Assembly (NCBI GenBank): GCA_009838645.1
Contig: VXRC01000049.1
Span: forward strand, 124,001 to 188,000
Source of the DNA: Gemmatimonadota bacterium
GTDB lineage: Bacteria > JAAXHH01
Reading direction: 5' to 3'
Length of the DNA stretch: 64,000 nt
The notes under the pieces are model-generated. The model ran no database searches. It was not told where the DNA came from and saw only the letters and a list, made by a program, of their open reading frames with translations. The translations under genes and the position numbers were made by a program. Below are positions 1-64,000 of the stretch, in pieces (the first letter of the stretch is position 1; each line of letters opens with the position of its first letter).

Positions 1-940
1 CGGCGTCGGCGGCATGCGCTTCGCCGAGCTGCGCCAGCATCATCTGGCAGGAGGCGATGGCCGCGATGGGATTGATGACGTTCTGGTCCGTGTATTTCGG
101 CGCCGAACCGCCAATGGGCTCGAACATGGCGGTGCCTTCGGGATTGATGTTGCCCCCCGCGGCGATACCCATGCCGCCCTGGATGATGGCGCCGAGGTCC
201 GTGATGATGTCGCCGAACATGTTGGTCGTGACGATGACGTCGAACCACTCGGGGTTCTTGACCATCCACATGCAGGTCGCGTCCACGTGGGCGTAGTCGG
301 CCGTGATGCCGGGATACTCCTCGGCGACTTCGTAGAACACCCGCTCCCAGAGGTCGTGGGCGAAGGTCAGCACGTTGGTCTTGGCGCAGAGGGTCACCTT
401 GTTCTGCTTGTTGCGGGCTTTGGCCGTCTCAAAGGCGAATCGGACGCACCGCTCCACGCCCTTGCGGGTATTGATGGACTCCTGCACCGCGACCTCGTCG
501 GGCGTGCCCTTCTTGTACACGCCGCCGGCGCCGACGTACAGGTCCTCCGTGTTCTCCCGGACCACGACGAAGTCCACGTCCTCGGGGCCCTTGTCCTTCA
601 GCGGGCAGTCGACGCCCGGGTACAGCTTGACGGGACGCAGGTTGATATAGAGGTCCAGCTCGAACCGGATCGTCAGGAGGATGCCCTTTTCCAGCAGGCC
701 CGGCGGGCAGTCCGGATGCCCGATGGCTCCGAGGTAGATGGCGTCGTAGTGACCCAGTTCCCGCAGGCCCTCCTGGGGCAGGATCTCGCCCGTCCTCAGG
801 TATCTTTCACCGCCGAAATCGTATTCCGTCAGTTCATAGTCGAATGAGAACTTCTCCGAGGCCGCCTTGAGCACCTTCAGCCCCTCGCGCACGACCTCCG
901 GGCCGGTCCCGTCGCCCGGAATGACCGCGATATTATACAA
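1..940 (-). CDS. leuB: 3-isopropylmalate dehydrogenase, partial (runs off left edge)
   Basis: Third enzyme of leucine synthesis: NAD-dependent oxidative decarboxylation of 3-isopropylmalate in the cytoplasm. About 313 codons are visible of the usual 340-360, so only the C-terminus is missing. The start is a TTG at 938-940, giving MYNIAVIPGDGTGPEVV, and a strong GGAGGA ribosome site (complement of about 945-950) sits just upstream. Visible family signatures are the N-terminal IPGDGTGPE, the substrate segment LLTIRFELDLYINLRP, RENTEDLYVG, and the metal/NAD region MFGDIITDLGAIIQGG. It lies 36 bp after leuA and is the last visible gene of the ilv-leu operon. Tartrate and isocitrate dehydrogenases share the fold; the operon decides for LeuB. 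Confidence 0.93.
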   Translation of the reverse strand, partial: MYNIAVIPGDGTGPEVVREGLKVLKAASEKFSFDYELTEYDFGGERYLRTGEILPQEGLRELGHYDAIYLGAIGHPDCPPGLLEKGILLTIRFELDLYINLRPVKLYPGVDCPLKDKGPEDVDFVVVRENTEDLYVGAGGVYKKGTPDEVAVQESINTRKGVERCVRFAFETAKARNKQNKVTLCAKTNVLTFAHDLWERVFYEVAEEYPGITADYAHVDATCMWMVKNPEWFDVIVTTNMFGDIITDLGAIIQGGMGIAAGGNINPEGTAMFEPIGGSAPKYTDQNVINPIAAIASCQMMLAQLGEAHAADA

Positions 941-976
941 TTGTTCCTCCCGCGTATATGGAAATGTAGGGTTGGA

Positions 977-2503
977 CTATTCGACGATCAGCCCGCCGTG
1001 CCGCGCAACGAGTTGATTGAGGGAATGCAGGTAGGCCTGGATGCTGGCTTTCACGACATCGGTGTCCGAAGCGTGGCTGTTGAAGGACTGGTCGTGGAAA
1101 CCCACGGAGACCTGGACGTGGTGGGCGCCGTCCCGGCCGTTCGACGAGGTCTGGATGTCCTTCACGTAGGTGGGCAGCTTGGTGATCCGGTCGACGGCGT
1201 TCAGCGCGGCGAGTATCTGGTTGTCGCCCACGCCTCCTTCTTCGATCGTCTCGCCGCTGACGTGGAGACGCACGCTCGCGTCGGCCTGGCCGGAGTGCGA
1301 GGAGGTCACCCTGAAATCTTCCAGCAGGTACTGTTCGGGTACTTCGACCGGGGAGTCGGATACGATCCGGTGGAGGTCTTCGTCCGCCACCTCCTTCTGC
1401 CGGTCCGCCACGTTCAGGAAGCGCACGTGCACCTTTTCGAACTCTTCTTTCCGGGTCTCGTCGTACGTGTAACCCAGCAGCTCGAGCCGGTGCCGCAGGG
1501 CGTGCCGTCCGGACCGTGCCGTCAGCACGATGTCGCTCTTTTCGATGCCCACGTCCGACGGGCTCATGATCTCGTAGTTCTCCCGGTGCTTGAGGAAGCC
1601 GTCCTGGTGTATGCCCGAAGAATGGGCGAAGGCGTTGCTGCCCACGATGGCCTTGTTGCGCTGCACGGGCATGTGCATGAGATCTCTCACCAGCAGGCTC
1701 GTGGTATAGATCTGTGTGGTCTCGATGTCGGTGCGCGCTTCGTAGAAATCGCCGCGCATCTTGACCGCCATGACGATCTCTTCCAGCGAGGCGTTGCCCG
1801 CCCGCTCGCCCACGCCGTTCACCGTGCATTCGACCTGGGTCGCGCCCGCTTTGATGGCCGCCAGGGAATTGGCCGTCGCCATGCCCAGGTCGTTGTGGCA
1901 GTGCACGCTGACCTTGGCCTTTTCGATGTTCGGCACGGTGGCGATGAGCCGGGAGATCAGGTTGCCCCACTGTTCCGGGACGGCGTAGCCCACCGTATCG
2001 GGGATGTTCACCACGGTGGCGCCGGCGTCGATGACCGCCTCGACGGTCTCGCACAGGTAGTCGAAGTCACTCCGGGAGGCGTCCTCCGTCGAATACTCGA
2101 TGTCCTTGCAGAGTTCCTTCGCGAAGAGGACGGCCTGCACGCCCATGTCCATGATCTGCTGGCGGGATTTGCGGAACTTGTGCTTCAGGTGGGTGTCGGA
2201 CGTGCCCAGGACGATATGTATCCGGGGCCGTTTGGCGGGTTTCACGGCCTCGGCCACGGCCACGATGTCCGATTCCACGGCCCGTGCGAGGGCCGTGATT
2301 ACGGGACCTTCGACCTGCTCGGCGATGTTCTTGACGGCGGCGAAGTCACCGGGCGAGGACGCGGCGAATCCGGCTTCGATCACGTCGACGCCGAGTTCGG
2401 CAAGCTGGTGCGCGACCTGGATCTTCTCGTCCCGGTTCAGCGAGGCGCCGGGGACCTGCTCCCCGTCACGCAGCGTGGTGTCGAAGATATCCACTTTTCG
2501 CAT
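977..2503 (-). CDS. leuA: 2-isopropylmalate synthase
   Basis: Condenses acetyl-CoA with 2-ketoisovalerate, the committed step of leucine synthesis. From the ATG at 2501-2503 it gives 508 residues ([19 protein letters not shown]...), the normal LeuA length. An open frame continues upstream into ilvC but is only a shadow there. The catalytic TIM barrel shows DTTLRDGEQ near residue 8, [13 protein letters not shown], and [14 protein letters not shown]. The [11 protein letters not shown] segment follows. Residues from about 365 to the end form the C-terminal leucine-binding regulatory domain ([10 protein letters not shown]..., [19 protein letters not shown]), so leucine feedback inhibition is likely. 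The gene sits 26 bp after ilvC and 36 bp before leuB. Citramalate and homocitrate synthases are relatives, but the context favours LeuA. Confidence 0.95.
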
Positions 2504-2529
2504 CGCCGCATGCTCCTGTTGGCTTCCGG

Positions 2530-3525
2530 TTACTTCTTCTCTTCGATCCAGCTCATCATGCTGCGCAGCTGCCGTCCAACCTCCACGATCTTCTTCTCCG
2601 AAGCGTTGCGTCTGAGCGCGTTCATGACCGGCGCGTTGGCCTGGTTCTCGAGCATCCACTCGCGGGCGAAGGCGCCGGACTGGATTTCGCCGAGAATGCG
2701 CTTCATTTCGGCGCGGGTCTCCTCGTTGACGATCCGGGGGCCGCGGGTCAGGTCGCCGAATTCGGCCGTGTTGCTGACGGAATACCGCATGCCTTCGATG
2801 CCGCCTTCGTACATGAGGTCCACGATGAGCTTCAGTTCGTGCAGGCACTCGAAGTAGGCGACCTCGGGCTGGTACCCCGCCTCGACCAGCGTCTCGAAAC
2901 CGGCCATGACGAGTTCGGAAGTGCCGCCGCACAAGACGGACTGTTCGCCGAAGAGATCGGTCTCGGTTTCTTCGCGGAAGGTCGTCTCGATGACACCGCC
3001 CCGGGTGCCGCCGATGCCCTTGGCATAGGCCAGGCCGATATCCCGGGCCCGGCCCGTGTGGTTCTGGTGGACCGCAAGCAGGCAGGGCACGCCGCCGCCT
3101 TCCTCGAAGACCCGGCGCACGAGGTGGCCCGGTCCCTTGGGTGCGACCATGAAGACGTCCACGTTTTCGGGCGGGACGACCTGGTTGAAATGGATGTTGA
3201 ATCCGTGGGCGAAGGCCAGGGCGTTGCCCTCCGCCAGGTTCGGCGCTACGAAGTCATTGAAAAGACGGGACTGAAGCTCGTCGTTGACCAGCATCATGAT
3301 GATGTCGGCCTCGGCGGCCGCCTGCTCCACGGTACGGGGCTCGAATCCGTCCTCCACGGCCTGGTCCCACGAGCCGCCCTTCCGCAATCCCACGATGACG
3401 TCCAGTCCGGAATCGCGCAGGGAAAGGGCGTGGGCGTGTCCCTGGCTGCCGTAACCGACAACCGCGATGGTCTTGAAGTCCAGTATGCCCAGGTCGGCGT
3501 CCTGATCGTAATACAGTCGAGCCAT
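2530..3525 (-). CDS. ilvC: ketol-acid reductoisomerase (class I)
   Basis: Converts 2-acetolactate or 2-aceto-2-hydroxybutyrate to the dihydroxy acids of valine/isoleucine synthesis, using NAD(P)H and Mg2+. At 331 residues it is the short class I form. The N-terminal Rossmann domain carries [17 protein letters not shown] near residue 24, and the start [12 protein letters not shown] is typical of the family. The helical C-terminal domain holds the metal and substrate site ([30 protein letters not shown]). The ATG follows GAAGGAG. It lies between ilvN (81 bp) and leuA (26 bp) in one operon. Confidence 0.97.
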
Positions 3526-3606
3526 TGGTTCTCCTTCATGCCGTACCGGCTATCGGGCCGTTCCGGCGGTGATCCTGTCGCGTGCCGTACCTGCGGCCAT
3601 GCTTGG

Positions 3607-4167
3607 TCAGGCCAGGTCGGCGGTGATCTGCTTGCGTTCCCGCTCCCAGACGGGCTGCGGGGCTTCCGGTGACGGGGTGTCCTTGCTGGCCGATTCACGG
3701 GCGAGCGCCACCCGGCCGGTCCGGGCGATCTCCCGCACGCCGAAGGGCCGCACCATGCTGATGACGGCGTCGATCTTGTCCTCGTTGCCCGTGGCTTCCA
3801 GCATGATCGTCTTCTGGTTGATGTCGACGATCTTCGCCTTGAAGATTTCGGCGATCTGCACGAGTTCCTGCCGCGTGGACTGATTGGCGTTCACCTTGAT
3901 GAGGGCGAGTTCGCGGTTGATGAAGTTCTCCCCGGTGAGATCCACGACCCGGATCACGTCCACCAGGCGGTTCAACTGCTTGATGATCTGTTCGATGATC
4001 ATCTCGTCGCCCTGCGTGACGATGGTCATGCGCGCCGTGCCGGGTTCCGCGGCTTCGCCGACGGCGATGCTGTCGATGTTGAAGCCCCGGCCGCTGAACA
4101 GCCCGGAAATGCGGGCCAGGACCCCGAACCGGTTCTCGACCACCATGGATATGGTATGGCGTGCCAT
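3607..4167 (-). CDS. ilvN: acetolactate synthase small (regulatory) subunit
   Basis: Regulatory subunit that binds valine and stimulates the catalytic subunit IlvB. It has 186 residues. The N-terminal ACT domain is clear (HTISMVVENRFGVLARISGLFSGRGFNIDS, residues about 4-33), and a second ACT-like half follows (LVQIAEIFKAKIVDINQKTIMLEATG). The last 20 or so residues are a Pro/Glu-rich tail longer than in many IlvH proteins. It starts 11 bp after the ilvB stop, so the two subunits are probably made together. Named ilvN/ilvH interchangeably. Confidence 0.95.
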   Translation of the reverse strand: MARHTISMVVENRFGVLARISGLFSGRGFNIDSIAVGEAAEPGTARMTIVTQGDEMIIEQIIKQLNRLVDVIRVVDLTGENFINRELALIKVNANQSTRQELVQIAEIFKAKIVDINQKTIMLEATGNEDKIDAVISMVRPFGVREIARTGRVALARESASKDTPSPEAPQPVWERERKQITADLA

Positions 4168-4178
4168 GGTTCTATCCT

Positions 4179-5918
4179 CTATTCTTCGATCATTTCGTGG
4201 GATGCCGCACCCGCGGGGATCATGGGATACACGTTGCCTTCTTCGGCGATCACCATGTCGAGCATCACGGGGCGGTCCTTGACCTTGCAGGCCTCGAGCC
4301 AGGCGCCTTCCACGTCTTCATCCTTGAAGACCCGGATGCCCACGGCGCCGTAGGCCTCCGCCAGCTTCACGAAATCCGGGTTGGAGTCTCGCAGGTCCAC
4401 CTCCGAATAACGCTGCGCGTAGAACAGCTCCTGCCACTGGCGCACCATGCCGAGATAGCCGTTGTTCAGCAGCACGATCTTGATGGGCAGACCGCAGGCC
4501 ACGGCCGTGGCCATCTCCTGGATGTTCATCTGGATGCTGCCGTCGCCCGAGAACACGATGACCTCGCGGTCCGGGCAGGCGAACTGGGCGCCGATCGCCG
4601 CGGGCAGTCCGAAGCCCATGGTGCCGAGCCCGCCGGAAGTGATCATCGACCGGGGGTTCGAGAAGCCGTACCACTGGGCCGCCCACATCTGGTGCTGGCC
4701 GACGTCGGTGACCACGTAGGCCTCGCCCTTCGTGAGCTGGCCGATCCGCTCGATAGCGTACTGGGCGCACAGCGGGAATTGATCCGTATCCTTCTCGACG
4801 GTCTCCCGGTCGACGCCCTCCAGGCCTTCCTCGTGGAGCCCGATCGTGTTCGCGTAGGTCAGCGGGTGGTCCCGCTTCCACGTTTCGATCTGCTGGAGCC
4901 ACTCGGCCGTATCGGCCCGTTCCACCAGGGGAACCAACTGCTGCAGCACCCGCTTCACGTCGCCCACGATGGGGAGGTCCACCCGCACGTTCTTGTTGAG
5001 GGACGACGGATCGATGTCGATGTGGATCTTCTTCGAATTGGGCGAAAACTCCTCCAGCTTGCCGGTCACGCGGTCGTCGAACCGGGCGCCGATGCAGACC
5101 AGCAGGTCGCACATCATCACGGCCGTGTTCGCGTACCAGGTGCCGTGCATGCCGAGCATCTTGAGCGAAAGGGGATCGTTTTCCGGGTAGGCGCCGAGTC
5201 CCATCAGCGTGGTCGTCACCGGCGCGTTGAGCTTGCGGGCCAGCGTGCGGATTTCCTCCGACGCTTCGGAGATGATCGCGCCGCCGCCCACGTAGATCAC
5301 CGGCTTCCTGGCCGAGGTGAGCATCTCCGCCGCCTTGCGGATCTGCTTCGGATGTCCCTCGGTCCGGGGCTTGTACCCGCGAATGTCCGGCCGTTCCGGG
5401 TATGAGAACTCCGCTTCCCCGATCTGGACGTCCTTGGGCACGTCGATCAGGACGGGTCCGGGCCGGCCGGTCGTCGCGATGTGGAACGCCTCGGCGAAAA
5501 CCTGCGCGATGTCTTCGGTTTCCTTGATCAGGAAATTGTGCTTCGTGATGGGCCGCGTGATGCCCACGGTATCCGATTCCTGAAAGGCGTCGTTCCCGAT
5601 CAGGTGCACCGGTACCTGGCCCGTGATCACGATCATCGGGATCGAATCCATGTACGCGGTGGCGATGCCGGTTACCGTGTTGGTGGCGCCCGGGCCGGAG
5701 GAGACGAGGACCACGCCGGGCTTGCCGGTCGCCCGCGCATAGCCGTCGGCCATGTGGGTCGCGCCCTGCTCGTGGCGTACGAGGATGTGCCTCAGGTCGG
5801 TGGTGCGCTGAATGACGTCATAAGTCGGGATCACCACGCCGCCGGGATACCCGAAGACGATATCGACCCCCTCTTTCTTCAGACACTCTATGACTATTTC
5901 AGCACCCGACAGTTTCAT
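4179..5918 (-). CDS. ilvB: acetolactate synthase large (catalytic) subunit
   Basis: TPP-, FAD- and Mg2+-dependent enzyme making acetolactate from pyruvate, the first common step of branched-chain amino-acid synthesis. It has 579 residues, a full-length protein. The N-terminal pyrimidine-binding domain shows the catalytic Glu region (GYPGGVVIP, HEQGATHMADGYARATG). The central domain binds FAD. The C-terminal pyrophosphate domain has GDGSIQMNIQEMATA and NNGYLGMVRQWQ. The ATG is preceded by AAGGAG at 8 nt. It is the first gene of the ilvBNC-leuAB operon and is driven by the promoter at 6022-6049. The roughly 95-nt leader contains one 10-codon ORF (start 5996) without Ile, Leu or Val codons, so classical attenuation is not supported. 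Confidence 0.96.
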   Translation of the reverse strand: MKLSGAEIVIECLKKEGVDIVFGYPGGVVIPTYDVIQRTTDLRHILVRHEQGATHMADGYARATGKPGVVLVSSGPGATNTVTGIATAYMDSIPMIVITGQVPVHLIGNDAFQESDTVGITRPITKHNFLIKETEDIAQVFAEAFHIATTGRPGPVLIDVPKDVQIGEAEFSYPERPDIRGYKPRTEGHPKQIRKAAEMLTSARKPVIYVGGGAIISEASEEIRTLARKLNAPVTTTLMGLGAYPENDPLSLKMLGMHGTWYANTAVMMCDLLVCIGARFDDRVTGKLEEFSPNSKKIHIDIDPSSLNKNVRVDLPIVGDVKRVLQQLVPLVERADTAEWLQQIETWKRDHPLTYANTIGLHEEGLEGVDRETVEKDTDQFPLCAQYAIERIGQLTKGEAYVVTDVGQHQMWAAQWYGFSNPRSMITSGGLGTMGFGLPAAIGAQFACPDREVIVFSGDGSIQMNIQEMATAVACGLPIKIVLLNNGYLGMVRQWQELFYAQRYSEVDLRDSNPDFVKLAEAYGAVGIRVFKDEDVEGAWLEACKVKDRPVMLDMVIAEEGNVYPMIPAGAASHEMIEE

Positions 5919-6021
5919 CGACCGTCTCCTTATAAAAAGAGGATATCCCGCGCAGGACGTGATCTACCGTTCACGAAACCGGCTGGATTTCGTCATGTTC
6001 AAAACCCAACTTGTGCCTCGT

Positions 6022-6049
6022 AAAATACGCCAAGGGCGCCTGTTGTCAA
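6022..6049 (-). promoter_or_regulatory. sigma70-type promoter of the ilv-leu operon
   Basis: On the minus strand TTGACA (6049-6044) and TATTTT (6027-6022) are separated by 16 bp. Transcription would begin near 6015, giving a roughly 95-nt leader before ilvB. It is back-to-back with the promoter at 6072-6100; together they fill the 343-bp gap between ilvB and the TPR gene. Confidence 0.65.
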
Positions 6050-6071
6050 GTTAAAACTCTATAGAAACCCC

Positions 6072-6100
6072 TTGACGTAAAGCCCCGATTCTCTTATATG
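6072..6100 (+). promoter_or_regulatory. sigma70-type promoter of the TPR protein gene
   Basis: TTGACG (6072-6077), a 17-bp spacer and TATATG (6095-6100) form a good sigma70-like promoter. A roughly 155-nt leader follows before the ATG at 6262. No riboswitch or attenuator was recognised in that leader. Confidence 0.6.
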
Positions 6101-6261
6101 TTTTAGGCTTTGCACCAGGGTCGGAATCCCTGTCGTTTCGACGTTTATTCAGTGTGAATTTCGACGGTTTGGCCCGGTGCGGTATACGACATAAGACCGA
6201 CGCGATTACAGCGGATTTCAACCGGCAGTTTTGGGCAACCATATCCTGGAGGACCGGGACG

Positions 6262-6933
6262 ATGGCAAGAACAAGACGGCGCATCAGCCGTCGTGAGATG
6301 AAAGAAGATCGCTTCATTCTCTGGGTGTACGAGATGAGCAGCGAGATCGACAAGCACTGGAAATCCCTCACCGCGGCCGCCGTACTGGTGATCGCCTGCG
6401 TGGCCGGCTGGTATTACTGGACCAACAAGCAGACCGATGATCTTGTGCTGGCGGGACAGGTATTCGCGCCGGGTCAGACGGCGATGCAGGACAGCCGCTA
6501 TGAAGATGCCATTCCCATATTCGAGCGGGTCGTGACCGAATACGGTGGTACTTCAGTAGCCCTCGAGGCGACGATCGAGCTGGCTAATGCCTGTTTTCAG
6601 ACCGGCGATTTCGAAAAGGCGCGCACCTATTTCCAGACCTACCTGGACGAATACGGCAGTCAGGACGCGCATTTCTGGCTGGCTGCCCGCTCGGGACTGG
6701 CCGCGTGCGACGAAGAGGAAGAGAAGTATGAAGAGGCGGCCAACCAGTATCTCGCCCTGGCAGACGAAGATCCGGAGAGTTATCTCGCCCCCGGTTTCCT
6801 CCTGGATGCCGCGCGATGTTTCGGGGCCGCCGACCAGAAGGACCAGGCACGGGCCCTGTACGACCGGGTGGTTGAGCACTACGAATCGACGCCTTATGCC
6901 CGGGATGCCCGGATCGCGCTGACCGCACTCTAG
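6262..6933 (+). CDS. membrane-anchored tetratricopeptide-repeat protein
   Basis: Predicted 223-residue protein with one N-terminal membrane anchor (residues about 35-53, SLTAAAVLVIACVAGWYYW) followed by TPR-like helical pairs (ALEATIELANACFQTGDFEKARTYF, KYEEAANQYLAL, DQARALYDRVVEHY). The start is the ATG at 6262, which has GGAGGA 8 nt upstream; the reading frame is open further upstream but lacks a ribosome site. The basic N-terminus and the KEDRFI segment before the anchor resemble YfgM-type anchored TPR proteins, which work with the Sec translocon or outer-membrane assembly. That role is inference. It is transcribed away from the ilv operon and is followed 76 bp later by an aminotransferase. 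Confidence 0.8.
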   Translation: MARTRRRISRREMKEDRFILWVYEMSSEIDKHWKSLTAAAVLVIACVAGWYYWTNKQTDDLVLAGQVFAPGQTAMQDSRYEDAIPIFERVVTEYGGTSVALEATIELANACFQTGDFEKARTYFQTYLDEYGSQDAHFWLAARSGLAACDEEEEKYEEAANQYLALADEDPESYLAPGFLLDAARCFGAADQKDQARALYDRVVEHYESTPYARDARIALTAL

Positions 6934-7009
6934 CCTTACGTGGCCGGAACGCTCATCCGGTCCGGCTTCTGTGCTCGCCTTGCGTTGACCGCGCGCCAAC
7001 GGAGATCGT

Positions 7010-8149
7010 GTGAAGGTTACCAACTTTGCCCCCGGACCCACGCCGGTTCCCGACCGGGTCGTCCGGAAGATGTCGGCACCGATCCTCACCCACCGTTCCA
7101 CCGAATTCAGCGATCTGCTCAGGCAGGTTGCCTCGTGGCTTCAGCACGTTTTCCAGACGGAGAACGATGTGCTCGTGCTCACGGCATCCGGCAGCGGCGC
7201 CATGGAGGCCGCGGTCGTCAACCTGCTTTCGCCGGGTGACCGGGTGCTGGCGATCAGCGGCGGCAAATTCGGCGGCAGGTGGGTCGAACTGTGCGCGACC
7301 TACGGCATCGACGCCCTGACGCTCGATGTGGAGTGGGGTAAGGCCGCGGATCCCGACGAGGTCGACCGTATCCTGGGGGAACAGGGACCCTTCGAAGCCG
7401 TGCTGGCCACCCACAGCGAAACCTCGACGGGCGTGCTCCACGACATCGAGGCCCTGGGCAGGATCGCCCGCGGTCACGGCTGCTACCTGGTCGTGGATGC
7501 CATCAGCGGCCTGGGCGCCAATGAACTCAGGACGGACGACTGGCACGTCGACATCGCCCTCACGGGCTCGCAGAAGGCGCTCATGATCCCGCCCGGTCTG
7601 GCCTTCATCAGCGTCAGCGAGCGGGCGTGGCAGCGCATCGAAGAAAGCCGCCAGCCTTCCTACTATCTGAGCCTGAAACGGGCACGGGATTCCTTCACGA
7701 AGGGGCTGACGCCCTATACGCCGGCCGTGTCGCTGCTCATGGGACTGGCCGAGTCGCTGAGGATGATGAGGGAACTCGGCCTGGAGGAAATCTACCGGAT
7801 TCACGAGCGCAACGCCCTGGTGACCCGCGCGGGCGTCGCGGCCCTCGGCCTGAATCTCTTCGCGCGCAGGCCGTCCAACGTGCTGACCTCGGTCGTCATG
7901 CCGCCCGGTATCGACGGCTCCGATTTGCTGAAGACGATCAAGCAGGAATGCGGGGTGACCATCGCCAACGGGATGGATCACTACAGGGGCAAATACATTC
8001 GCATCGCCCATCTGGGCTACAACGTGGCTCCGTCGGATATGATCGTCGCCCTTACGGCCCTCGAGCACGGCCTGAGCCGCCACGGGTATGCGTTCGAGTC
8101 CGGTGCGGGCGTCGCCGCGGCGAAGCGGGTGATAGGGGAGACGGGGTGA
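7010..8149 (+). CDS. class V aminotransferase (alanine-glyoxylate / serine-pyruvate type)
   Basis: PLP-dependent aminotransferase of 379 residues, fold type I, class V. It starts at GTG with GGAG a few bases upstream. Family landmarks are the N-terminal NFAPGPTPVPDRV, the ligand segment LTHRSTEFSDLL, the cofactor region ASGSGAMEAAVVNL, THSETSTGVLHDI, the PLP aspartate in VVDAISGLGANEL, and the Schiff-base lysine in TGSQKALMIPPG (about residue 193). Members move amino groups among alanine, serine, glyoxylate and pyruvate, and some act as phosphoserine aminotransferases. The exact substrate cannot be read from sequence. No partner such as serA is next to it. Confidence 0.88.
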   Translation: MKVTNFAPGPTPVPDRVVRKMSAPILTHRSTEFSDLLRQVASWLQHVFQTENDVLVLTASGSGAMEAAVVNLLSPGDRVLAISGGKFGGRWVELCATYGIDALTLDVEWGKAADPDEVDRILGEQGPFEAVLATHSETSTGVLHDIEALGRIARGHGCYLVVDAISGLGANELRTDDWHVDIALTGSQKALMIPPGLAFISVSERAWQRIEESRQPSYYLSLKRARDSFTKGLTPYTPAVSLLMGLAESLRMMRELGLEEIYRIHERNALVTRAGVAALGLNLFARRPSNVLTSVVMPPGIDGSDLLKTIKQECGVTIANGMDHYRGKYIRIAHLGYNVAPSDMIVALTALEHGLSRHGYAFESGAGVAAAKRVIGETG

Positions 8150-8179
8150 GCGTCGTAGTAACTCCGCCGAAGTGCCTTC

Positions 8180-9664
8180 TTACTTGTCCAGCTCGCGGAT
8201 CTCAATGTTGCTGTCGCTGGTCTCGAGCCAGATCCTGGCGCCGCCGCCGTTGAGTGTGTAAGTAGCGCTGATCTCTCGTTCTTCCGCGTCTTCCTCGTAG
8301 CGCTCCGCTTCGAAATCGGATCGGATCTTGTATCGCCAGGTGGCTCTGGCGTTGCTGCGAGCCTCGAACATCTTCTTCTGCGCTTCGACCGACTTCCTCT
8401 GTGCTGCCTGCAGTTCCCGCTGGGCTACCTGCAAATCCCGTTGTAACTCTTGCAGAAGCCGTTGCGCCTCTTCGGCCGACAACTGTACCGCCTCGTTCAT
8501 GCTTTGCGTCAGCTTTTCGATGATCTCCTGCAACTTTTCCTCGTCGATCTCCGTAACCGACTGATCCATGTTGATTGTCGGTATCTCGGGGATTTCGATG
8601 ATTATCTGGTCGGCCCCACCTCCAGGAGGAGGGTTCATTTGAAACACTCCACCAAATCTCGATCTCTTATCCACGCGAATCCGCGCTTCGATGGTCGCTT
8701 TCGCTTCCGGATCCACGTAGAGTACGATGTCGCCACCGGCCGAAATAAGCGAGCTGCCCTTGGAACCCTCCGGTGTGATTTCAGCCAGGATCTCGCCGCC
8801 CGCGGTTTTTGCGTCGATCGACCCCGTTACATTCAGGAGCTCCAGTTCGCCCCCGGCGGTTTTCACCTGCAATTCACCCTTCGCGTCACGCAGTTCAATG
8901 TCGCCGCCGGACGTGGTGATTCGGGCGTTCTCCAAAAGTTCGCCGATATCGATATCGCCTCCGGATGTCCTTATACGGGATTTTCCGCCTACGTACTCAA
9001 TGGTGATGTCCCCGCCGGAAGTCTGGGCTTCCAGTTCATTGCCTACGTGCCCGATCCGGATGTCGCCGCCGGAGGTCTGGACGTCCAGGTCGGTGGAGGC
9101 CTTCTCGACCCGGATGTCGCCCCCCGACGTCTGCAGATGAACGTCGCCGCCGACCGTGCCCACGCGGATGTCTCCGCCGGACGTGGTCAGCTCCACGTCG
9201 CCGCCGATATCCCGGAGCGTTACGTCGCCGCCCGAAGTATGGCTTCTCACGTCTCCGCCCAGGTTGCCCACGACTTCGATATCGCCGCCGCCGGTGCGCA
9301 GGTCCAGGTCGAAATCCGATGGCAGATCGATCTTGAAACGCAGGCCTCGTCGTCGATTCATCGACCATCCCCTGTGGTCGTAATCGACGCGCAGTATGCC
9401 CCCTTCGTAACGTATTCTCAGATCATCCGCGCCGCTCGCCGGAACGCCTTGAACGTTCACGACCGCTTCGTTTTTGCTCCACGTGGAGATCGTGATATCG
9501 CCCGCACGGGTGTTCAGGTCGAGCCGTCCGTCCCTTTCCACCTGGAAAGTCTCCGTCCGGTTCCCCGTAGCCCGGTTCTGATCCTCGTTGAGCGCCAGGG
9601 CAGGCTCCGCCAGGGCAGGCTGCGCAAACAACAATACACCGAATGTACAAATCCATAATTTCAT
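8180..9664 (-). CDS. DUF4097 beta-repeat surface/periplasmic protein with embedded coiled coil
   Basis: Exported protein of 494 residues with a signal peptide (MKLWICTFGVLLFAQPALA, cleavage about 19/20). Residues about 100-260 are a right-handed beta-solenoid-like array in which a TSGGDI/TSGGDV motif recurs eight or more times with roughly 17-24-residue spacing, the DUF4097 (adhesin-like) signature. Residues about 370-445 switch to a long Glu/Gln-rich coiled coil, after which a short beta segment (YTLNGGGARIWLETSDSNIEI) closes the protein. It is the last gene of the ECF sigma/anti-sigma operon, 30 bp after the anti-sigma gene. It is probably the regulated envelope product or a sensor partner; function otherwise unknown. 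Confidence 0.82.
   Translation of the reverse strand: MKLWICTFGVLLFAQPALAEPALALNEDQNRATGNRTETFQVERDGRLDLNTRAGDITISTWSKNEAVVNVQGVPASGADDLRIRYEGGILRVDYDHRGWSMNRRRGLRFKIDLPSDFDLDLRTGGGDIEVVGNLGGDVRSHTSGGDVTLRDIGGDVELTTSGGDIRVGTVGGDVHLQTSGGDIRVEKASTDLDVQTSGGDIRIGHVGNELEAQTSGGDITIEYVGGKSRIRTSGGDIDIGELLENARITTSGGDIELRDAKGELQVKTAGGELELLNVTGSIDAKTAGGEILAEITPEGSKGSSLISAGGDIVLYVDPEAKATIEARIRVDKRSRFGGVFQMNPPPGGGADQIIIEIPEIPTINMDQSVTEIDEEKLQEIIEKLTQSMNEAVQLSAEEAQRLLQELQRDLQVAQRELQAAQRKSVEAQKKMFEARSNARATWRYKIRSDFEAERYEEDAEEREISATYTLNGGGARIWLETSDSNIEIRELDK
8880..9270 (-). repeat. array of degenerate repeats encoding TSGGDI motifs
   Basis: Within the DUF4097 gene the same short coding module (tcc-gcc-ggn-gat family codons for T/S-S-G-G-D) recurs in-frame about eight times. 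Spacing and flanking codons vary, so this is an old, diverged protein repeat rather than a recent DNA duplication. Confidence 0.75.
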
Positions 9665-9694
9665 GATCGCAACTCCTCGGTCGGCCGCGTCCCG

Positions 9695-10690
9695 TTACGG
9701 CGCGGACAGATTACTCAGCACGGTCCTTGCCTTCGTGCGGATGTAAGCGTTTTCGTCGAGCACCATCCTGGTCCTGAGTACGCTTTCCAGCTGTTCGTCG
9801 AATGAGGCCGGCACCTGGTCCTGCAGCCGGTTGATCGCGTTTATTCTGAGGGCCGGGTTTTCGTCAAATACCAGCGTGTGAATCATGGCGTCCCTGATTT
9901 GCTCGTCGAAGGGATACCGGGACAGCGCGTTGAACGCCTCGCCGCGGACCCCGGCATTCGAGTCGGTTTTCAAGGCCGTGACCAGGGCGTCTCTGATCTC
10001 GAGATCCGAATGAAGGCGTTCGGATGCGCTCACGGCGTTCACCGCCCGAAGCCTGACCCCGGGGTTCTGCTCATTCAGGACGGCAAAGGTGAGTACGCGC
10101 TGTATCTCCGGATCGTCGACCGGTCCCATGATCTGTACGGGACGGACGGCTTCGAACCGGATTCCCAGCGTGCCATCGGACATGTCCGAATCCACGAACC
10201 GGACATTGGAGATGGCCACGTCGTCGTTGTTCAGCAGGTCCGTCCGGTCCATGCCCGCCGCCGCGAATCCGAACGTCCTGTCGCCCTGGAAGGCCAGGTA
10301 GTAACCGGCTGCCAGGCCGATAAACAGCAGCAGCGCGCCTCCGAGCACCGTTCTGTATTGTGGAAAAACACTGATCGTAAGTCCCTGCAGGCCATGCACA
10401 AAACGAGTCATCCACCCATCGGAAACGCGATTTTCAGCGTGGCCGAGTGTCAAGTTGGACCACAGGTTGCCGCGGGCATCGAGCAGGTCGGTTTCTCCAG
10501 GCTTCGCCGGTGCGGCCTGCTCCATGACCAGCCGGAATTGATCCAGTTGCGCCCGGTATGCCTGGCATCGATCGCACGATTCAATATGGGCATCCAGCTC
10601 CCGTTGATCCGTACCGGACAATTCACCGTACTGGGAAAGTTCCAGCCATTCCTCCCATTTCGCGTGTGATCGGTCCGTATCCTTATTCAT
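9695..10690 (-). CDS. anti-sigma factor: zinc-finger domain, one TM helix, extracytoplasmic HEAT repeats
   Basis: Predicted 331-residue anti-sigma factor. Residues 35-42 contain the HxxxCxxC motif of the zf-HC2/ZAS anti-sigma fold (H35, C39, C42), which would bind the sigma factor in the cytoplasm. One membrane helix lies at about 115-134. The remaining 200 residues lie outside the cytoplasmic membrane and contain HEAT-like repeats (e.g. SNAGVRGEAFNALSRYPF, NPALRINAINRLQDQ, NAYIRTKARTVLSNL). The ATG at 10690 overlaps the sigma stop codon (ATGA), so translation is coupled. HEAT repeats usually bind protein, so this domain may sense a misfolded or surface partner (inference). Confidence 0.88.
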   Translation of the reverse strand: MNKDTDRSHAKWEEWLELSQYGELSGTDQRELDAHIESCDRCQAYRAQLDQFRLVMEQAAPAKPGETDLLDARGNLWSNLTLGHAENRVSDGWMTRFVHGLQGLTISVFPQYRTVLGGALLLFIGLAAGYYLAFQGDRTFGFAAAGMDRTDLLNNDDVAISNVRFVDSDMSDGTLGIRFEAVRPVQIMGPVDDPEIQRVLTFAVLNEQNPGVRLRAVNAVSASERLHSDLEIRDALVTALKTDSNAGVRGEAFNALSRYPFDEQIRDAMIHTLVFDENPALRINAINRLQDQVPASFDEQLESVLRTRMVLDENAYIRTKARTVLSNLSAP

Positions 10691-11289
10691 ATTCGTATGT
10701 CCTCGAGTTGAATGCGCAGCCGTCGCGTGGCGTCGAAGAGATATTTCTTCACGGTGCCTTCGGCACATTCCATAATGCCTGCGATTTCCCTCAGTTTGAA
10801 TCCTTCGTGGTGCCGCAGCACGAACACGGTCCGCAGCCGGGGTGAAAGGGTGTTGACGGCGGTACGTATCCGTGAGGCGATTTCGTGGTTGATGACGGCC
10901 GCATCCGGCCGGTCGGGGGATAAGAGGGTTACCCCGCGTTTCGTCGATTCCTGGTCTTCTCCCAGCTCGTCTTCAATCGGTACGAAGCTTCTTTTTCCGC
11001 TTCGCGCCCGGTGTGAAAGACAGGCGTTGGTGACGATCCGGTACAAGTAGGTCGAAAACCGGCTGCGGAATTCGAATTTCGGCAAGGCTTTATATACCCG
11101 CATGAAGACTTCCTGGTAAATGTCCTTGGCATCGTCCATGTCACCCACGAAGGACATTGCCATGGACAGCACTTTCTCGTCGTATCGGTAGACCAGTTCC
11201 TCCAATGCCCGTGCGTCACCGCCCCTTGCCTTGAGAATCAACCTGCGATCTTCCAGGTCCGTGCGATCCCTTGCCGAATCGATCTCCAT
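10687..11289 (-). CDS. ECF-type RNA polymerase sigma factor
   Basis: Sigma-E-like extracytoplasmic-function sigma factor, 200 residues from the ATG at 11289, chosen because an AGGAAG ribosome site precedes it. Region 2 spans about residues 26-85 (LVYRYDEKVLSMAMSFVGD, DIYQEVFMRVYKALPKFEFRSRFSTYLYRIVTNACL). A linker of about 40 residues follows. Region 4 (LSPRLRTVFVLRHHEGFKLREIAG, GTVKKYLFDATRRLR) ends the protein. It overlaps the anti-sigma gene by four bases. Regulation is probably by sequestration through that zinc-finger protein. I could not identify its autoregulatory promoter with confidence. Confidence 0.93.
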   Translation of the reverse strand: MEIDSARDRTDLEDRRLILKARGGDARALEELVYRYDEKVLSMAMSFVGDMDDAKDIYQEVFMRVYKALPKFEFRSRFSTYLYRIVTNACLSHRARSGKRSFVPIEDELGEDQESTKRGVTLLSPDRPDAAVINHEIASRIRTAVNTLSPRLRTVFVLRHHEGFKLREIAGIMECAEGTVKKYLFDATRRLRIQLEDIRI

Positions 11290-11455
11290 GTTTTCTTCCT
11301 GATGGTCCACTGCGATTCGGCCGTCAAGTTTGAGGGCAGTTTCCACGTTGTTTCCTGGCGTAGAGTGCCGTATGTGCTGGCGCCGTCTGTTTATGTGACC
11401 GGCCATGATCCGGATTGGTTGTGTGCGAATGTGTTTTTTATTGGGTAATCGCAGT

Positions 11456-11510
11456 TATGCGCGGTCGAGTGTGCGCAGTCGAGTGTGCGCAGTCGAGTGT
11501 GCGCAGTGAG
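11456..11510. repeat. 14-bp tandem repeat, about four copies
   Basis: The unit TGTGCGCAGTCGAG is present exactly at 11470-11483 and 11484-11497. A first copy with two mismatches lies at 11456-11469 and a last copy missing one base at 11498-11510. It lies about 170 bp upstream of the sigma factor start. Confidence 0.85.
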
Positions 11511-11850
11511 TGGCGTTGAACTCAGCGCACATTCAGCCACTGCGATATACAGCTTATCAGGAATATAACGTACTGGAACGAGGAAAGTCGCGGGAATTAC
11601 GGTTCAGGCAAACGGAGAGGTCCGCCCGGCGGTACGGGATAATGACTAACGAATCACCTGAAGGCGGAAACAGCGGGGCAATACGAGGGATTACTGACTG
11701 GTTGGCGTCTGACGACACGCCGTAATCCGCTGCCAAGACCAACGGCAGGCGTCCCAGCACACAATTGGGCGAACCAGGACACTGGAAGACGACCCAGGAC
11801 ACCTGTAGGCGGACCTATCTGATCCGACCCGCCGAACCGCGCGAAAGGGG

Positions 11851-11884
11851 GTGCATCGGTATTCATACGGAAAATCCGATGCAC
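11851..11884 (-). terminator. inverted repeat after tatA, possible terminator
   Basis: Perfect 9-bp arms GTGCATCGG (11851-11859) and CCGATGCAC (11876-11884) with a 16-nt loop begin 15 bp beyond the tatA stop. There is no T-tract after the stem on the tatA strand, so it may be an RNA-stabilising hairpin rather than a true intrinsic terminator. Confidence 0.4.
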
Positions 11885-11898
11885 GTTGCTACAGGCGT

Positions 11899-12093
11899 TC
11901 AGCTGTCCTTCGTGGCGGACGTGCCGGAGGTACCCTGTTTCTCTTCGGTGGGCTCTTTGTTCTGTGCTTTCTTGAACTCGGTGATCCCCTGGCCCAGACC
12001 CTTGGCCAGTTCGGGAAGCTTCTTCGCACCGAACAGGATCATGACGATGACAAGAATGATAATCAGTTCGGTCGTGCCAAAACTACCTAGCAT
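11899..12093 (-). CDS. tatA: Sec-independent (twin-arginine) translocase subunit TatA
   Basis: Small pore-forming subunit of the Tat system that exports folded proteins. It has 64 residues from the ATG at 12093; the frame is open slightly further, but a near-perfect GGAGGTGA site fits this ATG. Residues about 5-20 form the short membrane helix ([17 protein letters not shown]), followed by the hallmark [21 protein letters not shown] hinge and amphipathic helix, then a charged tail. No tatB or tatC is adjacent. A Tat-dependent substrate is present in this window (aminotransferase at 42857). TatE/TatA cannot be separated by sequence alone. Confidence 0.93.
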
Positions 12094-12114
12094 GTAAATC
12101 ACCTCCTCGCATTG

Positions 12115-12143
12115 AGAATACCCCTATTGACCCGTCTTGTCAA
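12115..12143 (-). promoter_or_regulatory. sigma70-type promoter of tatA
   Basis: Minus-strand TTGACA (12143-12138), 17-bp spacer and TATTCT (12120-12115), about 22 bp upstream of the tatA ATG with the ribosome site in between. One of the best promoter matches in the window. Confidence 0.7.
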
Positions 12144-12187
12144 GCGCGAATGAATAGACCAGGGCCATGCCGGTTCAGGAATGAACC

Positions 12188-12217
12188 TTGCCATGTCGTA
12201 TCTCCCATGTTTATATA
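12188..12217 (+). promoter_or_regulatory. sigma70-type promoter of the SelW-like gene
   Basis: TTGCCA (12188-12193) and TATATA (12212-12217) with an 18-bp spacer, divergent from the tatA promoter. The predicted start near 12224 leaves a leader of about 50 nt before the GTG at 12277. Confidence 0.55.
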
Positions 12218-12276
12218 GATGCTGACGTTTGCAGCCGATCCGGCTGCCGGCCGCACCTACGTTCAAGGGGGACACG

Positions 12277-12516
12277 GTGATCGTACGTATCGTTTACTGC
12301 GCTGACTGAAGCTACGAACAAGACGCCGCCGGGTTGGCGGTGAAACTGCTGGAGTACTACAAACACGATATCGAACAGCTGCTGCTTGTGCCGTCCGGAG
12401 GAGGCAGGTTCGAAGTCACTGTGGATGATTCGCTGATCTTCTCCAAGCTGGCGAACGACCGGTTTCCGGAATACGCGGAGGTCAAGGACGCCATCGAGGC
12501 ATCGATCGCGGGCTGA
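12277..12516 (+). CDS. SelW/Rdx-family selenoprotein with in-frame UGA (CxxU motif)
   Basis: Reading through the TGA at 12307-12309 as selenocysteine gives 79 residues starting VIVRIVYCADU, where C8-A-D-U11 is the CxxU redox motif of the SelW/SelT/SelH (Rdx) thioredoxin-like family. After it come family hallmarks: LLLVPSGGGRFEVTVDD, LIFSKLANDRFPEYAEVKDAI. Length and motif order match SelW proteins, thought to act in thiol redox reactions. The GTG start has a GGGG-rich ribosome site at 12265-12272; an upstream TGA at 12223 limits the frame. A hairpin fitting the bacterial SECIS rules follows the UGA. A conventional gene call would start at 12334 and lose the active site. No selABCD gene is in the window, so selenocysteine use is inferred. 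Confidence 0.85.
12310..12342 (+). promoter_or_regulatory. bSECIS-like hairpin directing UGA recoding
   Basis: A 7-bp GC-rich stem, CGCCGCC (12324-12330) pairing with GGCGGTG (12336-12342, one G-U), encloses the 5-nt loop GGGTT (12331-12335). The first loop base is a G and lies 21 nt after the UGA. Bacterial SECIS elements need a small loop with a G in its first two positions about 16-37 nt after the UGA, and this satisfies both. Confidence 0.72.
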
Positions 12517-12541
12517 CGCGCATTCATTGGCAACGAGGACT

Positions 12542-12595
12542 GAGACCGTTCGCTGGTCCGAGATCGTTCGCAGCACCGAGGCTGTTCGCAGGTCC
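12542..12595. repeat. 18-bp tandem repeat, three copies
   Basis: Copies at 12542-12559, 12560-12577 and 12578-12595 share the pattern GAGnnnGTTCGCnGnnCC, and a truncated fourth (GAGGATTGAGG) becomes the ribosome-site region of the STAS gene. It lies in the 95-bp gap between the SelW-like gene and the STAS gene. Confidence 0.75.
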
Positions 12596-12611
12596 GAGGA
12601 TTGAGGATGGT

Positions 12612-12953
12612 ATGAACATCTACGTTTCGCTGGAAGACGAAATTGCAGTGCTTCGCATCGAGGGCAGGTTGTGGGAGGAAGAGGACACCGTCGAGCTGGA
12701 CCGGATGATCGACGACACCCTCGCCCGGGGCTGCACGCGGTTCGTCGCGGATTTGACCGGTGTGCCCATCATGAACAGTTCCGGACTGGGTTCGCTGATC
12801 GCGGCCATGAAGAAAATACGATCCAGGGACGGGGAGATGGTACTCACGGGCGTCAACGACCGCCTGGATCACCTGTTCCGGATCACCCGGCTGTATACGG
12901 TCTTCAAGACGTATGACAATGTAGACGCCGCCGTGGAAAACATGCTCGCCTGA
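12612..12953 (+). CDS. STAS-domain anti-sigma-factor antagonist
   Basis: Single STAS domain of 113 residues, the SpoIIAA/RsbV type, which is switched by serine phosphorylation and binds an RsbW-like kinase/anti-sigma factor. The phosphoacceptor loop is MNSSGLGSL with S56/S57 in the right place, after the central strand FVADLTGVPI. No kinase or phosphatase partner is adjacent, so its target is unknown. The ATG has GAGGATGG just upstream. It is 95 bp after the SelW-like gene and 26 bp before the CehA-like gene, probably co-transcribed. Confidence 0.88.
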   Translation: MNIYVSLEDEIAVLRIEGRLWEEEDTVELDRMIDDTLARGCTRFVADLTGVPIMNSSGLGSLIAAMKKIRSRDGEMVLTGVNDRLDHLFRITRLYTVFKTYDNVDAAVENMLA

Positions 12954-12979
12954 CGATCCAACCGGAACCCGAGGCCGAC

Positions 12980-15484
12980 ATGCCGGACTACCAGCCCCTG
13001 GACCTCACCCAGATCTGCAACGCGAACCGCGGCGTATACGACTCCATCGCAGACCCTCCGCTGGGATCGCAGACGTTTTACGGCCTGCCCTTCCAAATCG
13101 GCGACGGCACCGGAGAAACCGACTGCTTCATCGGCTTCGGCGCCGAGGTGGGCTGTCCGTCCGGGCCCGTCGAGATTCCGGTCGGCCGTGCCGCGGTCAA
13201 CGTGGTTTTCGCCCACGCGGTGATCCGTTCGGAGATCGAGTCGGGCGGGCCGATCGCCCTTCCCGTGGCCACGTACCGGTTCGCATGGGACGACGGCCGG
13301 TCCGAGTCCGTAACGATCCGTGAACGATTCGAGATCGGCTACATGCCCCTTCCCTGGGGGCAGTATCCCTTTCTCTGCGTCCCGGACGAGAAGCCGTCGA
13401 CCTACAACCGGTCGGGCGGCGACTGGAGCGATGCGGGCCGCCGGCAGACTGAGGCCGAACAGGGATGGCCGCGCGGTTACTATCTCTGGGCCTGGCGCAA
13501 TCCACGTCCCGGTCGTGTAATCCGTTCGATTGAAATCACGCCGCAGGGCCCGCCCTTCGTCGTGGCCGCCGTTACGCTCGGCCATGTCGACGAAGATCCC
13601 ATCTGCCGTTGGGCCGCCCGGGACGTCCGGATCGAGTTCAAGCATCCGGAGGACGCGGAAAAGCCCTTCAACCTGGATGTGGAAGTCGACCGGGGCTACG
13701 CGACGTACGCTTATCCGCTGCCCGATCAGGTCGACCAGGCCTTCCTGACCGACACGCACCGTGGCTGGGGCCAGGCGGACTCCAATCGCGCCAGTCCCGC
13801 CCACGTGGGCGTGGCCGGCACCCCGTCGGCCACCGTAACTGTAAAACAGGATGGGAAGGCGGTCGGATCGGCCAACTGGGGCGAACTGGAAGCCAATGAG
13901 GTTGTCGAGACCCCTTCGGTCCGGTTCGAGGTCATCGACACGGGCCGGAACTGGGTGCACACCACGGTGTTGGACGACGAGACGGGCAAGCCCGTACCGT
14001 GCCGCGTCCATTTCCGGTCGGCCCGCGGCGTGCCCTACGCGCCGCACGGCCATCATGCCCATGTGAACTCGAACCTGGAGACCTGGCACGTGGACGTGGG
14101 CGGCGACGTGCGCCTGGGCCAGATGTCCTACGCCTACATCGACGGCAAATGCCAGGGCTGGCTGCCCCGGGGCGAGGTGCACGTGGACGTGGCCCGCGGA
14201 TTCGAGTACGAACCGATTCGCGAGCGCGTAAACATCGAACCCGGGCAACGCGAACTAACGCTGCGGCTCAAGCGCTGGACCGATCTGAACGCGGAGCGGT
14301 ACTTCAGCGGCGACACCCACGTGCATTTCCTCTCCACCCAGGGCGCGCAGCTCGAGGCCAAAGGGGAAGACCTGAACGTCGTCAACCTCCTGCTCTCGCA
14401 GTGGGGAGGCCTCTTCACGAACACCGAGGAGTTCACGGGATCGGCGAACGTGGCGCCGGACGGCGATACGATCGTGTACGCCACGCAGGAGAACCGCCAG
14501 CACATCCTGGGCCACCTGTCCCTTCTTGGCCTGAAGGAGCCGGTCATGCCCTGGTGCTCGGACGGACCCGGCGAGGCCGAACTGGGGGGCAACCTGGAAA
14601 CGACCCTGTCGTACTGGGCCGACGCCTGCCACGCCCAGGGCGGGACGGTGGTGATCCCCCACATCCCCAATCCCAACTGCGAACCGGCGGTCCTCATCGC
14701 CACGGACCGCGCCGATGCCGTGGAGATGCTGGTGCACAGCGAGTACAACCACCTGGAGTACTACCGTTACCTGAATTGCGGGTACAGGCTGCCGCTGGCC
14801 GGCGGAACGGACAAGATGTCCAGCGATGTGCCGGTGGGGATCTACCGGACCTACGCCTACATCCCGCCGGACGAGCCCTTTTCCTACGACAACTGGTGCA
14901 AGGCGCTGCGCGGCGGGAACACCTTCCTGAGCGCGGGGCCCATCATCCGGTTCAAGGTGAACGGCCAGGATATCGGAGACACGGTGAATCTGCCCGGAAA
15001 CGGCGGGACGGTCGAGATCGAGGCGTCGGCGGATTCGACGTTGCCGATCCATACGCTGGAAATTGTGCAGCAGGGCCGAGTGGTCGCCTCTGCGGAAGAA
15101 CGCAAGGGTACCCGCCGGCTTTCGCTCAAGACCAGTCTGAAAATCGAAGGCCACACCTGGCTGGCGGCGCGGTGCGCCGGACCGAACTACACCAGCATTC
15201 CGCACCACGACGGCTGGCGCCGGGGCATCATGGCCCATACGTCGCCGGTTTATGTGGCCTGCGGCGGCCCCTACTGGCTGTTCGACCTGGAGAACGCCCA
15301 GTACATGCTGAGCCTGATCGAAGGGGGCCTGTCCTACATCAAGCGCCGCAGCTGGCAACACAAGCCGGGAACGACCACCCATCACCACGGCGCGGACGAT
15401 CACGAAGCCTTTCTGGAGGCACCCTACCTGCAGGCCCGGGAAGCCATCCACCGGCGCATGCACGAGCTGAACATCCCCCACTGA
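12980..15484 (+). CDS. CehA/McbA-family PHP metallohydrolase (large form)
   Basis: Large 834-residue hydrolase. The N-terminal ~430 residues are beta-rich with a carboxypeptidase-like stretch (VLDDETGKPVPCRVHFRSARG). The metal site begins at YFSGDTHVHF (about residues 443-450), the first motif of PHP/CehA-McbA hydrolases, followed by ILGHLSLLGL, TVVIPHIPNPN, EMLVHSEYNH and GGTDKMSSDVPVG, which supply further His/Asp/Glu metal ligands. CehA and McbA hydrolyse the aryl carbamate carbaryl, but most homologues act on unknown esters, amides or phosphates. There is no clear signal peptide. GAGG precedes the ATG. It is 51 bp ahead of a BCCT transporter, which hints at a quaternary-ammonium or zwitterionic substrate (inference). 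Confidence 0.82.
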   Translation: MPDYQPLDLTQICNANRGVYDSIADPPLGSQTFYGLPFQIGDGTGETDCFIGFGAEVGCPSGPVEIPVGRAAVNVVFAHAVIRSEIESGGPIALPVATYRFAWDDGRSESVTIRERFEIGYMPLPWGQYPFLCVPDEKPSTYNRSGGDWSDAGRRQTEAEQGWPRGYYLWAWRNPRPGRVIRSIEITPQGPPFVVAAVTLGHVDEDPICRWAARDVRIEFKHPEDAEKPFNLDVEVDRGYATYAYPLPDQVDQAFLTDTHRGWGQADSNRASPAHVGVAGTPSATVTVKQDGKAVGSANWGELEANEVVETPSVRFEVIDTGRNWVHTTVLDDETGKPVPCRVHFRSARGVPYAPHGHHAHVNSNLETWHVDVGGDVRLGQMSYAYIDGKCQGWLPRGEVHVDVARGFEYEPIRERVNIEPGQRELTLRLKRWTDLNAERYFSGDTHVHFLSTQGAQLEAKGEDLNVVNLLLSQWGGLFTNTEEFTGSANVAPDGDTIVYATQENRQHILGHLSLLGLKEPVMPWCSDGPGEAELGGNLETTLSYWADACHAQGGTVVIPHIPNPNCEPAVLIATDRADAVEMLVHSEYNHLEYYRYLNCGYRLPLAGGTDKMSSDVPVGIYRTYAYIPPDEPFSYDNWCKALRGGNTFLSAGPIIRFKVNGQDIGDTVNLPGNGGTVEIEASADSTLPIHTLEIVQQGRVVASAEERKGTRRLSLKTSLKIEGHTWLAARCAGPNYTSIPHHDGWRRGIMAHTSPVYVACGGPYWLFDLENAQYMLSLIEGGLSYIKRRSWQHKPGTTTHHHGADDHEAFLEAPYLQAREAIHRRMHELNIPH

Positions 15485-15535
15485 GCATCCGTGCGGGAAG
15501 TTCCGCACCCACCCGATTGAACCGGAGTACACAAC

Positions 15536-17116
15536 ATGGACGGACCCCGCGTCGACCGGGTCATATTCTGGGTCGCGTTGCCCCTGATCACAGGGGTATC
15601 GATACCCCTGGTCCTGTTCCCCGTCGAGGGAGAAGCCCTGCTCAGCGCGGCCTTCGGCTGGCTGACCCGGTTCCTGGGATGGGCCTACCTCTGGTTCACC
15701 ATCGCAGCGTTCGCGCTCCTCGTCTACTACGCCCTCGGCAAGTACGGCAACGTACGTTTCGGCGGACCCGACGCCAAACCGGAGTTCTCCCTGATCAGCT
15801 GGATCGCCATGATCTTCTGCGCCGGCATCGGCGCCAGCGTCCTGTACTGGGGCACGATCGAGTGGGCGTATTACTACATGAATCCGCCCTTCGGTCTCGA
15901 ACCCCGGTCCGCCGAGGCCACGGAGTGGGCGGCGACCTACGGACTGTTCCACTGGGGATTCACGGCGTGGGCGATCTACTGCATCCCCACCCTGCCCCTC
16001 GCCTACCTCTTCTGGAACCGGCGGCGTCCGGTCCTGCGCATGTCGGCGGCCTGCGAAGGCGTGATCGGCGCGCAGGCGGCCCGGCGGCTTCCGGGCAAGT
16101 TCATCGACATGCTGTTCATGTTCGGCCTGCTTGGCGGGGTCGGGACGTCCATCGGGCTCAGCACGCCCATGATCTCGGCGGGACTGTCGGAGATGCTGGG
16201 CGTCGCCAGGGGGTACTGGCTGGACGCCTCGGTGGTGATTACGCTGGGGACGATCTTCGGCGTGAGCGTCTACACCGGGTTGCAGCGCGGTATCCGCATG
16301 CTGAGCCGATTCAACCTCTGGCTCACCATCGGCCTGCTCGCATTCGTCTTCCTGGCGGGGCCTACGCTGTTCATCATAGACACGATTACCAACAGCATTG
16401 GCCTGCTGGTGCAGAACTTCGTCAAGATGAGCCTGTACCTGGATCCGATCGGAAAGTGGGGCTCGCTGATATCGGCAAAGGGGGAAGGGAGTCCGGTTCC
16501 ACAGGCTACCTTCCCGGAGCAGTGGACCGTCTTCTACTGGGCGTGGTGGATCGCCTTCGCGCCGTTCATGGGGCTGTTCGTCGCCCGCATCTCCCGGGGC
16601 CGTACGATCCGCGAACTGATCGGCGCCGAGATCATCGGCGGCGCGATGGGTTGCTGGCTGTTCTTCGCCGTACTCGGCAACACCAGCCTGTTCTTCCAGC
16701 TGGAGGGCTCACAGGACCTCACCGGCCTGGTCGCGCGCAACATGACGCCGGAAGCGATCATTGCCACGGTGGTCGCTGTGGGAGACCGGGTGATCCCCTT
16801 CGCCATACCGCTTCTGCTGGTGTTCGTGACCCTGGCGATCATCTTCGCCGCAACCACGCTGGACTCCGCGTCCTACATCCTGGCGTCGGTGGCCACCCGG
16901 GAACAGGCCGAAGTGCGGGAACCCGCGCGCTGGCACCGCTGCTTCTGGGCGGTCGTGCTCAGTTCCGTGGCGCTTTCGCTGATGTTCGTGGGGGGGACGG
17001 AAAGCCTGCGGGCGGTCCAGTCGGCTTCCCTGATCGTCGCGCTTCCGCTCATCGCCGTGCTGGTCCTGATGACCCTGTCCTTCATCCGGTGGCTGAGACA
17101 GGATCACGGCTCCTGA
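15536..17116 (+). CDS. BCCT-family betaine/carnitine/choline-type transporter
   Basis: Secondary transporter of the inner membrane, 526 residues with about 12 membrane helices. The family signature appears as FCAGIGASVLYWGTIEWAYY near residue 95, followed by GFTAWAIYCIPTLPLAYLFW. The Trp-rich substrate helix WWIAFAPFMGLFVARISRGRTIREL (about 340-365) is conserved. BCCT carriers take up betaine, choline, carnitine or similar compounds with Na+ or H+, or as antiporters. It lacks the long C-terminal osmosensing tail of BetP, so uptake for catabolism is more likely than osmoregulation. It is the probable last gene of the selW-STAS-cehA run. Confidence 0.92.
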   Translation: MDGPRVDRVIFWVALPLITGVSIPLVLFPVEGEALLSAAFGWLTRFLGWAYLWFTIAAFALLVYYALGKYGNVRFGGPDAKPEFSLISWIAMIFCAGIGASVLYWGTIEWAYYYMNPPFGLEPRSAEATEWAATYGLFHWGFTAWAIYCIPTLPLAYLFWNRRRPVLRMSAACEGVIGAQAARRLPGKFIDMLFMFGLLGGVGTSIGLSTPMISAGLSEMLGVARGYWLDASVVITLGTIFGVSVYTGLQRGIRMLSRFNLWLTIGLLAFVFLAGPTLFIIDTITNSIGLLVQNFVKMSLYLDPIGKWGSLISAKGEGSPVPQATFPEQWTVFYWAWWIAFAPFMGLFVARISRGRTIRELIGAEIIGGAMGCWLFFAVLGNTSLFFQLEGSQDLTGLVARNMTPEAIIATVVAVGDRVIPFAIPLLLVFVTLAIIFAATTLDSASYILASVATREQAEVREPARWHRCFWAVVLSSVALSLMFVGGTESLRAVQSASLIVALPLIAVLVLMTLSFIRWLRQDHGS

Positions 17117-17125
17117 ACGAGCAAT

Positions 17126-17149
17126 GGGCGAGCCGGTCAAGGCCCGCCC
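17126..17149 (+). terminator. weak hairpin between convergent BCCT and TonB receptor genes
   Basis: GGGCGAGCC (17126-17134) and GGCCCGCCC (17141-17149) pair with one mismatch around a 6-nt loop, 9 bp beyond the BCCT stop. The stretch after it is only moderately T-rich. Confidence 0.35.
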
Positions 17150-17231
17150 ACCAGTCGCGCATCGGTTTTCCTGCTCTTTCTTCCCGCGAAATGCACCAGT
17201 CTTTCGCACCCGGCGCTTCACTTCTACCCGA

Positions 17232-20198
17232 TTACCTGAAACTGTACGTCAATCCCAGCTTGATCCGCCGGCCCTTCGGATCATGGGTCAGCGCGTCGAA
17301 GGCCAGCTCCTGGTTCACGTAGGGCGGCGCTTCGTCGAGGAGGTTGAACAGGGTCAGCGTGGCGACCACACCGGTATCGGGGATGCGCCACTGGAAGTTC
17401 ATGTCGAAGGTCAGGAAAGAGCCGATCCGGGTCCAGTCTTCTCCCGAAGGCCCCGTATCGAACCAGTAGTCCCCGTTCTCATACGACGAGATGTAATGTC
17501 CCCTGGCAATGGCGCTGTAGTCGCTCCAGTGGTATCCGACGGTCGCGTTCAGCCGCAGCGGAGGCAATGGCGGCGCCAGGGGATTGGTCAGGTTGAGAAA
17601 ACCGACGGCCTCGTTTTCGGCGACGATCTCCACGCCGTTGTGCATGAGCGGCTCTATGGTATAGTCCAGGGTATAACTGCCGTCCAGATGGGCGTCGATC
17701 GCGCCACTGCCCAACACCTGGCGTCCACCGATATGCCAGTCGATCCCCGAGGTCTTGAGTCCGGGCCAGTTGATGTGATTGATCCGGATCCGTTCCATGT
17801 CACCCGGGGCGCAGCTCCCGTCGTTCCGGTTGCCGGGGCAGTAGATCCGGTCCTGCACCGCGGCGCGGGTCGACTCGTCCACGTAGGCCGCGGCCAGCGC
17901 GGAGTGGGGAATGACGCCGATAGGATTGTTGAAATCGAAATTCCAGTAGTCCACCGTCAATTCGAAACCGGTATCGTTTTCGAGGATGACGCCCAGGTTG
18001 TAGGTGAGCGCTTCTTCGGGTTCGAGATCTTCGACGCCGCGGTTCTCGATGGCCTTCCAGGCACCCGTCGGTCCGACGTAATCCGTGTAGATGACGACGT
18101 CTGTGTTCAGGTCATCCACCGACGGCGTTCGGAAAGTCGTCTGCACCGTCCCCCTCAGGGCCAGGAAGTCATTGACCTGCGCCCTCAGTGAGATCTTCGG
18201 GTCCAGGCTGTTCGCGAAGCCGTAGTCCTCGAAATGCAACGCGGCCTGGCTGTCCAGCCACTCGTTGGGCTTAAGCGCCAGTTCGGCGAAAACGGCGTGG
18301 GTCGTCTGGTTGGCTTCATAGGGATGGATCCCGGAGGTAAAGGTGAAGGACCCAGTCTGGATCGCGCAGCTTCTGTCGCCCGGTATGCGGCAGGGATTCT
18401 GTGAGAGATCGCCGGGCGCATTGGGTACGGCGGAGACATCTACGCGGCGCAATTGATACCCCGTGGCGTAACTGGCGACGCCCTCCTTGATCACGCCGTT
18501 AAGTATGGCTTCCATCGACAGCAGGCTGGCCTCGCTGGTCGTCGCGACCTTTTCGTTGATCCAGTCTATCAGCTCCGCGCTGTGCGCCAGATCGGCCCGG
18601 TAGTTCGGATTGGCACTGTCCGTGTACGGAGCGTCGGGCTGTGCCGAAAACTGAATACCGTTACTGAACGGGTTGAAATAGGAGCAGTTCCCGGTTCCTG
18701 GAGATACGCCGCCGGGTATGGCCCCGAGGGCGAGTCCTGAAGGCGCATTCCTGTCCGGTACGACCCCGACGCCGCAATTCGGTCCCCCGTACCCGCGGAA
18801 AGCGAGGAATTTCCGATATGCGTATTCCGCGGGTTGACGTACCGTGCCCTTCGTATCGGAGTAGGAAATACCCAGGTCGTAGCTCAAACTGGACTCGCCG
18901 ATCGGACCCGTGAGAGAGCCTGCCAGGCGTCGGGTACGGGACTCCCTGCTCTGAACCCGTCCGGGTCCGGCGTTTCCGACCAGTCGGCCGAAGAAGTACC
19001 AGGGCTGGTCGCCGGTCAGGTCCAGCGTGACCCCGGCTGAATTCGTATAGGTGGGGTTTTGCTCCACAAAGGCCACCCGGCCTGGGTGGTCGGCGCGCAC
19101 CTGCTGCACGCCGTCGTAAAAGGCGATGGGAGGAAAGGACGGCGTGGTCTCCCATTCGGGTACCCGGGCATCGTGGTAGAGCGCTTCCAGGTGATAAGTC
19201 GTCTCGCCGATCGAGCCGTTCAACTCGGCGAAACCCCGGGTGTGCTGGAGTTTTTCGATGATGCTGTCCCAGGGCTGATAGCGGAACCGGCACGTACTGG
19301 CGCCGACCTGGTATCCGCCCAGGCCCTCGCAGCCCGGATCCACGAATCGCGGCTCCCCGGCCAGTATGCTTTCGTCCGTCTGCAGTCCGTCCGGTATGAT
19401 GAACGCGCCCGGATTGCCGTACCAGGACCAACCCCATCCGAAGTTTGGAAAGGGGCGCAGCGCCCAGTCCCGCTCTTCGGCGCGCAGGTTGCCTCGACGC
19501 TTGTGTTCCAGGGATACGACCAGGTTGGAATCACCGACTTTGCCGCCCCAGATCCCGCCCAGCAGGGCGTCTCCGCCCGAGTCGAAATAGTCATAGGACA
19601 CATCCAGCTCAAAACCCTCGAAATTGCTTCGCGTGATAAAGTTGGCGACGCCCGCTATCGCATCCGATCCGTACACGGCCCCCGCGCCTTCCTTCAGGAT
19701 ATCCAACCGTTCGATGGAGATGGACGGAAACGCGTTCACGTCGACGAACCGGCCCCCGACGAGCCGGCCGGGTACGTAGGTCTGCCGCCGGCCGTTGAGC
19801 AGCACCAGCGTGCGCGAAGCGCCCAGGCCGCGGAGGTTTACGTTCGCCACGGTTTCAGGGATGTCTCCCGACTGCGCGTTGTACCAGCTGTTGGCCTCTC
19901 CAATGACCCCGTTACTAGCACTCAGATTCTTGAACAGGTCGACCATGGACGGCGACCCTTGTTCGGCCAGCGCTTCGCGGTCGATTCGGGCGACGGCATA
20001 GGGGAGTTCGATCGGGGTTTCCCGTACCGCCGTGCCCGTCACGACGACCGCTTCCGCTTCGATTACGGGCAGCATGAAGAGGGAGTCAATCTCCGCTTCC
20101 TCCTGCTGATCTGCGGACACTGTGGAGCATGGCATCCCGGCCAGGCAGAGCCAGCCGAATACCATCAAGGCGAACGAACGCCTGTTCGATGTGGACAT
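17232..20198 (-). CDS. TonB-dependent outer-membrane receptor
   Basis: Outer-membrane active transporter of 988 residues. A signal peptide (about residues 1-30, ending in STVSA) precedes an acidic stretch and a TonB-box-like EAEAVVVTGTA. The plug domain follows (SMVDLFKNLSASNG, VNLRGLGASRTLVLLNGRR, ERLDILKEGAGAVYGSDAIAGVANFIT). The rest is the 22-strand beta barrel, with long loops and a terminal aromatic-Arg strand (IKLGLTYSFR) for BAM recognition. GSDAIAGVANF and the barrel are typical of receptors for oligosaccharides, peptides or siderophores; the substrate cannot be named. It has its own good promoter. A methyltransferase and STAS gene lie upstream on the same strand. Confidence 0.93.
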   Translation of the reverse strand: MSTSNRRSFALMVFGWLCLAGMPCSTVSADQQEEAEIDSLFMLPVIEAEAVVVTGTAVRETPIELPYAVARIDREALAEQGSPSMVDLFKNLSASNGVIGEANSWYNAQSGDIPETVANVNLRGLGASRTLVLLNGRRQTYVPGRLVGGRFVDVNAFPSISIERLDILKEGAGAVYGSDAIAGVANFITRSNFEGFELDVSYDYFDSGGDALLGGIWGGKVGDSNLVVSLEHKRRGNLRAEERDWALRPFPNFGWGWSWYGNPGAFIIPDGLQTDESILAGEPRFVDPGCEGLGGYQVGASTCRFRYQPWDSIIEKLQHTRGFAELNGSIGETTYHLEALYHDARVPEWETTPSFPPIAFYDGVQQVRADHPGRVAFVEQNPTYTNSAGVTLDLTGDQPWYFFGRLVGNAGPGRVQSRESRTRRLAGSLTGPIGESSLSYDLGISYSDTKGTVRQPAEYAYRKFLAFRGYGGPNCGVGVVPDRNAPSGLALGAIPGGVSPGTGNCSYFNPFSNGIQFSAQPDAPYTDSANPNYRADLAHSAELIDWINEKVATTSEASLLSMEAILNGVIKEGVASYATGYQLRRVDVSAVPNAPGDLSQNPCRIPGDRSCAIQTGSFTFTSGIHPYEANQTTHAVFAELALKPNEWLDSQAALHFEDYGFANSLDPKISLRAQVNDFLALRGTVQTTFRTPSVDDLNTDVVIYTDYVGPTGAWKAIENRGVEDLEPEEALTYNLGVILENDTGFELTVDYWNFDFNNPIGVIPHSALAAAYVDESTRAAVQDRIYCPGNRNDGSCAPGDMERIRINHINWPGLKTSGIDWHIGGRQVLGSGAIDAHLDGSYTLDYTIEPLMHNGVEIVAENEAVGFLNLTNPLAPPLPPLRLNATVGYHWSDYSAIARGHYISSYENGDYWFDTGPSGEDWTRIGSFLTFDMNFQWRIPDTGVVATLTLFNLLDEAPPYVNQELAFDALTHDPKGRRIKLGLTYSFR

Positions 20199-20266
20199 GA
20201 GAGGCCGCCTGTATCTTTGAGTTTTAGTGATATTTGGAATTTCAAGCGAACGGGAATTGGGCAGTT

Positions 20267-20295
20267 AGTATATGTTGATAATCCCATTATGTCAA
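20267..20295 (-). promoter_or_regulatory. sigma70-type promoter of the TonB receptor gene
   Basis: Minus-strand TTGACA (20295-20290), 17-bp spacer, TATACT (20272-20267), giving a leader of about 60 nt. The rest of the 164-bp gap is AT-rich, with no riboswitch-sized structure. Confidence 0.7.
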
Positions 20296-20362
20296 GGTAT
20301 TTTAAGGACTTATGCATATGTTACGAAATATCACAATACACGGAGTAAATACATATGCCCGT

Positions 20363-21259
20363 TCAACCTCGCCTTCTCAGATGCAGGCACCAGAACAGGG
20401 GCGGAAGGGCGTACACGTCGCCGCGCCCCTCCACGTACCGCTTCTGCTGGTCGGCCGGCGAATCGTTGCGGGCGACGTCCCATTTGCCGCCGGCGTTGAA
20501 GTCGGTTTCCACCGCGGTCGGATCGAAAGACGTGATCATGGGTTCGCCCAGCCTGCCTACGTAATTCTTCAAGCGCACGGCCAGGGAACGTTCTTCCTCC
20601 GGAATGCTGTTCGTCTCGGCGAGGTAGTCGAAGACGATCTCCGAACCGGGGCAGGTTATCCCGGCCACTTTATTCATCGTGTCCTGTATCGCATCCCGGG
20701 ACAGGTAGTACGTCACGCCCAGCCAGTTGAAGAAGGAACGTTTCTCCGGGGCGAATCCATGGGCAATCAGCCGGTCCGCGAGGTCGTCTTTTTCGAAATC
20801 GATGGGGATCAGCCTCAGACTGTCCGGCAACGCCAGTCCGGCGGCCTCGGCCCGTTCCCGTTTCAGGGCGATCGTGGAAGCGAGATCGATTTCGTAGATG
20901 GTCACTTCGAGCCGGGGATGACGCAAGGCGAACGTATCGTAGCCGGAACCGAGTATGACGTACTGCCCCACGCCGTCTTCGATCGCCGCCAGCAGGCAGT
21001 CTTCGGTGAAACGGGCCCGGGTCAACGGCTGGGTGGTGATCGGCATGAGCCTTCGCAGTACGATTTTGGAAACGAAGGCGTCGCGCAACCTGGATCCGAG
21101 GATCCGTTTCCACCGTTTGCTCAGAAACCGGAACGCGAAGGGATCGTGGAAGATGTAGGGCGGTTTGTGCCGGAGGAGGTGCCGGGCGCGGCTTACCGCC
21201 ACGAGTTCGGCGGTCCGGCTTCCGTGAGTCTGGACCTGGCCGGTGTGCTGATCAGCCAT
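20363..21259 (-). CDS. SAM-dependent methyltransferase, TIGR00027/LCMT-like family
   Basis: Putative O-methyltransferase of 298 residues related to leucine carboxyl methyltransferases. N-terminal features HGSRTAELVAVSRARHLL and FHDPFAFRFLS are typical of the TIGR00027 group. The SAM-binding loop is YVILGSGYDTFALRHP (about residues 99-114), with the acidic ribose-binding end at TIYEIDLAST. The NWLGVTYYLSRDAI segment is also family-typical. Targets in bacteria are mostly unknown, though some act in polyketide or lipid methylation. It starts 22 bp after the STAS gene, so the two are likely co-transcribed. Confidence 0.85.
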   Translation of the reverse strand: MADQHTGQVQTHGSRTAELVAVSRARHLLRHKPPYIFHDPFAFRFLSKRWKRILGSRLRDAFVSKIVLRRLMPITTQPLTRARFTEDCLLAAIEDGVGQYVILGSGYDTFALRHPRLEVTIYEIDLASTIALKRERAEAAGLALPDSLRLIPIDFEKDDLADRLIAHGFAPEKRSFFNWLGVTYYLSRDAIQDTMNKVAGITCPGSEIVFDYLAETNSIPEEERSLAVRLKNYVGRLGEPMITSFDPTAVETDFNAGGKWDVARNDSPADQQKRYVEGRGDVYALPPLFWCLHLRRRG

Positions 21260-21281
21260 AAGAGGTATCAGTCCACCCGGT

Positions 21282-21623
21282 TCAGGTTCCGAAGGCCTCG
21301 ATGGCGCCTTCCAGCGTATCGTGGACGGCGAAAACGGTCGTCAACTTGGTCATCTGCAGGAGGCTGCTGACGCTGCGCGTCACGCGCGCGAGCTTCAGGT
21401 CGCCTCCCACCTTCTGCATGCGGGTATAGGCGCGAATGAGCAGTCCCAGCCCCGAACTGTCGATCCAGTACACTTTGCTCAGATCGAAGATGATCTTCCT
21501 GGAACCATGGTCGGCCAGCCGGTTGATGCGTTCGCTCAGGGCGTCGGTGTCCCTTCCCTCGGCCATGCGGCCGCTCAGTTCCAGCACCGTAACGTCCCCG
21601 TGTTTGATTTCTCTGACTTTCAC
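21282..21623 (-). CDS. STAS-domain anti-sigma-factor antagonist
   Basis: One STAS domain of 113 residues. It has an N-terminal strand VTVLELSGRMAEGRD, the central strand KIIFDLSKVYWID, and the phosphorylatable loop DSSGLGLLI with S56/S57, matching SpoIIAA/RsbV proteins. It is clearly a different paralogue from the STAS protein at 12612 (low identity outside the loop). No RsbW-like kinase is nearby. It heads a probable two-gene unit with the methyltransferase. Confidence 0.88.
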   Translation of the reverse strand: MKVREIKHGDVTVLELSGRMAEGRDTDALSERINRLADHGSRKIIFDLSKVYWIDSSGLGLLIRAYTRMQKVGGDLKLARVTRSVSSLLQMTKLTTVFAVHDTLEGAIEAFGT

Positions 21624-21935
21624 AAAATCCTGCCTCTCTCAAGCGGAACCATCTTCACAATACGCTGGCGCTGTCGCACGCGAAACAAACGGCTTCAGGA
21701 ATGATATACCTAAGTGTGGTGGGGTACTGACACTGATAGGGCGCTCCGCAGGTCAGGACCGGTAAGCCAGCCGACCGCGGATTCGCTTTTTCTGCCGGAT
21801 GTCATTCCGGGGAATGAATCCGGTCTATGTCTTGCTGAAATTCGACTTAGATAATATACTGGCTTTAATTACCTGTCAAGACGATTTTACGGGTGTTTCC
21901 AATAAACCGGATGCCTGAACAGGACGCCAAACGAT
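21624..21935. other. 312-bp divergent intergenic region
   Basis: Holds the 5' region of the STAS gene (minus) and the promoter of the RibD-like gene (plus, 21832-21860). A short CATTCC/GGAATG inverted repeat is present near 21803-21816. No gene or RNA was recognised. Confidence 0.5.
21832..21860 (+). promoter_or_regulatory. sigma70-type promoter of the RibD-like reductase gene
   Basis: TTGCTG (21832-21837), 17-bp spacer, TATACT (21855-21860), about 75 bp upstream of the start codon. Confidence 0.55.
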
Positions 21936-22640
21936 GTGCTTCCAATGAAGTCCGACAGACGGCCGTACATCCTGCTGAATTACGCCTTGAGCCTGGATGG
22001 CAAGCTAACCACGGAGCAACGCGATCCGGTTCGCTTCACGAGCAGAATCGACCGCGGGTTGATGGACGAGATCAGGGCGGACGCCGATGCCGTGCTCATC
22101 GGCGCCGGTACGCTCCGCGCGGAAGATCCGCCGGTCAGGATCAAGTCCGCCCGGCGGCGGGAGGAACGCAGGCGCAAGGGCAAATCGCCCCATCCGGTCT
22201 CGGTGATCCTGTCCCGGTCCATGCGACTGCCAGGCGCAGGAAGATACTGGGTAGACGGCCAGGTCGAACGGATCATCGCGACGACAGAGCAGGCGAAGGA
22301 CGAACAGGTCCGTCCGTTTCAGGATCTGGCCGAAGTGATCCGGGTGGGCCGGACCACCGTGGATCTCCACGAGTTATGCCGGATGCTGGTCAACCGCGGC
22401 ATAGACCGGTTGCTCGTCGAAGGCGGAGGCGAGGTCAACATGGCCTTTTGGGAGGCCGGGCTGGTGGACGAGGTGTACCTGACCCTGTGTCCCGTCGTGA
22501 TCGGCGGCAGCACCGCTCCGACGGCGGCGGACGGCAAGGGCTTTGCCAGCGATCGATTCCGCAGGCTCAGGCTGATCGAGTCCAGGCGGGTCGGCCAGGA
22601 GTTGTTCCTGAGATACCGGGCGGTGCGGTCGAAACCGTAG
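21936..22640 (+). CDS. RibD C-terminal-domain (dihydrofolate-reductase fold) reductase
   Basis: Stand-alone pyrimidine reductase domain of riboflavin biosynthesis type, 234 residues, likely NADPH-dependent. Landmarks are ILLNYALSLDGKLTTE near the N-terminus, ADAVLIGAGTLRAEDPPVRI, and the LLVEGGGEVNMAFWEAGLVDEVYLTLCPVVIGG region typical of RibD_C. There is no deaminase domain, so it could be a 2,5-diamino-6-ribosylaminopyrimidinone reductase or a reductase for a different substrate. The start is uncertain: GTG at 21936 has AGGA 11 nt upstream, while an ATG at 21945 lacks a ribosome site. No other rib genes are nearby. Confidence 0.85.
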   Translation: MLPMKSDRRPYILLNYALSLDGKLTTEQRDPVRFTSRIDRGLMDEIRADADAVLIGAGTLRAEDPPVRIKSARRREERRRKGKSPHPVSVILSRSMRLPGAGRYWVDGQVERIIATTEQAKDEQVRPFQDLAEVIRVGRTTVDLHELCRMLVNRGIDRLLVEGGGEVNMAFWEAGLVDEVYLTLCPVVIGGSTAPTAADGKGFASDRFRRLRLIESRRVGQELFLRYRAVRSKP

Positions 22641-22666
22641 CCCGCGTGGCATCCGGCTGGTCCAAA

Positions 22667-23134
22667 TCACTCGAGGACGTGCACCTTGATCCGGACGGAC
22701 CCGTCCTGCACGGTCAGGGTGGATTCGGCCAGGTTCAGCGGGACGTTGACGGGACCTCCCTCCACGCTTTCGGGTTCCAGCGTCACGTCCAGCCTCGAAG
22801 GTTTGAGTCCTTCCCAGGTCCCCCAGTAGATGTCGATGAAGAGACCGATGCCGAGGGTGAGAAGGATGTCGGCGACGATGACCGAGGGCAGCTTGACCTT
22901 CTGCAGGACGATCCACTTCGTCTCGTAACCCGGCTTGGTGATCTCCACCAGGTGGGACTCGTTCCGGGGAAGTTCGATCGTGAACGGGTTCGTGTCCCGG
23001 TCGATGCGGTCCGGGATCTTGATCCGGGCGTCCGCTGGGGTCACGTTGATCTCCACTTTCTGGGTGTCGCCCAAAAACACCCGTCCACATCCGGCGGTGA
23101 AGACGAGCAGAAGACATAACATCAAGCGCCGCAT
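22667..23134 (-). CDS. PEGA-domain-like lipoprotein
   Basis: 155-residue putative lipoprotein. The signal ends in a lipobox (VFTAGC, Cys16). Residues about 25-75 form a PEGA-like beta domain (VEINVTPADARIKIPDR, NPFTIELPRNESHLVEITKPGYE). A hydrophobic stretch follows (LPSVIVADILLTLGIGLFIDIYWGTW, about 81-106), then a beta-rich tail. PEGA domains are found in surface or envelope proteins, with no catalytic role known. It converges on the RibD-like gene with a 26-bp gap. It has an own GGAGG ribosome site. Confidence 0.72.
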   Translation of the reverse strand: MRRLMLCLLLVFTAGCGRVFLGDTQKVEINVTPADARIKIPDRIDRDTNPFTIELPRNESHLVEITKPGYETKWIVLQKVKLPSVIVADILLTLGIGLFIDIYWGTWEGLKPSRLDVTLEPESVEGGPVNVPLNLAESTLTVQDGSVRIKVHVLE

Positions 23135-23194
23135 CGATTTCCTCCGATTGTACTAAGACCGTATTTCATTTCGTTATATGGGATATGAAGCACA

Positions 23195-24160
23195 TCACGT
23201 CCAGCTCGTGTAGGGCGGCAGCGGCCAGTTCGCTTTCCCGCCAATGGCCAGCGCCTGTTTCCGTTCGTCGGCAGTCAACGGGGGGACGCCGTCCGCTCCC
23301 GCGTTCTCTTCCAGCTGCGCCCGGTTTTTGGCGCCGGGTATCACCGAGGTCACGCCTGGCGTGTCCAGCACGAACCTGAGCGCCGCCTGCACCATGGTGC
23401 GCTTTCCGCCTTTCGCCAGGAAGGAGAGCTCCGAGAGCTTCTGCAGCGCGGACCGTATCCGGGGATTGTCGAAACGCTCGTACCGGCGGTCCTGTGGATC
23501 GAGCCCGGATAATGAGTCGAAATACTTACCGGTCAGCGCACCCTGGGCGAGCGGCACGCGGATGAGCGTCCCCAGGTTATATGCTTCCGCGAACTTCAGC
23601 CCCGGCTGTCCCACCGGATTTACGATACTGTAGCCGATCTGGGCCATCGAAAGATCGCCCAGCGCCATCAGGGCCCTCATGACATCGGTTTCGTAGGTCG
23701 AGATGCCGAAACACCGTATCCTGCCCGATTCAACCAGCCGTGTCAACGCCTCCACGATTGCCGGCATGGCGGCCTCGTCCGGTTCGCCGTGCAACTGGTA
23801 GATGTCGATATAGTCGGTCCGCAGTCTTTCCAGGCTTCCTTCGCAGTTCTTCGCGATGTACCGCTGTAACGGCTCCTCCGGGTCGTCGGACCGAGGCGCG
23901 ACCTTGGTGGCGACCACGTAGCGGTCCCGCCTGTCCCGGAGCGCCCGGCCGATGATCCGTTCGCTGTGGCCGGCGCCGTACCCGTTGGCCGTGTCGAGCA
24001 GGTTGATGCCGAGGGATTCCGCGTGTTGTATAGTGGCGATGGACTCCTCGTCGTCGATACCCGACCAGTTCGCCCCGCCGGTCATCCCTGCCATGGGCCA
24101 GCAGCCCAGGCCGACGGACGAGACCTCGATCCCGGTTTTTCCCAGTACGCGGTACTCCAC
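23195..24160 (-). CDS. aldo/keto reductase
   Basis: NAD(P)H-dependent TIM-barrel oxidoreductase, 321 residues. The catalytic tetrad is visible: Asp and Tyr in LLDTANGYGAG (about residues 56-61), Lys in VATKVAPR, and His in YQLHGEPD. The C-terminal cofactor site reads TSVIPGAKNRAQLEENAG, which matches the nucleotide-binding loop of the family. The substrate is probably a sugar or other small carbonyl. It follows the penicillin-acylase gene by 56 bp on the same strand and may share its transcript. Confidence 0.9.
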   Translation of the reverse strand: MEYRVLGKTGIEVSSVGLGCWPMAGMTGGANWSGIDDEESIATIQHAESLGINLLDTANGYGAGHSERIIGRALRDRRDRYVVATKVAPRSDDPEEPLQRYIAKNCEGSLERLRTDYIDIYQLHGEPDEAAMPAIVEALTRLVESGRIRCFGISTYETDVMRALMALGDLSMAQIGYSIVNPVGQPGLKFAEAYNLGTLIRVPLAQGALTGKYFDSLSGLDPQDRRYERFDNPRIRSALQKLSELSFLAKGGKRTMVQAALRFVLDTPGVTSVIPGAKNRAQLEENAGADGVPPLTADERKQALAIGGKANWPLPPYTSWT

Positions 24161-24216
24161 TCAGCTAACGTCCCTTCGGCGACAAAGTTTCAATATCGGC
24201 CGAGCGTCCTCGCCGC

Positions 24217-26556
24217 TCAGCGAGGAGACAGCGTGAGCCGGTGCCCCGCGAGTGCTTCCACCGCCTCCCGGCTGAATGCCAGCTGGAGATAGTCGTCGTT
24301 CCCCCAGGTCTCCAGCAGGCTGCCGTAGTAGGGGCTCCCGGGCTGGCCCGACTGGCCCGGCGTGATGATGAAGACCGACCGGTCCCAGTCTTCCGTGTCC
24401 AGGATGTGCCGGAAGCTCACCGAGGTGGCGGCGATGGTGCCGAACCCGCCCGACCGCTCCACGGCGGGCAGGGAGAAGGCATCGGACAGGAGATGGGTGA
24501 AGGGGCTCTTCTGCAGGCGTCCGTACCGCCACTCACCCCAGTCCTCGCCCAGCTCCGACTTCAGCCGGTCCACGGTCTTGCGCAGGCCGGCTTCCACGAG
24601 CGGCCGGCGTTCGTCGGCCGGCGTCTCCGGGTCGTAGGCGGCGGCTTCGGCTTCGCCCCGCCACCGGTACCAGACTGCCGCGCCGGCTCTGTCGCGGTCC
24701 AGGACACCGTTCCAGTCGGCTACGAGCGCACGGGCCCGTTCGACTTCCGCATCGTCCGACGTCCAGCCCTGAAACGAGGGTATATCCGCCTCGGCCCTCA
24801 GCGAATAGGCGTCCAGCTGGATGCGCTTGTGGTCGTCAATGGTGTACTTGCGGTTCGGTTGCAACAGCTGCTTCATGCGCTCGATCCGGGAGTATTCGAC
24901 GCCTCTCGAGGAGTGGAACATGACCGGGCGTCCCGTGTAGTCCGGCGGATGGGAATCGTTATTGGCCGTCCCGACCCAGCCGCGCTGGGGATTGTACTCC
25001 CGGGGCAGGTCTTCCCGGAACCCTCGCCACTCGTACCGCCCGTCGCCGGGGACCGGCAACCGGCCGTTCCAGCCTTCACGGTCCGGCGTGAGGGCCGATA
25101 CCTGGAAGGCAATGTTGCCCTCCACGTCACCGAATACCAGGTTGTGCGTCGGCACCTTCCAGAACATGGCCCGTTCGAAAAAGTCTTCCGCGCTCTCGGC
25201 CTGGGCCATGCGGAAGCATCCCAGGTACGGCGCGGTGCCGGGCTCGTGGGTGATGGAACGCACGGCATAGACCACCCCGTTATCCGGATCTTCGTAGAAC
25301 ACGGGACCGTGGCGGCTGTACTTCAGCACGACTCCCCGCGGCTCTTCGCCCTTCACCGGGATCTCCTCCGTGATGACGCGCAGGGGTTCCCATCCGCCCT
25401 GCCACCGGACCATGTCGGGCTGCTCAGGGTGGAGCTCCTCTACGTACACGTCGTTCACGTCGACCCCCGCGAAGGTGTATCCCCACGCGACCCGGTCGTT
25501 GTGTCCGGCGGTCACGCCCACGAAGGGCGGCTCGCTGGCCCCGATTACGTTCCAGCCCGGGGCGTTCAGATGGGAATAGTAGCGCAGCGAGGGGTTCTCG
25601 AGGCGGCGGTGGGGGTCGTTGACCACCATGACCTGGCCCGTGATGGACAGAGCGCCGCTCACGGCCCAGTTGTTGCTTCCGATCTCGAGCAGCTGCTCTT
25701 CGGTGGGCGCCTCTGCCTGGCGGTCCGGGGGTACCAGTCCGGAATACGGTTCCACGAGCTCGAGTTGTGGCAGGCGGCCGGGTACCAGGGGATCGCCCTC
25801 CCCTTTCCGCATTGCGGCTACGATGTCCTCGTGGACGAGGTTCACGTCCAGGCCCTCCGGTACCACGAGATCATCCCAGGGCAGGGGCGCCGCGCGGTGA
25901 TTGGCCTCCTCGACGCCCAGTTCCGCCACGGACCGGGCCAGCCGGATCTCGTCCCCGGCGTCGTTGCCCGCGCTCGGGAAGAAGAGCCCGGTCCAGCGCC
26001 GCACCACCGTCTCCTTCGTCCACCGGCCGGGCTGGATGCCCGTCAGCCTGAACTCCACCGGCAGATTGTCGGCGTGCGTGTCGATATAGGCGTTTACGCC
26101 GTTCGCATAGGCCGTGAAGATGCGTTCGCCCTCGGCGTGGTAGCTGGTCCACTCCCGTTCGTCGAAGGGACCGCGGTACATCATGAGCCGCGTCCGGGCG
26201 TCGTAGTCGAAGGCCTCGGGACCGAAGATCTCCGCGAGACGGCCTTCCCGCCACCGGCGCCAGAGCTCCATCTGCCACAGGCGGTCCTGGGCCATCACGT
26301 AACCCTGGGCAAAGAAGAGGTCATCCGTATTCTGCGCGTAGATGTGAGGTATGCCGTGGCGGTCCCGGATCACCTCGACGGGCTCCCGCAGTCCTTCCAG
26401 GGTCAGTTCCCCTTCGATCTGGGAGATGGACGTGCGGGCCAGGGACATGAGCTGTTCGTCTGAATCCACGGTGTCCGCCTCCTCGCCGCAGCCCATGGCC
26501 AACAGGGGAATCACAACGAGCGCGACAATGAACTGCATGTAATGAGTATACGACAT
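24217..26556 (-). CDS. penicillin acylase-family (S45) amidohydrolase
   Basis: Ntn-hydrolase precursor of 779 residues. An N-terminal hydrophobic signal ending in AMGC suggests a periplasmic or lipid-anchored enzyme, although the lipobox is imperfect. The alpha-chain has the family motifs DRHGIPHIYAQNTDDLFFAQGYVMAQDRLWQMELWRR. Autocleavage would occur before the serine in GSNNWAVSG (about residue 290), which becomes the N-terminal nucleophile of the beta-chain. FVGVTAGHNDRVAWGYTFAGVDVNDVY and the HGPVF segment are conserved. Homologues hydrolyse penicillins, acyl-homoserine lactones or other N-acyl amides; the natural substrate is unknown. Its promoter lies at 26670-26698. Confidence 0.92.
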   Translation of the reverse strand: MSYTHYMQFIVALVVIPLLAMGCGEEADTVDSDEQLMSLARTSISQIEGELTLEGLREPVEVIRDRHGIPHIYAQNTDDLFFAQGYVMAQDRLWQMELWRRWREGRLAEIFGPEAFDYDARTRLMMYRGPFDEREWTSYHAEGERIFTAYANGVNAYIDTHADNLPVEFRLTGIQPGRWTKETVVRRWTGLFFPSAGNDAGDEIRLARSVAELGVEEANHRAAPLPWDDLVVPEGLDVNLVHEDIVAAMRKGEGDPLVPGRLPQLELVEPYSGLVPPDRQAEAPTEEQLLEIGSNNWAVSGALSITGQVMVVNDPHRRLENPSLRYYSHLNAPGWNVIGASEPPFVGVTAGHNDRVAWGYTFAGVDVNDVYVEELHPEQPDMVRWQGGWEPLRVITEEIPVKGEEPRGVVLKYSRHGPVFYEDPDNGVVYAVRSITHEPGTAPYLGCFRMAQAESAEDFFERAMFWKVPTHNLVFGDVEGNIAFQVSALTPDREGWNGRLPVPGDGRYEWRGFREDLPREYNPQRGWVGTANNDSHPPDYTGRPVMFHSSRGVEYSRIERMKQLLQPNRKYTIDDHKRIQLDAYSLRAEADIPSFQGWTSDDAEVERARALVADWNGVLDRDRAGAAVWYRWRGEAEAAAYDPETPADERRPLVEAGLRKTVDRLKSELGEDWGEWRYGRLQKSPFTHLLSDAFSLPAVERSGGFGTIAATSVSFRHILDTEDWDRSVFIITPGQSGQPGSPYYGSLLETWGNDDYLQLAFSREAVEALAGHRLTLSPR

Positions 26557-26669
26557 AAAGGGCTCCTCCTGCTTACTCGCCGCCGAGTTGCTCAGTGCGT
26601 ATCCAGGCCAGTTCTACAAGGTCATGAGGTCGCGAAAAACCGAAAAGTCGCCGGCGACCATTCAATGGC

Positions 26670-26698
26670 ATCCTATCATGCGGTCGCCCGGATGTCAA
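26670..26698 (-). promoter_or_regulatory. sigma70-type promoter of the penicillin acylase gene
   Basis: Minus-strand TTGACA (26698-26693), 17-bp spacer and TAGGAT (26675-26670). It lies just after the stop of the upstream Gfo/Idh gene and about 110 bp before the acylase ATG. Confidence 0.6.
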
Positions 26699-26732
26699 GA
26701 AACTGACTGGAGGGCCAGTCACGCAACTCGGT

Positions 26733-27689
26733 TCAGTCGCGCAGTTCCGCCCGGATGCGGTCGGCCAGCCTCATCGTCTCGACGGCTTCGTCCAGACCCG
26801 CCGCGGGCAGTCCTACCGGCCGATCTTCCTTGATGCACTCGATCAGGAAGCGGGCCTGTTCGGCGGTGCCGGCGGACTCCACTTCGTCGAACACCTCGGT
26901 CTTGCCGTCGCGTTGTACCACGGCTTTCCTGACGCCTTCCAGGTAGGCCGAGCAGTCCCGGCCATGGATTTCGTAGCGCTCCAGCCGGGCATCCGTCGTG
27001 AAATTGGCCGTGAGCTGGGCCACGCAACCGTTCTCGAAGCGGATGAGCGCGGCGTAAACATCGACGAAAGGCGAATTGGTCCTGCGGGCGACGGCGTGCA
27101 GCTCGGCGATGGGGGAACTGCCGGCCAGGGAACGGGTCAGGTCGATGGCATGGATCGGCGTCTCGTAAATGAAGTTGTCCAGAAGGTGGTCCGGGAAGCC
27201 CCGATCGCGCAAGCCTGTCATGCTCTTGTGGAACTCCGCCACGATCTGGGTGATGGGCCCCCGCTCCTCAACCAGGCCGCGCGCCTTGCAGATCAGCGAA
27301 TGGAACCGCCGGTTCCACCCGACCAGCACCTTCGCGCCGGACGCGTTGGCGGCGTCGCGAAGCCCCTCCGTTTCCGCGCCGGACAGCCCGGGCGGTTTTT
27401 CGAGCAACGTGTGGACCCCGGCCTGGATCACCGGCAGCGCGCACTGGCCGTTCAGGTGGGCCGGCGTCGCGATGACCGCCAGGTCCAGTTCCTCTTTCGC
27501 CAGCATGTCCCCGATGTCTTCGTACCTGCGCGGAACGGCGTTCTCGTCGGCCGCCCGGTCGCGCAGTTCCTCCACCGGATCGCACACGGCCGCGAACCGC
27601 AGGTCGTCGAAGGTCTTCAGGGTCTCGAGGTGGCCTCGGCCCCTGCCGCCGCATCCAATCAGGGCGGCATTGAGGACTGTTTCGGGCAT
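26733..27689 (-). CDS. Gfo/Idh/MocA-family NAD(P)-dependent oxidoreductase
   Basis: 318-residue dehydrogenase, probably acting on a sugar, inositol or related polyol. The Rossmann motif is LIGCGGRGRGHLETL at residues about 9-23, and the lysine signature is LLEKPPGLSG (EKP). The C-terminal alpha/beta domain contains NFIYETPIHAIDLTRSLAG with a plausible catalytic histidine. The ATG at 27689 is chosen because CAGGAG precedes it and the Rossmann strand starts right after it. It is divergent from the PhyH operon across a region with an inverted-repeat operator candidate. Confidence 0.9.
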   Translation of the reverse strand: MPETVLNAALIGCGGRGRGHLETLKTFDDLRFAAVCDPVEELRDRAADENAVPRRYEDIGDMLAKEELDLAVIATPAHLNGQCALPVIQAGVHTLLEKPPGLSGAETEGLRDAANASGAKVLVGWNRRFHSLICKARGLVEERGPITQIVAEFHKSMTGLRDRGFPDHLLDNFIYETPIHAIDLTRSLAGSSPIAELHAVARRTNSPFVDVYAALIRFENGCVAQLTANFTTDARLERYEIHGRDCSAYLEGVRKAVVQRDGKTEVFDEVESAGTAEQARFLIECIKEDRPVGLPAAGLDEAVETMRLADRIRAELRD

Positions 27690-27774
27690 TTCTTGTACTC
27701 CTGGTAGGCTGCGAGGGGCAGTAGCGAAGTGCAAAGATAACTGACGCCGCGACATTGCGGTGAACTACTTGACG

Positions 27775-27808
27775 CTTGCAATGTATGGTCATTTCTTTTG
27801 CAAGTAAA
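27775..27808 (-). promoter_or_regulatory. promoter with overlapping inverted repeat, divergent control region
   Basis: On the minus strand TTTACT (27808-27803), 17-bp spacer and TACATT (27785-27780) form a promoter for the Gfo/Idh gene. Superimposed on it, CTTGCAA (27775-27781) and TTGCAAG (27798-27804) form a 7-bp inverted repeat with a 16-bp gap, a size suited to a dimeric repressor covering both promoter boxes. Confidence 0.5.
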
Positions 27809-27835
27809 CACACCAATTCGAAGCCAAGTCGTCGC

Positions 27836-28573
27836 ATGCCAGATATCGAGTTTTTCAAGCAGAACGGATACGTCAACCTCGGCCAGGTATTTACCGGAGA
27901 GGAACTGAGTCGATTCATCGACCTGTACGACCGCGACAAGTCGGAGTCGGGCTGCTTCTGGCATCCCATTTCCAATCACGGCCACCAGACCCTCAACTGC
28001 GATCCGCTGATCTCATCGCCGGAAATCGACGGCCTGATCCGCCATCCCGCCCTGATCGGCCCGATAGAGGCCATCTTCGAAGGGCCCAGTTGGCTCGGAG
28101 AAGCGTGCCTGCGGCACATGGTCCCGCGCGACAGCAACCCCGAGGAGATCTGGCACCGGGACCGTCCACATGCGACGGACAAGCCCTATAGGTGCGGCTA
28201 TTTGCAGATGATGCTCTACCTGACCGATGTCCACGAAGGTACGCATTGCTTTTCCATATCTCCGGAGCCCTGCGACGGTCCCATACTCGATACCAGGGAA
28301 CAACTCGCCCGGCGCGGCAAGGTCCACCTGCATGGACCGGCAGGCACGGTCATCCTGTTCAACCTGTCCGTGCTCCACGCCGCGACGGTACGGATCACGA
28401 CGCACGAGCGCAAGACCGTTCAAATTTACTACGGCCATCGCGGCGGACCCGTGCTCAGCGATTGTACCGTGATTCCCACCCGTCTGTGGCGGGACCATCC
28501 GGATCCGGAGGTACGGGCATTCTACGGGATGATGACCGGTCGTACGCAGAAGTATGCCGAGGCCTTCGGTTAA
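27836..28573 (+). CDS. phytanoyl-CoA dioxygenase (PhyH)-family Fe(II)/2-oxoglutarate oxygenase
   Basis: Predicted non-haem iron oxygenase of 245 residues from the ATG at 27836 (MPDIEFFKQNGYVNLG); the frame is open to an ATG at 27776, but the family normally starts at this FxxNGYV segment. Iron ligands are the HxD motif in EIWHRDRPHATD (His about 106) and the distal His in LSVLHAATVR (about 181), with the 2-oxoglutarate arginine close behind. PhyH relatives in bacteria hydroxylate or demethylate diverse small molecules. First gene of a five-gene run ending at 33036. Confidence 0.86.
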   Translation: MPDIEFFKQNGYVNLGQVFTGEELSRFIDLYDRDKSESGCFWHPISNHGHQTLNCDPLISSPEIDGLIRHPALIGPIEAIFEGPSWLGEACLRHMVPRDSNPEEIWHRDRPHATDKPYRCGYLQMMLYLTDVHEGTHCFSISPEPCDGPILDTREQLARRGKVHLHGPAGTVILFNLSVLHAATVRITTHERKTVQIYYGHRGGPVLSDCTVIPTRLWRDHPDPEVRAFYGMMTGRTQKYAEAFG

Positions 28574-28601
28574 AAAGCTGAAAAGAACATAAGGAGATCG
28601 A

Positions 28602-29657
28602 ATGTCGAACAACCGCCCGCAAGTACTCATCGCCTGCGACGAGCGGGTGCGCAACGGCTACCTGCCGCCGGCGGAACTGGCCCGCCTCGAGGCGTTTGCC
28701 GACTGGGCGTGGTTCCACAGCGAGGGCGGCGGAATCTACGATACCAGCACGGACCCCGAGACGACGGCGCGGTTGGCGAAGGAAATGTCCGGCGTGGATG
28801 CCCTCGTCGTGTGCCACGGCGCGCCGCGGATCGATGCCACGATCCTGGATGCCGCGCCCCGGCTACGATTCGTCGGCGAACTGGAAGGCGACCGGTTTGC
28901 CGCGCGCCTGGATCTGGAGACGCTATGGGCGCGCGACATCCGTACCGTAGATACGACGAACGGCTCCACCTATCCCGTGGCCGAATGGGCCCTGGCCCTG
29001 ACGCTGATCTCCATGCGCAATGCCGGTGCGCTTTTCCGCCGCATCGTCGCGGGCAATACGCAGGATCGAGGTCTCATTCAGCCCATGGCGGGCATCCTCA
29101 CCGGCAAGCGGGTAGGGTTGATCGGCGGCGGACACATGGGACGGCGGCTGATGAAGCTGCTGCGCCCCTTCGAGGTCGAGCTCTGGGTGCACGATCCCTA
29201 CCTGCCGCAGGAGTTGCCCGAGGCGTTGGACTTCCTGCAGACGTCGCTGGAAAACGTGCTTTCACAGTGTGACGCGATCATCTGCGTGGCGCCCCTCACC
29301 CCCCATACCCGGGGCATGATCGGACGGCGCGAACTGGAACTCATACCATCGGGCGCGGTGTTTGTGAACGTTTCGCGCGGGGCCATCGTCGATTCCGACG
29401 CCCTGATCGATCGCCTCAAGCGCGGGGACATCGCCGCGGGGCTCGACGTATTCGACCCTGAGCCCATCCCCGAAGACAGCGAGATCATCGGACTGCCGAA
29501 CGTTTTTCTGACGCCGCACTTCTCCGGCCGCACGGGAGAAGACTATCCGCACTTCTTCCACTACATGGTCGACGAGCTGGAGCGGTTCTTCTCCGGCCAT
29601 CAGACCTGGTTCAACCTGACGCCGCGCTCGAAGTCCAACCGCGAAGGGAACCGATGA
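28602..29657 (+). CDS. D-isomer-specific 2-hydroxyacid dehydrogenase
   Basis: NAD(P)-dependent dehydrogenase of 351 residues, probably oxidising a 2-hydroxyacid or reducing a 2-oxoacid. The Rossmann motif is GLIGGGHMGRRL (about residues 167-178). The catalytic triad is Arg in VNVSRGAIVD, Glu in DVFDPEPIP and His in FLTPHFSGRTG. The N-terminal substrate domain is divergent. AAGGAG stands a few bases before the ATG. It overlaps the sulfatase gene by four bases (ATGA), so the two are translationally coupled and should serve one pathway. Confidence 0.9.
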   Translation: MSNNRPQVLIACDERVRNGYLPPAELARLEAFADWAWFHSEGGGIYDTSTDPETTARLAKEMSGVDALVVCHGAPRIDATILDAAPRLRFVGELEGDRFAARLDLETLWARDIRTVDTTNGSTYPVAEWALALTLISMRNAGALFRRIVAGNTQDRGLIQPMAGILTGKRVGLIGGGHMGRRLMKLLRPFEVELWVHDPYLPQELPEALDFLQTSLENVLSQCDAIICVAPLTPHTRGMIGRRELELIPSGAVFVNVSRGAIVDSDALIDRLKRGDIAAGLDVFDPEPIPEDSEIIGLPNVFLTPHFSGRTGEDYPHFFHYMVDELERFFSGHQTWFNLTPRSKSNREGNR

Positions 29658-31081
29658 AACGCCCCAACCTGCTCTACATTTTCACGGACCAACAGCGCGC
29701 GGATACGCTGGGATGCTACGGAAACCACCAGATCGAAACCCCCGCGCTCAACGCGCTGGCGTCGGACAGCTTCGTGTTCGAAAACGCCTACGTGAGCCAG
29801 CCCGTATGCAGCCCGGCCCGGGCCACCATGCTCACGGGCCTCTGGCCGCATACGGCGGGCGTGCCTTCCTGCAACGTGCCCCTGGCCGCCGACATACCGA
29901 CCATCGCCGAGATGCTGCCCGAGGGATACGACACGGCCTTCATGGGGAAATGGCACCTGGGGGACGAGATCTTCCCGCAGCACGGCTTCGAGACCTGGGT
30001 AGGCACGGAGGATCAATATCGCCGCCACTTCTCGGAAGCTGACCGGCTTTCCGAAGTCAGTGACTATCACCACTTCCTGGCGGATAAGGGATACACGCCG
30101 GACTTCGAACTTCTGGGACAGAAGGTTTTTTCCCGACATTACGCGGCCTCCCTGCCCGAGGAATGCACCAAGGCCTGGTACCTGGGCGCGCGCGCGTCGG
30201 ACTACATCCGCCAGCAGGGTGACGACCCCTTTGCCCTCTGCGTCAGCTACCTCGAGCCCCATCCACCCCACACCGGTCCGTTGAACGACTATTACGATCC
30301 GGACAGCCTGCCCACCGGACGGGCGTTCATGCGGCAGCCGCCCGACGACGCGCCGCTCCTCGTCCGTCTGATGGCCGCCTTCTACATGCAGTCCGAAAAC
30401 TACGGGCTGGACCTGCGCACCGATCCGGGCTGGCGGGCGCTCATGGCCCGGTACTGGGGCAACATCACCCTGGTGGACCGGTCGGTGGGGAGGATCCTCG
30501 AGGCCCTGGAAGAAAGCGGAAAGGCCGATGACACCATCGTCGTATTCACGTCGGACCACGGCGAGTTGATGGGCGATCACGGCATCCTGGGCAAGACGCT
30601 CATGTACGAGGAGTCCATCAAGGTACCGATGGTGTTGCGTGCGCCCATGGTGGATCAGCCTCCTCGCCGCGTCGGCGGCCGGTTCAGCCACATCGATCTG
30701 GTCCCCACGCTGATGGAGTTGCTCGGTCTCGAGCGGCCGGACTGGTTGCAGGGCCGGAGCCGGGTACCGGTATTGCAGGGGCACGAGAATCTGGTCGGCG
30801 ACGACGTGTTCGTCGAGTGGAGCGGCGCCGACGGCCACGCTCCCGCTGGATTCGGCGAAGCGGAACCGAACCGGAGCTTGGTCCACCAGCATCGGACCAT
30901 CGTGGCCGCGGACGGCTGGAAGCTCAACCTCTATGGGATGGGACAGGGAGAATTGTACGATCTGAACAGCGATCCTCATGAGTTGGAGAATCTGTTTCAC
31001 CGGAGCGGGCGGGCCGGACGGATTGCGGATCTTACGGAGCGGATCCGGGCCTGGCAGGAAGAGACGGGGGACGTACCATGA
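29654..31081 (+). CDS. type I sulfatase (formylglycine-dependent)
   Basis: 475-residue arylsulfatase-fold hydrolase of sulfate esters (some homologues act on phosphonates). Metal ligands begin at LLYIFTDQQRADTLGCYGN. The formylglycine site is CSPARATMLTGLWP, a Cys-type CxPxR motif with Cys at about residue 52, which needs an FGE enzyme encoded elsewhere. KWHLGD and VFTSDHGELMGDHG supply the other conserved residues. No signal peptide is present, so it probably acts in the cytoplasm on an imported sulfated compound. It overlaps both neighbours by 4 bp. Confidence 0.94.
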   Translation: MKRPNLLYIFTDQQRADTLGCYGNHQIETPALNALASDSFVFENAYVSQPVCSPARATMLTGLWPHTAGVPSCNVPLAADIPTIAEMLPEGYDTAFMGKWHLGDEIFPQHGFETWVGTEDQYRRHFSEADRLSEVSDYHHFLADKGYTPDFELLGQKVFSRHYAASLPEECTKAWYLGARASDYIRQQGDDPFALCVSYLEPHPPHTGPLNDYYDPDSLPTGRAFMRQPPDDAPLLVRLMAAFYMQSENYGLDLRTDPGWRALMARYWGNITLVDRSVGRILEALEESGKADDTIVVFTSDHGELMGDHGILGKTLMYEESIKVPMVLRAPMVDQPPRRVGGRFSHIDLVPTLMELLGLERPDWLQGRSRVPVLQGHENLVGDDVFVEWSGADGHAPAGFGEAEPNRSLVHQHRTIVAADGWKLNLYGMGQGELYDLNSDPHELENLFHRSGRAGRIADLTERIRAWQEETGDVP

Positions 31082-32190
31082 AAACCGGAAAAGTCGCTGT
31101 ATATACCCAGCCGCAGGCACCGATGGAGATTCGTGAGTATCCCGTACCATCGGTTACAGCGGACGATATGCTCGTAAGGATCCGCATGGCGAATATCTGC
31201 GGATCCGATCTGCACATCTGGCGTGGACACGGTCCCAGGATTGAGACCGGTATCCCCCAGGTCCTCGGGCATGAGATGATCGGTACCATCGACGCCATGG
31301 GACGCAACGTCACCTCGGACAGTGCCGGACAGCCGCTGTCCGAAGGGGACCGCATCGTCTACTCCTACTTCAAGCCGTGCCAGCAGTGCTGGACGTGCCT
31401 CAACGGCAAGCCGGGATGCCCCGACCGCTACAGAGATTGGATCGGCGTCTCAAGCGATCAGCCCCCGCACTTCCACGGCGCGTACGGGGAATACTACTAT
31501 ATGAAACGCGGCCACTGGGTCTTCAAGGTGCCCGACGATCTCCCGGACGCGATTGTGTCCCCGATCAATTGTGCCCTGTCGGAAGTCATCTACGGTCTCA
31601 ATCAGATCGGCGTCACCCTGGGCGACACGGTGGTCATTCAGGGGGCGGGCGGCCTCGGACTCTATGCGACCGCCGTAGCGCGGGAGATGGGAGCGGGCAG
31701 GATCATCGTGCTAGACCGGCTCCCGGCGCGCCTCGCGCTCGCCCGGGAATTCGGCGCCGACGACACCCTGAACATCGATGAAATGGACATGAAAGCACGC
31801 ATTGAGATCGTGCTGGATCACACGGGCGGGGTCGGCGCCGACCTGGTCGCCGAATTCGTGGGATCGCCCCGCGTGCTCGCCGAAGGCATCGACATGCTCA
31901 GGTGGGGCGGCCGCTATCTCTGGATCGGCAACATAAACCTCGGCTTCCCGACGGAGATCGATCCGGGCAACATCGTCCGGTGCAGCAAGGCGATTCGCGG
32001 GGTAATCGTATATGAACCCTGGGTAATCCCGCGCGCCCTCGAATTCCTGAGTCGCACACGGGACAGGTACCCCTTCCACAAGATCATCTCCGATACCTTC
32101 TCATTCACTGATATCAACGAGGCATTCACCTACGCGGGCGCGGGTTCCGCGATCCGCGTCGGTTTGGAATTTGACAATTTGGTCCAGTAG
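31078..32190 (+). CDS. zinc-dependent medium-chain alcohol dehydrogenase
   Basis: MDR-superfamily dehydrogenase of 370 residues, most like sorbitol/threonine-dehydrogenase types. The catalytic zinc site includes the Cys of NICGSDLHIWRG and HE of VLGHEMIG. A structural zinc site is indicated by CQQCWTCLNGKPGC (four Cys). The cofactor motif is IQGAGGLGLYATAVA near residue 186, and VLDRLPARLALAREFGADD is the ribose-binding stretch. It overlaps the sulfatase gene by ATGA, so it likely oxidises the alcohol released by that sulfatase or a metabolite of it (inference). Confidence 0.92.
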   Translation: MKTGKVAVYTQPQAPMEIREYPVPSVTADDMLVRIRMANICGSDLHIWRGHGPRIETGIPQVLGHEMIGTIDAMGRNVTSDSAGQPLSEGDRIVYSYFKPCQQCWTCLNGKPGCPDRYRDWIGVSSDQPPHFHGAYGEYYYMKRGHWVFKVPDDLPDAIVSPINCALSEVIYGLNQIGVTLGDTVVIQGAGGLGLYATAVAREMGAGRIIVLDRLPARLALAREFGADDTLNIDEMDMKARIEIVLDHTGGVGADLVAEFVGSPRVLAEGIDMLRWGGRYLWIGNINLGFPTEIDPGNIVRCSKAIRGVIVYEPWVIPRALEFLSRTRDRYPFHKIISDTFSFTDINEAFTYAGAGSAIRVGLEFDNLVQ

Positions 32191-32229
32191 TTCTGGCGCT
32201 TAACGACGATCCGTGCAAGGAGTCACCCC

Positions 32230-33036
32230 ATGTCCCTAACCGACGAGGAACGCTTCCGATTCGACCTGACCGGGTTTCTGGTCCGGCCAGCCATACTCAC
32301 CGCGGATGAGGTCAAGGATATCCGCGAGCAGATCTACCTGATCAAGCATGAACCGGACTCGCTTCCACCGGAGCATCGCGACGTGCCGGGTGGGCCGTCG
32401 AGCGTGCTCATCGATCACCCCGCGGTCGTGGACGTGATCGAGGAGATCATCAGCAAGGATTTCCGTTTGGAGAACTGTTCCTGCGTGTGGCGCAACAAGG
32501 GGGAAGCGCACGGGGAACTGCACGGGGGTGGCCCAAGACAGATCGATCCCATCTTTGGCTACCGGGTGCAGCGCGATCAGATCTACGCGGGCATGGTCCG
32601 GGTGATCTTCGAGTTTACGGATATACGCATGGAAGACCAGAGCACGCACTTCGTGGTGGGGAGCCACAAGGCCAACTTCCCCATGCATCCCGATCACATG
32701 TCGCTGGAGGAGGGCAAGCGAAGCCAGTTTCTCATGACCTACGCCTGTCCCGCGGGCAGCGCCGTGTTCTTTACCGAGAACACCTGTCATGCCGGTCCCG
32801 TGTGGAACCGGGACGAACCCCGGGTCACCGTCCTCAACGCCTATTCCCACCTGGCCACTCACTGGCACCGGCTCAAAACCCCGCCGGAAGTCATTGCGGG
32901 CCTTCCCCGCGAAAAGCAGGTCTACTTCCGCGAGCCGTGGATTGCGGATTTCAGGACGAATCCGGCCACGAGGAACACGACGGAGCGGTTCCTGGGCAAT
33001 GACGAGCCGCCTGTCAACGCCGATACGAAGCCCTAG
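32230..33036 (+). CDS. phytanoyl-CoA dioxygenase (PhyH)-family protein
   Basis: 268-residue member of the PhyH superfamily. FRFDLTGFLVRPAILTADEV is the usual N-terminus. The first iron motif is less standard than in the neighbouring PhyH: EAHGELHGGG offers HxE or HxG instead of HxD. The distal ligands are likely in ENTCHAGPVWNRDEPRVTV (His and Arg). It is 39 bp after the dehydrogenase with AAGGAG upstream, so it ends the operon. A weak 15-bp palindromic element (about 33062-33076) follows the stop. Activity is plausible but less certain because of the altered motif. Confidence 0.82.
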   Translation: MSLTDEERFRFDLTGFLVRPAILTADEVKDIREQIYLIKHEPDSLPPEHRDVPGGPSSVLIDHPAVVDVIEEIISKDFRLENCSCVWRNKGEAHGELHGGGPRQIDPIFGYRVQRDQIYAGMVRVIFEFTDIRMEDQSTHFVVGSHKANFPMHPDHMSLEEGKRSQFLMTYACPAGSAVFFTENTCHAGPVWNRDEPRVTVLNAYSHLATHWHRLKTPPEVIAGLPREKQVYFREPWIADFRTNPATRNTTERFLGNDEPPVNADTKP

Positions 33037-33145
33037 TCAAACTTTATTTTGCGAGACCATAGACGGAAGTTTCGTCCATTCTATAAAATGGGCTTTGTGT
33101 CTGTGACGGCCCCGTTTGGATATTACCCTTTATCCCAGGCGGTAG

Positions 33146-33610
33146 ATGAACATGCATTCAATCCGTACGACAGATGACCTATCGGGGTTTCTGCGAAATG
33201 CACACACCCGAAAAGCGGCGATAGAGTTCGCGGACGACATTGCCTACGAATTGGGGCTCGAAATGGTCCGGGTGTTGCGCGGTGTAGAGATTAGGGCGTT
33301 GGCCAGATCGAAGGAAACGAAGGACATACCCGCGAATGACCTGCGCAGTTTCGGCTCCGCCGATCTGATTATCGAGTCCAGGGACGGTAAGGACGAGACC
33401 TGCTACGTTGCAGTCGAGGTTTCATTCACCGCCAACGGACGGGATACGCGAAGAGCCATCAGGAACGCGGGTTTCATGTCTCGTTTTACGGGCAAACGGA
33501 CGTATTCCGTTGTGACGGGTCTCAGGAAGGTCGAAGTAATTCAGAAGGCTATCGCATCCGGGGAAGTGTATTGGTATCATCTGTCCCCTGAAGCGCTTGA
33601 TGTAGACTGA
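33146..33610 (+). CDS. hypothetical protein with a PD-(D/E)XK-nuclease-like layout
   Basis: 154-residue protein that I do not recognise. It begins with a helical region (FADDIAYELGLEMVRVLRGVEIRALARS) and then a beta-rich core: GSADLIIES, then TCYVAVEVSFTANGRDTRRAIRNAGFM, then RTYSVVTGLRKVEVIQKAIASGEVYWYHL. An acidic residue before a hairpin, followed by an ExS on the next strand, resembles the D...ExK arrangement of PD-(D/E)XK nucleases, with Ser in place of Lys. That similarity is my reading, not a database match. The gene is visibly less GC-rich than its neighbours and has no operon partner, suggesting later acquisition. Confidence 0.6.
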   Translation: MNMHSIRTTDDLSGFLRNAHTRKAAIEFADDIAYELGLEMVRVLRGVEIRALARSKETKDIPANDLRSFGSADLIIESRDGKDETCYVAVEVSFTANGRDTRRAIRNAGFMSRFTGKRTYSVVTGLRKVEVIQKAIASGEVYWYHLSPEALDVD

Positions 33611-33619
33611 GGGCGGTCT

Positions 33620-34837
33620 CTATGGCCGAACGATACTGCCATCCGCCCGGCGGTCCTCCGCGGCGTACCGGGGTGTAGCCGCGTCCTCCGCGTTCAACAG
33701 CCTCGCAGCCGCATCCTCGTCGATATCCAACCCCAGTCCGGGATTGGCGTTGGTGTAGAGATGCCCGTCCCTTAGCTCGCAGGCGCCGGGGAACGCCGCG
33801 TATTCTTCTTCGCTGAAGGCGTTCTCTTCCTGTATTCCGAAGCTCCAACTGGACATGTCGAGGTGAACGGCCGCGGCCTGGTTGACCGGGTCGTTGTCGC
33901 CGCCCTCCTGCCAGGCGGTGTTGATGCCGAAGGATTCGCAGAGGCTCGCGATCTTGCGGCACGGCGTGATGCCGCCCGCCTTGGAGACCCGCACGCGGAC
34001 GTAGTCGATGAGGCGCTCTGTGATGAGGGGCGTCCATTCGTGGGGATTCACGAAGAGTTCGCCCATGGCCTGGGGCGTCGTGCACTGCTCGCGAATGAGG
34101 CGGTACCACTGTACCTGTTCGGGCGAAAGGACGTCCTCGAGGAAGAAGAGCCGGTAGGGTTCGAGGCGCTTGGACAGGGCCACCGCCGACTGCGGGCGCA
34201 GATGTTCGTGCACGTCGTGGGTCAGCTTGGGGCCGAATCCGAGTTTCGAACGCAGGTACTCGAACATGTTCGGAATGGCTTCGATGTAAGCCTCGTCGTC
34301 GAAGACCTGGTCGGCGGGCCAGGCGTTGGCGGGCCGGGGCGCCTCTTCCGAGGGGATGAATCCGCCGCCGCCGTAACCGCCCAGTTGGCAGCGGACCACG
34401 GGGAACCCCTCCTCGAGGTAGCCCTGAATGGCTTCCAGCAGGGCTTCCGGCGTGCCGCCCCCCGCGTGGGCGTAACAGGGCACGGCGCTCCGGCAGGAGC
34501 CGCCGAGGAGCTGGTAGACGGGCATGCCGGCTTCCTTGCCCTTGATGTCCCACAGGGCCATGTCGATCCCGGAAAGGGCCGTGTTGGTGATGGCGCCGTT
34601 ACGCCAGTAGCCGCTCGTGTAGAACGTCTGCCAGATATCCTCGATGCGGCTGACATCCCGTCCGATGAGCTTCGGGGCCAGCATGGACTCGACGGCCTCG
34701 ATAACGGCGCGCTGGTGGTAGTGATCGCTTGCGGACCCGATGCCGTACAATCCAGGCTGGTTCGTGGTGATCTTGACGATGCCCCAGGTGCCGTTCGAAC
34801 GCGTCCGGATGCACTTCACGCCGGTGATCGTGGTCAA
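33620..34837 (-). CDS. enolase-superfamily dehydratase (mannonate dehydratase/RspA type)
   Basis: 405-residue member of the mandelate racemase/muconate-lactonising superfamily, closest in pattern to D-mannonate dehydratase/RspA. The N-terminal capping domain includes GIGSASDHYHQRAVIEAV. In the barrel, VRCQLGGYGGGG matches the Arg/Tyr base region, THDVHEHLRP gives an Asp metal ligand and the acid His, and FLEDVLSPEQ and MGELFVNPHEW give two Glu ligands. The usual TAWHGPGD loop reads TAWQEGGDND here, so the sugar-acid substrate may differ. Gene neighbours are a PhyH and an SDR on the same strand. Confidence 0.88.
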   Translation of the reverse strand: MTTITGVKCIRTRSNGTWGIVKITTNQPGLYGIGSASDHYHQRAVIEAVESMLAPKLIGRDVSRIEDIWQTFYTSGYWRNGAITNTALSGIDMALWDIKGKEAGMPVYQLLGGSCRSAVPCYAHAGGGTPEALLEAIQGYLEEGFPVVRCQLGGYGGGGFIPSEEAPRPANAWPADQVFDDEAYIEAIPNMFEYLRSKLGFGPKLTHDVHEHLRPQSAVALSKRLEPYRLFFLEDVLSPEQVQWYRLIREQCTTPQAMGELFVNPHEWTPLITERLIDYVRVRVSKAGGITPCRKIASLCESFGINTAWQEGGDNDPVNQAAAVHLDMSSWSFGIQEENAFSEEEYAAFPGACELRDGHLYTNANPGLGLDIDEDAAARLLNAEDAATPRYAAEDRRADGSIVRP

Positions 34838-34881
34838 GGTCTGCTCCTTTGTTTGCGGGGTCTGCTCTGTGGCCGCAGCGC

Positions 34882-35652
34882 TTATTCGGCCGTTACCCGC
34901 ACGCCGTCCACAAGAAAGGGCTCCGCGTTGCTCCAGTTCCGCGTGCCGTCTTCGGTCAGGATCGGTTCGGCGGAGTACTGCGTAAGGTACACTCTCCGCC
35001 AGCCGTCAGAGGTATTCGGGCTGCTGCGGTGGAAGGACACGCTGGAGAATACGGCGATGCTCCCGGCCGGCGCGACCACGGGCACGCCCGGATCGTCTCC
35101 GAAGTAGCCGATCTTGTCGTTGGTCTCGTCCACGATGCGGTGATCCTGGCGGCGTCTCGTGCCGGCGCGAGAGAAGGGCAGGATGTAGACCGTGCCGTTC
35201 TCGTCGGAGACGTCGTCGAGGGCGGCCCAGCAGCTCATGTAGGGCCGGTGGTCGAACCCCACGTAGCCCGAGTCCTGATGCCAGCCGAATTTCATGCCGA
35301 CTTCGGGCCCCTTGACCACGAACTGCTCGTGGAAAAGGTAGGCTGTATCGCCCAGAGTGCTCCTGCAGATCTCGGCCATGATCTCGCTGAAAATGTACGG
35401 CCGCAGGCTGGGATTGTCGCGGTGCCGGTTCGAGATGAAGTAACGGCTGCCCTTGTGGGTGATGCCCCGGGATTTCTCCGCTTCCCTGGCCATCTCGGCC
35501 TCCATCTCGACCCGCAACCTGTCGCACTCGCCGCGTATGTATTCCAGCTGTTCATCGTCCAGGGCGGACTCGAGAATGAAGTACCCTTCCTCCTGGTACT
35601 GCTGCTTCTGCGCGTCGGTGATCTCGACGGGCTTTGCTCCGGTTACCGACAT
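34882..35652 (-). CDS. phytanoyl-CoA dioxygenase (PhyH)-family protein
   Basis: 256-residue Fe(II)/2-oxoglutarate oxygenase. It has the canonical HQD motif (KFGWHQDSGYVGFDHRPY, His about 123), GTVYILPFSRAG and the distal VSFHRSSPNTSDGWRRVYLTQY with His and Arg. Starts on the base right after the SDR stop codon, so the two are surely co-transcribed. The dehydratase gene follows 44 bp later. The three enzymes make a plausible short catabolic pathway. Confidence 0.88.
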   Translation of the reverse strand: MSVTGAKPVEITDAQKQQYQEEGYFILESALDDEQLEYIRGECDRLRVEMEAEMAREAEKSRGITHKGSRYFISNRHRDNPSLRPYIFSEIMAEICRSTLGDTAYLFHEQFVVKGPEVGMKFGWHQDSGYVGFDHRPYMSCWAALDDVSDENGTVYILPFSRAGTRRRQDHRIVDETNDKIGYFGDDPGVPVVAPAGSIAVFSSVSFHRSSPNTSDGWRRVYLTQYSAEPILTEDGTRNWSNAEPFLVDGVRVTAE

Positions 35653-36411
35653 TTATCCCCGTCCTATGTAGGGCATGGTGGTGGCCATGACCGTGATGAA
35701 TTGTACGTTGGCGTCGAGGGGCAGTCCGGCCATAAAAACCACGGCGTCGGCCACGTTCTTCACGTGCATCCGCGCCTCGGCCTGCAGATCGCCGGTGGGC
35801 TGCAGGATGCCTTCCTGCATGCGCTGGGTCATCTCCGTGGCCGCGTTGCCGATGTCGATCTGCCCGCAGGCGATGTTGTACTTCCGCCCATCGAGGGAAG
35901 TCGAACGCGTCAAGCCGGTTACGGCGTGCTTGGTGGCCGTGTACGGCGCCGAGTTCGGCCGGGGCACATGGGCGGATACCGACCCGTTGTTGATGATCCG
36001 GCCGCCCTGCGGATCCTGGTCCTTCATGATCCTGAAAGCCTCCTTCGTGCAGAGGAAGGAACCTGTCAGGTTGACGTCCACCACCGTCTGCCACTGCTCG
36101 GCCGTCAGCTCCTCGAGGAGCACCGCGGGCGCTCCGGTTCCGGCATTGTTGAACAGCAGGTCCAGCCGTCCGTGGGCTGCCTTCGTTTCCGCGAAGAGGC
36201 GCTCGACCTGCGATGCGACACCCACATCTGTGGGCACGATCAGCAACCGGTCCGCGGCAGTGCCGGCATCGGCCACGGTCGACTCCAGGGCTTCTTTTCT
36301 CCGGCCCGCGAGGACCACACTGTAGCCTGCGTCCAAAAGCGCTAGGGAACAGGCCTTGCCGATACCGGAACCCGCGCCGGTGACGACGGCGACTTTGGTG
36401 GATTCACTCAT
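35653..36411 (-). CDS. short-chain dehydrogenase/reductase (SDR)
   Basis: Classical SDR of 252 residues. The cofactor motif is [17 protein letters not shown] (TGxxxGxG), and the structural NNAG is in [13 protein letters not shown]. The catalytic Tyr and Lys lie in [11 protein letters not shown] (YxxxK). The conserved active-site Ser appears in [11 protein letters not shown]. The segment after ARRK-like residues ([11 protein letters not shown]) suggests NADP preference. It leads the SDR-PhyH-dehydratase unit, 144 bp downstream of the opp operon. Confidence 0.93.
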
Positions 36412-36555
36412 GCTGTGCTCCTATCTCGATTGTAGATACTTTGTATTTACGCCATGCGATCACGCCATTCGATTACAGTCCTACGGAGGTCGATTCGTCT
36501 CCTGTCGATACGACACTGCAACTAACCATTCCGGGACGGTATCTGCAATCCTTTT

Positions 36556-37602
36556 TCACGAATAAGGATCCGCGGCGTCGCGCAACGCGTCTCCCAGGAA
36601 GTTGAAGGCGATGACGACGACCAGTACCGGCGCGGCGGGGAAGAGCAGCCAGGGGTGGTTCAGCAGCACCGTCACGCGCTGCGCCTCTTCGAGCAGCACG
36701 CCCCAGCTGGTCATGGGCGGCCGGATGCCGAGGCCCAGGAAGCTCAGGGCCGTTTCGCCCAGGATCATCCCCGGGATGGCCAGCGTGGCCACCACGATGA
36801 TATGGCTGTAGCATCCAGGCATCAGGTGGCGGGAGATGATGTACCAGTGTCCCGCGCCCGCCGACCGCGCCGCCGTGGTGTAGTCCTGTTCCCGGAACAC
36901 GAGGACCTTGCCCCGGACTTCGCGGGCCAGGCCGCCCCAGCTGATGATGGACAGAATGATCGTGATGCCCAGGTAGGTCTCGATGCTCGTCCATCCGGCC
37001 GGGAGCGCCGCTCCCAGGGCCATCCAGAGGGGGATCGGCGGAAAGGAGGCCAGGATCTCGACGACGCGCTGTAGGGCGTGGTCGATCCAGCCGCCGAAGT
37101 AGCCGGACAGCGTGCCGAGGACGGAACCGAGGATCAGGCTGAGGAACACGCCGATGATCCCCACGGTAAGCGATACGCGGGCGCCGTGGATCATGCGGGA
37201 GAGCAGGTCGCGGCCCATGCGGTCCGTGCCGAGGAGGTACATGGGGCCCTCGGAATGGATCAGCCTGAAGTCTCCGCCGCCGTCCCGTGACAGGAACCGG
37301 ACCGGGTACCGCAGGGACGGGTCCGTCGCGTACTCCAGTTCCAGCGTCACGGGGTTCTGGGTGGAAGTCAGGCCGTTTACGTAGAATCCGCCGGACCAGT
37401 CGAAATGCAGATCCTGGGGCGGCAGGTACCGGACCTGGATCCGGATTTCGTTGTGGTCGTAGGGGGAAAAATGGCCGGCGAACAGGGCCGCGAAGTAGAA
37501 CAGCGCCAGGACCGCCGCCGCCGCGATGCCCATCCGGTTCTTCCGGAACCTGCGCCAGATCAACGTCCGGTAGCTGAGATAACCCGAATCCTGGTTAGTC
37601 AT
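36556..37602 (-). CDS. oligopeptide-type ABC transporter permease (OppC/DppC-like)
   Basis: Inner-membrane permease of 348 residues. One N-terminal helix is followed by a roughly 100-residue extracytoplasmic insertion (about 50-140), then HSEGPMYLLGTDRMGRDLLSRMIHGARVSL, the OppC-type entry to five more helices. The ATPase-docking EAA loop reads YTTAARSAGAGHWYIISRHLMPG. The insertion is longer than in Escherichia coli OppC. It overlaps the partner permease gene by 8 bp and is the last gene of the operon. Confidence 0.92.
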   Translation of the reverse strand: MTNQDSGYLSYRTLIWRRFRKNRMGIAAAAVLALFYFAALFAGHFSPYDHNEIRIQVRYLPPQDLHFDWSGGFYVNGLTSTQNPVTLELEYATDPSLRYPVRFLSRDGGGDFRLIHSEGPMYLLGTDRMGRDLLSRMIHGARVSLTVGIIGVFLSLILGSVLGTLSGYFGGWIDHALQRVVEILASFPPIPLWMALGAALPAGWTSIETYLGITIILSIISWGGLAREVRGKVLVFREQDYTTAARSAGAGHWYIISRHLMPGCYSHIIVVATLAIPGMILGETALSFLGLGIRPPMTSWGVLLEEAQRVTVLLNHPWLLFPAAPVLVVVIAFNFLGDALRDAADPYS

Positions 37603-38581
37603 ACCGTATCCTCGGATCCGCCCAGGCCAGCGCGATGTCGGCCAGGATGTTGCCGATGATCAGGAGCAGGCTGAACATCATCAGCAGGGTGCCGGCAAGG
37701 TAGATATCCTCGGCGACCAGGGCCCGCAGCAGCAGCGGTCCCACGGTCGGCAGGCCCAGGACGATCGCCACGATGGTGGCCCCGGAGAGGATGTTCGGCA
37801 GGCTCATGCCCAGGATCGTGATCAGTGGATTGATGGCGATGCGCGCCGCGTGCTTGATGACGACGACGGATTCCTTGAGGCCCTTAGCCCGGGCCGTCTG
37901 GACAAATGGCTGGCCGAGGACGTCCAGCAGGTTGCCGCGCATGATGCGCATCAGGCCGGCCGTGCCGTTGATGCCCACCACGATGACCGGGATCCAGAGG
38001 TGCTTCAGGAAGTCCACGAGCTTGTCCCAGGTCCAGGGCGCGCCTTCATACTCACTCGAGAAGAGTCCGAACAGGGGAATCCTGTAGATCTCGAACACGA
38101 AGACCAGTAGGGCGAGGGCCAGCAGGAATCCCGGCATGGACATGCCGATGAAGCTGATGAAGGACAGCACGTTATCGGACAGGCGGTACTGGTGGGTGGC
38201 CGAGTAGATGCCGATGGGGATGGCCACGGCGTAGGTGAACAGCAGGGCGCCCAGGGCGATGAGCACGGTGAATGCGAGCCGGTCCCAGATCAGCTGGTTG
38301 ACTTCCTGCTCGTATTCGAAGGATTCGCCGAAATCCCCCACGACGAACCCCGAGATCCAGCCCACGTACTGCCGCCACATGGGCCGGTCCAGGCCGTAAC
38401 GCTCGCGCAACTCGTCGATGCGCGCGATCGAACTGCTGTCTCCGTACATCTCCTCCAGTTCCTGGATCTTGCGGTCCAGGAAGTCGCCCTCCGGCAGCTG
38501 GATGATGACGAAGCCGATCATCGAGATGGCCAGGAGGGTCGGGATGGCCAGGAGACAGCGCTTGATAACGTAGTTGATCAT
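37595..38581 (-). CDS. oligopeptide-type ABC transporter permease (OppB/DppB-like)
   Basis: Inner-membrane permease of 328 residues with about six helices. The N-terminal helix MINYVIKRCLLAIPTLLAISMIGFVIIQL is typical, and the linker LRERYGLDRPMWRQYVGWISGFVVGDFGESF is the classic OppB signature. The EAA loop reads FVQTARAKGLKESVVVIKHAARIAINPLI. It overlaps the solute-binding protein gene by four bases and the OppC-type gene by eight, so all three are translationally coupled. Confidence 0.94.
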   Translation of the reverse strand: MINYVIKRCLLAIPTLLAISMIGFVIIQLPEGDFLDRKIQELEEMYGDSSSIARIDELRERYGLDRPMWRQYVGWISGFVVGDFGESFEYEQEVNQLIWDRLAFTVLIALGALLFTYAVAIPIGIYSATHQYRLSDNVLSFISFIGMSMPGFLLALALLVFVFEIYRIPLFGLFSSEYEGAPWTWDKLVDFLKHLWIPVIVVGINGTAGLMRIMRGNLLDVLGQPFVQTARAKGLKESVVVIKHAARIAINPLITILGMSLPNILSGATIVAIVLGLPTVGPLLLRALVAEDIYLAGTLLMMFSLLLIIGNILADIALAWADPRIRYD

Positions 38582-40569
38582 TCGATATAGAACTGCTCGG
38601 GAAAACTCGTCGCCGGACCGGCGATCGCCCAGGGGCCGAGAATGCCGCTGTCGGGTACGTTATGGAAGTTGTTCTTCACGATGACGGGCTTGGGTGTGCG
38701 GGCCACGGTGCCCAGATGGAAGGGCCCGTGCTCGATATGGATCCGCACGGCGTCCTGCACCAGGCGGTGCCGGGTTTCCTCGTCCCGCTCGTGCTTGATC
38801 CGGTCGTAGATGTCGAGCAGCTCGACCATGATACCCGTCGGCGCTTCGCCCCTTTCCCCGCCTGATTCGTACCACTTGCCCACCTGGGGATGCCAGTACT
38901 TCCCCATCGTCGGGAATACCCAGTCGGGATAAGTGAAAAGGTCCATCTCCGCCTCGCCGTGGAGATGGACGGTGAACTCGCCGAGGTCGCGGCGCAGCTT
39001 GAGTTCGGCTCCGGGCGGCGTGTATACGATGACCTCCAGCCCCAGTGCCCGCCAGCCCTCGGCCACGATCAGGGCGACGTCGTTTTCGTGGGCGATGTGG
39101 GCCGCGGCCGGCGCGTCCAGCACGAGGCTGAGCCGCCGGCCGTCGGGACGGAGCCGGTATCCCTCGGCGTCGCGGCGGGTGAGTCCCATCTCGTCCAGCA
39201 GCTGGTTCGCCTTCGGAATGTCGTAGTCCGCGTCGGTGGCCTTCCACAGGTCGAACAGTCGCGCACCCTCCGGATCCAGGAAATGCCAGCCTTCCTCGCT
39301 CACGGTGGCGGCCTGGGGTTGTGCGAGGCCCTTGAAGGCGACGGCGTTGCATTTCTCGCGGTCGATGGCCGCCGCGAGCGCCTTGCGGAAACGCTGGTCG
39401 CGGATCAGGCCGCGGAGGACCGGGTCGTTGTCCGACCAGTTCAGGTTGATCGCCGGATCCGCTCCGGAAGCGCTCTCCCATAACTTGACGCGGTATTCCC
39501 CTTTATCTCGTCCTTCCATGAAAAGGGAAAAGTCCCGGAGTTCCATATCGCGGAACTGGCAGTCCACCTCGCCGGCCAGCACCCGCAGGACCCGGATCTG
39601 GGCTTCGGGGACCAGGGTCGTGACCACCTGGTCGATGTAGGGGAGCTGCCGGCCGTCGTCGTCCACGACGTAGTAGTACGGGTTCCGCTCCAGGATCACC
39701 CGGAAGCCGCCCTTTTCGATGCGGGAGATGGTCCACGGCCAGAGGGAAGGCTGGTCCGGGTTGCGCTGGGGCAGCCTGCGCTTCTCGTAGAGGACGAAAT
39801 CGTCCACCTCGTCGTTGTGGTCCGGGTGGAACTGCTTCATGTAATGTTCCGGCACGTTGTACTCTTCGCTCCACCAGAACCCGGTCGCCAGCCACAGAGG
39901 CACCAGCCAGTTGGGTCCCGCGAACTTCATGACGATGGTGTAGTCGTCCGGCGTTTCGACCACCATGGGCTTTCCGTCCACGAGGCACCACACGGGCGGC
40001 GGGTACCGGTGGCGGTCGTCGAGGCACAGGTCGTACCACGCGCGGAAGGACGCCGAGGTATAAGGATGGCCGTCGGACCACCGGACACCCTCGCGCAGCT
40101 TGAGCGTCAGTTCGGTGCCGTCCTCGTTGAACGCCCACGATTCCGCCAGACCCGGCTCGAGGCCCGTGGTCAGCCGGTTCCACCGGATCAGCGGGGCATA
40201 TCCGGCGATCATCTTCCAGGAGCCGAGATCGGTGTTGTTGTGGAACTTGCGCCAGGTCCCGCCGTAGACCCCCGGGCCGTCGTACCCCTCATAATCGTTT
40301 CTGGCCACGAGCGGGTTGGCCGGGATCCGTTCGTGGAGGGGCGGCAGGGTGCCCGCCGCCACCCGGGCGGCCAGTTCGGGTGCTTCCAGCGACGACCGGG
40401 CCTCTGGGGCGGCAACCGCCGGGTCCGGTGTGGTCCCGGCAACCGTCGGGTCCGGTGCGGTCCCTGTAACAGTCGGGTCCGGTGCAGATCCGCCGCCGGT
40501 ACAGGCCGGCAGCCCGGCGAGGGCCGTCAGCAGCAGGCAGATCAGCAGGTTCATCTCAACTTTTCTCAT
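38578..40569 (-). CDS. family 5 extracellular solute-binding lipoprotein (OppA/DppA-like)
   Basis: 663-residue lipoprotein that captures the substrate outside the inner membrane. The lipobox is LPAC (Cys23). Residues about 27-55 form a flexible linker with three copies of a PDPTVxGT-like unit. The mature part has family motifs: AGYAPLIRWNRLTTGLEPGLAESWAF, LTLKLREGVRWSDGHPYTS, RIEKGGFRVILERNPYY and RFRKALAAAIDREKCN. It is longer than E. coli OppA (543), partly because of insertions. It is followed without a gap by the two permease genes and preceded by two ATPase genes. Confidence 0.93.
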   Translation of the reverse strand: MRKVEMNLLICLLLTALAGLPACTGGGSAPDPTVTGTAPDPTVAGTTPDPAVAAPEARSSLEAPELAARVAAGTLPPLHERIPANPLVARNDYEGYDGPGVYGGTWRKFHNNTDLGSWKMIAGYAPLIRWNRLTTGLEPGLAESWAFNEDGTELTLKLREGVRWSDGHPYTSASFRAWYDLCLDDRHRYPPPVWCLVDGKPMVVETPDDYTIVMKFAGPNWLVPLWLATGFWWSEEYNVPEHYMKQFHPDHNDEVDDFVLYEKRRLPQRNPDQPSLWPWTISRIEKGGFRVILERNPYYYVVDDDGRQLPYIDQVVTTLVPEAQIRVLRVLAGEVDCQFRDMELRDFSLFMEGRDKGEYRVKLWESASGADPAINLNWSDNDPVLRGLIRDQRFRKALAAAIDREKCNAVAFKGLAQPQAATVSEEGWHFLDPEGARLFDLWKATDADYDIPKANQLLDEMGLTRRDAEGYRLRPDGRRLSLVLDAPAAAHIAHENDVALIVAEGWRALGLEVIVYTPPGAELKLRRDLGEFTVHLHGEAEMDLFTYPDWVFPTMGKYWHPQVGKWYESGGERGEAPTGIMVELLDIYDRIKHERDEETRHRLVQDAVRIHIEHGPFHLGTVARTPKPVIVKNNFHNVPDSGILGPWAIAGPATSFPEQFYIE
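40412..40492 (-). repeat. 27-bp tandem repeat, three copies, inside the solute-binding protein gene
   Basis: Copies at 40412-40438, 40439-40465 and 40466-40492 differ at only a few bases and encode the repeating Pro-Asp-Pro linker behind the lipidated cysteine. The reading frame is kept because the unit is nine codons. Copy number may vary between strains. Confidence 0.8.
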
Positions 40570-40618
40570 CCTGGACTCCGAGTTTTTTTTCCACCCTGTT
40601 TTTTATCAATCCGCCCGG

Positions 40619-41617
40619 TCAAATGCCCTGGAGGGACAGCGTGTCACTGTAGTGGCACGCCGCCTTGACGCCTCCGGGATAGGTCTTGAGTTCCGGTTCC
40701 ACTTCCCGGCACAGGTCCGTGGCATGCCGGCACCTCGGATGAAAGTGACATCCTTTCGGCGGCGACGCGGGATCGGGCACGTCGCCGGTCAGGGCGATGC
40801 GCGTCCGTTTCTTCTGTACCACGGGATCGGCCACGGGAACGGCGGAGATCAGCGCCTCCGTGTAGGGGTGCAACGGATGGTGGTAGACCTGTTCTGCCGT
40901 ACCCGTTTCCACGATCCGGCCGAGGTACATGATCGCCACACGGTCGCTGATGTGCTGCAGCACGCTCAGGTCGTGGGTAATGAAGATGTATGACAAACCC
41001 ATGCGGTCCTTGAGCGAGGCCAGCAGGTTCAGGATCTGGGACTGCACGGATACGTCCAGGGCCGATACGGGCTCGTCCGCGATGATCAGCTCGGGCTGGA
41101 GGGACAGGGCCCGGGCGATGCCGATGCGCTGGCGCTGCCCCCCGCTGAAGGCGTGGGGATAGCGGCGCATGTCTCCGGCGTTCAGCCCCACGTCGGCCAG
41201 CAGGCCGGCCACGCGGTCCTCCAGATCGGTCCCGCGGGCCAGCCCGTTCACCCGGAGCGGTTCGCCCACGATGTCGCTCACCGTCATCCGGGGGTTGAGG
41301 GACGAGTTCGGATCCTGGAACACCATCTGCATTCGGTGCAGGTAAGGACGCATTTCGCGCCGGTCCAGGGGACTGAGGTTCACCCGTTCCGCGCCGAAGA
41401 AGATATCGCCGTCAGTCGGCGGGATCGTCTTCAGCACGCACCGTCCCAGCGTGGTCTTGCCGCAGCCGCTCTCGCCCGCCAGGCCGAGGGTCTCGCCGGC
41501 GCCGCACTGGAAATCGACGCCGTCCACCGCCCGGACGTCGCCCCGCCTGCGCCGCCAGAGTCCTTTTCGGATCGGGAAATGCTTCTTCAGGTTCCGGACG
41601 TCGAGTATGGTTCCCAT
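40619..41617 (-). CDS. oligopeptide ABC transporter ATP-binding protein (OppF/DppF-like)
   Basis: ATPase subunit, 332 residues. Walker A is [15 protein letters not shown], the signature is [15 protein letters not shown], Walker B is [16 protein letters not shown], followed by the switch His in FITHDLSVL. The C-terminal OppD/F domain is present ([23 protein letters not shown] with Cys spacing [14 protein letters not shown], a likely Fe-S or metal site in this family). It lies 15 bp after the other ATPase gene. Confidence 0.95.
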
Positions 41618-41632
41618 ATCAGGCTTCCCGCA

Positions 41633-42637
41633 TCAGGAATCCAGCGCGACCCGGTCCGCGTGCCAGCAGCGAACGCTGTGTCCCGGTTCGGTTTCTTCCA
41701 CGGGGGGCATCGAGGTGCACTGCTCCGTGGCGTAACGGCATCGGGGCGCGAAAGCGCAACCCTCAGGCAGGTTGAGCGGAGACGGTACCGTGCCCGGGAT
41801 CGTGGACAGCTTCGTCGACTTCTCCCTGTTGATCCGAGGCGCCGATTCGAGCAATCCCCGGGTGTAGGGGTGGGCGGGCTGGTAGAAAATCCGCTCCGGC
41901 GATCCGGTTTCGACGACCTGCCCCGCGTACATGATCATGATTTCGTCGGCCATGTCGGCAATGACGCCCAGGTCGTGGGTGATCATCACGATGGCCATGT
42001 TCAGGTTGTCTTTCAGTTCCTTGAGCAGATCGAGGATCTGCGCCTGGATGGTCACGTCCAGCGCCGTGGTGGGCTCGTCGGCGATCAGGAGTTCGGGACC
42101 GCACGACAGGGCCATGGCGATCATGGCGCGCTGCCGCATGCCGCCGGATAGCTCGTGAGGATACTCGTCCACCCGTTGCTGGGGGCCGGGGATGCCGACT
42201 TCGGACAGGGCCTCCACCGCGCGGGCACGGGCGGCCTGGCGGTCCATGCCGTGGTGCAGGCGCAGCGCCTCGCCGATCTGACTGCCCACGGTGTATACAG
42301 GGTTGAGGGCGGTCATGGGCTCCTGGAAGATCATGGAGATCCTGCGGCCCCGGATCCGGCGCATGGCGTCGCCCCCCGGTTCGAGTTCGTGTATGTCGAC
42401 GGTCGCCCCGTTTCCCCTTTCATGATAGGTGATCTTTCCTTCCACGTACCCGGGTTTCGGAACCAGCCGCATGAGGGAGAGGCCCATCATGCTTTTTCCG
42501 CACCCGCTCTCACCCACCACGCCAAGGGTTCTGCCCCGCCTGATCCGGAACGAGACGTCACGCACGGCCCGGACGGGACCGTCGTCTGTGGGGATCACGG
42601 CTGACAGGTGTGAAACATCAAGGAGAAGGTCTTGCAT
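41633..42637 (-). CDS. oligopeptide ABC transporter ATP-binding protein (OppD/DppD-like)
   Basis: ATPase subunit, 334 residues. Walker [16 protein letters not shown], signature [15 protein letters not shown], Walker [16 protein letters not shown] and switch [12 protein letters not shown] are all intact. The C-terminal domain has [13 protein letters not shown] and the Cys-containing [15 protein letters not shown]. It is the first gene of the DFABC-ordered operon. There is no ribosome site in front of its ATG, and a -10 box lies only 8 bp upstream, which points to leaderless translation. Confidence 0.95.
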
Positions 42638-42645
42638 ACAGGGTC

Positions 42646-42675
42646 ATTTTAACGGCCTCTTCGAAGGTCTGTCAA
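42646..42675 (-). promoter_or_regulatory. sigma70-type promoter of the opp operon, probably leaderless
   Basis: Minus-strand TTGACA (42675-42670), 18-bp spacer, TAAAAT (42651-42646). Only 8 bases separate the -10 box from the ATG of the first ATPase gene, so the transcript should begin at or next to the start codon. Confidence 0.65.
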
Positions 42676-42698
42676 GGTGATACCGCCTACTGCCACAA

Positions 42699-42748
42699 CC
42701 GGAATATCGAAGAGAGGTGGCCGCCGGAATATTGAAGAGACGTGGCCG
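42699..42748. repeat. 25-bp tandem duplication upstream of the opp operon
   Basis: Two adjacent copies (42699-42723 and 42724-42748), each beginning CCGGAATAT and ending GTGGCCG, differ at two positions. They lie between the opp promoter and the divergent aminotransferase gene. Confidence 0.8.
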
Positions 42749-42792
42749 ATGGATTGTAAGCAATAAAACTGTGTACACTCATTTAACGCGAT

Positions 42793-42834
42793 CGTATTTA
42801 CTATAGTCGTACTTAACTATAGCTGTATTTACCC
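42793..42834. repeat. three short direct repeats in the aminotransferase upstream region
   Basis: CGTATTTACTATAGT (42793-42807), CGTACTTAACTATAGC (42808-42823) and a partial TGTATTTACCC (42824-42834) form a head-to-tail array with roughly 16-bp period just before the ribosome site at 42845-42850. Such an array could be an operator, but no regulator is known. Confidence 0.55.
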
Positions 42835-42856
42835 AGGTTAACCGAAGGAGTCGAAT

Positions 42857-44107
42857 ATGCACGCGTCAGAGACGGCCATGAAAGCCTGGTCTCGCCGGGG
42901 CTTCATGAAAGGCGCTTTGGCGGCCGGAACGGCCGGCATCGCCCTGTCCATGTCGGACCGAATGGCCATGGCCACGCAGTTGATCACGGGCGGAAAGCCC
43001 AGCATCGAAGCCATCAGGGGTGTGGGTGTGCAGCCGGGTCTCGTACGCATGAGCCTGAATGAGAACCCGTTGGGACCGTCGCCCCGGGCCATCGAGGCCA
43101 TGGCGAACCGGATGTTCGGCGTCAACCGCTACGGTACGGACCTGAGCGATCTGATGCAGGCCCTGTCGACCTTCGACGGAGTGGAACTGCCCGAGCCGGA
43201 CAATTCCATGCGGCGCTCGTTTTTCAGGCCGCCTCCCGGTCCCTTCATGTTGACTCCGGGATCCAGTCTCATCCTGGACCTGCTCTGCCTGGCCTATCTC
43301 AGTCGCAACGGCGGCGAAGTCATCGAAGCGGAATATGGATACGGGTCCATTTCCCGTTCCGCCAGTGATTACAACGACATGTTCGGCGTCGACGTCAACA
43401 TCATCCGGGCGCCGATGACGCCGGAATACAAGCACGACCTCGATGGAATGGCCGCCCTGGCGTCCGACAGGACGTCGCTGGTCGTCATAACCAATCCGAA
43501 CAACCCCACGGGAACGCTGCTGCAACCCGACGAAATCGAAGCCTTCATCAACAAACTCCCGGCTACCGCCATCGTGGTCATCGACGAGGCTTACCTGCAC
43601 TTCGTGGAGCAGGATCCGATTCCCTCGGCGGTTCCGCTGGCGGTCAAATACGACAACGTGGCCGTGGTCAGGACCTTCTCGAAGGCATATGCGCTGGCGG
43701 CCGTGAGGCTGGGGTACTGCGTCGCCTCGCAGAAGATTCAGGACGAAATGCGGAAATACTACCAGGAGTCGCCGAACGCCCTGGCCACCGTGGCCGGCGC
43801 CGCCGCGGTACGCGACCTGGAGCACCTGCAGAAGTCCCGTGAGGCGGTCTGGGATTTCAAGAAGCGGTGTTACGCCACTTTCGACGAGATGGGGATCGAA
43901 TACCTGCCGTCCCAGGGCACCTTCGTGATGGCCGATTTGAAACGCCCGGCCATGCAGGTGGTCCGGGAAATGCGCGCGAGAAACGTCTGGATCAGTTCCC
44001 GGCGGCAGCGGGAGTTCCGTACCTGGATCAGAGTCTCCGCGGGTACGGAAGCGGAAACCGAAGTCTTCCTCCAGACCCTCAAAGACGTGCTGGCCAAGTC
44101 CAGCTAA
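42857..44107 (+). CDS. Tat-exported class I/II (HisC-like) PLP aminotransferase
   Basis: 416-residue aminotransferase carrying a twin-arginine signal: SRRGFMKG (Arg13-Arg14) followed by a hydrophobic run and an AMA cleavage site near 39. The mature enzyme resembles histidinol-phosphate aminotransferases: LNENPLGPSP, TPGSSLILDLLCLAYL, the PLP motifs VVITNPNNPTG, VIDEAYLHF and the Schiff-base lysine in RTFSKAYALAAVRLGY. The C-terminal VWISSRRQREFRTWIRVSAGT ends as in HisC. A PLP enzyme exported folded with its cofactor is unusual, and the substrate is unknown. The gene stands alone, ending at a strong terminator. Confidence 0.9.
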   Translation: MHASETAMKAWSRRGFMKGALAAGTAGIALSMSDRMAMATQLITGGKPSIEAIRGVGVQPGLVRMSLNENPLGPSPRAIEAMANRMFGVNRYGTDLSDLMQALSTFDGVELPEPDNSMRRSFFRPPPGPFMLTPGSSLILDLLCLAYLSRNGGEVIEAEYGYGSISRSASDYNDMFGVDVNIIRAPMTPEYKHDLDGMAALASDRTSLVVITNPNNPTGTLLQPDEIEAFINKLPATAIVVIDEAYLHFVEQDPIPSAVPLAVKYDNVAVVRTFSKAYALAAVRLGYCVASQKIQDEMRKYYQESPNALATVAGAAAVRDLEHLQKSREAVWDFKKRCYATFDEMGIEYLPSQGTFVMADLKRPAMQVVREMRARNVWISSRRQREFRTWIRVSAGTEAETEVFLQTLKDVLAKSS

Positions 44108-44135
44108 GTCCTTCAGGTTTCTGACCGTTAATTAC

Positions 44136-44171
44136 AAAAGCCCGGCGGGGCGATCTCCGCCGGGCTTTTTT
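44136..44171 (+). terminator. strong rho-independent terminator
   Basis: AAGCCCGGCGG (44138-44148) pairs perfectly with CCGCCGGGCTT (44157-44167) around an 8-nt loop, and a run of six T follows (44166-44171). The upstream A-run makes it potentially active from both directions. Confidence 0.92.
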
Positions 44172-44203
44172 GTTGCCGAAGTGTTCAGGTCAACAGGCTC
44201 GTT

Positions 44204-44971
44204 CTATACCAGGTTTCGGTTCTCCGCCCTCAACCAGTCTATTTCTCGCGACATAACTTCCAGGTCCCCCCGACGAAAACAGGTACTCCAGGGTTCGACG
44301 CCTGATCTCCCCAACGTCGATATCCTTGAAATCTCCGTTTCCTGGAGGTCGTGGAGGGCATGAATCACGCCATCCGGGCTGAACTCACCGTAAGCCTCGC
44401 ACAACACATGCAGTCGTTTCCGTAATTCAGGCGGTTCCTCGAAACCGGCTTTCGGCCAGAAATCGTCGCCACGCAGCGGTACAGCATGCCAGGCGAGCTG
44501 TGCGATATCCGTAATCGTCTCGCCAGGTTCAGCAAAATCCCAGTCTATGACGCCCTGCAGTACGTCATCCAACCAGATGGTATTCCAGGGCCCAAGATCA
44601 CCGTGTCGTACGATCAACCCGGGTTGCCATCGCAGATCCGGAACACACCATCCCGTTTCGTCTGTAGGGATGTAATCCTTTATTGCAAGATGGTAGGATT
44701 GCAAAAATCCTGATATCTGTTCAAGACCGCTGTCCGTCCGCAGTACTTCTGGCCACGGCCTGGTTCCGGATTCCCCTTCAATCCAGGAAAGAGTTTCATA
44801 TTCGTCGTCTACCCCGATCAACCGGGGAACGCCCTGAAAACCTGTATCTTCAAGATACCTCAGCAGGCCGTGTACTGCGGGTGTCCATCGATTGACGGGA
44901 CGGCGTAGCGTATCACCGATGCGTTCGACGGCGTGAAAGGTCCCGCGATATGGTTTTTTGGATGAAGCCAT
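44204..44971 (-). CDS. aminoglycoside phosphotransferase (APH)-family small-molecule kinase
   Basis: 255-residue protein with the kinase-like fold of APH/choline kinase enzymes. The catalytic loop is VRHGDLGPWNTIW (HGDxxxxN, about residues 140-152) and the metal-binding loop is GVIDWDFAEPG. The N-terminal lobe is short, with the ATP-binding part less clear (VERIGDTLRRPV). These proteins phosphorylate hydroxyls of amino-alcohols, sugars or drugs; this alone does not imply antibiotic resistance. The gene is visibly less GC-rich than its neighbours. It is 98 bp downstream of ftsH, behind a hairpin. Confidence 0.85.
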   Translation of the reverse strand: MASSKKPYRGTFHAVERIGDTLRRPVNRWTPAVHGLLRYLEDTGFQGVPRLIGVDDEYETLSWIEGESGTRPWPEVLRTDSGLEQISGFLQSYHLAIKDYIPTDETGWCVPDLRWQPGLIVRHGDLGPWNTIWLDDVLQGVIDWDFAEPGETITDIAQLAWHAVPLRGDDFWPKAGFEEPPELRKRLHVLCEAYGEFSPDGVIHALHDLQETEISRISTLGRSGVEPWSTCFRRGDLEVMSREIDWLRAENRNLV

Positions 44972-44990
44972 TTTCGCTCAATAAGAAATC

Positions 44991-45018
44991 GGGGACGTGA
45001 GATGCATCTCTCGCCCCC
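44991..45018 (-). terminator. hairpin after ftsH, weak terminator
   Basis: The near-palindrome with outer arms GGGG/CCCC and an inner GAGATGCATCTC core lies about 50 bp beyond the ftsH stop. On the ftsH strand it is followed by GATTTCTTATT, a modest T-tract. Confidence 0.45.
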
Positions 45019-45069
45019 GAATTGCGATCTTCTTCCTGCCTGTAGTACTTCCGGCTTAACGCCCTTTCG

Positions 45070-47298
45070 TTAACGCCTCTTCGACGATTCCACGGTTTCA
45101 TCGAGATCGGGTGCCGTTACCGGCTCCTCGTCCGACGTTTCCGACCCGTCCGAGCCGTCTACCGCTGCGACGCCGTTGCCATCCGTGGACGGCGTTTCAG
45201 CTGTCGCTTCTTCCGCCGATGGCTTCTCCGTATCGCCCTCGCCGTCCTCTTGCGCGACATCCTTCGATTCGGCAGCGCCCTCGCCGTCGTCTTGCGCGAC
45301 ATCCTTCTGCGCCTCCTCTGCGGCGCTCTCGCCGTCCTCTTGCGCGACATTCTTCGTTCCGCCGTTGGCATCTTCCTTCGGAGGCAGGGTCTTGCCTTCG
45401 ATGAGCGCGGCCACCTCGTCCCGGGAGAGTGTATCCCGTTCCAGGAGGGCCTTGGCTACGACGTGTAGCTGGGGTTCGTACTCCTTGAGCAGTTTTTCCA
45501 CACGTTCTCCCGCCTCGGTCACGAAACGCTGGATCTCCTGGTCGATGCGATGGGCAGTGGTCTCGCTGTAGTTGGGCTGGTGGGCGATGTCCCGGCCGAG
45601 GAAGACCTCGTGCTCCTTCTCGCCCAGCGCCGTGGCGCCGAGTTCCTCGCTCATCCCCCAGTCGCAGACCATGTGGCGGCTGATGCGGGTGACCTGCTCG
45701 ATGTCGCTCTGCGCGCCGGAGGTCACTTCGCCGAAGACGATCTGTTCGGCCGCCCGGCCGCCCAGGGCCGCGGCCATCGTGCCCAGGCAGTAGGAACGGG
45801 ACTGGAGGTAGCGTTCCTCCGGCAGGGGGATGGTCACGCCAAGGCCCCGGCCCTGCGGCAGGATCGTCACCTTGTGCAGGGGGTCGATTTCGGGGATGAG
45901 TTCGAAGGCGAGGGCGTGGCCGGCCTCGTGATAGGCCACGATCTCCCGCTCCTTGTCGCTGATGACGAGCTGGCGCTTCGATCCCATCATGATCTTTTCT
46001 TTGGCTTCTTCGAAGTCCTCGCTGGTTACGGAAGCGCGATCGTACCGCGCCGCGATGAGCGCCGCTTCGTTCACCATGTTGGCCAGGTCCGCGCCGACCA
46101 TGCCGGGCACGCCCTTGGCGAGTACATCCAGCCTGACCGAGTCGTCGAGGGGGATTTTGCGGCTCTTTACGTGGATCTCCAGGATCTTCTCCCGTCCCAC
46201 CACGTCGGGCCGGTCCACGACGATGTGCCGGTCGAAGCGGCCGGGGCGGAGCAGCGCGGGATCGAGCACGTCCGGACGGTTCGTCGCGCCGATCACGATG
46301 ATGGAGTCCGTCTTCTCGAAACCGTCCAGCCCCACCAGCAACTGGTTCAGGGTCTGTTCCCGCTCGTCGTGCCCGCCGCCGAGTCCGGCGCCCCGGTGTC
46401 GTCCGATGGCGTCGATTTCGTCGATGAAGATGATACACGGTGCGTTCTGACGTGCCTGGTCGAAGAGGTCCCGCACGCGGGAGGCGCCCACGCCGACGAA
46501 CATCTCCACGAAGTCCGATCCGCTCATGCTGAAGAAGGGCACGCCCGCCTCACCAGCGACAGCCTTGGCGAGCAGGGTCTTCCCCGTGCCCGGCGGCCCC
46601 AGCAGCAGGGCGCCTTTCGGTATCCGGCCGCCCAGGGCGTGGAACTTGTCCGGGTTCTTCAGGAACTCCACGATCTCCTGCAGGTCGCGCTTGGCCTCGA
46701 GCACGCCGGCCACGTCGGCGAAGGTGATGGAGGGCCGGTCTTCCACGATCATCTTGGCCCGGCTCTTGCCGAAGGAGAACATGCCGCGCTGGCCCGACTG
46801 CATCTGGCGCAGGATGAAGATCCAGAACCCGATGAGCAGCAGCCACGGCAGGGCGGCGATGAGGTAGCCCACCCAGTTGGTGGCTTCCGGTTCGGCCGTA
46901 ACCATGACGTCTTTGGCCATGAGATCGGCCACCAGCTCCGGATCGTCGAATGGGATGTATACCTTGAACTCCCGCAGGCTCTGGTTCGCGCCTTCGACCA
47001 CGGTCGACGAATTCTGGCGCAGCGTGCCCGTAATCAGCTTCTCGGTGATGGTGACCTGCTCGATGTTGTCAGCTTCGAGAAACTGCTGGAACTGCGTGTA
47101 GGACACCGTCACCGCGTTATCGCCCCGCCTGGGCAGGAACTGCGCGGCCATCAGGAAGAACAGGAAGAGCACGAGCCAGATCAGGATCGAGCGGTTCTTC
47201 CTCGTCTTTTCGGGCGGTGGCTGCCGGTCGTTTCTGGGGTGGGGCTGTCGTTGGTCCGGGGGCGGGTGCTGATTCCGGTCCTGCGGTGGTTGGGACAT
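45070..47298 (-). CDS. ftsH: ATP-dependent zinc metalloprotease FtsH with an acidic repeat tail
   Basis: Membrane-bound AAA+ protease that degrades misfolded membrane proteins and regulators; 742 residues from the ATG at 47298. A Pro/Gln-rich cytoplasmic N-terminus (residues 1-30) is unusual. Helix 1 lies at about 37-54, a periplasmic domain follows, and helix 2 is near 160. Walker A GPPGTGKT is near 235, Walker [10 protein letters not shown], and the zinc site HEAGH near 455. The last 95 or so residues are acidic and low-complexity with three VAQ(E/D)DGE units, absent from typical FtsH. Start uncertain: the frame extends to a TTG at 47358, overlapping the sigma gene, and neither start has a strong ribosome site. 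Confidence 0.95.
45235..45355 (-). repeat. three imperfect repeats in the ftsH tail
   Basis: A 31-bp unit is found at 45235-45265, 45277-45307 and 45325-45355, with one to three differences between copies. It encodes the repeating DVAQ(E/D)DGEG segment of the FtsH C-terminus. Confidence 0.8.
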
Positions 47299-47342
47299 GT
47301 CTTGTTGAAGACCTCGGTTCGTTCGGGGGTTGGATGGAGTTC

Positions 47343-47957
47343 TCAGAAACCGGTGCAAATCGGCGCGGCGACGATCAGGTGTCGAAGATCCAGACCGCCT
47401 TCTGCAGGCAATTGCGACCAGTCCCTGAACATGCTCCGCAGCTTGCTTCGCGCTTCCGAAAGCCTACGTTTCACGGTGCCCACCGGGACGTTCATCTTCG
47501 TGCTGACTTCGTCACAGGAGTAACCGGTGAAATAGTACATGGCGACGGTCCGGCCGAGTGCGTGCGACAGGGTCGCTACGGCTTTCCGCACGCTGCGGCG
47601 CTTTGCCCGGTCCAGGTGCTCGTCGCCCGGCCAGGCGCTTCCGGCGCCTTCCTCCGGCTGGATCTCCGACCAGGCCGTTTCCCGGTGCTGCGGGGCACCC
47701 ACGTGGGCGAGGCACCTGTTGCGCGCAATGGCGCGCAGCCACTGCGGAAACCGCTCCCGATCGCGCAGGGACGACAGCCGCTGGTAAACGGAAAGCCAGA
47801 TATCCTGTACGATATCCTGCCTGTCCTGGCGGTTCCTGACCATGGCGCCTACGATACGCCTGATCTCTCGGTCATACCGCTTCACCAGCTGTTCGAAATC
47901 GTCCGGACTGCCGTTCAGCACGCTTTCGATGATGAGTCCGTCCGCCGCGTGGGCCAT
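47343..47957 (-). CDS. ECF-type RNA polymerase sigma factor upstream of ftsH
   Basis: Sigma factor of 204 residues from the ATG at 47957 (MAHAADGLIIESVLNG). The frame is open to 48116, but that would start inside the promoter, so the internal ATG is preferred. Region 2: FEQLVKRYDREIRRIVGAMVRNRQDRQDIVQDIWLSVYQRL and FPQWLRAIARNRCL. Region 4: ATLSHALGRTVAMYYFTGYSCDEVSTKMNVPVGTVKRRLSEARSKLR. The C-terminal 25 residues (WSQLPAEGGLDLRHLIVAAP...) extend beyond region 4. No anti-sigma gene is next to it; ftsH follows after 44 bp, so the protease may be its product and perhaps controls its activity (inference). Confidence 0.9.
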   Translation of the reverse strand: MAHAADGLIIESVLNGSPDDFEQLVKRYDREIRRIVGAMVRNRQDRQDIVQDIWLSVYQRLSSLRDRERFPQWLRAIARNRCLAHVGAPQHRETAWSEIQPEEGAGSAWPGDEHLDRAKRRSVRKAVATLSHALGRTVAMYYFTGYSCDEVSTKMNVPVGTVKRRLSEARSKLRSMFRDWSQLPAEGGLDLRHLIVAAPICTGF

Positions 47958-48087
47958 TTCGTGTATCCTGCGTCTGGGTCCGACTGCGCGTGAAGTGCGG
48001 GAGGCACCGTCTATACCGTCCACTATACTAAGAGGCCCCGGAACGAAAATCGGTTCGGTTTTTTTCGCACCGTTCCAACCCACCGGT

Positions 48088-48116
48088 AATATACCCGATA
48101 TACGCTTCATCGTCAA
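48088..48116 (-). promoter_or_regulatory. sigma70-type promoter of the sigma factor-ftsH unit
   Basis: Minus-strand TTGACG (48116-48111), 17-bp spacer, TATATT (48093-48088). The -35 box overlaps the end of the upstream symporter gene. A leader of about 120 nt precedes the chosen sigma ATG. Confidence 0.65.
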
Positions 48117-49456
48117 GCGGCCCCGGCGGTCTGTTCGTTGGCGGATACCACGCGTATTTCGCGGGTCAGACCGATCAATCCGACGAGATTGGGAAACATC
48201 ATGCAGGCGACCATGATATCGCCAAGGTCCCAGATCAACCGGGCTTCATATACGGCCCCGAAGAAGGCGGCCGCGCACCAGGTGATCCGGATGCCCAGCA
48301 CCACGCCCCGGGAGTCCGTCACGAACCGCAGGCCCTGCTCGGCATAGTAGGACCAGGTGACCATGGTCGTGAACCCGAACATCAGGGAGCAGAGCGCCAC
48401 GATGGCTCCGCCGAAGGGGATGGTCGTGTTGAGTGCGGAAGCCACGAGGGCGGTGCTGATTTCGCCGTTGTGCCACACGCCGGCGATGACCACGGTTACC
48501 GCGGTCATGGAGCAGACGACGATCGTGTCGATGAAGACGCCGATCATGGAGATATACCCCTGCCGCACCGGGTTGTCCGTCTGGGCCGCACTGTGGGCGA
48601 TCCCCGCGCTGCCGAGGCCGGCCTCGCTGGAGATGACGCCGCGCCGGATGCCGTACTGTATCGTCCGGGCTACCGTGACGCCGGCGAAACCACCGATGGC
48701 CGCGACCGGAGTGAAGGCGCTTTCCACGATCAGCCAGAGCGTTGCCGGCAGCAAGCTGAAATGGGTGAATACGACGTAGACCACGCTGGCGGCGTAGACG
48801 AGCACCATCGTGGGCACGAGCCTTTCCGCGACCAGGCCGATGCGCTTGATCCCGCCGATGATGACGACGGCCAGGATGCCGGTCAGCAGGGCGCCGGTGA
48901 TCCACTTGGCCACGTGGAACTGGGAGTCCATGACCAGGGCGATGGAGTTCGCCTGGCTGATGTTCCCGCCGCCCAGGCCGCCCAGCGTGGCGCAGAGGGC
49001 GAAGATCACTCCGATGGTGGGCAGGTTCAGCCCCTCCTTCAAATAGGACATGGGGCCGCCGAGCATGAGGCCGTCCCGTGTCTTTCCCCGGTACCGCAGG
49101 GCCAGCACGGTCTCTGCGTACTTCGTCGCCATGCCCAGGGGCGCCATGGCCGCCATCCAGAAGGCCGCACCCGGTCCGCCCACCGCGATGGCCGTCGCCA
49201 CGCCCGCGATGTTGCCGTTGCCGATGGTGGCCGCCATGGCGGTGGTCAGCGCCTGAAAGGGCGAGATGTCACCCGATTCCTGTTCGCCCTTGTCCCGACG
49301 CAGGGCGCCGCGCATGACCAGGCCGACGGCCGTGCCGAACTTCCGGAACTGGACCCCCCTGCTGGCCACGGTGAGCATGAGACCGAGGACGGCGAGCACG
49401 CCGATCGTCCAGGGTCCCCACATGAAATCGGATATCGCGCGCAGGACGGCATCCAT
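48113..49456 (-). CDS. AGCS-family sodium:alanine/glycine symporter
   Basis: Inner-membrane Na+-coupled amino-acid importer of 447 residues with about 11 membrane helices. The family signature is FQALTTAMAATIGNGNIAGVATAIAVGGPGAAFWM (about residues 67-101). AMAPLGMATKYAETVLALRYR and GIRRGVISSEAGLGSAGIAHSAA, the second conserved region, are intact. Alanine, glycine or D-alanine are the usual substrates. GAGAGAGG precedes the ATG. I looked for a glycine riboswitch in the leader and saw none. Confidence 0.95.
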   Translation of the reverse strand: MDAVLRAISDFMWGPWTIGVLAVLGLMLTVASRGVQFRKFGTAVGLVMRGALRRDKGEQESGDISPFQALTTAMAATIGNGNIAGVATAIAVGGPGAAFWMAAMAPLGMATKYAETVLALRYRGKTRDGLMLGGPMSYLKEGLNLPTIGVIFALCATLGGLGGGNISQANSIALVMDSQFHVAKWITGALLTGILAVVIIGGIKRIGLVAERLVPTMVLVYAASVVYVVFTHFSLLPATLWLIVESAFTPVAAIGGFAGVTVARTIQYGIRRGVISSEAGLGSAGIAHSAAQTDNPVRQGYISMIGVFIDTIVVCSMTAVTVVIAGVWHNGEISTALVASALNTTIPFGGAIVALCSLMFGFTTMVTWSYYAEQGLRFVTDSRGVVLGIRITWCAAAFFGAVYEARLIWDLGDIMVACMMFPNLVGLIGLTREIRVVSANEQTAGAA

Positions 49457-49635
49457 GGCGTACCTCTCTCGCTGAAGACGGGGTGTGGATGTAACGTTAT
49501 AAGCACTGAAACGGGATGTGGGTTAATCTACTGCGCTTCGCGCGTCAATCAAGACCAAAGACCACCGGCCGATCGCGCTGCTTGAATCCGGCCGCGCCGT
49601 TCGAAACCAACCGCGCTGTTCGAGTCCTGTTTTGG

Positions 49636-49664
49636 TTGTCCCTCGCGATGGCCCGGTTTATCTT
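49636..49664 (+). promoter_or_regulatory. possible sigma70-type promoter of the Gfo/Idh-opp unit
   Basis: TTGTCC (49636-49641), 17-bp spacer, TATCTT (49659-49664), 38 bp before the ATG at 49702. The -35 box is imperfect. Confidence 0.45.
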
Positions 49665-49701
49665 GAATGCTCGCATACATCATGGTTGAAATGGAGTCGT
49701 C

Positions 49702-50844
49702 ATGGCCGACCGCGTCTACGGCGTGCTGCTGATCAGTTTCAGCAAGCACAGCCACCAGAGCAGTTTCGTCCCCGCCTTCGTGGACCATCCCCGGATCCAA
49801 ATCGTCGGGGTGGCGGACGACGCGGACATCGATCCCTATCTCAAGCCGTTGAACCGAACTTGGGCAGAACAGCTGGGCGTGCCCTATCTGGAAGGGATCG
49901 AGTCGGCCGTTCAGCGCGACGAGGTCGACGTCGTGAGCATCGGCCACGAGATCGAACGCCGCGCCGAAATCGCCAGACGGGCCGCTCGCGTGGGCAAGCA
50001 CCTGTGGATCGACAAGTACATCGGCGCCAACATGCGAGAATGCCATGACGTGGTCGATTCCGTCGAAGAATCAGGCGTCAAAACTATCCTTCCCAGTTAC
50101 GTTTACAACGATTTGGTCAACCAGAGCCAAAGGATGTTAAACGAGGGGATACTGGGCGAATTGACGGCGATGCACGTCGACATCCTCTTCGGTAAAGGGA
50201 TCCCGCGGCCCACATCGGATGCGCAGCGAAAACCCGGTTTCCTGCCGCCGGGCAGGTGGAAATTCCCGGACATCAAACGGGAATTGCTGACGGTCGGCGC
50301 CTATGCCGTTGCCCTGGTGCAGCAGTGTTTCGACCCCATCGTCGAGGTATACGGCCAGGGCGGCGCCTACTTCTTCCCGGAACATGCCGCCCATGGCGCG
50401 GACGACTTCGGGACGTTGACCCTCGTGGACCGGTCCGGCCGGGTGGCCACCCTGTCCGCCGGGCGCAACGGCATCGCGTCCCATGGCGCCGGTGGACCGA
50501 ACCTGGCCTACCTGTTCGGATCGAAGGGAACGGGACGGATCGACGGGAAACGCCCCGGCATCGATACCCACCTGAGAAACCGCATCGTGGACGGCGATTA
50601 CAGCATCGACGAAGACGATCCCATGCAGTGGCACAGCGGCCCTCCCACCTTGCTAACCTCCACGGGAACTGAGTTCACCCGCGCCGCCCTGGATGACCTG
50701 GTTCACGCGCTGGACACCGGCGCGCGTCCGCGCTTCACCGTCCGGGATGCAAGGGACCACATGGAAGTGTTGCTCGCGGGCTACGAATCCATCGTACGGA
50801 AACGGCCGGTAAGTCTGCCCCTGTGCGGCGGGGAGGCCGCGTGA
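49702..50844 (+). CDS. Gfo/Idh/MocA-family oxidoreductase
   Basis: 380-residue dehydrogenase-like protein. The usual N-terminal GxGxxG is replaced by GVLLISFSKHSHQSSF, so cofactor binding may be altered; the second half of the Rossmann fold remains (VVSIGHEIERRAEIARRAARVGKHLWIDKYIGANMREC), with the EKP signature reading DKY. The C-terminal domain is typical (GKGIPRPTSDAQRKPGFLPPGRWKFPDIKRELLTVGAYAVALVQQ). It may act on a sugar or related polyol taken up by the adjacent ABC transporter. It overlaps the next gene by GTGA. Confidence 0.8.
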   Translation: MADRVYGVLLISFSKHSHQSSFVPAFVDHPRIQIVGVADDADIDPYLKPLNRTWAEQLGVPYLEGIESAVQRDEVDVVSIGHEIERRAEIARRAARVGKHLWIDKYIGANMRECHDVVDSVEESGVKTILPSYVYNDLVNQSQRMLNEGILGELTAMHVDILFGKGIPRPTSDAQRKPGFLPPGRWKFPDIKRELLTVGAYAVALVQQCFDPIVEVYGQGGAYFFPEHAAHGADDFGTLTLVDRSGRVATLSAGRNGIASHGAGGPNLAYLFGSKGTGRIDGKRPGIDTHLRNRIVDGDYSIDEDDPMQWHSGPPTLLTSTGTEFTRAALDDLVHALDTGARPRFTVRDARDHMEVLLAGYESIVRKRPVSLPLCGGEAA

Positions 50845-51716
50845 GAGACATAGATGGACTGGTTATCGGCAGCTGCCAGGCCCTTGCACTATTTCAGGAG
50901 TATACCAATGGGCAGAACGGCGTGGTGTTCGCCCGGTCGAACGCGGGGCCCCGAGGAGGCGCCCAGGGCGGAGCGAACGGCATGGTTCAAGGACTTGAGA
51001 CCGTGCGGGACGCTCTCGACGCGTACCGGCCCCGGCAGGCCCTTTTCCTTTCACCCTACCGGGGCATGGCCGCAGATGCGGCACACCTGGTTGAAAAGGG
51101 TATCGACGTGCGAACGGCCGGTCCGCTGCCCGTACGGACGCGCAATCCGGAAATTCCCATTACGGATATCCACCGGTCCGATCCCGGGTTCCGGGCGATG
51201 CTTGAAACGAGCCGCCACGCCGACTTCGGGGAACCGGTGTACCTTCGACTGATCTCCTCGCCGGAAGGTGGTAAGTGGCCGAAGTGGTGGTGCGTATTCC
51301 AGTCGTGCCGCAAGGCTGCGGCACTGCTGGATTCCCCCATGCGGCGCGTGTACGTAGCCGCGACGGGTTCGGCGCGAAGTCTTCACGTGAGCATCACATT
51401 GAAGACGGACCGTCATTCCACCGGTCATCTGCTGGTGTCGCCGAGCGGGTCCCGGCTGCAGGACGACCTGTTGCTGGTGGGTACGGGCGGTACGCTTGCG
51501 GACGATCCCCTGCTCAATCAACCCGGCATGTACGGGAAATCGGACTATCGCATGTTGACGAGGCCGCCCCGGCGGTGTCTGGCCGACCTGTGGGGGAGTG
51601 AGGCCCTGATCACCTTGACCGCCGATGAACGGCGTTTCTACCATGACCTGCTCCGTGCGATCGGCGACTCGTCGCGGTCACGGAGCGGTATCTGCCTGGA
51701 ATACCCCGCGGCCTGA
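50841..51716 (+). CDS. uncharacterised protein, possibly a degenerate Gfo/Idh-like partner
   Basis: 291 residues from the GTG at 50841, chosen because it forms a GTGA overlap with the upstream stop codon. I do not recognise a named family. The N-terminal part has no nucleotide-binding motif. The middle (GEPVYLRLISSPEGGKWPKWWCVFQSCRKAAALL) and the strand pair RVYVAATGSARSLHVSITLKT with HSTGHLLVSPSG resemble the C-terminal domain of Gfo/Idh proteins, suggesting a non-catalytic or remodelled relative. Translational coupling to a genuine Gfo/Idh gene suggests they form a complex (inference). Confidence 0.7.
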   Translation: MRDIDGLVIGSCQALALFQEYTNGQNGVVFARSNAGPRGGAQGGANGMVQGLETVRDALDAYRPRQALFLSPYRGMAADAAHLVEKGIDVRTAGPLPVRTRNPEIPITDIHRSDPGFRAMLETSRHADFGEPVYLRLISSPEGGKWPKWWCVFQSCRKAAALLDSPMRRVYVAATGSARSLHVSITLKTDRHSTGHLLVSPSGSRLQDDLLLVGTGGTLADDPLLNQPGMYGKSDYRMLTRPPRRCLADLWGSEALITLTADERRFYHDLLRAIGDSSRSRSGICLEYPAA

Positions 51717-51747
51717 CTGATTCGTGCCTGTGACTGATTCATGCCTG
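51714..51747. repeat. 17-bp tandem duplication
   Basis: TGACTGATTCGTGCCTG (51714-51730) is repeated with one change at 51731-51747, straddling the end of the uncharacterised gene. It introduces a spurious ATG at 51741 in the frame of the next gene. Confidence 0.75.
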
Positions 51748-51788
51748 TGGTTGTGCGAACCGGCGCGTTTCAAGGACAGATTGATACC

Positions 51789-52778
51789 ATGACCGTCATT
51801 TCCTCATCCGCCACCGCCGTCGAGTCGGAAGAGACCAGCCCGGCGTCTCTGAACTTCCTGCGCCGCATGCTGAAGCACCGCATGGTCTGCGTTGGCGGCG
51901 GACTGGTCCTGTTCCTGGCGGCACTGGCGCTGTCAGCCCCGTTCCTTACCGGAATGGGCTATCTACAGGACCCCATGCAGCAGTTGACTGACGGTCTCGA
52001 CGCCGACGGATTGCCCCTCCCGCCCGGTGACCGGTTTCTCCTCGGCACGGACCAGCTCGGACGGGACGTGCTGGCCCGCCTGGTGCACGGCACCCGCATC
52101 TCCCTGCTCGTCGGCATCGTGGCCATGCTCATCGCGGTTTGCGTCGGGGTGACCGTGGGCATGCTCGCGGGGTTCCACGGCGGCTGGGTGAACACCTTGC
52201 TCATGCGCGGCACCGACGTCATGCTGGCCATACCCGGGTTGCTTCTGGCCATCGCCTTCGCCGGACTGATGGACGGACGCGTGATCCGAATCCACATCGA
52301 GTCTGTGGACTGGCACGTGTTGGACATCACGCTTAAACGGGGCCTGGTCAGCGTGTTCCTCGTCATCGGGCTCGTAAGCTGGACCTGGATCGCCCGGACC
52401 ATCCGCAGCCAGATACTGATCCTGAAGACCCGGGAGTTCGTTACGTCATCCCGGGCCATCGGGTGTTCCGACATCCGCATCATGGTGCGGCATCTCCTGC
52501 CCAACATCCTTCCCCTGACCATCGTGCTCGGATCCCTGGCGACGGCGAACACCGTGCTGCTCGACGCCGGACTGAGCTATCTGGGGGTCGGCGTGCCGCC
52601 ACCCGCACCGTCGTGGGGTACCATGATCGCGGAGGGCCAGCCCTATTTTATCGTCACACCCCACCTCACCATGGCGCCCGGTTTTGCCATCATCGCGGCC
52701 GTAGTGGGATTCAACCTCCTGGGACAGGGCCTTCAGGAGGTACTGGATCCCTACGTGAAGGAGGGACAGGGACGATGA
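51789..52778 (+). CDS. oligopeptide-type ABC transporter permease (OppC/DppC-like)
   Basis: Inner-membrane permease of 329 residues from the ATG at 51789; an earlier ATG at 51741 lies in the 17-bp duplication and has no ribosome site. The helix near residue 30-50 is followed by LGTDQLGRDVLARLVHGTRISLLVG, the OppC hallmark. The EAA loop reads EFVTSSRAIGCSDIRIMVRHLLPN, and LLDAGLSYLGVGVPPPAPSWGTMI is conserved. It overlaps the solute-binding protein gene by ATGA. Confidence 0.93.
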   Translation: MTVISSSATAVESEETSPASLNFLRRMLKHRMVCVGGGLVLFLAALALSAPFLTGMGYLQDPMQQLTDGLDADGLPLPPGDRFLLGTDQLGRDVLARLVHGTRISLLVGIVAMLIAVCVGVTVGMLAGFHGGWVNTLLMRGTDVMLAIPGLLLAIAFAGLMDGRVIRIHIESVDWHVLDITLKRGLVSVFLVIGLVSWTWIARTIRSQILILKTREFVTSSRAIGCSDIRIMVRHLLPNILPLTIVLGSLATANTVLLDAGLSYLGVGVPPPAPSWGTMIAEGQPYFIVTPHLTMAPGFAIIAAVVGFNLLGQGLQEVLDPYVKEGQGR

Positions 52779-54427
52779 AAGGCACTCAGGCTCGGAAACC
52801 CGCGGTTGACACCGCCCTTGGTCCGCTGTCGTTAGCCTGGGTGTGTCTTGCGGTGCTGGTCCTTGGAGTTTCCTGTACCGGAGACGCCCCTCCCAGGCGG
52901 CAGCACCCCGAGGAGAACGTCCTGCGGATCGCCGTACCTTCGGACCCGCGATCGCTCGATCCGGCCATCGCCTACGACGTAGTGACCTGGCCGCTGGTGC
53001 GCACCTTGTTCCATGGTCTGGTCGACTATGACGACGACCTGAACCTGGTACCCTGGCACGCGCGCTCGTGGTCGATCTCCGAGGATGGACGGACCATTAC
53101 CTTCAAGTTGCGCCGGGACATCCGGTTCACGAACGGCCGGTCGATCACCTCCAGGGATTTCGCCTGGTCCCTCGAACGGATTCTGGATCCCGCCACCAAA
53201 TCCCCGGGACAGGGATTCTACCGGAACATCGCCGGGGCCCGAGCGTTTCAAGACGGTTCGGCGGACCGGGTCACGGGCCTTCGCACGCCCGATCCCGAGA
53301 CCCTGTTGATTGAGCTGGTCCATCCCGACCTCCCCTTCCTGTACTGCATGGCCATGCCCTTCGCCTACGCCGTTCCACGGGAGGAAGTGGAGCGGCGCGG
53401 GGAGACGTTCGGGCGGCATCCCGTCGGCGCGGGCCCCTTTGTGCTTGCGGACTGGCAGCGCGGAACGCGCATGCGGCTCGAGAAGAATCCGGCGTACTAT
53501 CTCGCGGATGAGATCCGGCTCGAAGCCATCGAACTGATGGTCGGCGGGGACGAGACCCTGCACATGATGATGTTCGAACGGGGTGAGCTGGACATTGCCA
53601 GTGTCACGTCGACGGGGATACCGGACGCGGACTTCATCCGTGTAATGAAAGACCCCGTCCTCAGCCAACGCGTCGCCCATCAGCCCCTGAACGCCATCCA
53701 GTACCTTTCCATGAACACCGAGATGGCGCCTTTCGACCGGGTAAACGTGCGCAGGGCGGTCAACCACGCCATCGACCGGCAGCGGATCGTGAACCTGATC
53801 AGCGACAGGGGGATCCTCGCCCGGGGCGTGCTGCCGCCCGGCATGCCGGGATTCAACGAAGCGCTCGAAGGATACGACCACGACCCGGAGAAGGCCCGCA
53901 GGCTGCTTGCGGAGGCCGGCTACCCGGATGGATTCACCACCGAACTCATGATCACGGCCCAGAGCGGCATCGATACCAAGATCGGACAGGCGGTGCAGCA
54001 GGACCTCGGGGAGGTCGGCATCACCGTGGAAATCAGGCCGGTCACCGGTTCGACGCGGATCGAAGCGACGGGCCGGCGCGGCGCGGTACCCTTCTCCACC
54101 TTCGGATGGTACCAGGACTATCCGGATCCGAGCAATTTCCTCGACGTGCTTTTGAACGGCAACCGGATTACCGAAGTGAACAGCACCAACGTGGCGTTCT
54201 ATGACAATGCCTCGGTGAACGCGTTGCTGAACGAAGCGTCCACCAGCACGGATCAGGATCTTCGCCTGGCGCTCTACCGCGAGGCGGAGCGCCTGGTGGT
54301 GGAGGACGCGCCCTGGGTATTCCTGTACTACCCGCAGATGTACCTGCTCCGGCAACCCTGGCTCAAGGGGCTGAAGCTCAATCCGGTCTGGCCCATACGC
54401 TACGAACTGATGTGGATCGAACCATGA
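52775..54427 (+). CDS. family 5 extracellular solute-binding lipoprotein
   Basis: 550-residue lipoprotein, with a signal ending in LGVSC (Cys34). Family motifs include LRIAVPSDPRSLDPAIAYDVVTWPLVRTLFHGLVDYD, ITFKLRRDIRFTNGRSITSRDFAWSLERI, GAGPFVLADWQRGTRMRLEKNPAYY and VRRAVNHAIDRQRIV. It has close to the standard length of DppA/OppA. It is quite unlike the 663-residue binder at 38578, so the two transporters probably differ in substrate. It is coupled to the permease by a four-base overlap. Confidence 0.94.
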   Translation: MKGTQARKPAVDTALGPLSLAWVCLAVLVLGVSCTGDAPPRRQHPEENVLRIAVPSDPRSLDPAIAYDVVTWPLVRTLFHGLVDYDDDLNLVPWHARSWSISEDGRTITFKLRRDIRFTNGRSITSRDFAWSLERILDPATKSPGQGFYRNIAGARAFQDGSADRVTGLRTPDPETLLIELVHPDLPFLYCMAMPFAYAVPREEVERRGETFGRHPVGAGPFVLADWQRGTRMRLEKNPAYYLADEIRLEAIELMVGGDETLHMMMFERGELDIASVTSTGIPDADFIRVMKDPVLSQRVAHQPLNAIQYLSMNTEMAPFDRVNVRRAVNHAIDRQRIVNLISDRGILARGVLPPGMPGFNEALEGYDHDPEKARRLLAEAGYPDGFTTELMITAQSGIDTKIGQAVQQDLGEVGITVEIRPVTGSTRIEATGRRGAVPFSTFGWYQDYPDPSNFLDVLLNGNRITEVNSTNVAFYDNASVNALLNEASTSTDQDLRLALYREAERLVVEDAPWVFLYYPQMYLLRQPWLKGLKLNPVWPIRYELMWIEP

Positions 54428-54458
54428 AACACGGCCGAAACCATAGAAGGACCGCGCC

Positions 54459-55379
54459 ATGTTGAGCAGGATCCTGCGCCGCCTGGGATGGGCGGCCGTG
54501 ATACTGTGGGGGACCACGGTGATAACGTTTCTGATCGTGCACGCGGTTCCGGCCGATCCGGTGCGGGTATACGCGGGGGCGAACGCCGATGCGGAGACGA
54601 TCGAGCGGATCCGCGCGGAAATGGGCTTCGATGATCCGCTCATCGTGCAGTACGGCCGCTACATCGGCAATCTGCTGCGGGGCGACCTCGGAACGTCCCT
54701 GGTGACGGGAGAGCGGGTGCTCGACGCCCTCCTGGCTCGGTTCCCCGTGACGCTTTCCCTCGCCCTGACCGCGGTATGCCTGTGGATGCTGATGAGCGTG
54801 CCGCTGGGCGTCCTCACGGCGAAGTACCGCGGCCGAGCCATCGACCGGACCGTGCTCATCGTATCCCTGGTCGCCATTTCCCTGCCCGTCTTCTGGCTGG
54901 CCCGCATGCTGCAGTACTACCTGTCCTACCGGACCGGCCTGTTTCCGGTGGGCGGATGGGCTGGCTGGACCCACATCATCCTGCCGGCGGCCACCCTCGC
55001 CCTGGTGATCACGGGTTATTACGCCCGGCTGGTGCACACGAACATGGTGGAGGTGCTGAACGCCGACTACGTGCGCGTAGCCCGCGCCAAGGGGATCCCC
55101 GAGTACGTCGTCCTGTTCAAGCACGGGTTGCGGAACGCCGTCATCCCCGTCATCACCGTGCTGGGCCTCGACATGGCCGCGCTCATGGGCGGCGTGGTGT
55201 TTACCGAGAACGTATTCGCCCTGCCCGGCCTGGGTGTCCTGGCCCTGCAGTCGGTCTTCAATCTGGACGTGCCCATGATCATGGGCGTCGTGCTCTTCTC
55301 GGCCGCGATGGTGGTCTGCGCCAATATCGTGGTGGATTTCGTCTATATGTGGATCGATCCAAGGGTCGAGGGGATGTAG
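54459..55379 (+). CDS. oligopeptide-type ABC transporter permease (OppB/DppB-like)
   Basis: Inner-membrane permease of 306 residues. Features are the N-terminal helix AAVILWGTTVITFLIVHAVPADPVRVYAG, the IRAEMGFDDPLIVQYGRYIGNLLRGDLGTSL linker, and the EAA loop DYVRVARAKGIPEYVVLFKHGLRNAVIP. It completes a C-A-B permease/binder set. No ATP-binding subunit is found here or downstream, so ATPases must come from elsewhere. Confidence 0.94.
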   Translation: MLSRILRRLGWAAVILWGTTVITFLIVHAVPADPVRVYAGANADAETIERIRAEMGFDDPLIVQYGRYIGNLLRGDLGTSLVTGERVLDALLARFPVTLSLALTAVCLWMLMSVPLGVLTAKYRGRAIDRTVLIVSLVAISLPVFWLARMLQYYLSYRTGLFPVGGWAGWTHIILPAATLALVITGYYARLVHTNMVEVLNADYVRVARAKGIPEYVVLFKHGLRNAVIPVITVLGLDMAALMGGVVFTENVFALPGLGVLALQSVFNLDVPMIMGVVLFSAAMVVCANIVVDFVYMWIDPRVEGM

Positions 55380-55463
55380 CGTTCGGCGACCGTCCGACGG
55401 CCCGGCGGCGGCAGGCGGTGCCCCGCGTCGCGGGCCTTCACCGGAACGCCGCCCGAGACGTAT

Positions 55464-56144
55464 TCAGGACAGCAGCGACGAAGTCAACAAGTCCACCACC
55501 AGGTCTTCTTCTTCGTACCCGTAGGCCAGCCAGAACTGGTTGTCGTCGTGTTCCAGGATCATCGTGGGGAACTTGTCGGCATGAAGGGACCGGCGAAGCG
55601 CGAAGTCCTCTTGGAGCAGTTCGTCGGTGCGGGCCGAGACGAGGTCATCGGAAAAGCGCTGCGTGTCCAGGTTCAATTCTCCGGCAAGCTGCACGAGGGT
55701 TTCCGCGTCCGACGGATTCCGCGCTTCGAGGTAGTAGGCCCGCTGGATGGCGTGAAACATCGCCCCGATGCCGTCCGGCCGCTGCATCCCGGCGGCGATG
55801 ACCGCCCGGCAGGCCGGGTAGGTCGATCTCCTGGGCTCGCAGTCCTTCCAGAAATCCCAGTTGAACTCCGCGCCCGTCCTTTCGGCGACCATCCGCCACT
55901 GGGACTGCACGTAGGTCCGGGTGTCCTCCGGCATGGGATCTGCCGAATCCCGGGCCAGGCCGCCCATGACGTAGCGGATGGGGATTTCTTCCGGGAGCAC
56001 ACCGGAAACCGCCTCCAGCACCGGACTGAATCCCCAGCACCAGGAACACATGGGATCGGCGATGTAGTAGAGTACGTCGCGTTGCAAATAACACCGTCGC
56101 TTTCGTCGGTTATGGACGCCTAAAAAGACCTGTGCGCGTGCCAT
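55464..56144 (-). CDS. DsbA-family (FrnE-like) thioredoxin-fold protein
   Basis: 226-residue protein with the thioredoxin fold and an inserted helical domain. The redox motif is MCSWCWGFSP (CxxC) near residue 33. YVMGGLARDSADPMPEDTRTYVQSQWRMVAERTGAEF and AIQRAYYLEARNPSDAETLVQLAGELNLD match FrnE/DsbA-like cytoplasmic oxidoreductases. There is no signal peptide. The start is uncertain: the ATG at 56144 lies about 10 bp after a -10 box (near-leaderless), whereas a TTG at 56087 gives the more usual family N-terminus (207 residues). Confidence 0.88.
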   Translation of the reverse strand: MARAQVFLGVHNRRKRRCYLQRDVLYYIADPMCSWCWGFSPVLEAVSGVLPEEIPIRYVMGGLARDSADPMPEDTRTYVQSQWRMVAERTGAEFNWDFWKDCEPRRSTYPACRAVIAAGMQRPDGIGAMFHAIQRAYYLEARNPSDAETLVQLAGELNLDTQRFSDDLVSARTDELLQEDFALRRSLHADKFPTMILEHDDNQFWLAYGYEEEDLVVDLLTSSLLS

Positions 56145-56154
56145 CGCGGAACGT

Positions 56155-56184
56155 ATTATAGTGAAGCCGAGATCACCTTATCAA
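56155..56184 (-). promoter_or_regulatory. sigma70-type promoter of the DsbA-like gene
   Basis: Minus-strand TTGATA (56184-56179), 18-bp spacer, perfect TATAAT (56160-56155). Transcription would begin within about five bases of the ATG at 56144. Confidence 0.6.
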
Positions 56185-56211
56185 GAAAAGTTATAACGAG
56201 GAGATGCGCAT

Positions 56212-57300
56212 ATGTTCAACGGACTGGGCATGGATATGGGAAACCTGTCTCGCCTGTCGCGCGCCAAGACGCGGTCCATCTCGCCGGAAAACACGGACGG
56301 CGGAAAGGGCCGGGGCGGCATGGCCACGGAGGGCACGGGCGCCCACAACGCACGGCACCTGGGGCAGGGCTGGAAGATCTCCCCTTCCTTCGACATCGAA
56401 GCGGGAGAAACGCTGACGATGGCCGATATCGAAGGGTCCGGGGCCATACAGCATATCTGGCTGACGCCTACCGGCCACTGGCGCTTCGCCATCCTGCGCA
56501 TTTACTGGGATGACGAGGAATATCCCTCCGTGGAGTGTCCCATGGGCGATTTCTTCGCCTGCGGGTGGAGTGAATACGCCCACGTGTCCTCGCTGGCCGT
56601 GTGCGTGAACCCGGCCAGCGCGTTCAACTGCTACTGGGAGATGCCCTTTCGCAAGCGTTGCCGCATCACGCTGGAGAACATCGCCGACGAGAAGATGCGC
56701 GTATACTACCAGATCGACTACACGCTGACCGAGGTTCCCGAGGACATCGGCTATTTCCACGCGAGCTTCCGGCGGACGAACCCCGTTCCCTACAAAGAGG
56801 TATTCACCATACTGGACGGCGTACAGGGGCACGGCCATTACGTCGGCACCTACATGGCGTGGGGGTCCAACAGCAACGGATGGTGGGGCGAGGGGGAGAT
56901 CAAGTTCTACATCGACGGCGACGACAATTTTCCAACGATCTGCGGGACGGGGGTCGAAGACTACTTCTGCGGTTCGTACAACTTCGACATCGACGGCCGG
57001 TACGTGGAGTACACCACCCCATACGCGGGCATGCCCCAGGTCATCCGCCCCGACGGCATGTACAAGTCCCAGCAGCGGTTCGGCATGTACCGGTGGCACG
57101 TGTCGGATCCGGTGCGGTTCGAGGAGGACCTTAAGGTAACCATCCAGGCGTTGGGCTGGCGGCAACTGCTTGGCTTCACCCAGGGCGGTCCGTACCAGGC
57201 GCTCCAGGACGATGTCGCTTCGGTGGCCTTCTGGTACCAGACCCTGCCGAGCGTGCCCTTCCCCGCGCTGCCGGACCGGGATCAGCTGGAAGTCATCTGA
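56212..57300 (+). CDS. DUF2961 / glycoside hydrolase family 172 protein
   Basis: 362-residue protein of the DUF2961 family, now GH172, whose characterised members are retaining exo-enzymes on fructo- or arabinofuranosides. Two beta jelly-roll domains are indicated by MADIEGSGAIQHIWLTP and VECPMGDFFACGW. The two catalytic glutamates are expected in GEGEIKFYIDGDD and CGTGVEDYFCGSYNFD. There is no signal peptide, so it should act in the cytoplasm, perhaps after import by the adjacent MFS carrier. GAGGAG stands 8 nt before the ATG. Confidence 0.9.
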   Translation: MFNGLGMDMGNLSRLSRAKTRSISPENTDGGKGRGGMATEGTGAHNARHLGQGWKISPSFDIEAGETLTMADIEGSGAIQHIWLTPTGHWRFAILRIYWDDEEYPSVECPMGDFFACGWSEYAHVSSLAVCVNPASAFNCYWEMPFRKRCRITLENIADEKMRVYYQIDYTLTEVPEDIGYFHASFRRTNPVPYKEVFTILDGVQGHGHYVGTYMAWGSNSNGWWGEGEIKFYIDGDDNFPTICGTGVEDYFCGSYNFDIDGRYVEYTTPYAGMPQVIRPDGMYKSQQRFGMYRWHVSDPVRFEEDLKVTIQALGWRQLLGFTQGGPYQALQDDVASVAFWYQTLPSVPFPALPDRDQLEVI

Positions 57301-57356
57301 TCGGGAGAGGAGACACCGGCGGCAGAACGGCATGAGTAACGGGCCGCGGGAGCATA

Positions 57357-58610
57357 ATGGAACCGGAACAGCTTCAGTCGGTCCGCAGCCGGATCACCCA
57401 CACCCTCTTCGTCACCCAGGCCCTCTTCGGCGCTACCCAGGTCGCGGCCTTCACGGTGGTGCCCATCCTGGCGGCGCAGTTGTCCGACAGCGAGCGCATG
57501 ACGGGCGTGCCCATGACCATCGCCTTCCTCGCGCGCTCGATCAGCGCCTTCCCCTTCGGCTGGATCATGGACCGCCTGGGCCGCCGGGCCGGGCTTGCGG
57601 CCGGATACCTGTCGTCCCTGATCGCCGCCGCGGCCAGTTTCCTCAGCGTGGCCGTCCATTCCTTCGCGGGCTTCTGCGTCGCGTCTTTTTTAGCGGGCAT
57701 GGCGCGCAGTTCCAGTGAACAGGCGCGGTTCATCGGCGCGGAGATATACCCCGAAGCCGAACGGGCACGCATCATCGGCCGAATCGTGTCCGCAGGCACC
57801 ATCAGCGCCATCGGCGGCGCCATGATGGTGGCGCCCGCGGGGATCTGGATCGCGCAGTACGGCTATCCGCCCATGTCGGGCCCCTTCGTCGTCGGCGTGG
57901 GCCTGAGCCTGGCGGCGGTCCTGCTTACCATTTTTCTGGTCCGCCCCGACCCGCTCGACCTCGCCCGCCGCATCAAACCTTCCGCCGAATCGGAAATCGA
58001 CGCGTCGACCACGCGTCCCGTACGGGAGATCCTCCGCAACGTGCACGTCCGGTACGGGATCGCGGCCATGGTGATCGGCCAGTTCGTCATGACGCTGCTC
58101 ATGGTGATCACGCCCCTGCACATGAGCCACCACGATCATGGCACCTGGCTGATCTCGTGGGTCATCATGGCCCACGCCATCGGCATGTTCGGCGTTTCCG
58201 GTATCACCGGGCGGCTCATCATACGGTGGGGTCAGCACGCCATCGTGAAGTGGGGCGTGCTCATCCTCGTCGTATCCTGCGTGATCACTCCGGTTTCGCC
58301 CCGGTTCATACCCCTGACGATCGCCCTCTTCCTCCTCGGCCTGGGGTGGAACTTCTGTTTTATCGCCGGCTCTTCCCTGCTTTCAAACGCGCTCGCGCCC
58401 CTGGAGCGGGGCCGCGTGCAGGGCGTCAACGAGATGTTCATCGCGCTGTCGGCGAGTTCGGCCAGCCTGGTGACGGGATTCCTCTTCGAATCGGGCGGCA
58501 TGCTGCTGCTGGCGGTGATCGGAACGATATGCTCCGTCGGCCTGGGGTTTTGTAGCCTGGCTTATTCAAGGAAAACGGGGCGGGGGACGCTGGCGGAGGC
58601 GGCGGGGTGA
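57357..58610 (+). CDS. MFS transporter
   Basis: Major-facilitator transporter of 417 residues with about 12 membrane helices. The loop 2-3 motif appears as FGWIMDRLGRRAGLAAGYL (G-x3-D-R-x-G-R-R), and its second-half counterpart is GRLIIRWGQHAIVKWG. ARSSSEQARFIGAEIYPEAERARIIGR between the halves of the first bundle is typical of drug/sugar MFS exporters or importers. It is 56 bp after the GH172 gene and probably co-transcribed; sugar or glycoside transport is the simplest guess. Confidence 0.9.
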   Translation: MEPEQLQSVRSRITHTLFVTQALFGATQVAAFTVVPILAAQLSDSERMTGVPMTIAFLARSISAFPFGWIMDRLGRRAGLAAGYLSSLIAAAASFLSVAVHSFAGFCVASFLAGMARSSSEQARFIGAEIYPEAERARIIGRIVSAGTISAIGGAMMVAPAGIWIAQYGYPPMSGPFVVGVGLSLAAVLLTIFLVRPDPLDLARRIKPSAESEIDASTTRPVREILRNVHVRYGIAAMVIGQFVMTLLMVITPLHMSHHDHGTWLISWVIMAHAIGMFGVSGITGRLIIRWGQHAIVKWGVLILVVSCVITPVSPRFIPLTIALFLLGLGWNFCFIAGSSLLSNALAPLERGRVQGVNEMFIALSASSASLVTGFLFESGGMLLLAVIGTICSVGLGFCSLAYSRKTGRGTLAEAAG

Positions 58611-58710
58611 GTGCGGCAAGGCGGCGGCGGCCGCCTGAGCGCGGTGAGGCGGCGGCCGGCGGGGTGCGGTGAATTGAGCAGGAAGCGGACGGCTGAACGC
58701 GGCTGGCTTG

Positions 58711-59877
58711 CTACGCGGTTTCGGGGCGGACCGGTGTGGGGATCTCGTCCACCGAGGCACATCCCAGGTTGACCATGTTGACTTCGAGGTCGGCCTTCAG
58801 GATTTCGAAGGCGTGATCGCCGCCCGTCTTGCCGAAGGCGCCTACGCCGTACATGAAAGCCCTGCCCAGCAGCACGAAATCAGCGCCCAGAGCGAGCGCC
58901 CGGATGATGTCCAGACCGGTGCGCACCCCGCTGTCGAAGATGATGCGGGCCCGTCCGTTGACCTGGCGGACGACGGGCGGCAGCGCGTCGATGGCGGCGA
59001 GCGTGCCGTCAAACTGCCGTGCGCCGTGGTTCGAGACCTGAATGCCGTCCACGCCGGCCTCGATCGCCCGTTCCGCGTCATCGGGATGCAAAATGCCCTT
59101 CACGACCACCGGTCCGTCCCAGAGATCGCGAACCTCACGGATGTAGTCCCAGTCGAGGGTGCCGCCCAGCTCCTGACCGACGTAACTGGCCACCTCGCCC
59201 ATCTGCTTCGAATCGGCGTACTTCTCGATGGCCCTGAGCCGGGGCAGCCCGGCGACCAGGGTCTGGATCGTCCAGGTGGGATGGATCAGTGCTTCGTACA
59301 CGAATCCGGCGGTGATCCGCGGCGGCGTCTCCAGGCCCGCGCGGCTGGTCCGTTCCCTGCGGCTGCCCATGGGCACGTCCGCCGTCACTGCGAGCGTATG
59401 GAAGCCGGCATCCATCGCGCGCTTCAACAGATCGTCGCGGATTTCCCGTCGCCGGGGCGGATAGAGCTGGAACCAGCCCATGTCGCCCACGATGGGTCCG
59501 ACCGTCTCCGGCGCCTGCGTGGCCACCGTGCTCAGGCAGAAGGGGAAACGGTATTTCGCGGCCGAGGCGGCCAGGATGAACTCCGCCCGGGGCCACATGA
59601 GCCCGGTGAGCCCCACCGGCGCCATGCCGAAGGGCACGCTGTAGGTCCGCCCGAACAGGGTCGTGGTCAAATCCGGTTTCAGATCGCCCTTCATGAAAAC
59701 CGGTGCGAGCGTGACCTCCGCCATGCGCTCCAGGTTCCTCGCAACGGCCCGTTCGTCGCCCGTTCCGCAGTCGAGGTACTCCCAGGCGATGTGCGGCAGC
59801 CGCTTGCGCGTCAGCCTCCGCAGGTCGCTCACCGCGGGGTACCGTTGCAGCCGCCGTTTGAATCGCTTTTCCGTCAT
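58711..59877 (-). CDS. FMN-dependent alpha-hydroxyacid oxidase/dehydrogenase
   Basis: 388-residue TIM-barrel flavoprotein of the lactate/glycolate oxidase family. FMN and substrate residues are visible: PHIAWEYLDCGTGDERAVARNLE (N-terminal), MAPVGLTGLMWP, WFQLYPPRRREI, VVKGILHPDDAERAIEAGVDGIQVSNHGARQFDG with the catalytic His and Arg, and IIFDSGVRTGLDIIRALALGADFVLLGRAFMYGVGAFGKTGG. The natural substrate may be L-lactate, glycolate, mandelate or another 2-hydroxyacid. It is divergent from the M3 peptidase gene and convergent with the MFS gene across a GC-rich gap. Confidence 0.93.
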   Translation of the reverse strand: MTEKRFKRRLQRYPAVSDLRRLTRKRLPHIAWEYLDCGTGDERAVARNLERMAEVTLAPVFMKGDLKPDLTTTLFGRTYSVPFGMAPVGLTGLMWPRAEFILAASAAKYRFPFCLSTVATQAPETVGPIVGDMGWFQLYPPRRREIRDDLLKRAMDAGFHTLAVTADVPMGSRRERTSRAGLETPPRITAGFVYEALIHPTWTIQTLVAGLPRLRAIEKYADSKQMGEVASYVGQELGGTLDWDYIREVRDLWDGPVVVKGILHPDDAERAIEAGVDGIQVSNHGARQFDGTLAAIDALPPVVRQVNGRARIIFDSGVRTGLDIIRALALGADFVLLGRAFMYGVGAFGKTGGDHAFEILKADLEVNMVNLGCASVDEIPTPVRPETA

Positions 59878-59910
59878 ACTTTTCGTTCCGGTCCGGCAGG
59901 AAATGATCGG

Positions 59911-59939
59911 TTGATTTAGACCGTGGTATTTCGTAATTT
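59911..59939 (+). promoter_or_regulatory. sigma70-type promoter of the M3 peptidase gene
   Basis: TTGATT (59911-59916), 17-bp spacer, TAATTT (59934-59939), about 80 bp before the ATG at 60021. Confidence 0.5.
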
Positions 59940-60020
59940 GCTACGGTTCCCGCACCTCGAATTACTGCGCCAATCGTACCCCAAGATAAACGCACGCAAC
60001 AAAAAGGCAAGGCCATCAGA

Positions 60021-62097
<2,077 letters not shown>

Positions 62098-62105
<8 letters not shown>

Positions 62106-63174
62106 CACCGTTCGCATCGGCATGATCGGTGCCGGGCACATCGCCCAGTCTCACGCGAAGGCGTGGCAGAAAGAAGCCACGCTGACCGCGGTCGCCAGCC
62201 GCCGTATCGAAAGCGCTCGATCCCTGGCGAAACGGCATGGCATTCCCTACGTGTGCCGGGACGCGAACGAGCTTTTTGATCGCAACGACATCGACGCCGT
62301 CGGCATCGCCACGCCCCATCACCTGCACTACCCCATCGCCCTTGCCGCCCTGGCAACCGGTAAATCCGTGTTTTGCGAGAAACCCCTTGCACTCAACGGG
62401 TTACAGGCTCGGGAGATGTGGTCCGCCGCGAATGCGAGCCGCGTGAAAACGGGCATGCAGTCGGGCATCCGTCTTTTCCCGGCGCTTCGGCTCCTTTCGC
62501 GCCTGTTGCGGGAGGGACAGGCCGGCATGATCCATACTTTCGACGCCCACTGGTCCTTCGACTGGGCCAGGGATCCTCGCTTTCCGCTGACCTGGCGGTT
62601 CAAGCGGGCCGAGGCGGGGACCGGGGCCTTGGGCGACCTCGGCGTATACATGATCGATGCCGCCCGCTGGCTGGTCGGAGAGATCCGGCAGGTAAACGCG
62701 GAGATGACCACCTATGTTCCGCGGCGCCCGGTACTGACATCGGGCGGACATTTCGGCGAACTGCGCCGGCTGCATCGGGAGCAGAAACTGGATTTTCCCC
62801 GGGAGACCGGACCGGTGGAAAACGATGATGTCTGCCAGGTACTGCTGCGGTTCGAGAACGGCGCCCGCGGGTCGATCCGGGCCAGCAGGCTCCACCAGGA
62901 ACATTCCATCCGGGTAGATTGCGAACGGACCTCGTACCTCTGGCAGATGACGGGAGACCGGCGCCTCATGGAACGGTCCACGGAGACGGAATACAGGCCC
63001 GTCGAGATGGCGGAACCGTCGGTTGATGAAAGTATCGTGACGACTTTTCTTAACAACATCCGGCGGAATGAGGACGAACCGCCCACGTTCCGGGACGGCC
63101 TGGCAGCCCAGCTTGTCATCGACGCGGCGGTCAGGTCCAACGAAACGGGCGGTTGGGTCGATGTCGAATGCTGA
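62098..63174 (+). CDS. Gfo/Idh/MocA-family NAD(P)-dependent oxidoreductase
   Basis: 358-residue dehydrogenase from the GTG at 62098 (SDTVRIGMIGAGHIAQSHAKAW); the frame is open upstream but only within the peptidase gene. The Rossmann motif is GAGHIAQSH, and the catalytic lysine is in FCEKPLALNG. The C-terminal domain includes WSFDWARDPRFPLTWRFKRAEAGTGALGDLGVYMIDAARWLVG, with the active-site Asp/His region typical of the family. Probable substrate: a cyclic polyol or sugar. Overlaps the M3 peptidase gene, so they share a transcript. Confidence 0.92.
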
Positions 63175-63236
63175 ATCAGGATAGGCGGAGGGGCGATAGA
63201 CGGAAAGTTGCGGATCGGGCGCGGGTACGCGCGCAA

Positions 63237-64000
63237 ATGCCATCCGGAACGGAAGCGATCCTGGATGAACGAACGCTTTCTTCCTCGCACCGGCGGCTCG
63301 ACGAACTGCTCCAACCGGGGATGCGCGTACTGGACGTCGGTTGCGGAACCGGTGCGATCACACGGGGCATTCACGAGAAAAACGATTCCGGCGTCACCGT
63401 GGGGCTCGATGTCGACGCAGGCCTGATCCGCCAGGCCGTCAACGCAAGCCCTTGCGGCCCCGGTTTTACCGCAGCCGACATTCACCATCTGCCATTCAAC
63501 CGCGCGTTTGACCTGGCCAGCGCGGCGCGGGTGATTCAATGGCTTTCCTCTCCGAGACGGGCGATCGCATGCTGCATAAGCGCCATCAAGCCGGGCGGGT
63601 GGTTTCTGGCCCTGGACTACAACCACGAGAAGATCGTATGGGATCCGCGACCACCCGCGAGCATGAAGGCGTTTTACGAAGCGTTCCTGGCCTGGCGTTC
63701 CGATGCCGGCATGGACAACGCGATCGCCGACCATCTCGCGCCTGCATTGGAGCGGCTGGGACTCGTTGATATCCGGGTAACCGCGCAGCACGAACACGCC
63801 GACCGTTTTAACGGAGACGGCAGAACCCGGCTGGGTATCTGGTCGACGGTCGCCGCGACCCGTGGGTTACAACTGGTTCAGGATGGGTACATTACCGAAG
63901 CGCAGAGAGCGGCCGCAGAAGCGGACTACCACGAATGGGTGGACTCCACGGCCGTTTCCCAAACCCTCTACCTGCTGGCCGTCGAGGGCCGGGTACCGGG
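63237..64000 (+). CDS. class I SAM-dependent methyltransferase, partial (runs off right edge)
   Basis: Reads MPSGTEAILDERTLSSSHRRLDEL from the ATG at 63237 to the window edge, about 254 residues. SAM-binding motif I is VLDVGCGTGAITRGIH (about residues 32-47), followed by the acidic GLDVDAGLI, ADIHHLPFNRAFDLASAARVIQWL (motif II/III), and KPGGWFLALDYNH. It has the methyltransferase-11/25 pattern with an added C-terminal helical region. The substrate is not predictable. It follows the Gfo/Idh gene by 62 bp. Confidence 0.85.
   Translation, partial: MPSGTEAILDERTLSSSHRRLDELLQPGMRVLDVGCGTGAITRGIHEKNDSGVTVGLDVDAGLIRQAVNASPCGPGFTAADIHHLPFNRAFDLASAARVIQWLSSPRRAIACCISAIKPGGWFLALDYNHEKIVWDPRPPASMKAFYEAFLAWRSDAGMDNAIADHLAPALERLGLVDIRVTAQHEHADRFNGDGRTRLGIWSTVAATRGLQLVQDGYITEAQRAAAEADYHEWVDSTAVSQTLYLLAVEGRVP

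Follow-up and report, generated by a model that had tools for sequence, protein, structure and literature searches.

The window, by which we mean the whole 64,000-nucleotide stretch of DNA analysed, contains a selW-like gene of the Rdx family that is missed by standard annotation, and in which one UGA codon means selenocysteine (Sec). Its start codon, GTG at 12277, and its terminator, TGA at 12514–12516, were read from the window sequence, and they bear out the first-pass annotation, which had proposed a 79-residue SelW-like protein with a CADU motif across the TGA at 12307; frame, motif and terminator are exactly as it had given them. That annotation had also expected a standard gene caller to report a 60-residue stub from 12334, and a mechanical ORF search of the window under translation table 11 reproduced this, a TTG ORF of 60 residues from 12334 being its sole product at the locus. 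The ribosome site that it had placed before the GTG is present as a Shine-Dalgarno-like sequence, which is conserved in relatives (Table 1).

Table 1. Features at and around the selW-like gene, in window coordinates
Feature	Position	Strand	Remarks
TatA-type translocase subunit	11899..12102	-	upstream, divergent
Upstream block TTGCCA...TTTATATA	12183..12215	+	candidate promoter; conserved in 12 same-genus genomes
Shine-Dalgarno-like AAGGGGG (AAGGAGG in relatives)	12266..12272	+	conserved
selW-like gene (Rdx family)	12277..12516	+	GTG start, 79 residues, U at position 11, TGA terminator
CADU active-site motif (TGC GCT GAC TGA)	12298..12309	+	residues 8-11; aligns with CxxC/CxxU of relatives
Sec-UGA codon (codon 11)	12307..12309	+	invariant in 13 genomes
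Bacterial SECIS hairpin	12324..12342	+	7-bp stem, loop GGGUU, loop begins 21 nt after UGA
STAS-domain protein (anti-sigma-factor antagonist family)	12612..12953	+	conserved downstream neighbour
CehA/McbA-family metallohydrolase	12980..15484	+	conserved next neighbour

The read-through product matched both profiles that had been named for comparison, Pfam Rdx (PF10262; 1.4e-20, 73.7 bits against a cut-off of 22.6, profile positions 2–73 of 74) and TIGR02174 (1e-17, 64.2 bits against a cut-off of 34.2, positions 1–73 of 74), and both matches exceed the curated cut-offs, span the UGA and take in the whole profile. The best NCBIfam E-value, 1.2e-21, came from NF041051, the SelT/SelW/SelH family of Campylobacterota, but the score of 76.7 bits lies under the cut-off of 88 for that subgroup. 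In alignment, residues 8–11 (CADU) correspond to CTSU, CMRU, CTLC and CRQC of relatives, and they occupy the CxxC/CxxU site of the family, where its first strand ends. Solved Rdx proteins were also matched by sequence, for example PDB 2fa8, whose CTQC aligns with CADU, and a thioredoxin-like fold is predicted from this match. The protein is an ordinary member of the known SelW family with standard decoding, and this family is common in marine bacteria.

We compared 14 genomes of the same family, in which the relatives' named records are Candidatus Latescibacterota MAGs, some of them labelled Gemmatimonadetes and one Zixiibacteriota. The gene was present in 13 (12 of the same genus and one of another genus, whose copy has 68% identity), each copy with exactly one internal stop, a TGA at codon 11, and a wider search of the phylum gave no further copies beyond these 13 genomes. 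In a codon-by-codon comparison C8, A9, D10 and the TGA were invariant and synonymous sites varied on both sides; pN/pS among five representatives was 0.11 for codons 2–10 and 0.29 for codons 12–75, and purifying selection acts on both sides of the UGA. Moreover, plasmid records hold two genes with UGA at the homologous codon, one for the Thermomicrobium roseum Rdx protein WP_012642931.1 (47% identity, CTSU) and one in Cytobacillus spongiae (41% identity, CMRU) directly beside selD, and Aeromonas and Azospirillum relatives with Cys at this site. These two UGA genes are misannotated or unannotated at NC_011961.1 408173-408400 (T. roseum; L199) and NZ_CP089998.1 370662-370868 (C. spongiae; L200).

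An error of sequencing or assembly in a Cys codon (TGC or TGT) would fit the Cys homologues in Aeromonas and Azospirillum, and TGA is one base from TGC, but the probability of such an error is practically nil, given that 13 genomes from two genera, each assembled independently, have TGA at this codon, as do Thermomicrobium and Cytobacillus. A Cys codon in close relatives, which the first-pass annotation had named as one of two observations that would overturn its reading, was found in none of them, TGA being kept in 13 of 13 genomes. We also regard it as very improbable that the locus is a pseudogene or that translation yields nothing but the 60-residue stub from 12334. A standard caller does open the TTG ORF there, and RefSeq treats the T. 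roseum relative likewise, as a 60-residue ‘Rdx family protein’ starting behind the TGA, which is the type of error that had been predicted; however, codons 2–10 before the UGA are conserved at the protein level with synonymous changes, the Shine-Dalgarno sequence before the GTG is conserved, and neither the family's first strand nor its active site is part of the stub. Hence the invariance of C8, A9, D10 and the TGA across 13 genomes, together with synonymous variation and the low pN/pS that mark purifying selection on both sides, excludes sequencing error, decay into a pseudogene and a downstream-only start. What decides for the Sec-containing protein is that the family profiles match on both sides of the UGA and that this UGA is conserved in 13 genomes.

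The hairpin behind the UGA has a stability of −13.2 kcal/mol. By the rule set out in a 2026 review on selenoproteins of prokaryotes (PMC13188914), a bacterial SECIS has a loop of 3–9 nt with a G among its first two positions, a stem of 4–16 bp, a distance of 16–37 nt from the UGA and an energy of at most −7.5, and the hairpin at 12324–12342 agrees with every term, with a loop of 5 starting GG, a stem of 7 and a spacing of 21. The stem sequence GCCGCC/GGCGGT is identical across the 13 genomes, the relative from the other genus carries the loop GGUCU on this same stem, and synonymous changes are fewer in codons 17–22 than in the other degenerate codons (permutation p about 0.018, in a small sample). 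In this GC-rich window a hairpin conforming to the rule stands by chance behind 7.9% of TGAs, and an equally stable one behind 0.7%. Six of the seven stem pairs never vary and no compensatory base changes occur among relatives, and because the stem hardly varies, covariation gives no independent support. Thus, with 7.9% of the TGAs of the window conforming and covariation absent, the hairpin alone is weak evidence, supporting and not decisive. Rfam at gathering thresholds gave no matches in the window.

The genome to which the window belongs (3.8 Mb, 97% complete) had been predicted to carry selA, selB, selC and selD, and a genome search found all four; the second refuting observation named in advance, a lack of Sec machinery, is thereby ruled out. 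The tRNA-Sec gene (anticodon TCA, 71.8 bits) lies at C14:67077-67170, selB ends about 40 nt before it, selA (492 bits) is on the same contig, and a selD of Cys type (258 bits) is at C17. In a single 834-residue frame (L023:43-2547), an NDH2-like flavoprotein domain, assigned by eye, precedes this selD as its fusion partner. Across the phylum, selA was found in 15 of 16 genomes and tRNA-Sec in 13 of 16. One relative, G013, carries the UGA gene together with selB, but the genome search found neither selA nor tRNA-Sec in it; because its selB stops, at the 3′-end, 18 bases short of a contig end, where tRNA-Sec follows in our genome, the simplest reading is that the missing tRNA-Sec is likely an assembly gap. 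Separately, a divergent SelA paralogue (TIGR00474, 158 bits with a cut-off of 268) was noted at L171:13328-17680 (G000 C48, about 33–38 kb), adjoining a TIGR04282-type glycosyltransferase and an AIR-synthase-like protein related to ThiL, HypE and SelD.

The presence of this machinery also bears on whether an altered genetic code or a suppressor might cause the UGA to be read as Cys or Trp instead of Sec. The site does align with Cys in Cys-type homologues, but such decoding is exceedingly improbable in a genome with a canonical tRNA-Sec(UCA), selA, selB and selD, where UGA also terminates the selW-like gene itself as well as others, and where a SECIS-type hairpin is conserved right after the internal UGA.

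A scan for read-through TGA codons, made by coding potential and without family knowledge, covered 2.23 Mb of the genome (58%); with the hairpin threshold relaxed to −6 kcal/mol it returned 14 candidates with a SECIS-like hairpin, and the selW-like gene was recovered with the most stable hairpin and the second coding score of the 14. Judging by their profile matches and an in-frame TGA inside each domain, three further selenoproteins are likely encoded in the same genome: an AhpD-like peroxidase-related protein with CEYU (TIGR01926, 5.9e-40; G000 C11:2047-2832, L131), a peroxiredoxin/SelL-like protein with UPLC (AhpC-TSA, 2.8e-23; C24:32107-32841, L160) and a UGSC protein (PF24696, 2.8e-39; C49:201326-201922, L092). 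Prominent marine selenoproteins include SELENOW-like, AhpD-like, UGSC and Prx proteins (PMC9312934). C17:205684 and C12:47761, also returned by the scan, are in our judgement ordinary gene ends, with the next gene following.

With bacterial SelW-like selenoproteins (PF10262, TIGR02174) the present protein shares the CxxU, the size, the Rdx domain, a small SECIS directly behind the UGA and a host with selABCD, and it differs only in the host lineage (Candidatus Latescibacterota-type MAGs) and in the neighbourhood of a STAS protein and a CehA/McbA-like hydrolase. The T. roseum and C. spongiae genes share the UGA codon, whereas their motifs are CTSU and CMRU instead of CADU and their neighbours are thiI and selD, respectively. 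The SECIS of eukaryotes lies in the 3′ UTR. Eukaryotic SELENOW is likewise a Sec-containing Rdx protein with CXXU, of about 9 kDa (PMC8508763), whereas here the SECIS is inside the coding region. SelW-like proteins are the most abundant selenoprotein family of the Sargasso Sea set (Sargasso Sea and GOS sets: PMC1088965, PMC2398784). Family, motif, SECIS type and marine selenoprotein set have all been described before, and none of them is a surprise to a specialist.

The 12 genomes of the same genus strongly conserve the TTGCCA...TTTATATAG block upstream of the gene, so the promoter that had been claimed here is plausible at this block, although a sigma-70 scan gave no match on the forward strand at the threshold of the scanner. 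The claim of a downstream hairpin fared worse: there is no support for a hairpin or terminator 3′ of the gene, where the folding z-score is positive, and 12533–12590, between the selW-like and STAS genes, is an insertion absent from close relatives. This insertion is about 55 bases long and holds three imperfect repeats of 18 bases (about GTTCGCNGGTCCGAG), and one relative (L033) has different repeats between the two genes. A phage origin was rejected, as a search of phage records gave no match. SelW, the STAS protein and the CehA/McbA hydrolase follow one another in this order in two genera; in G015 a CehA/McbA-like hydrolase lies behind another gene, with neither STAS nor SelW within 1.5 kb upstream. 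From the kept gene order one might speculate that SelW is a redox sensor for the downstream STAS anti-sigma-antagonist, a selenol switch acting on a partner-switching regulator, but we consider this unlikely.

The gene, its family, the conserved UGA, the SECIS-like hairpin and the full Sec machinery are directly seen, and the gene almost certainly encodes a Sec-containing SelW-like Rdx protein, a small oxidoreductase with Sec at the UGA via SelB and the hairpin at 12324–12342. During translation, SelB carrying Sec-tRNA-Sec(UCA) would bind this hairpin, Sec would be inserted at the UGA at 12307, and the ribosome would then yield the 79-residue protein, whose Cys-Ala-Asp-Sec active site may, as suggested by the CxxU motif, act as a small thiol/selenol oxidoreductase. 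Correcting the selW-like gene, which automatic annotation overlooks, is a solid and useful annotation fix. Moreover, together with the three other likely selenoproteins, the machinery supports the view that Sec use is a stable trait of this Latescibacterota-type lineage, which has been little studied.
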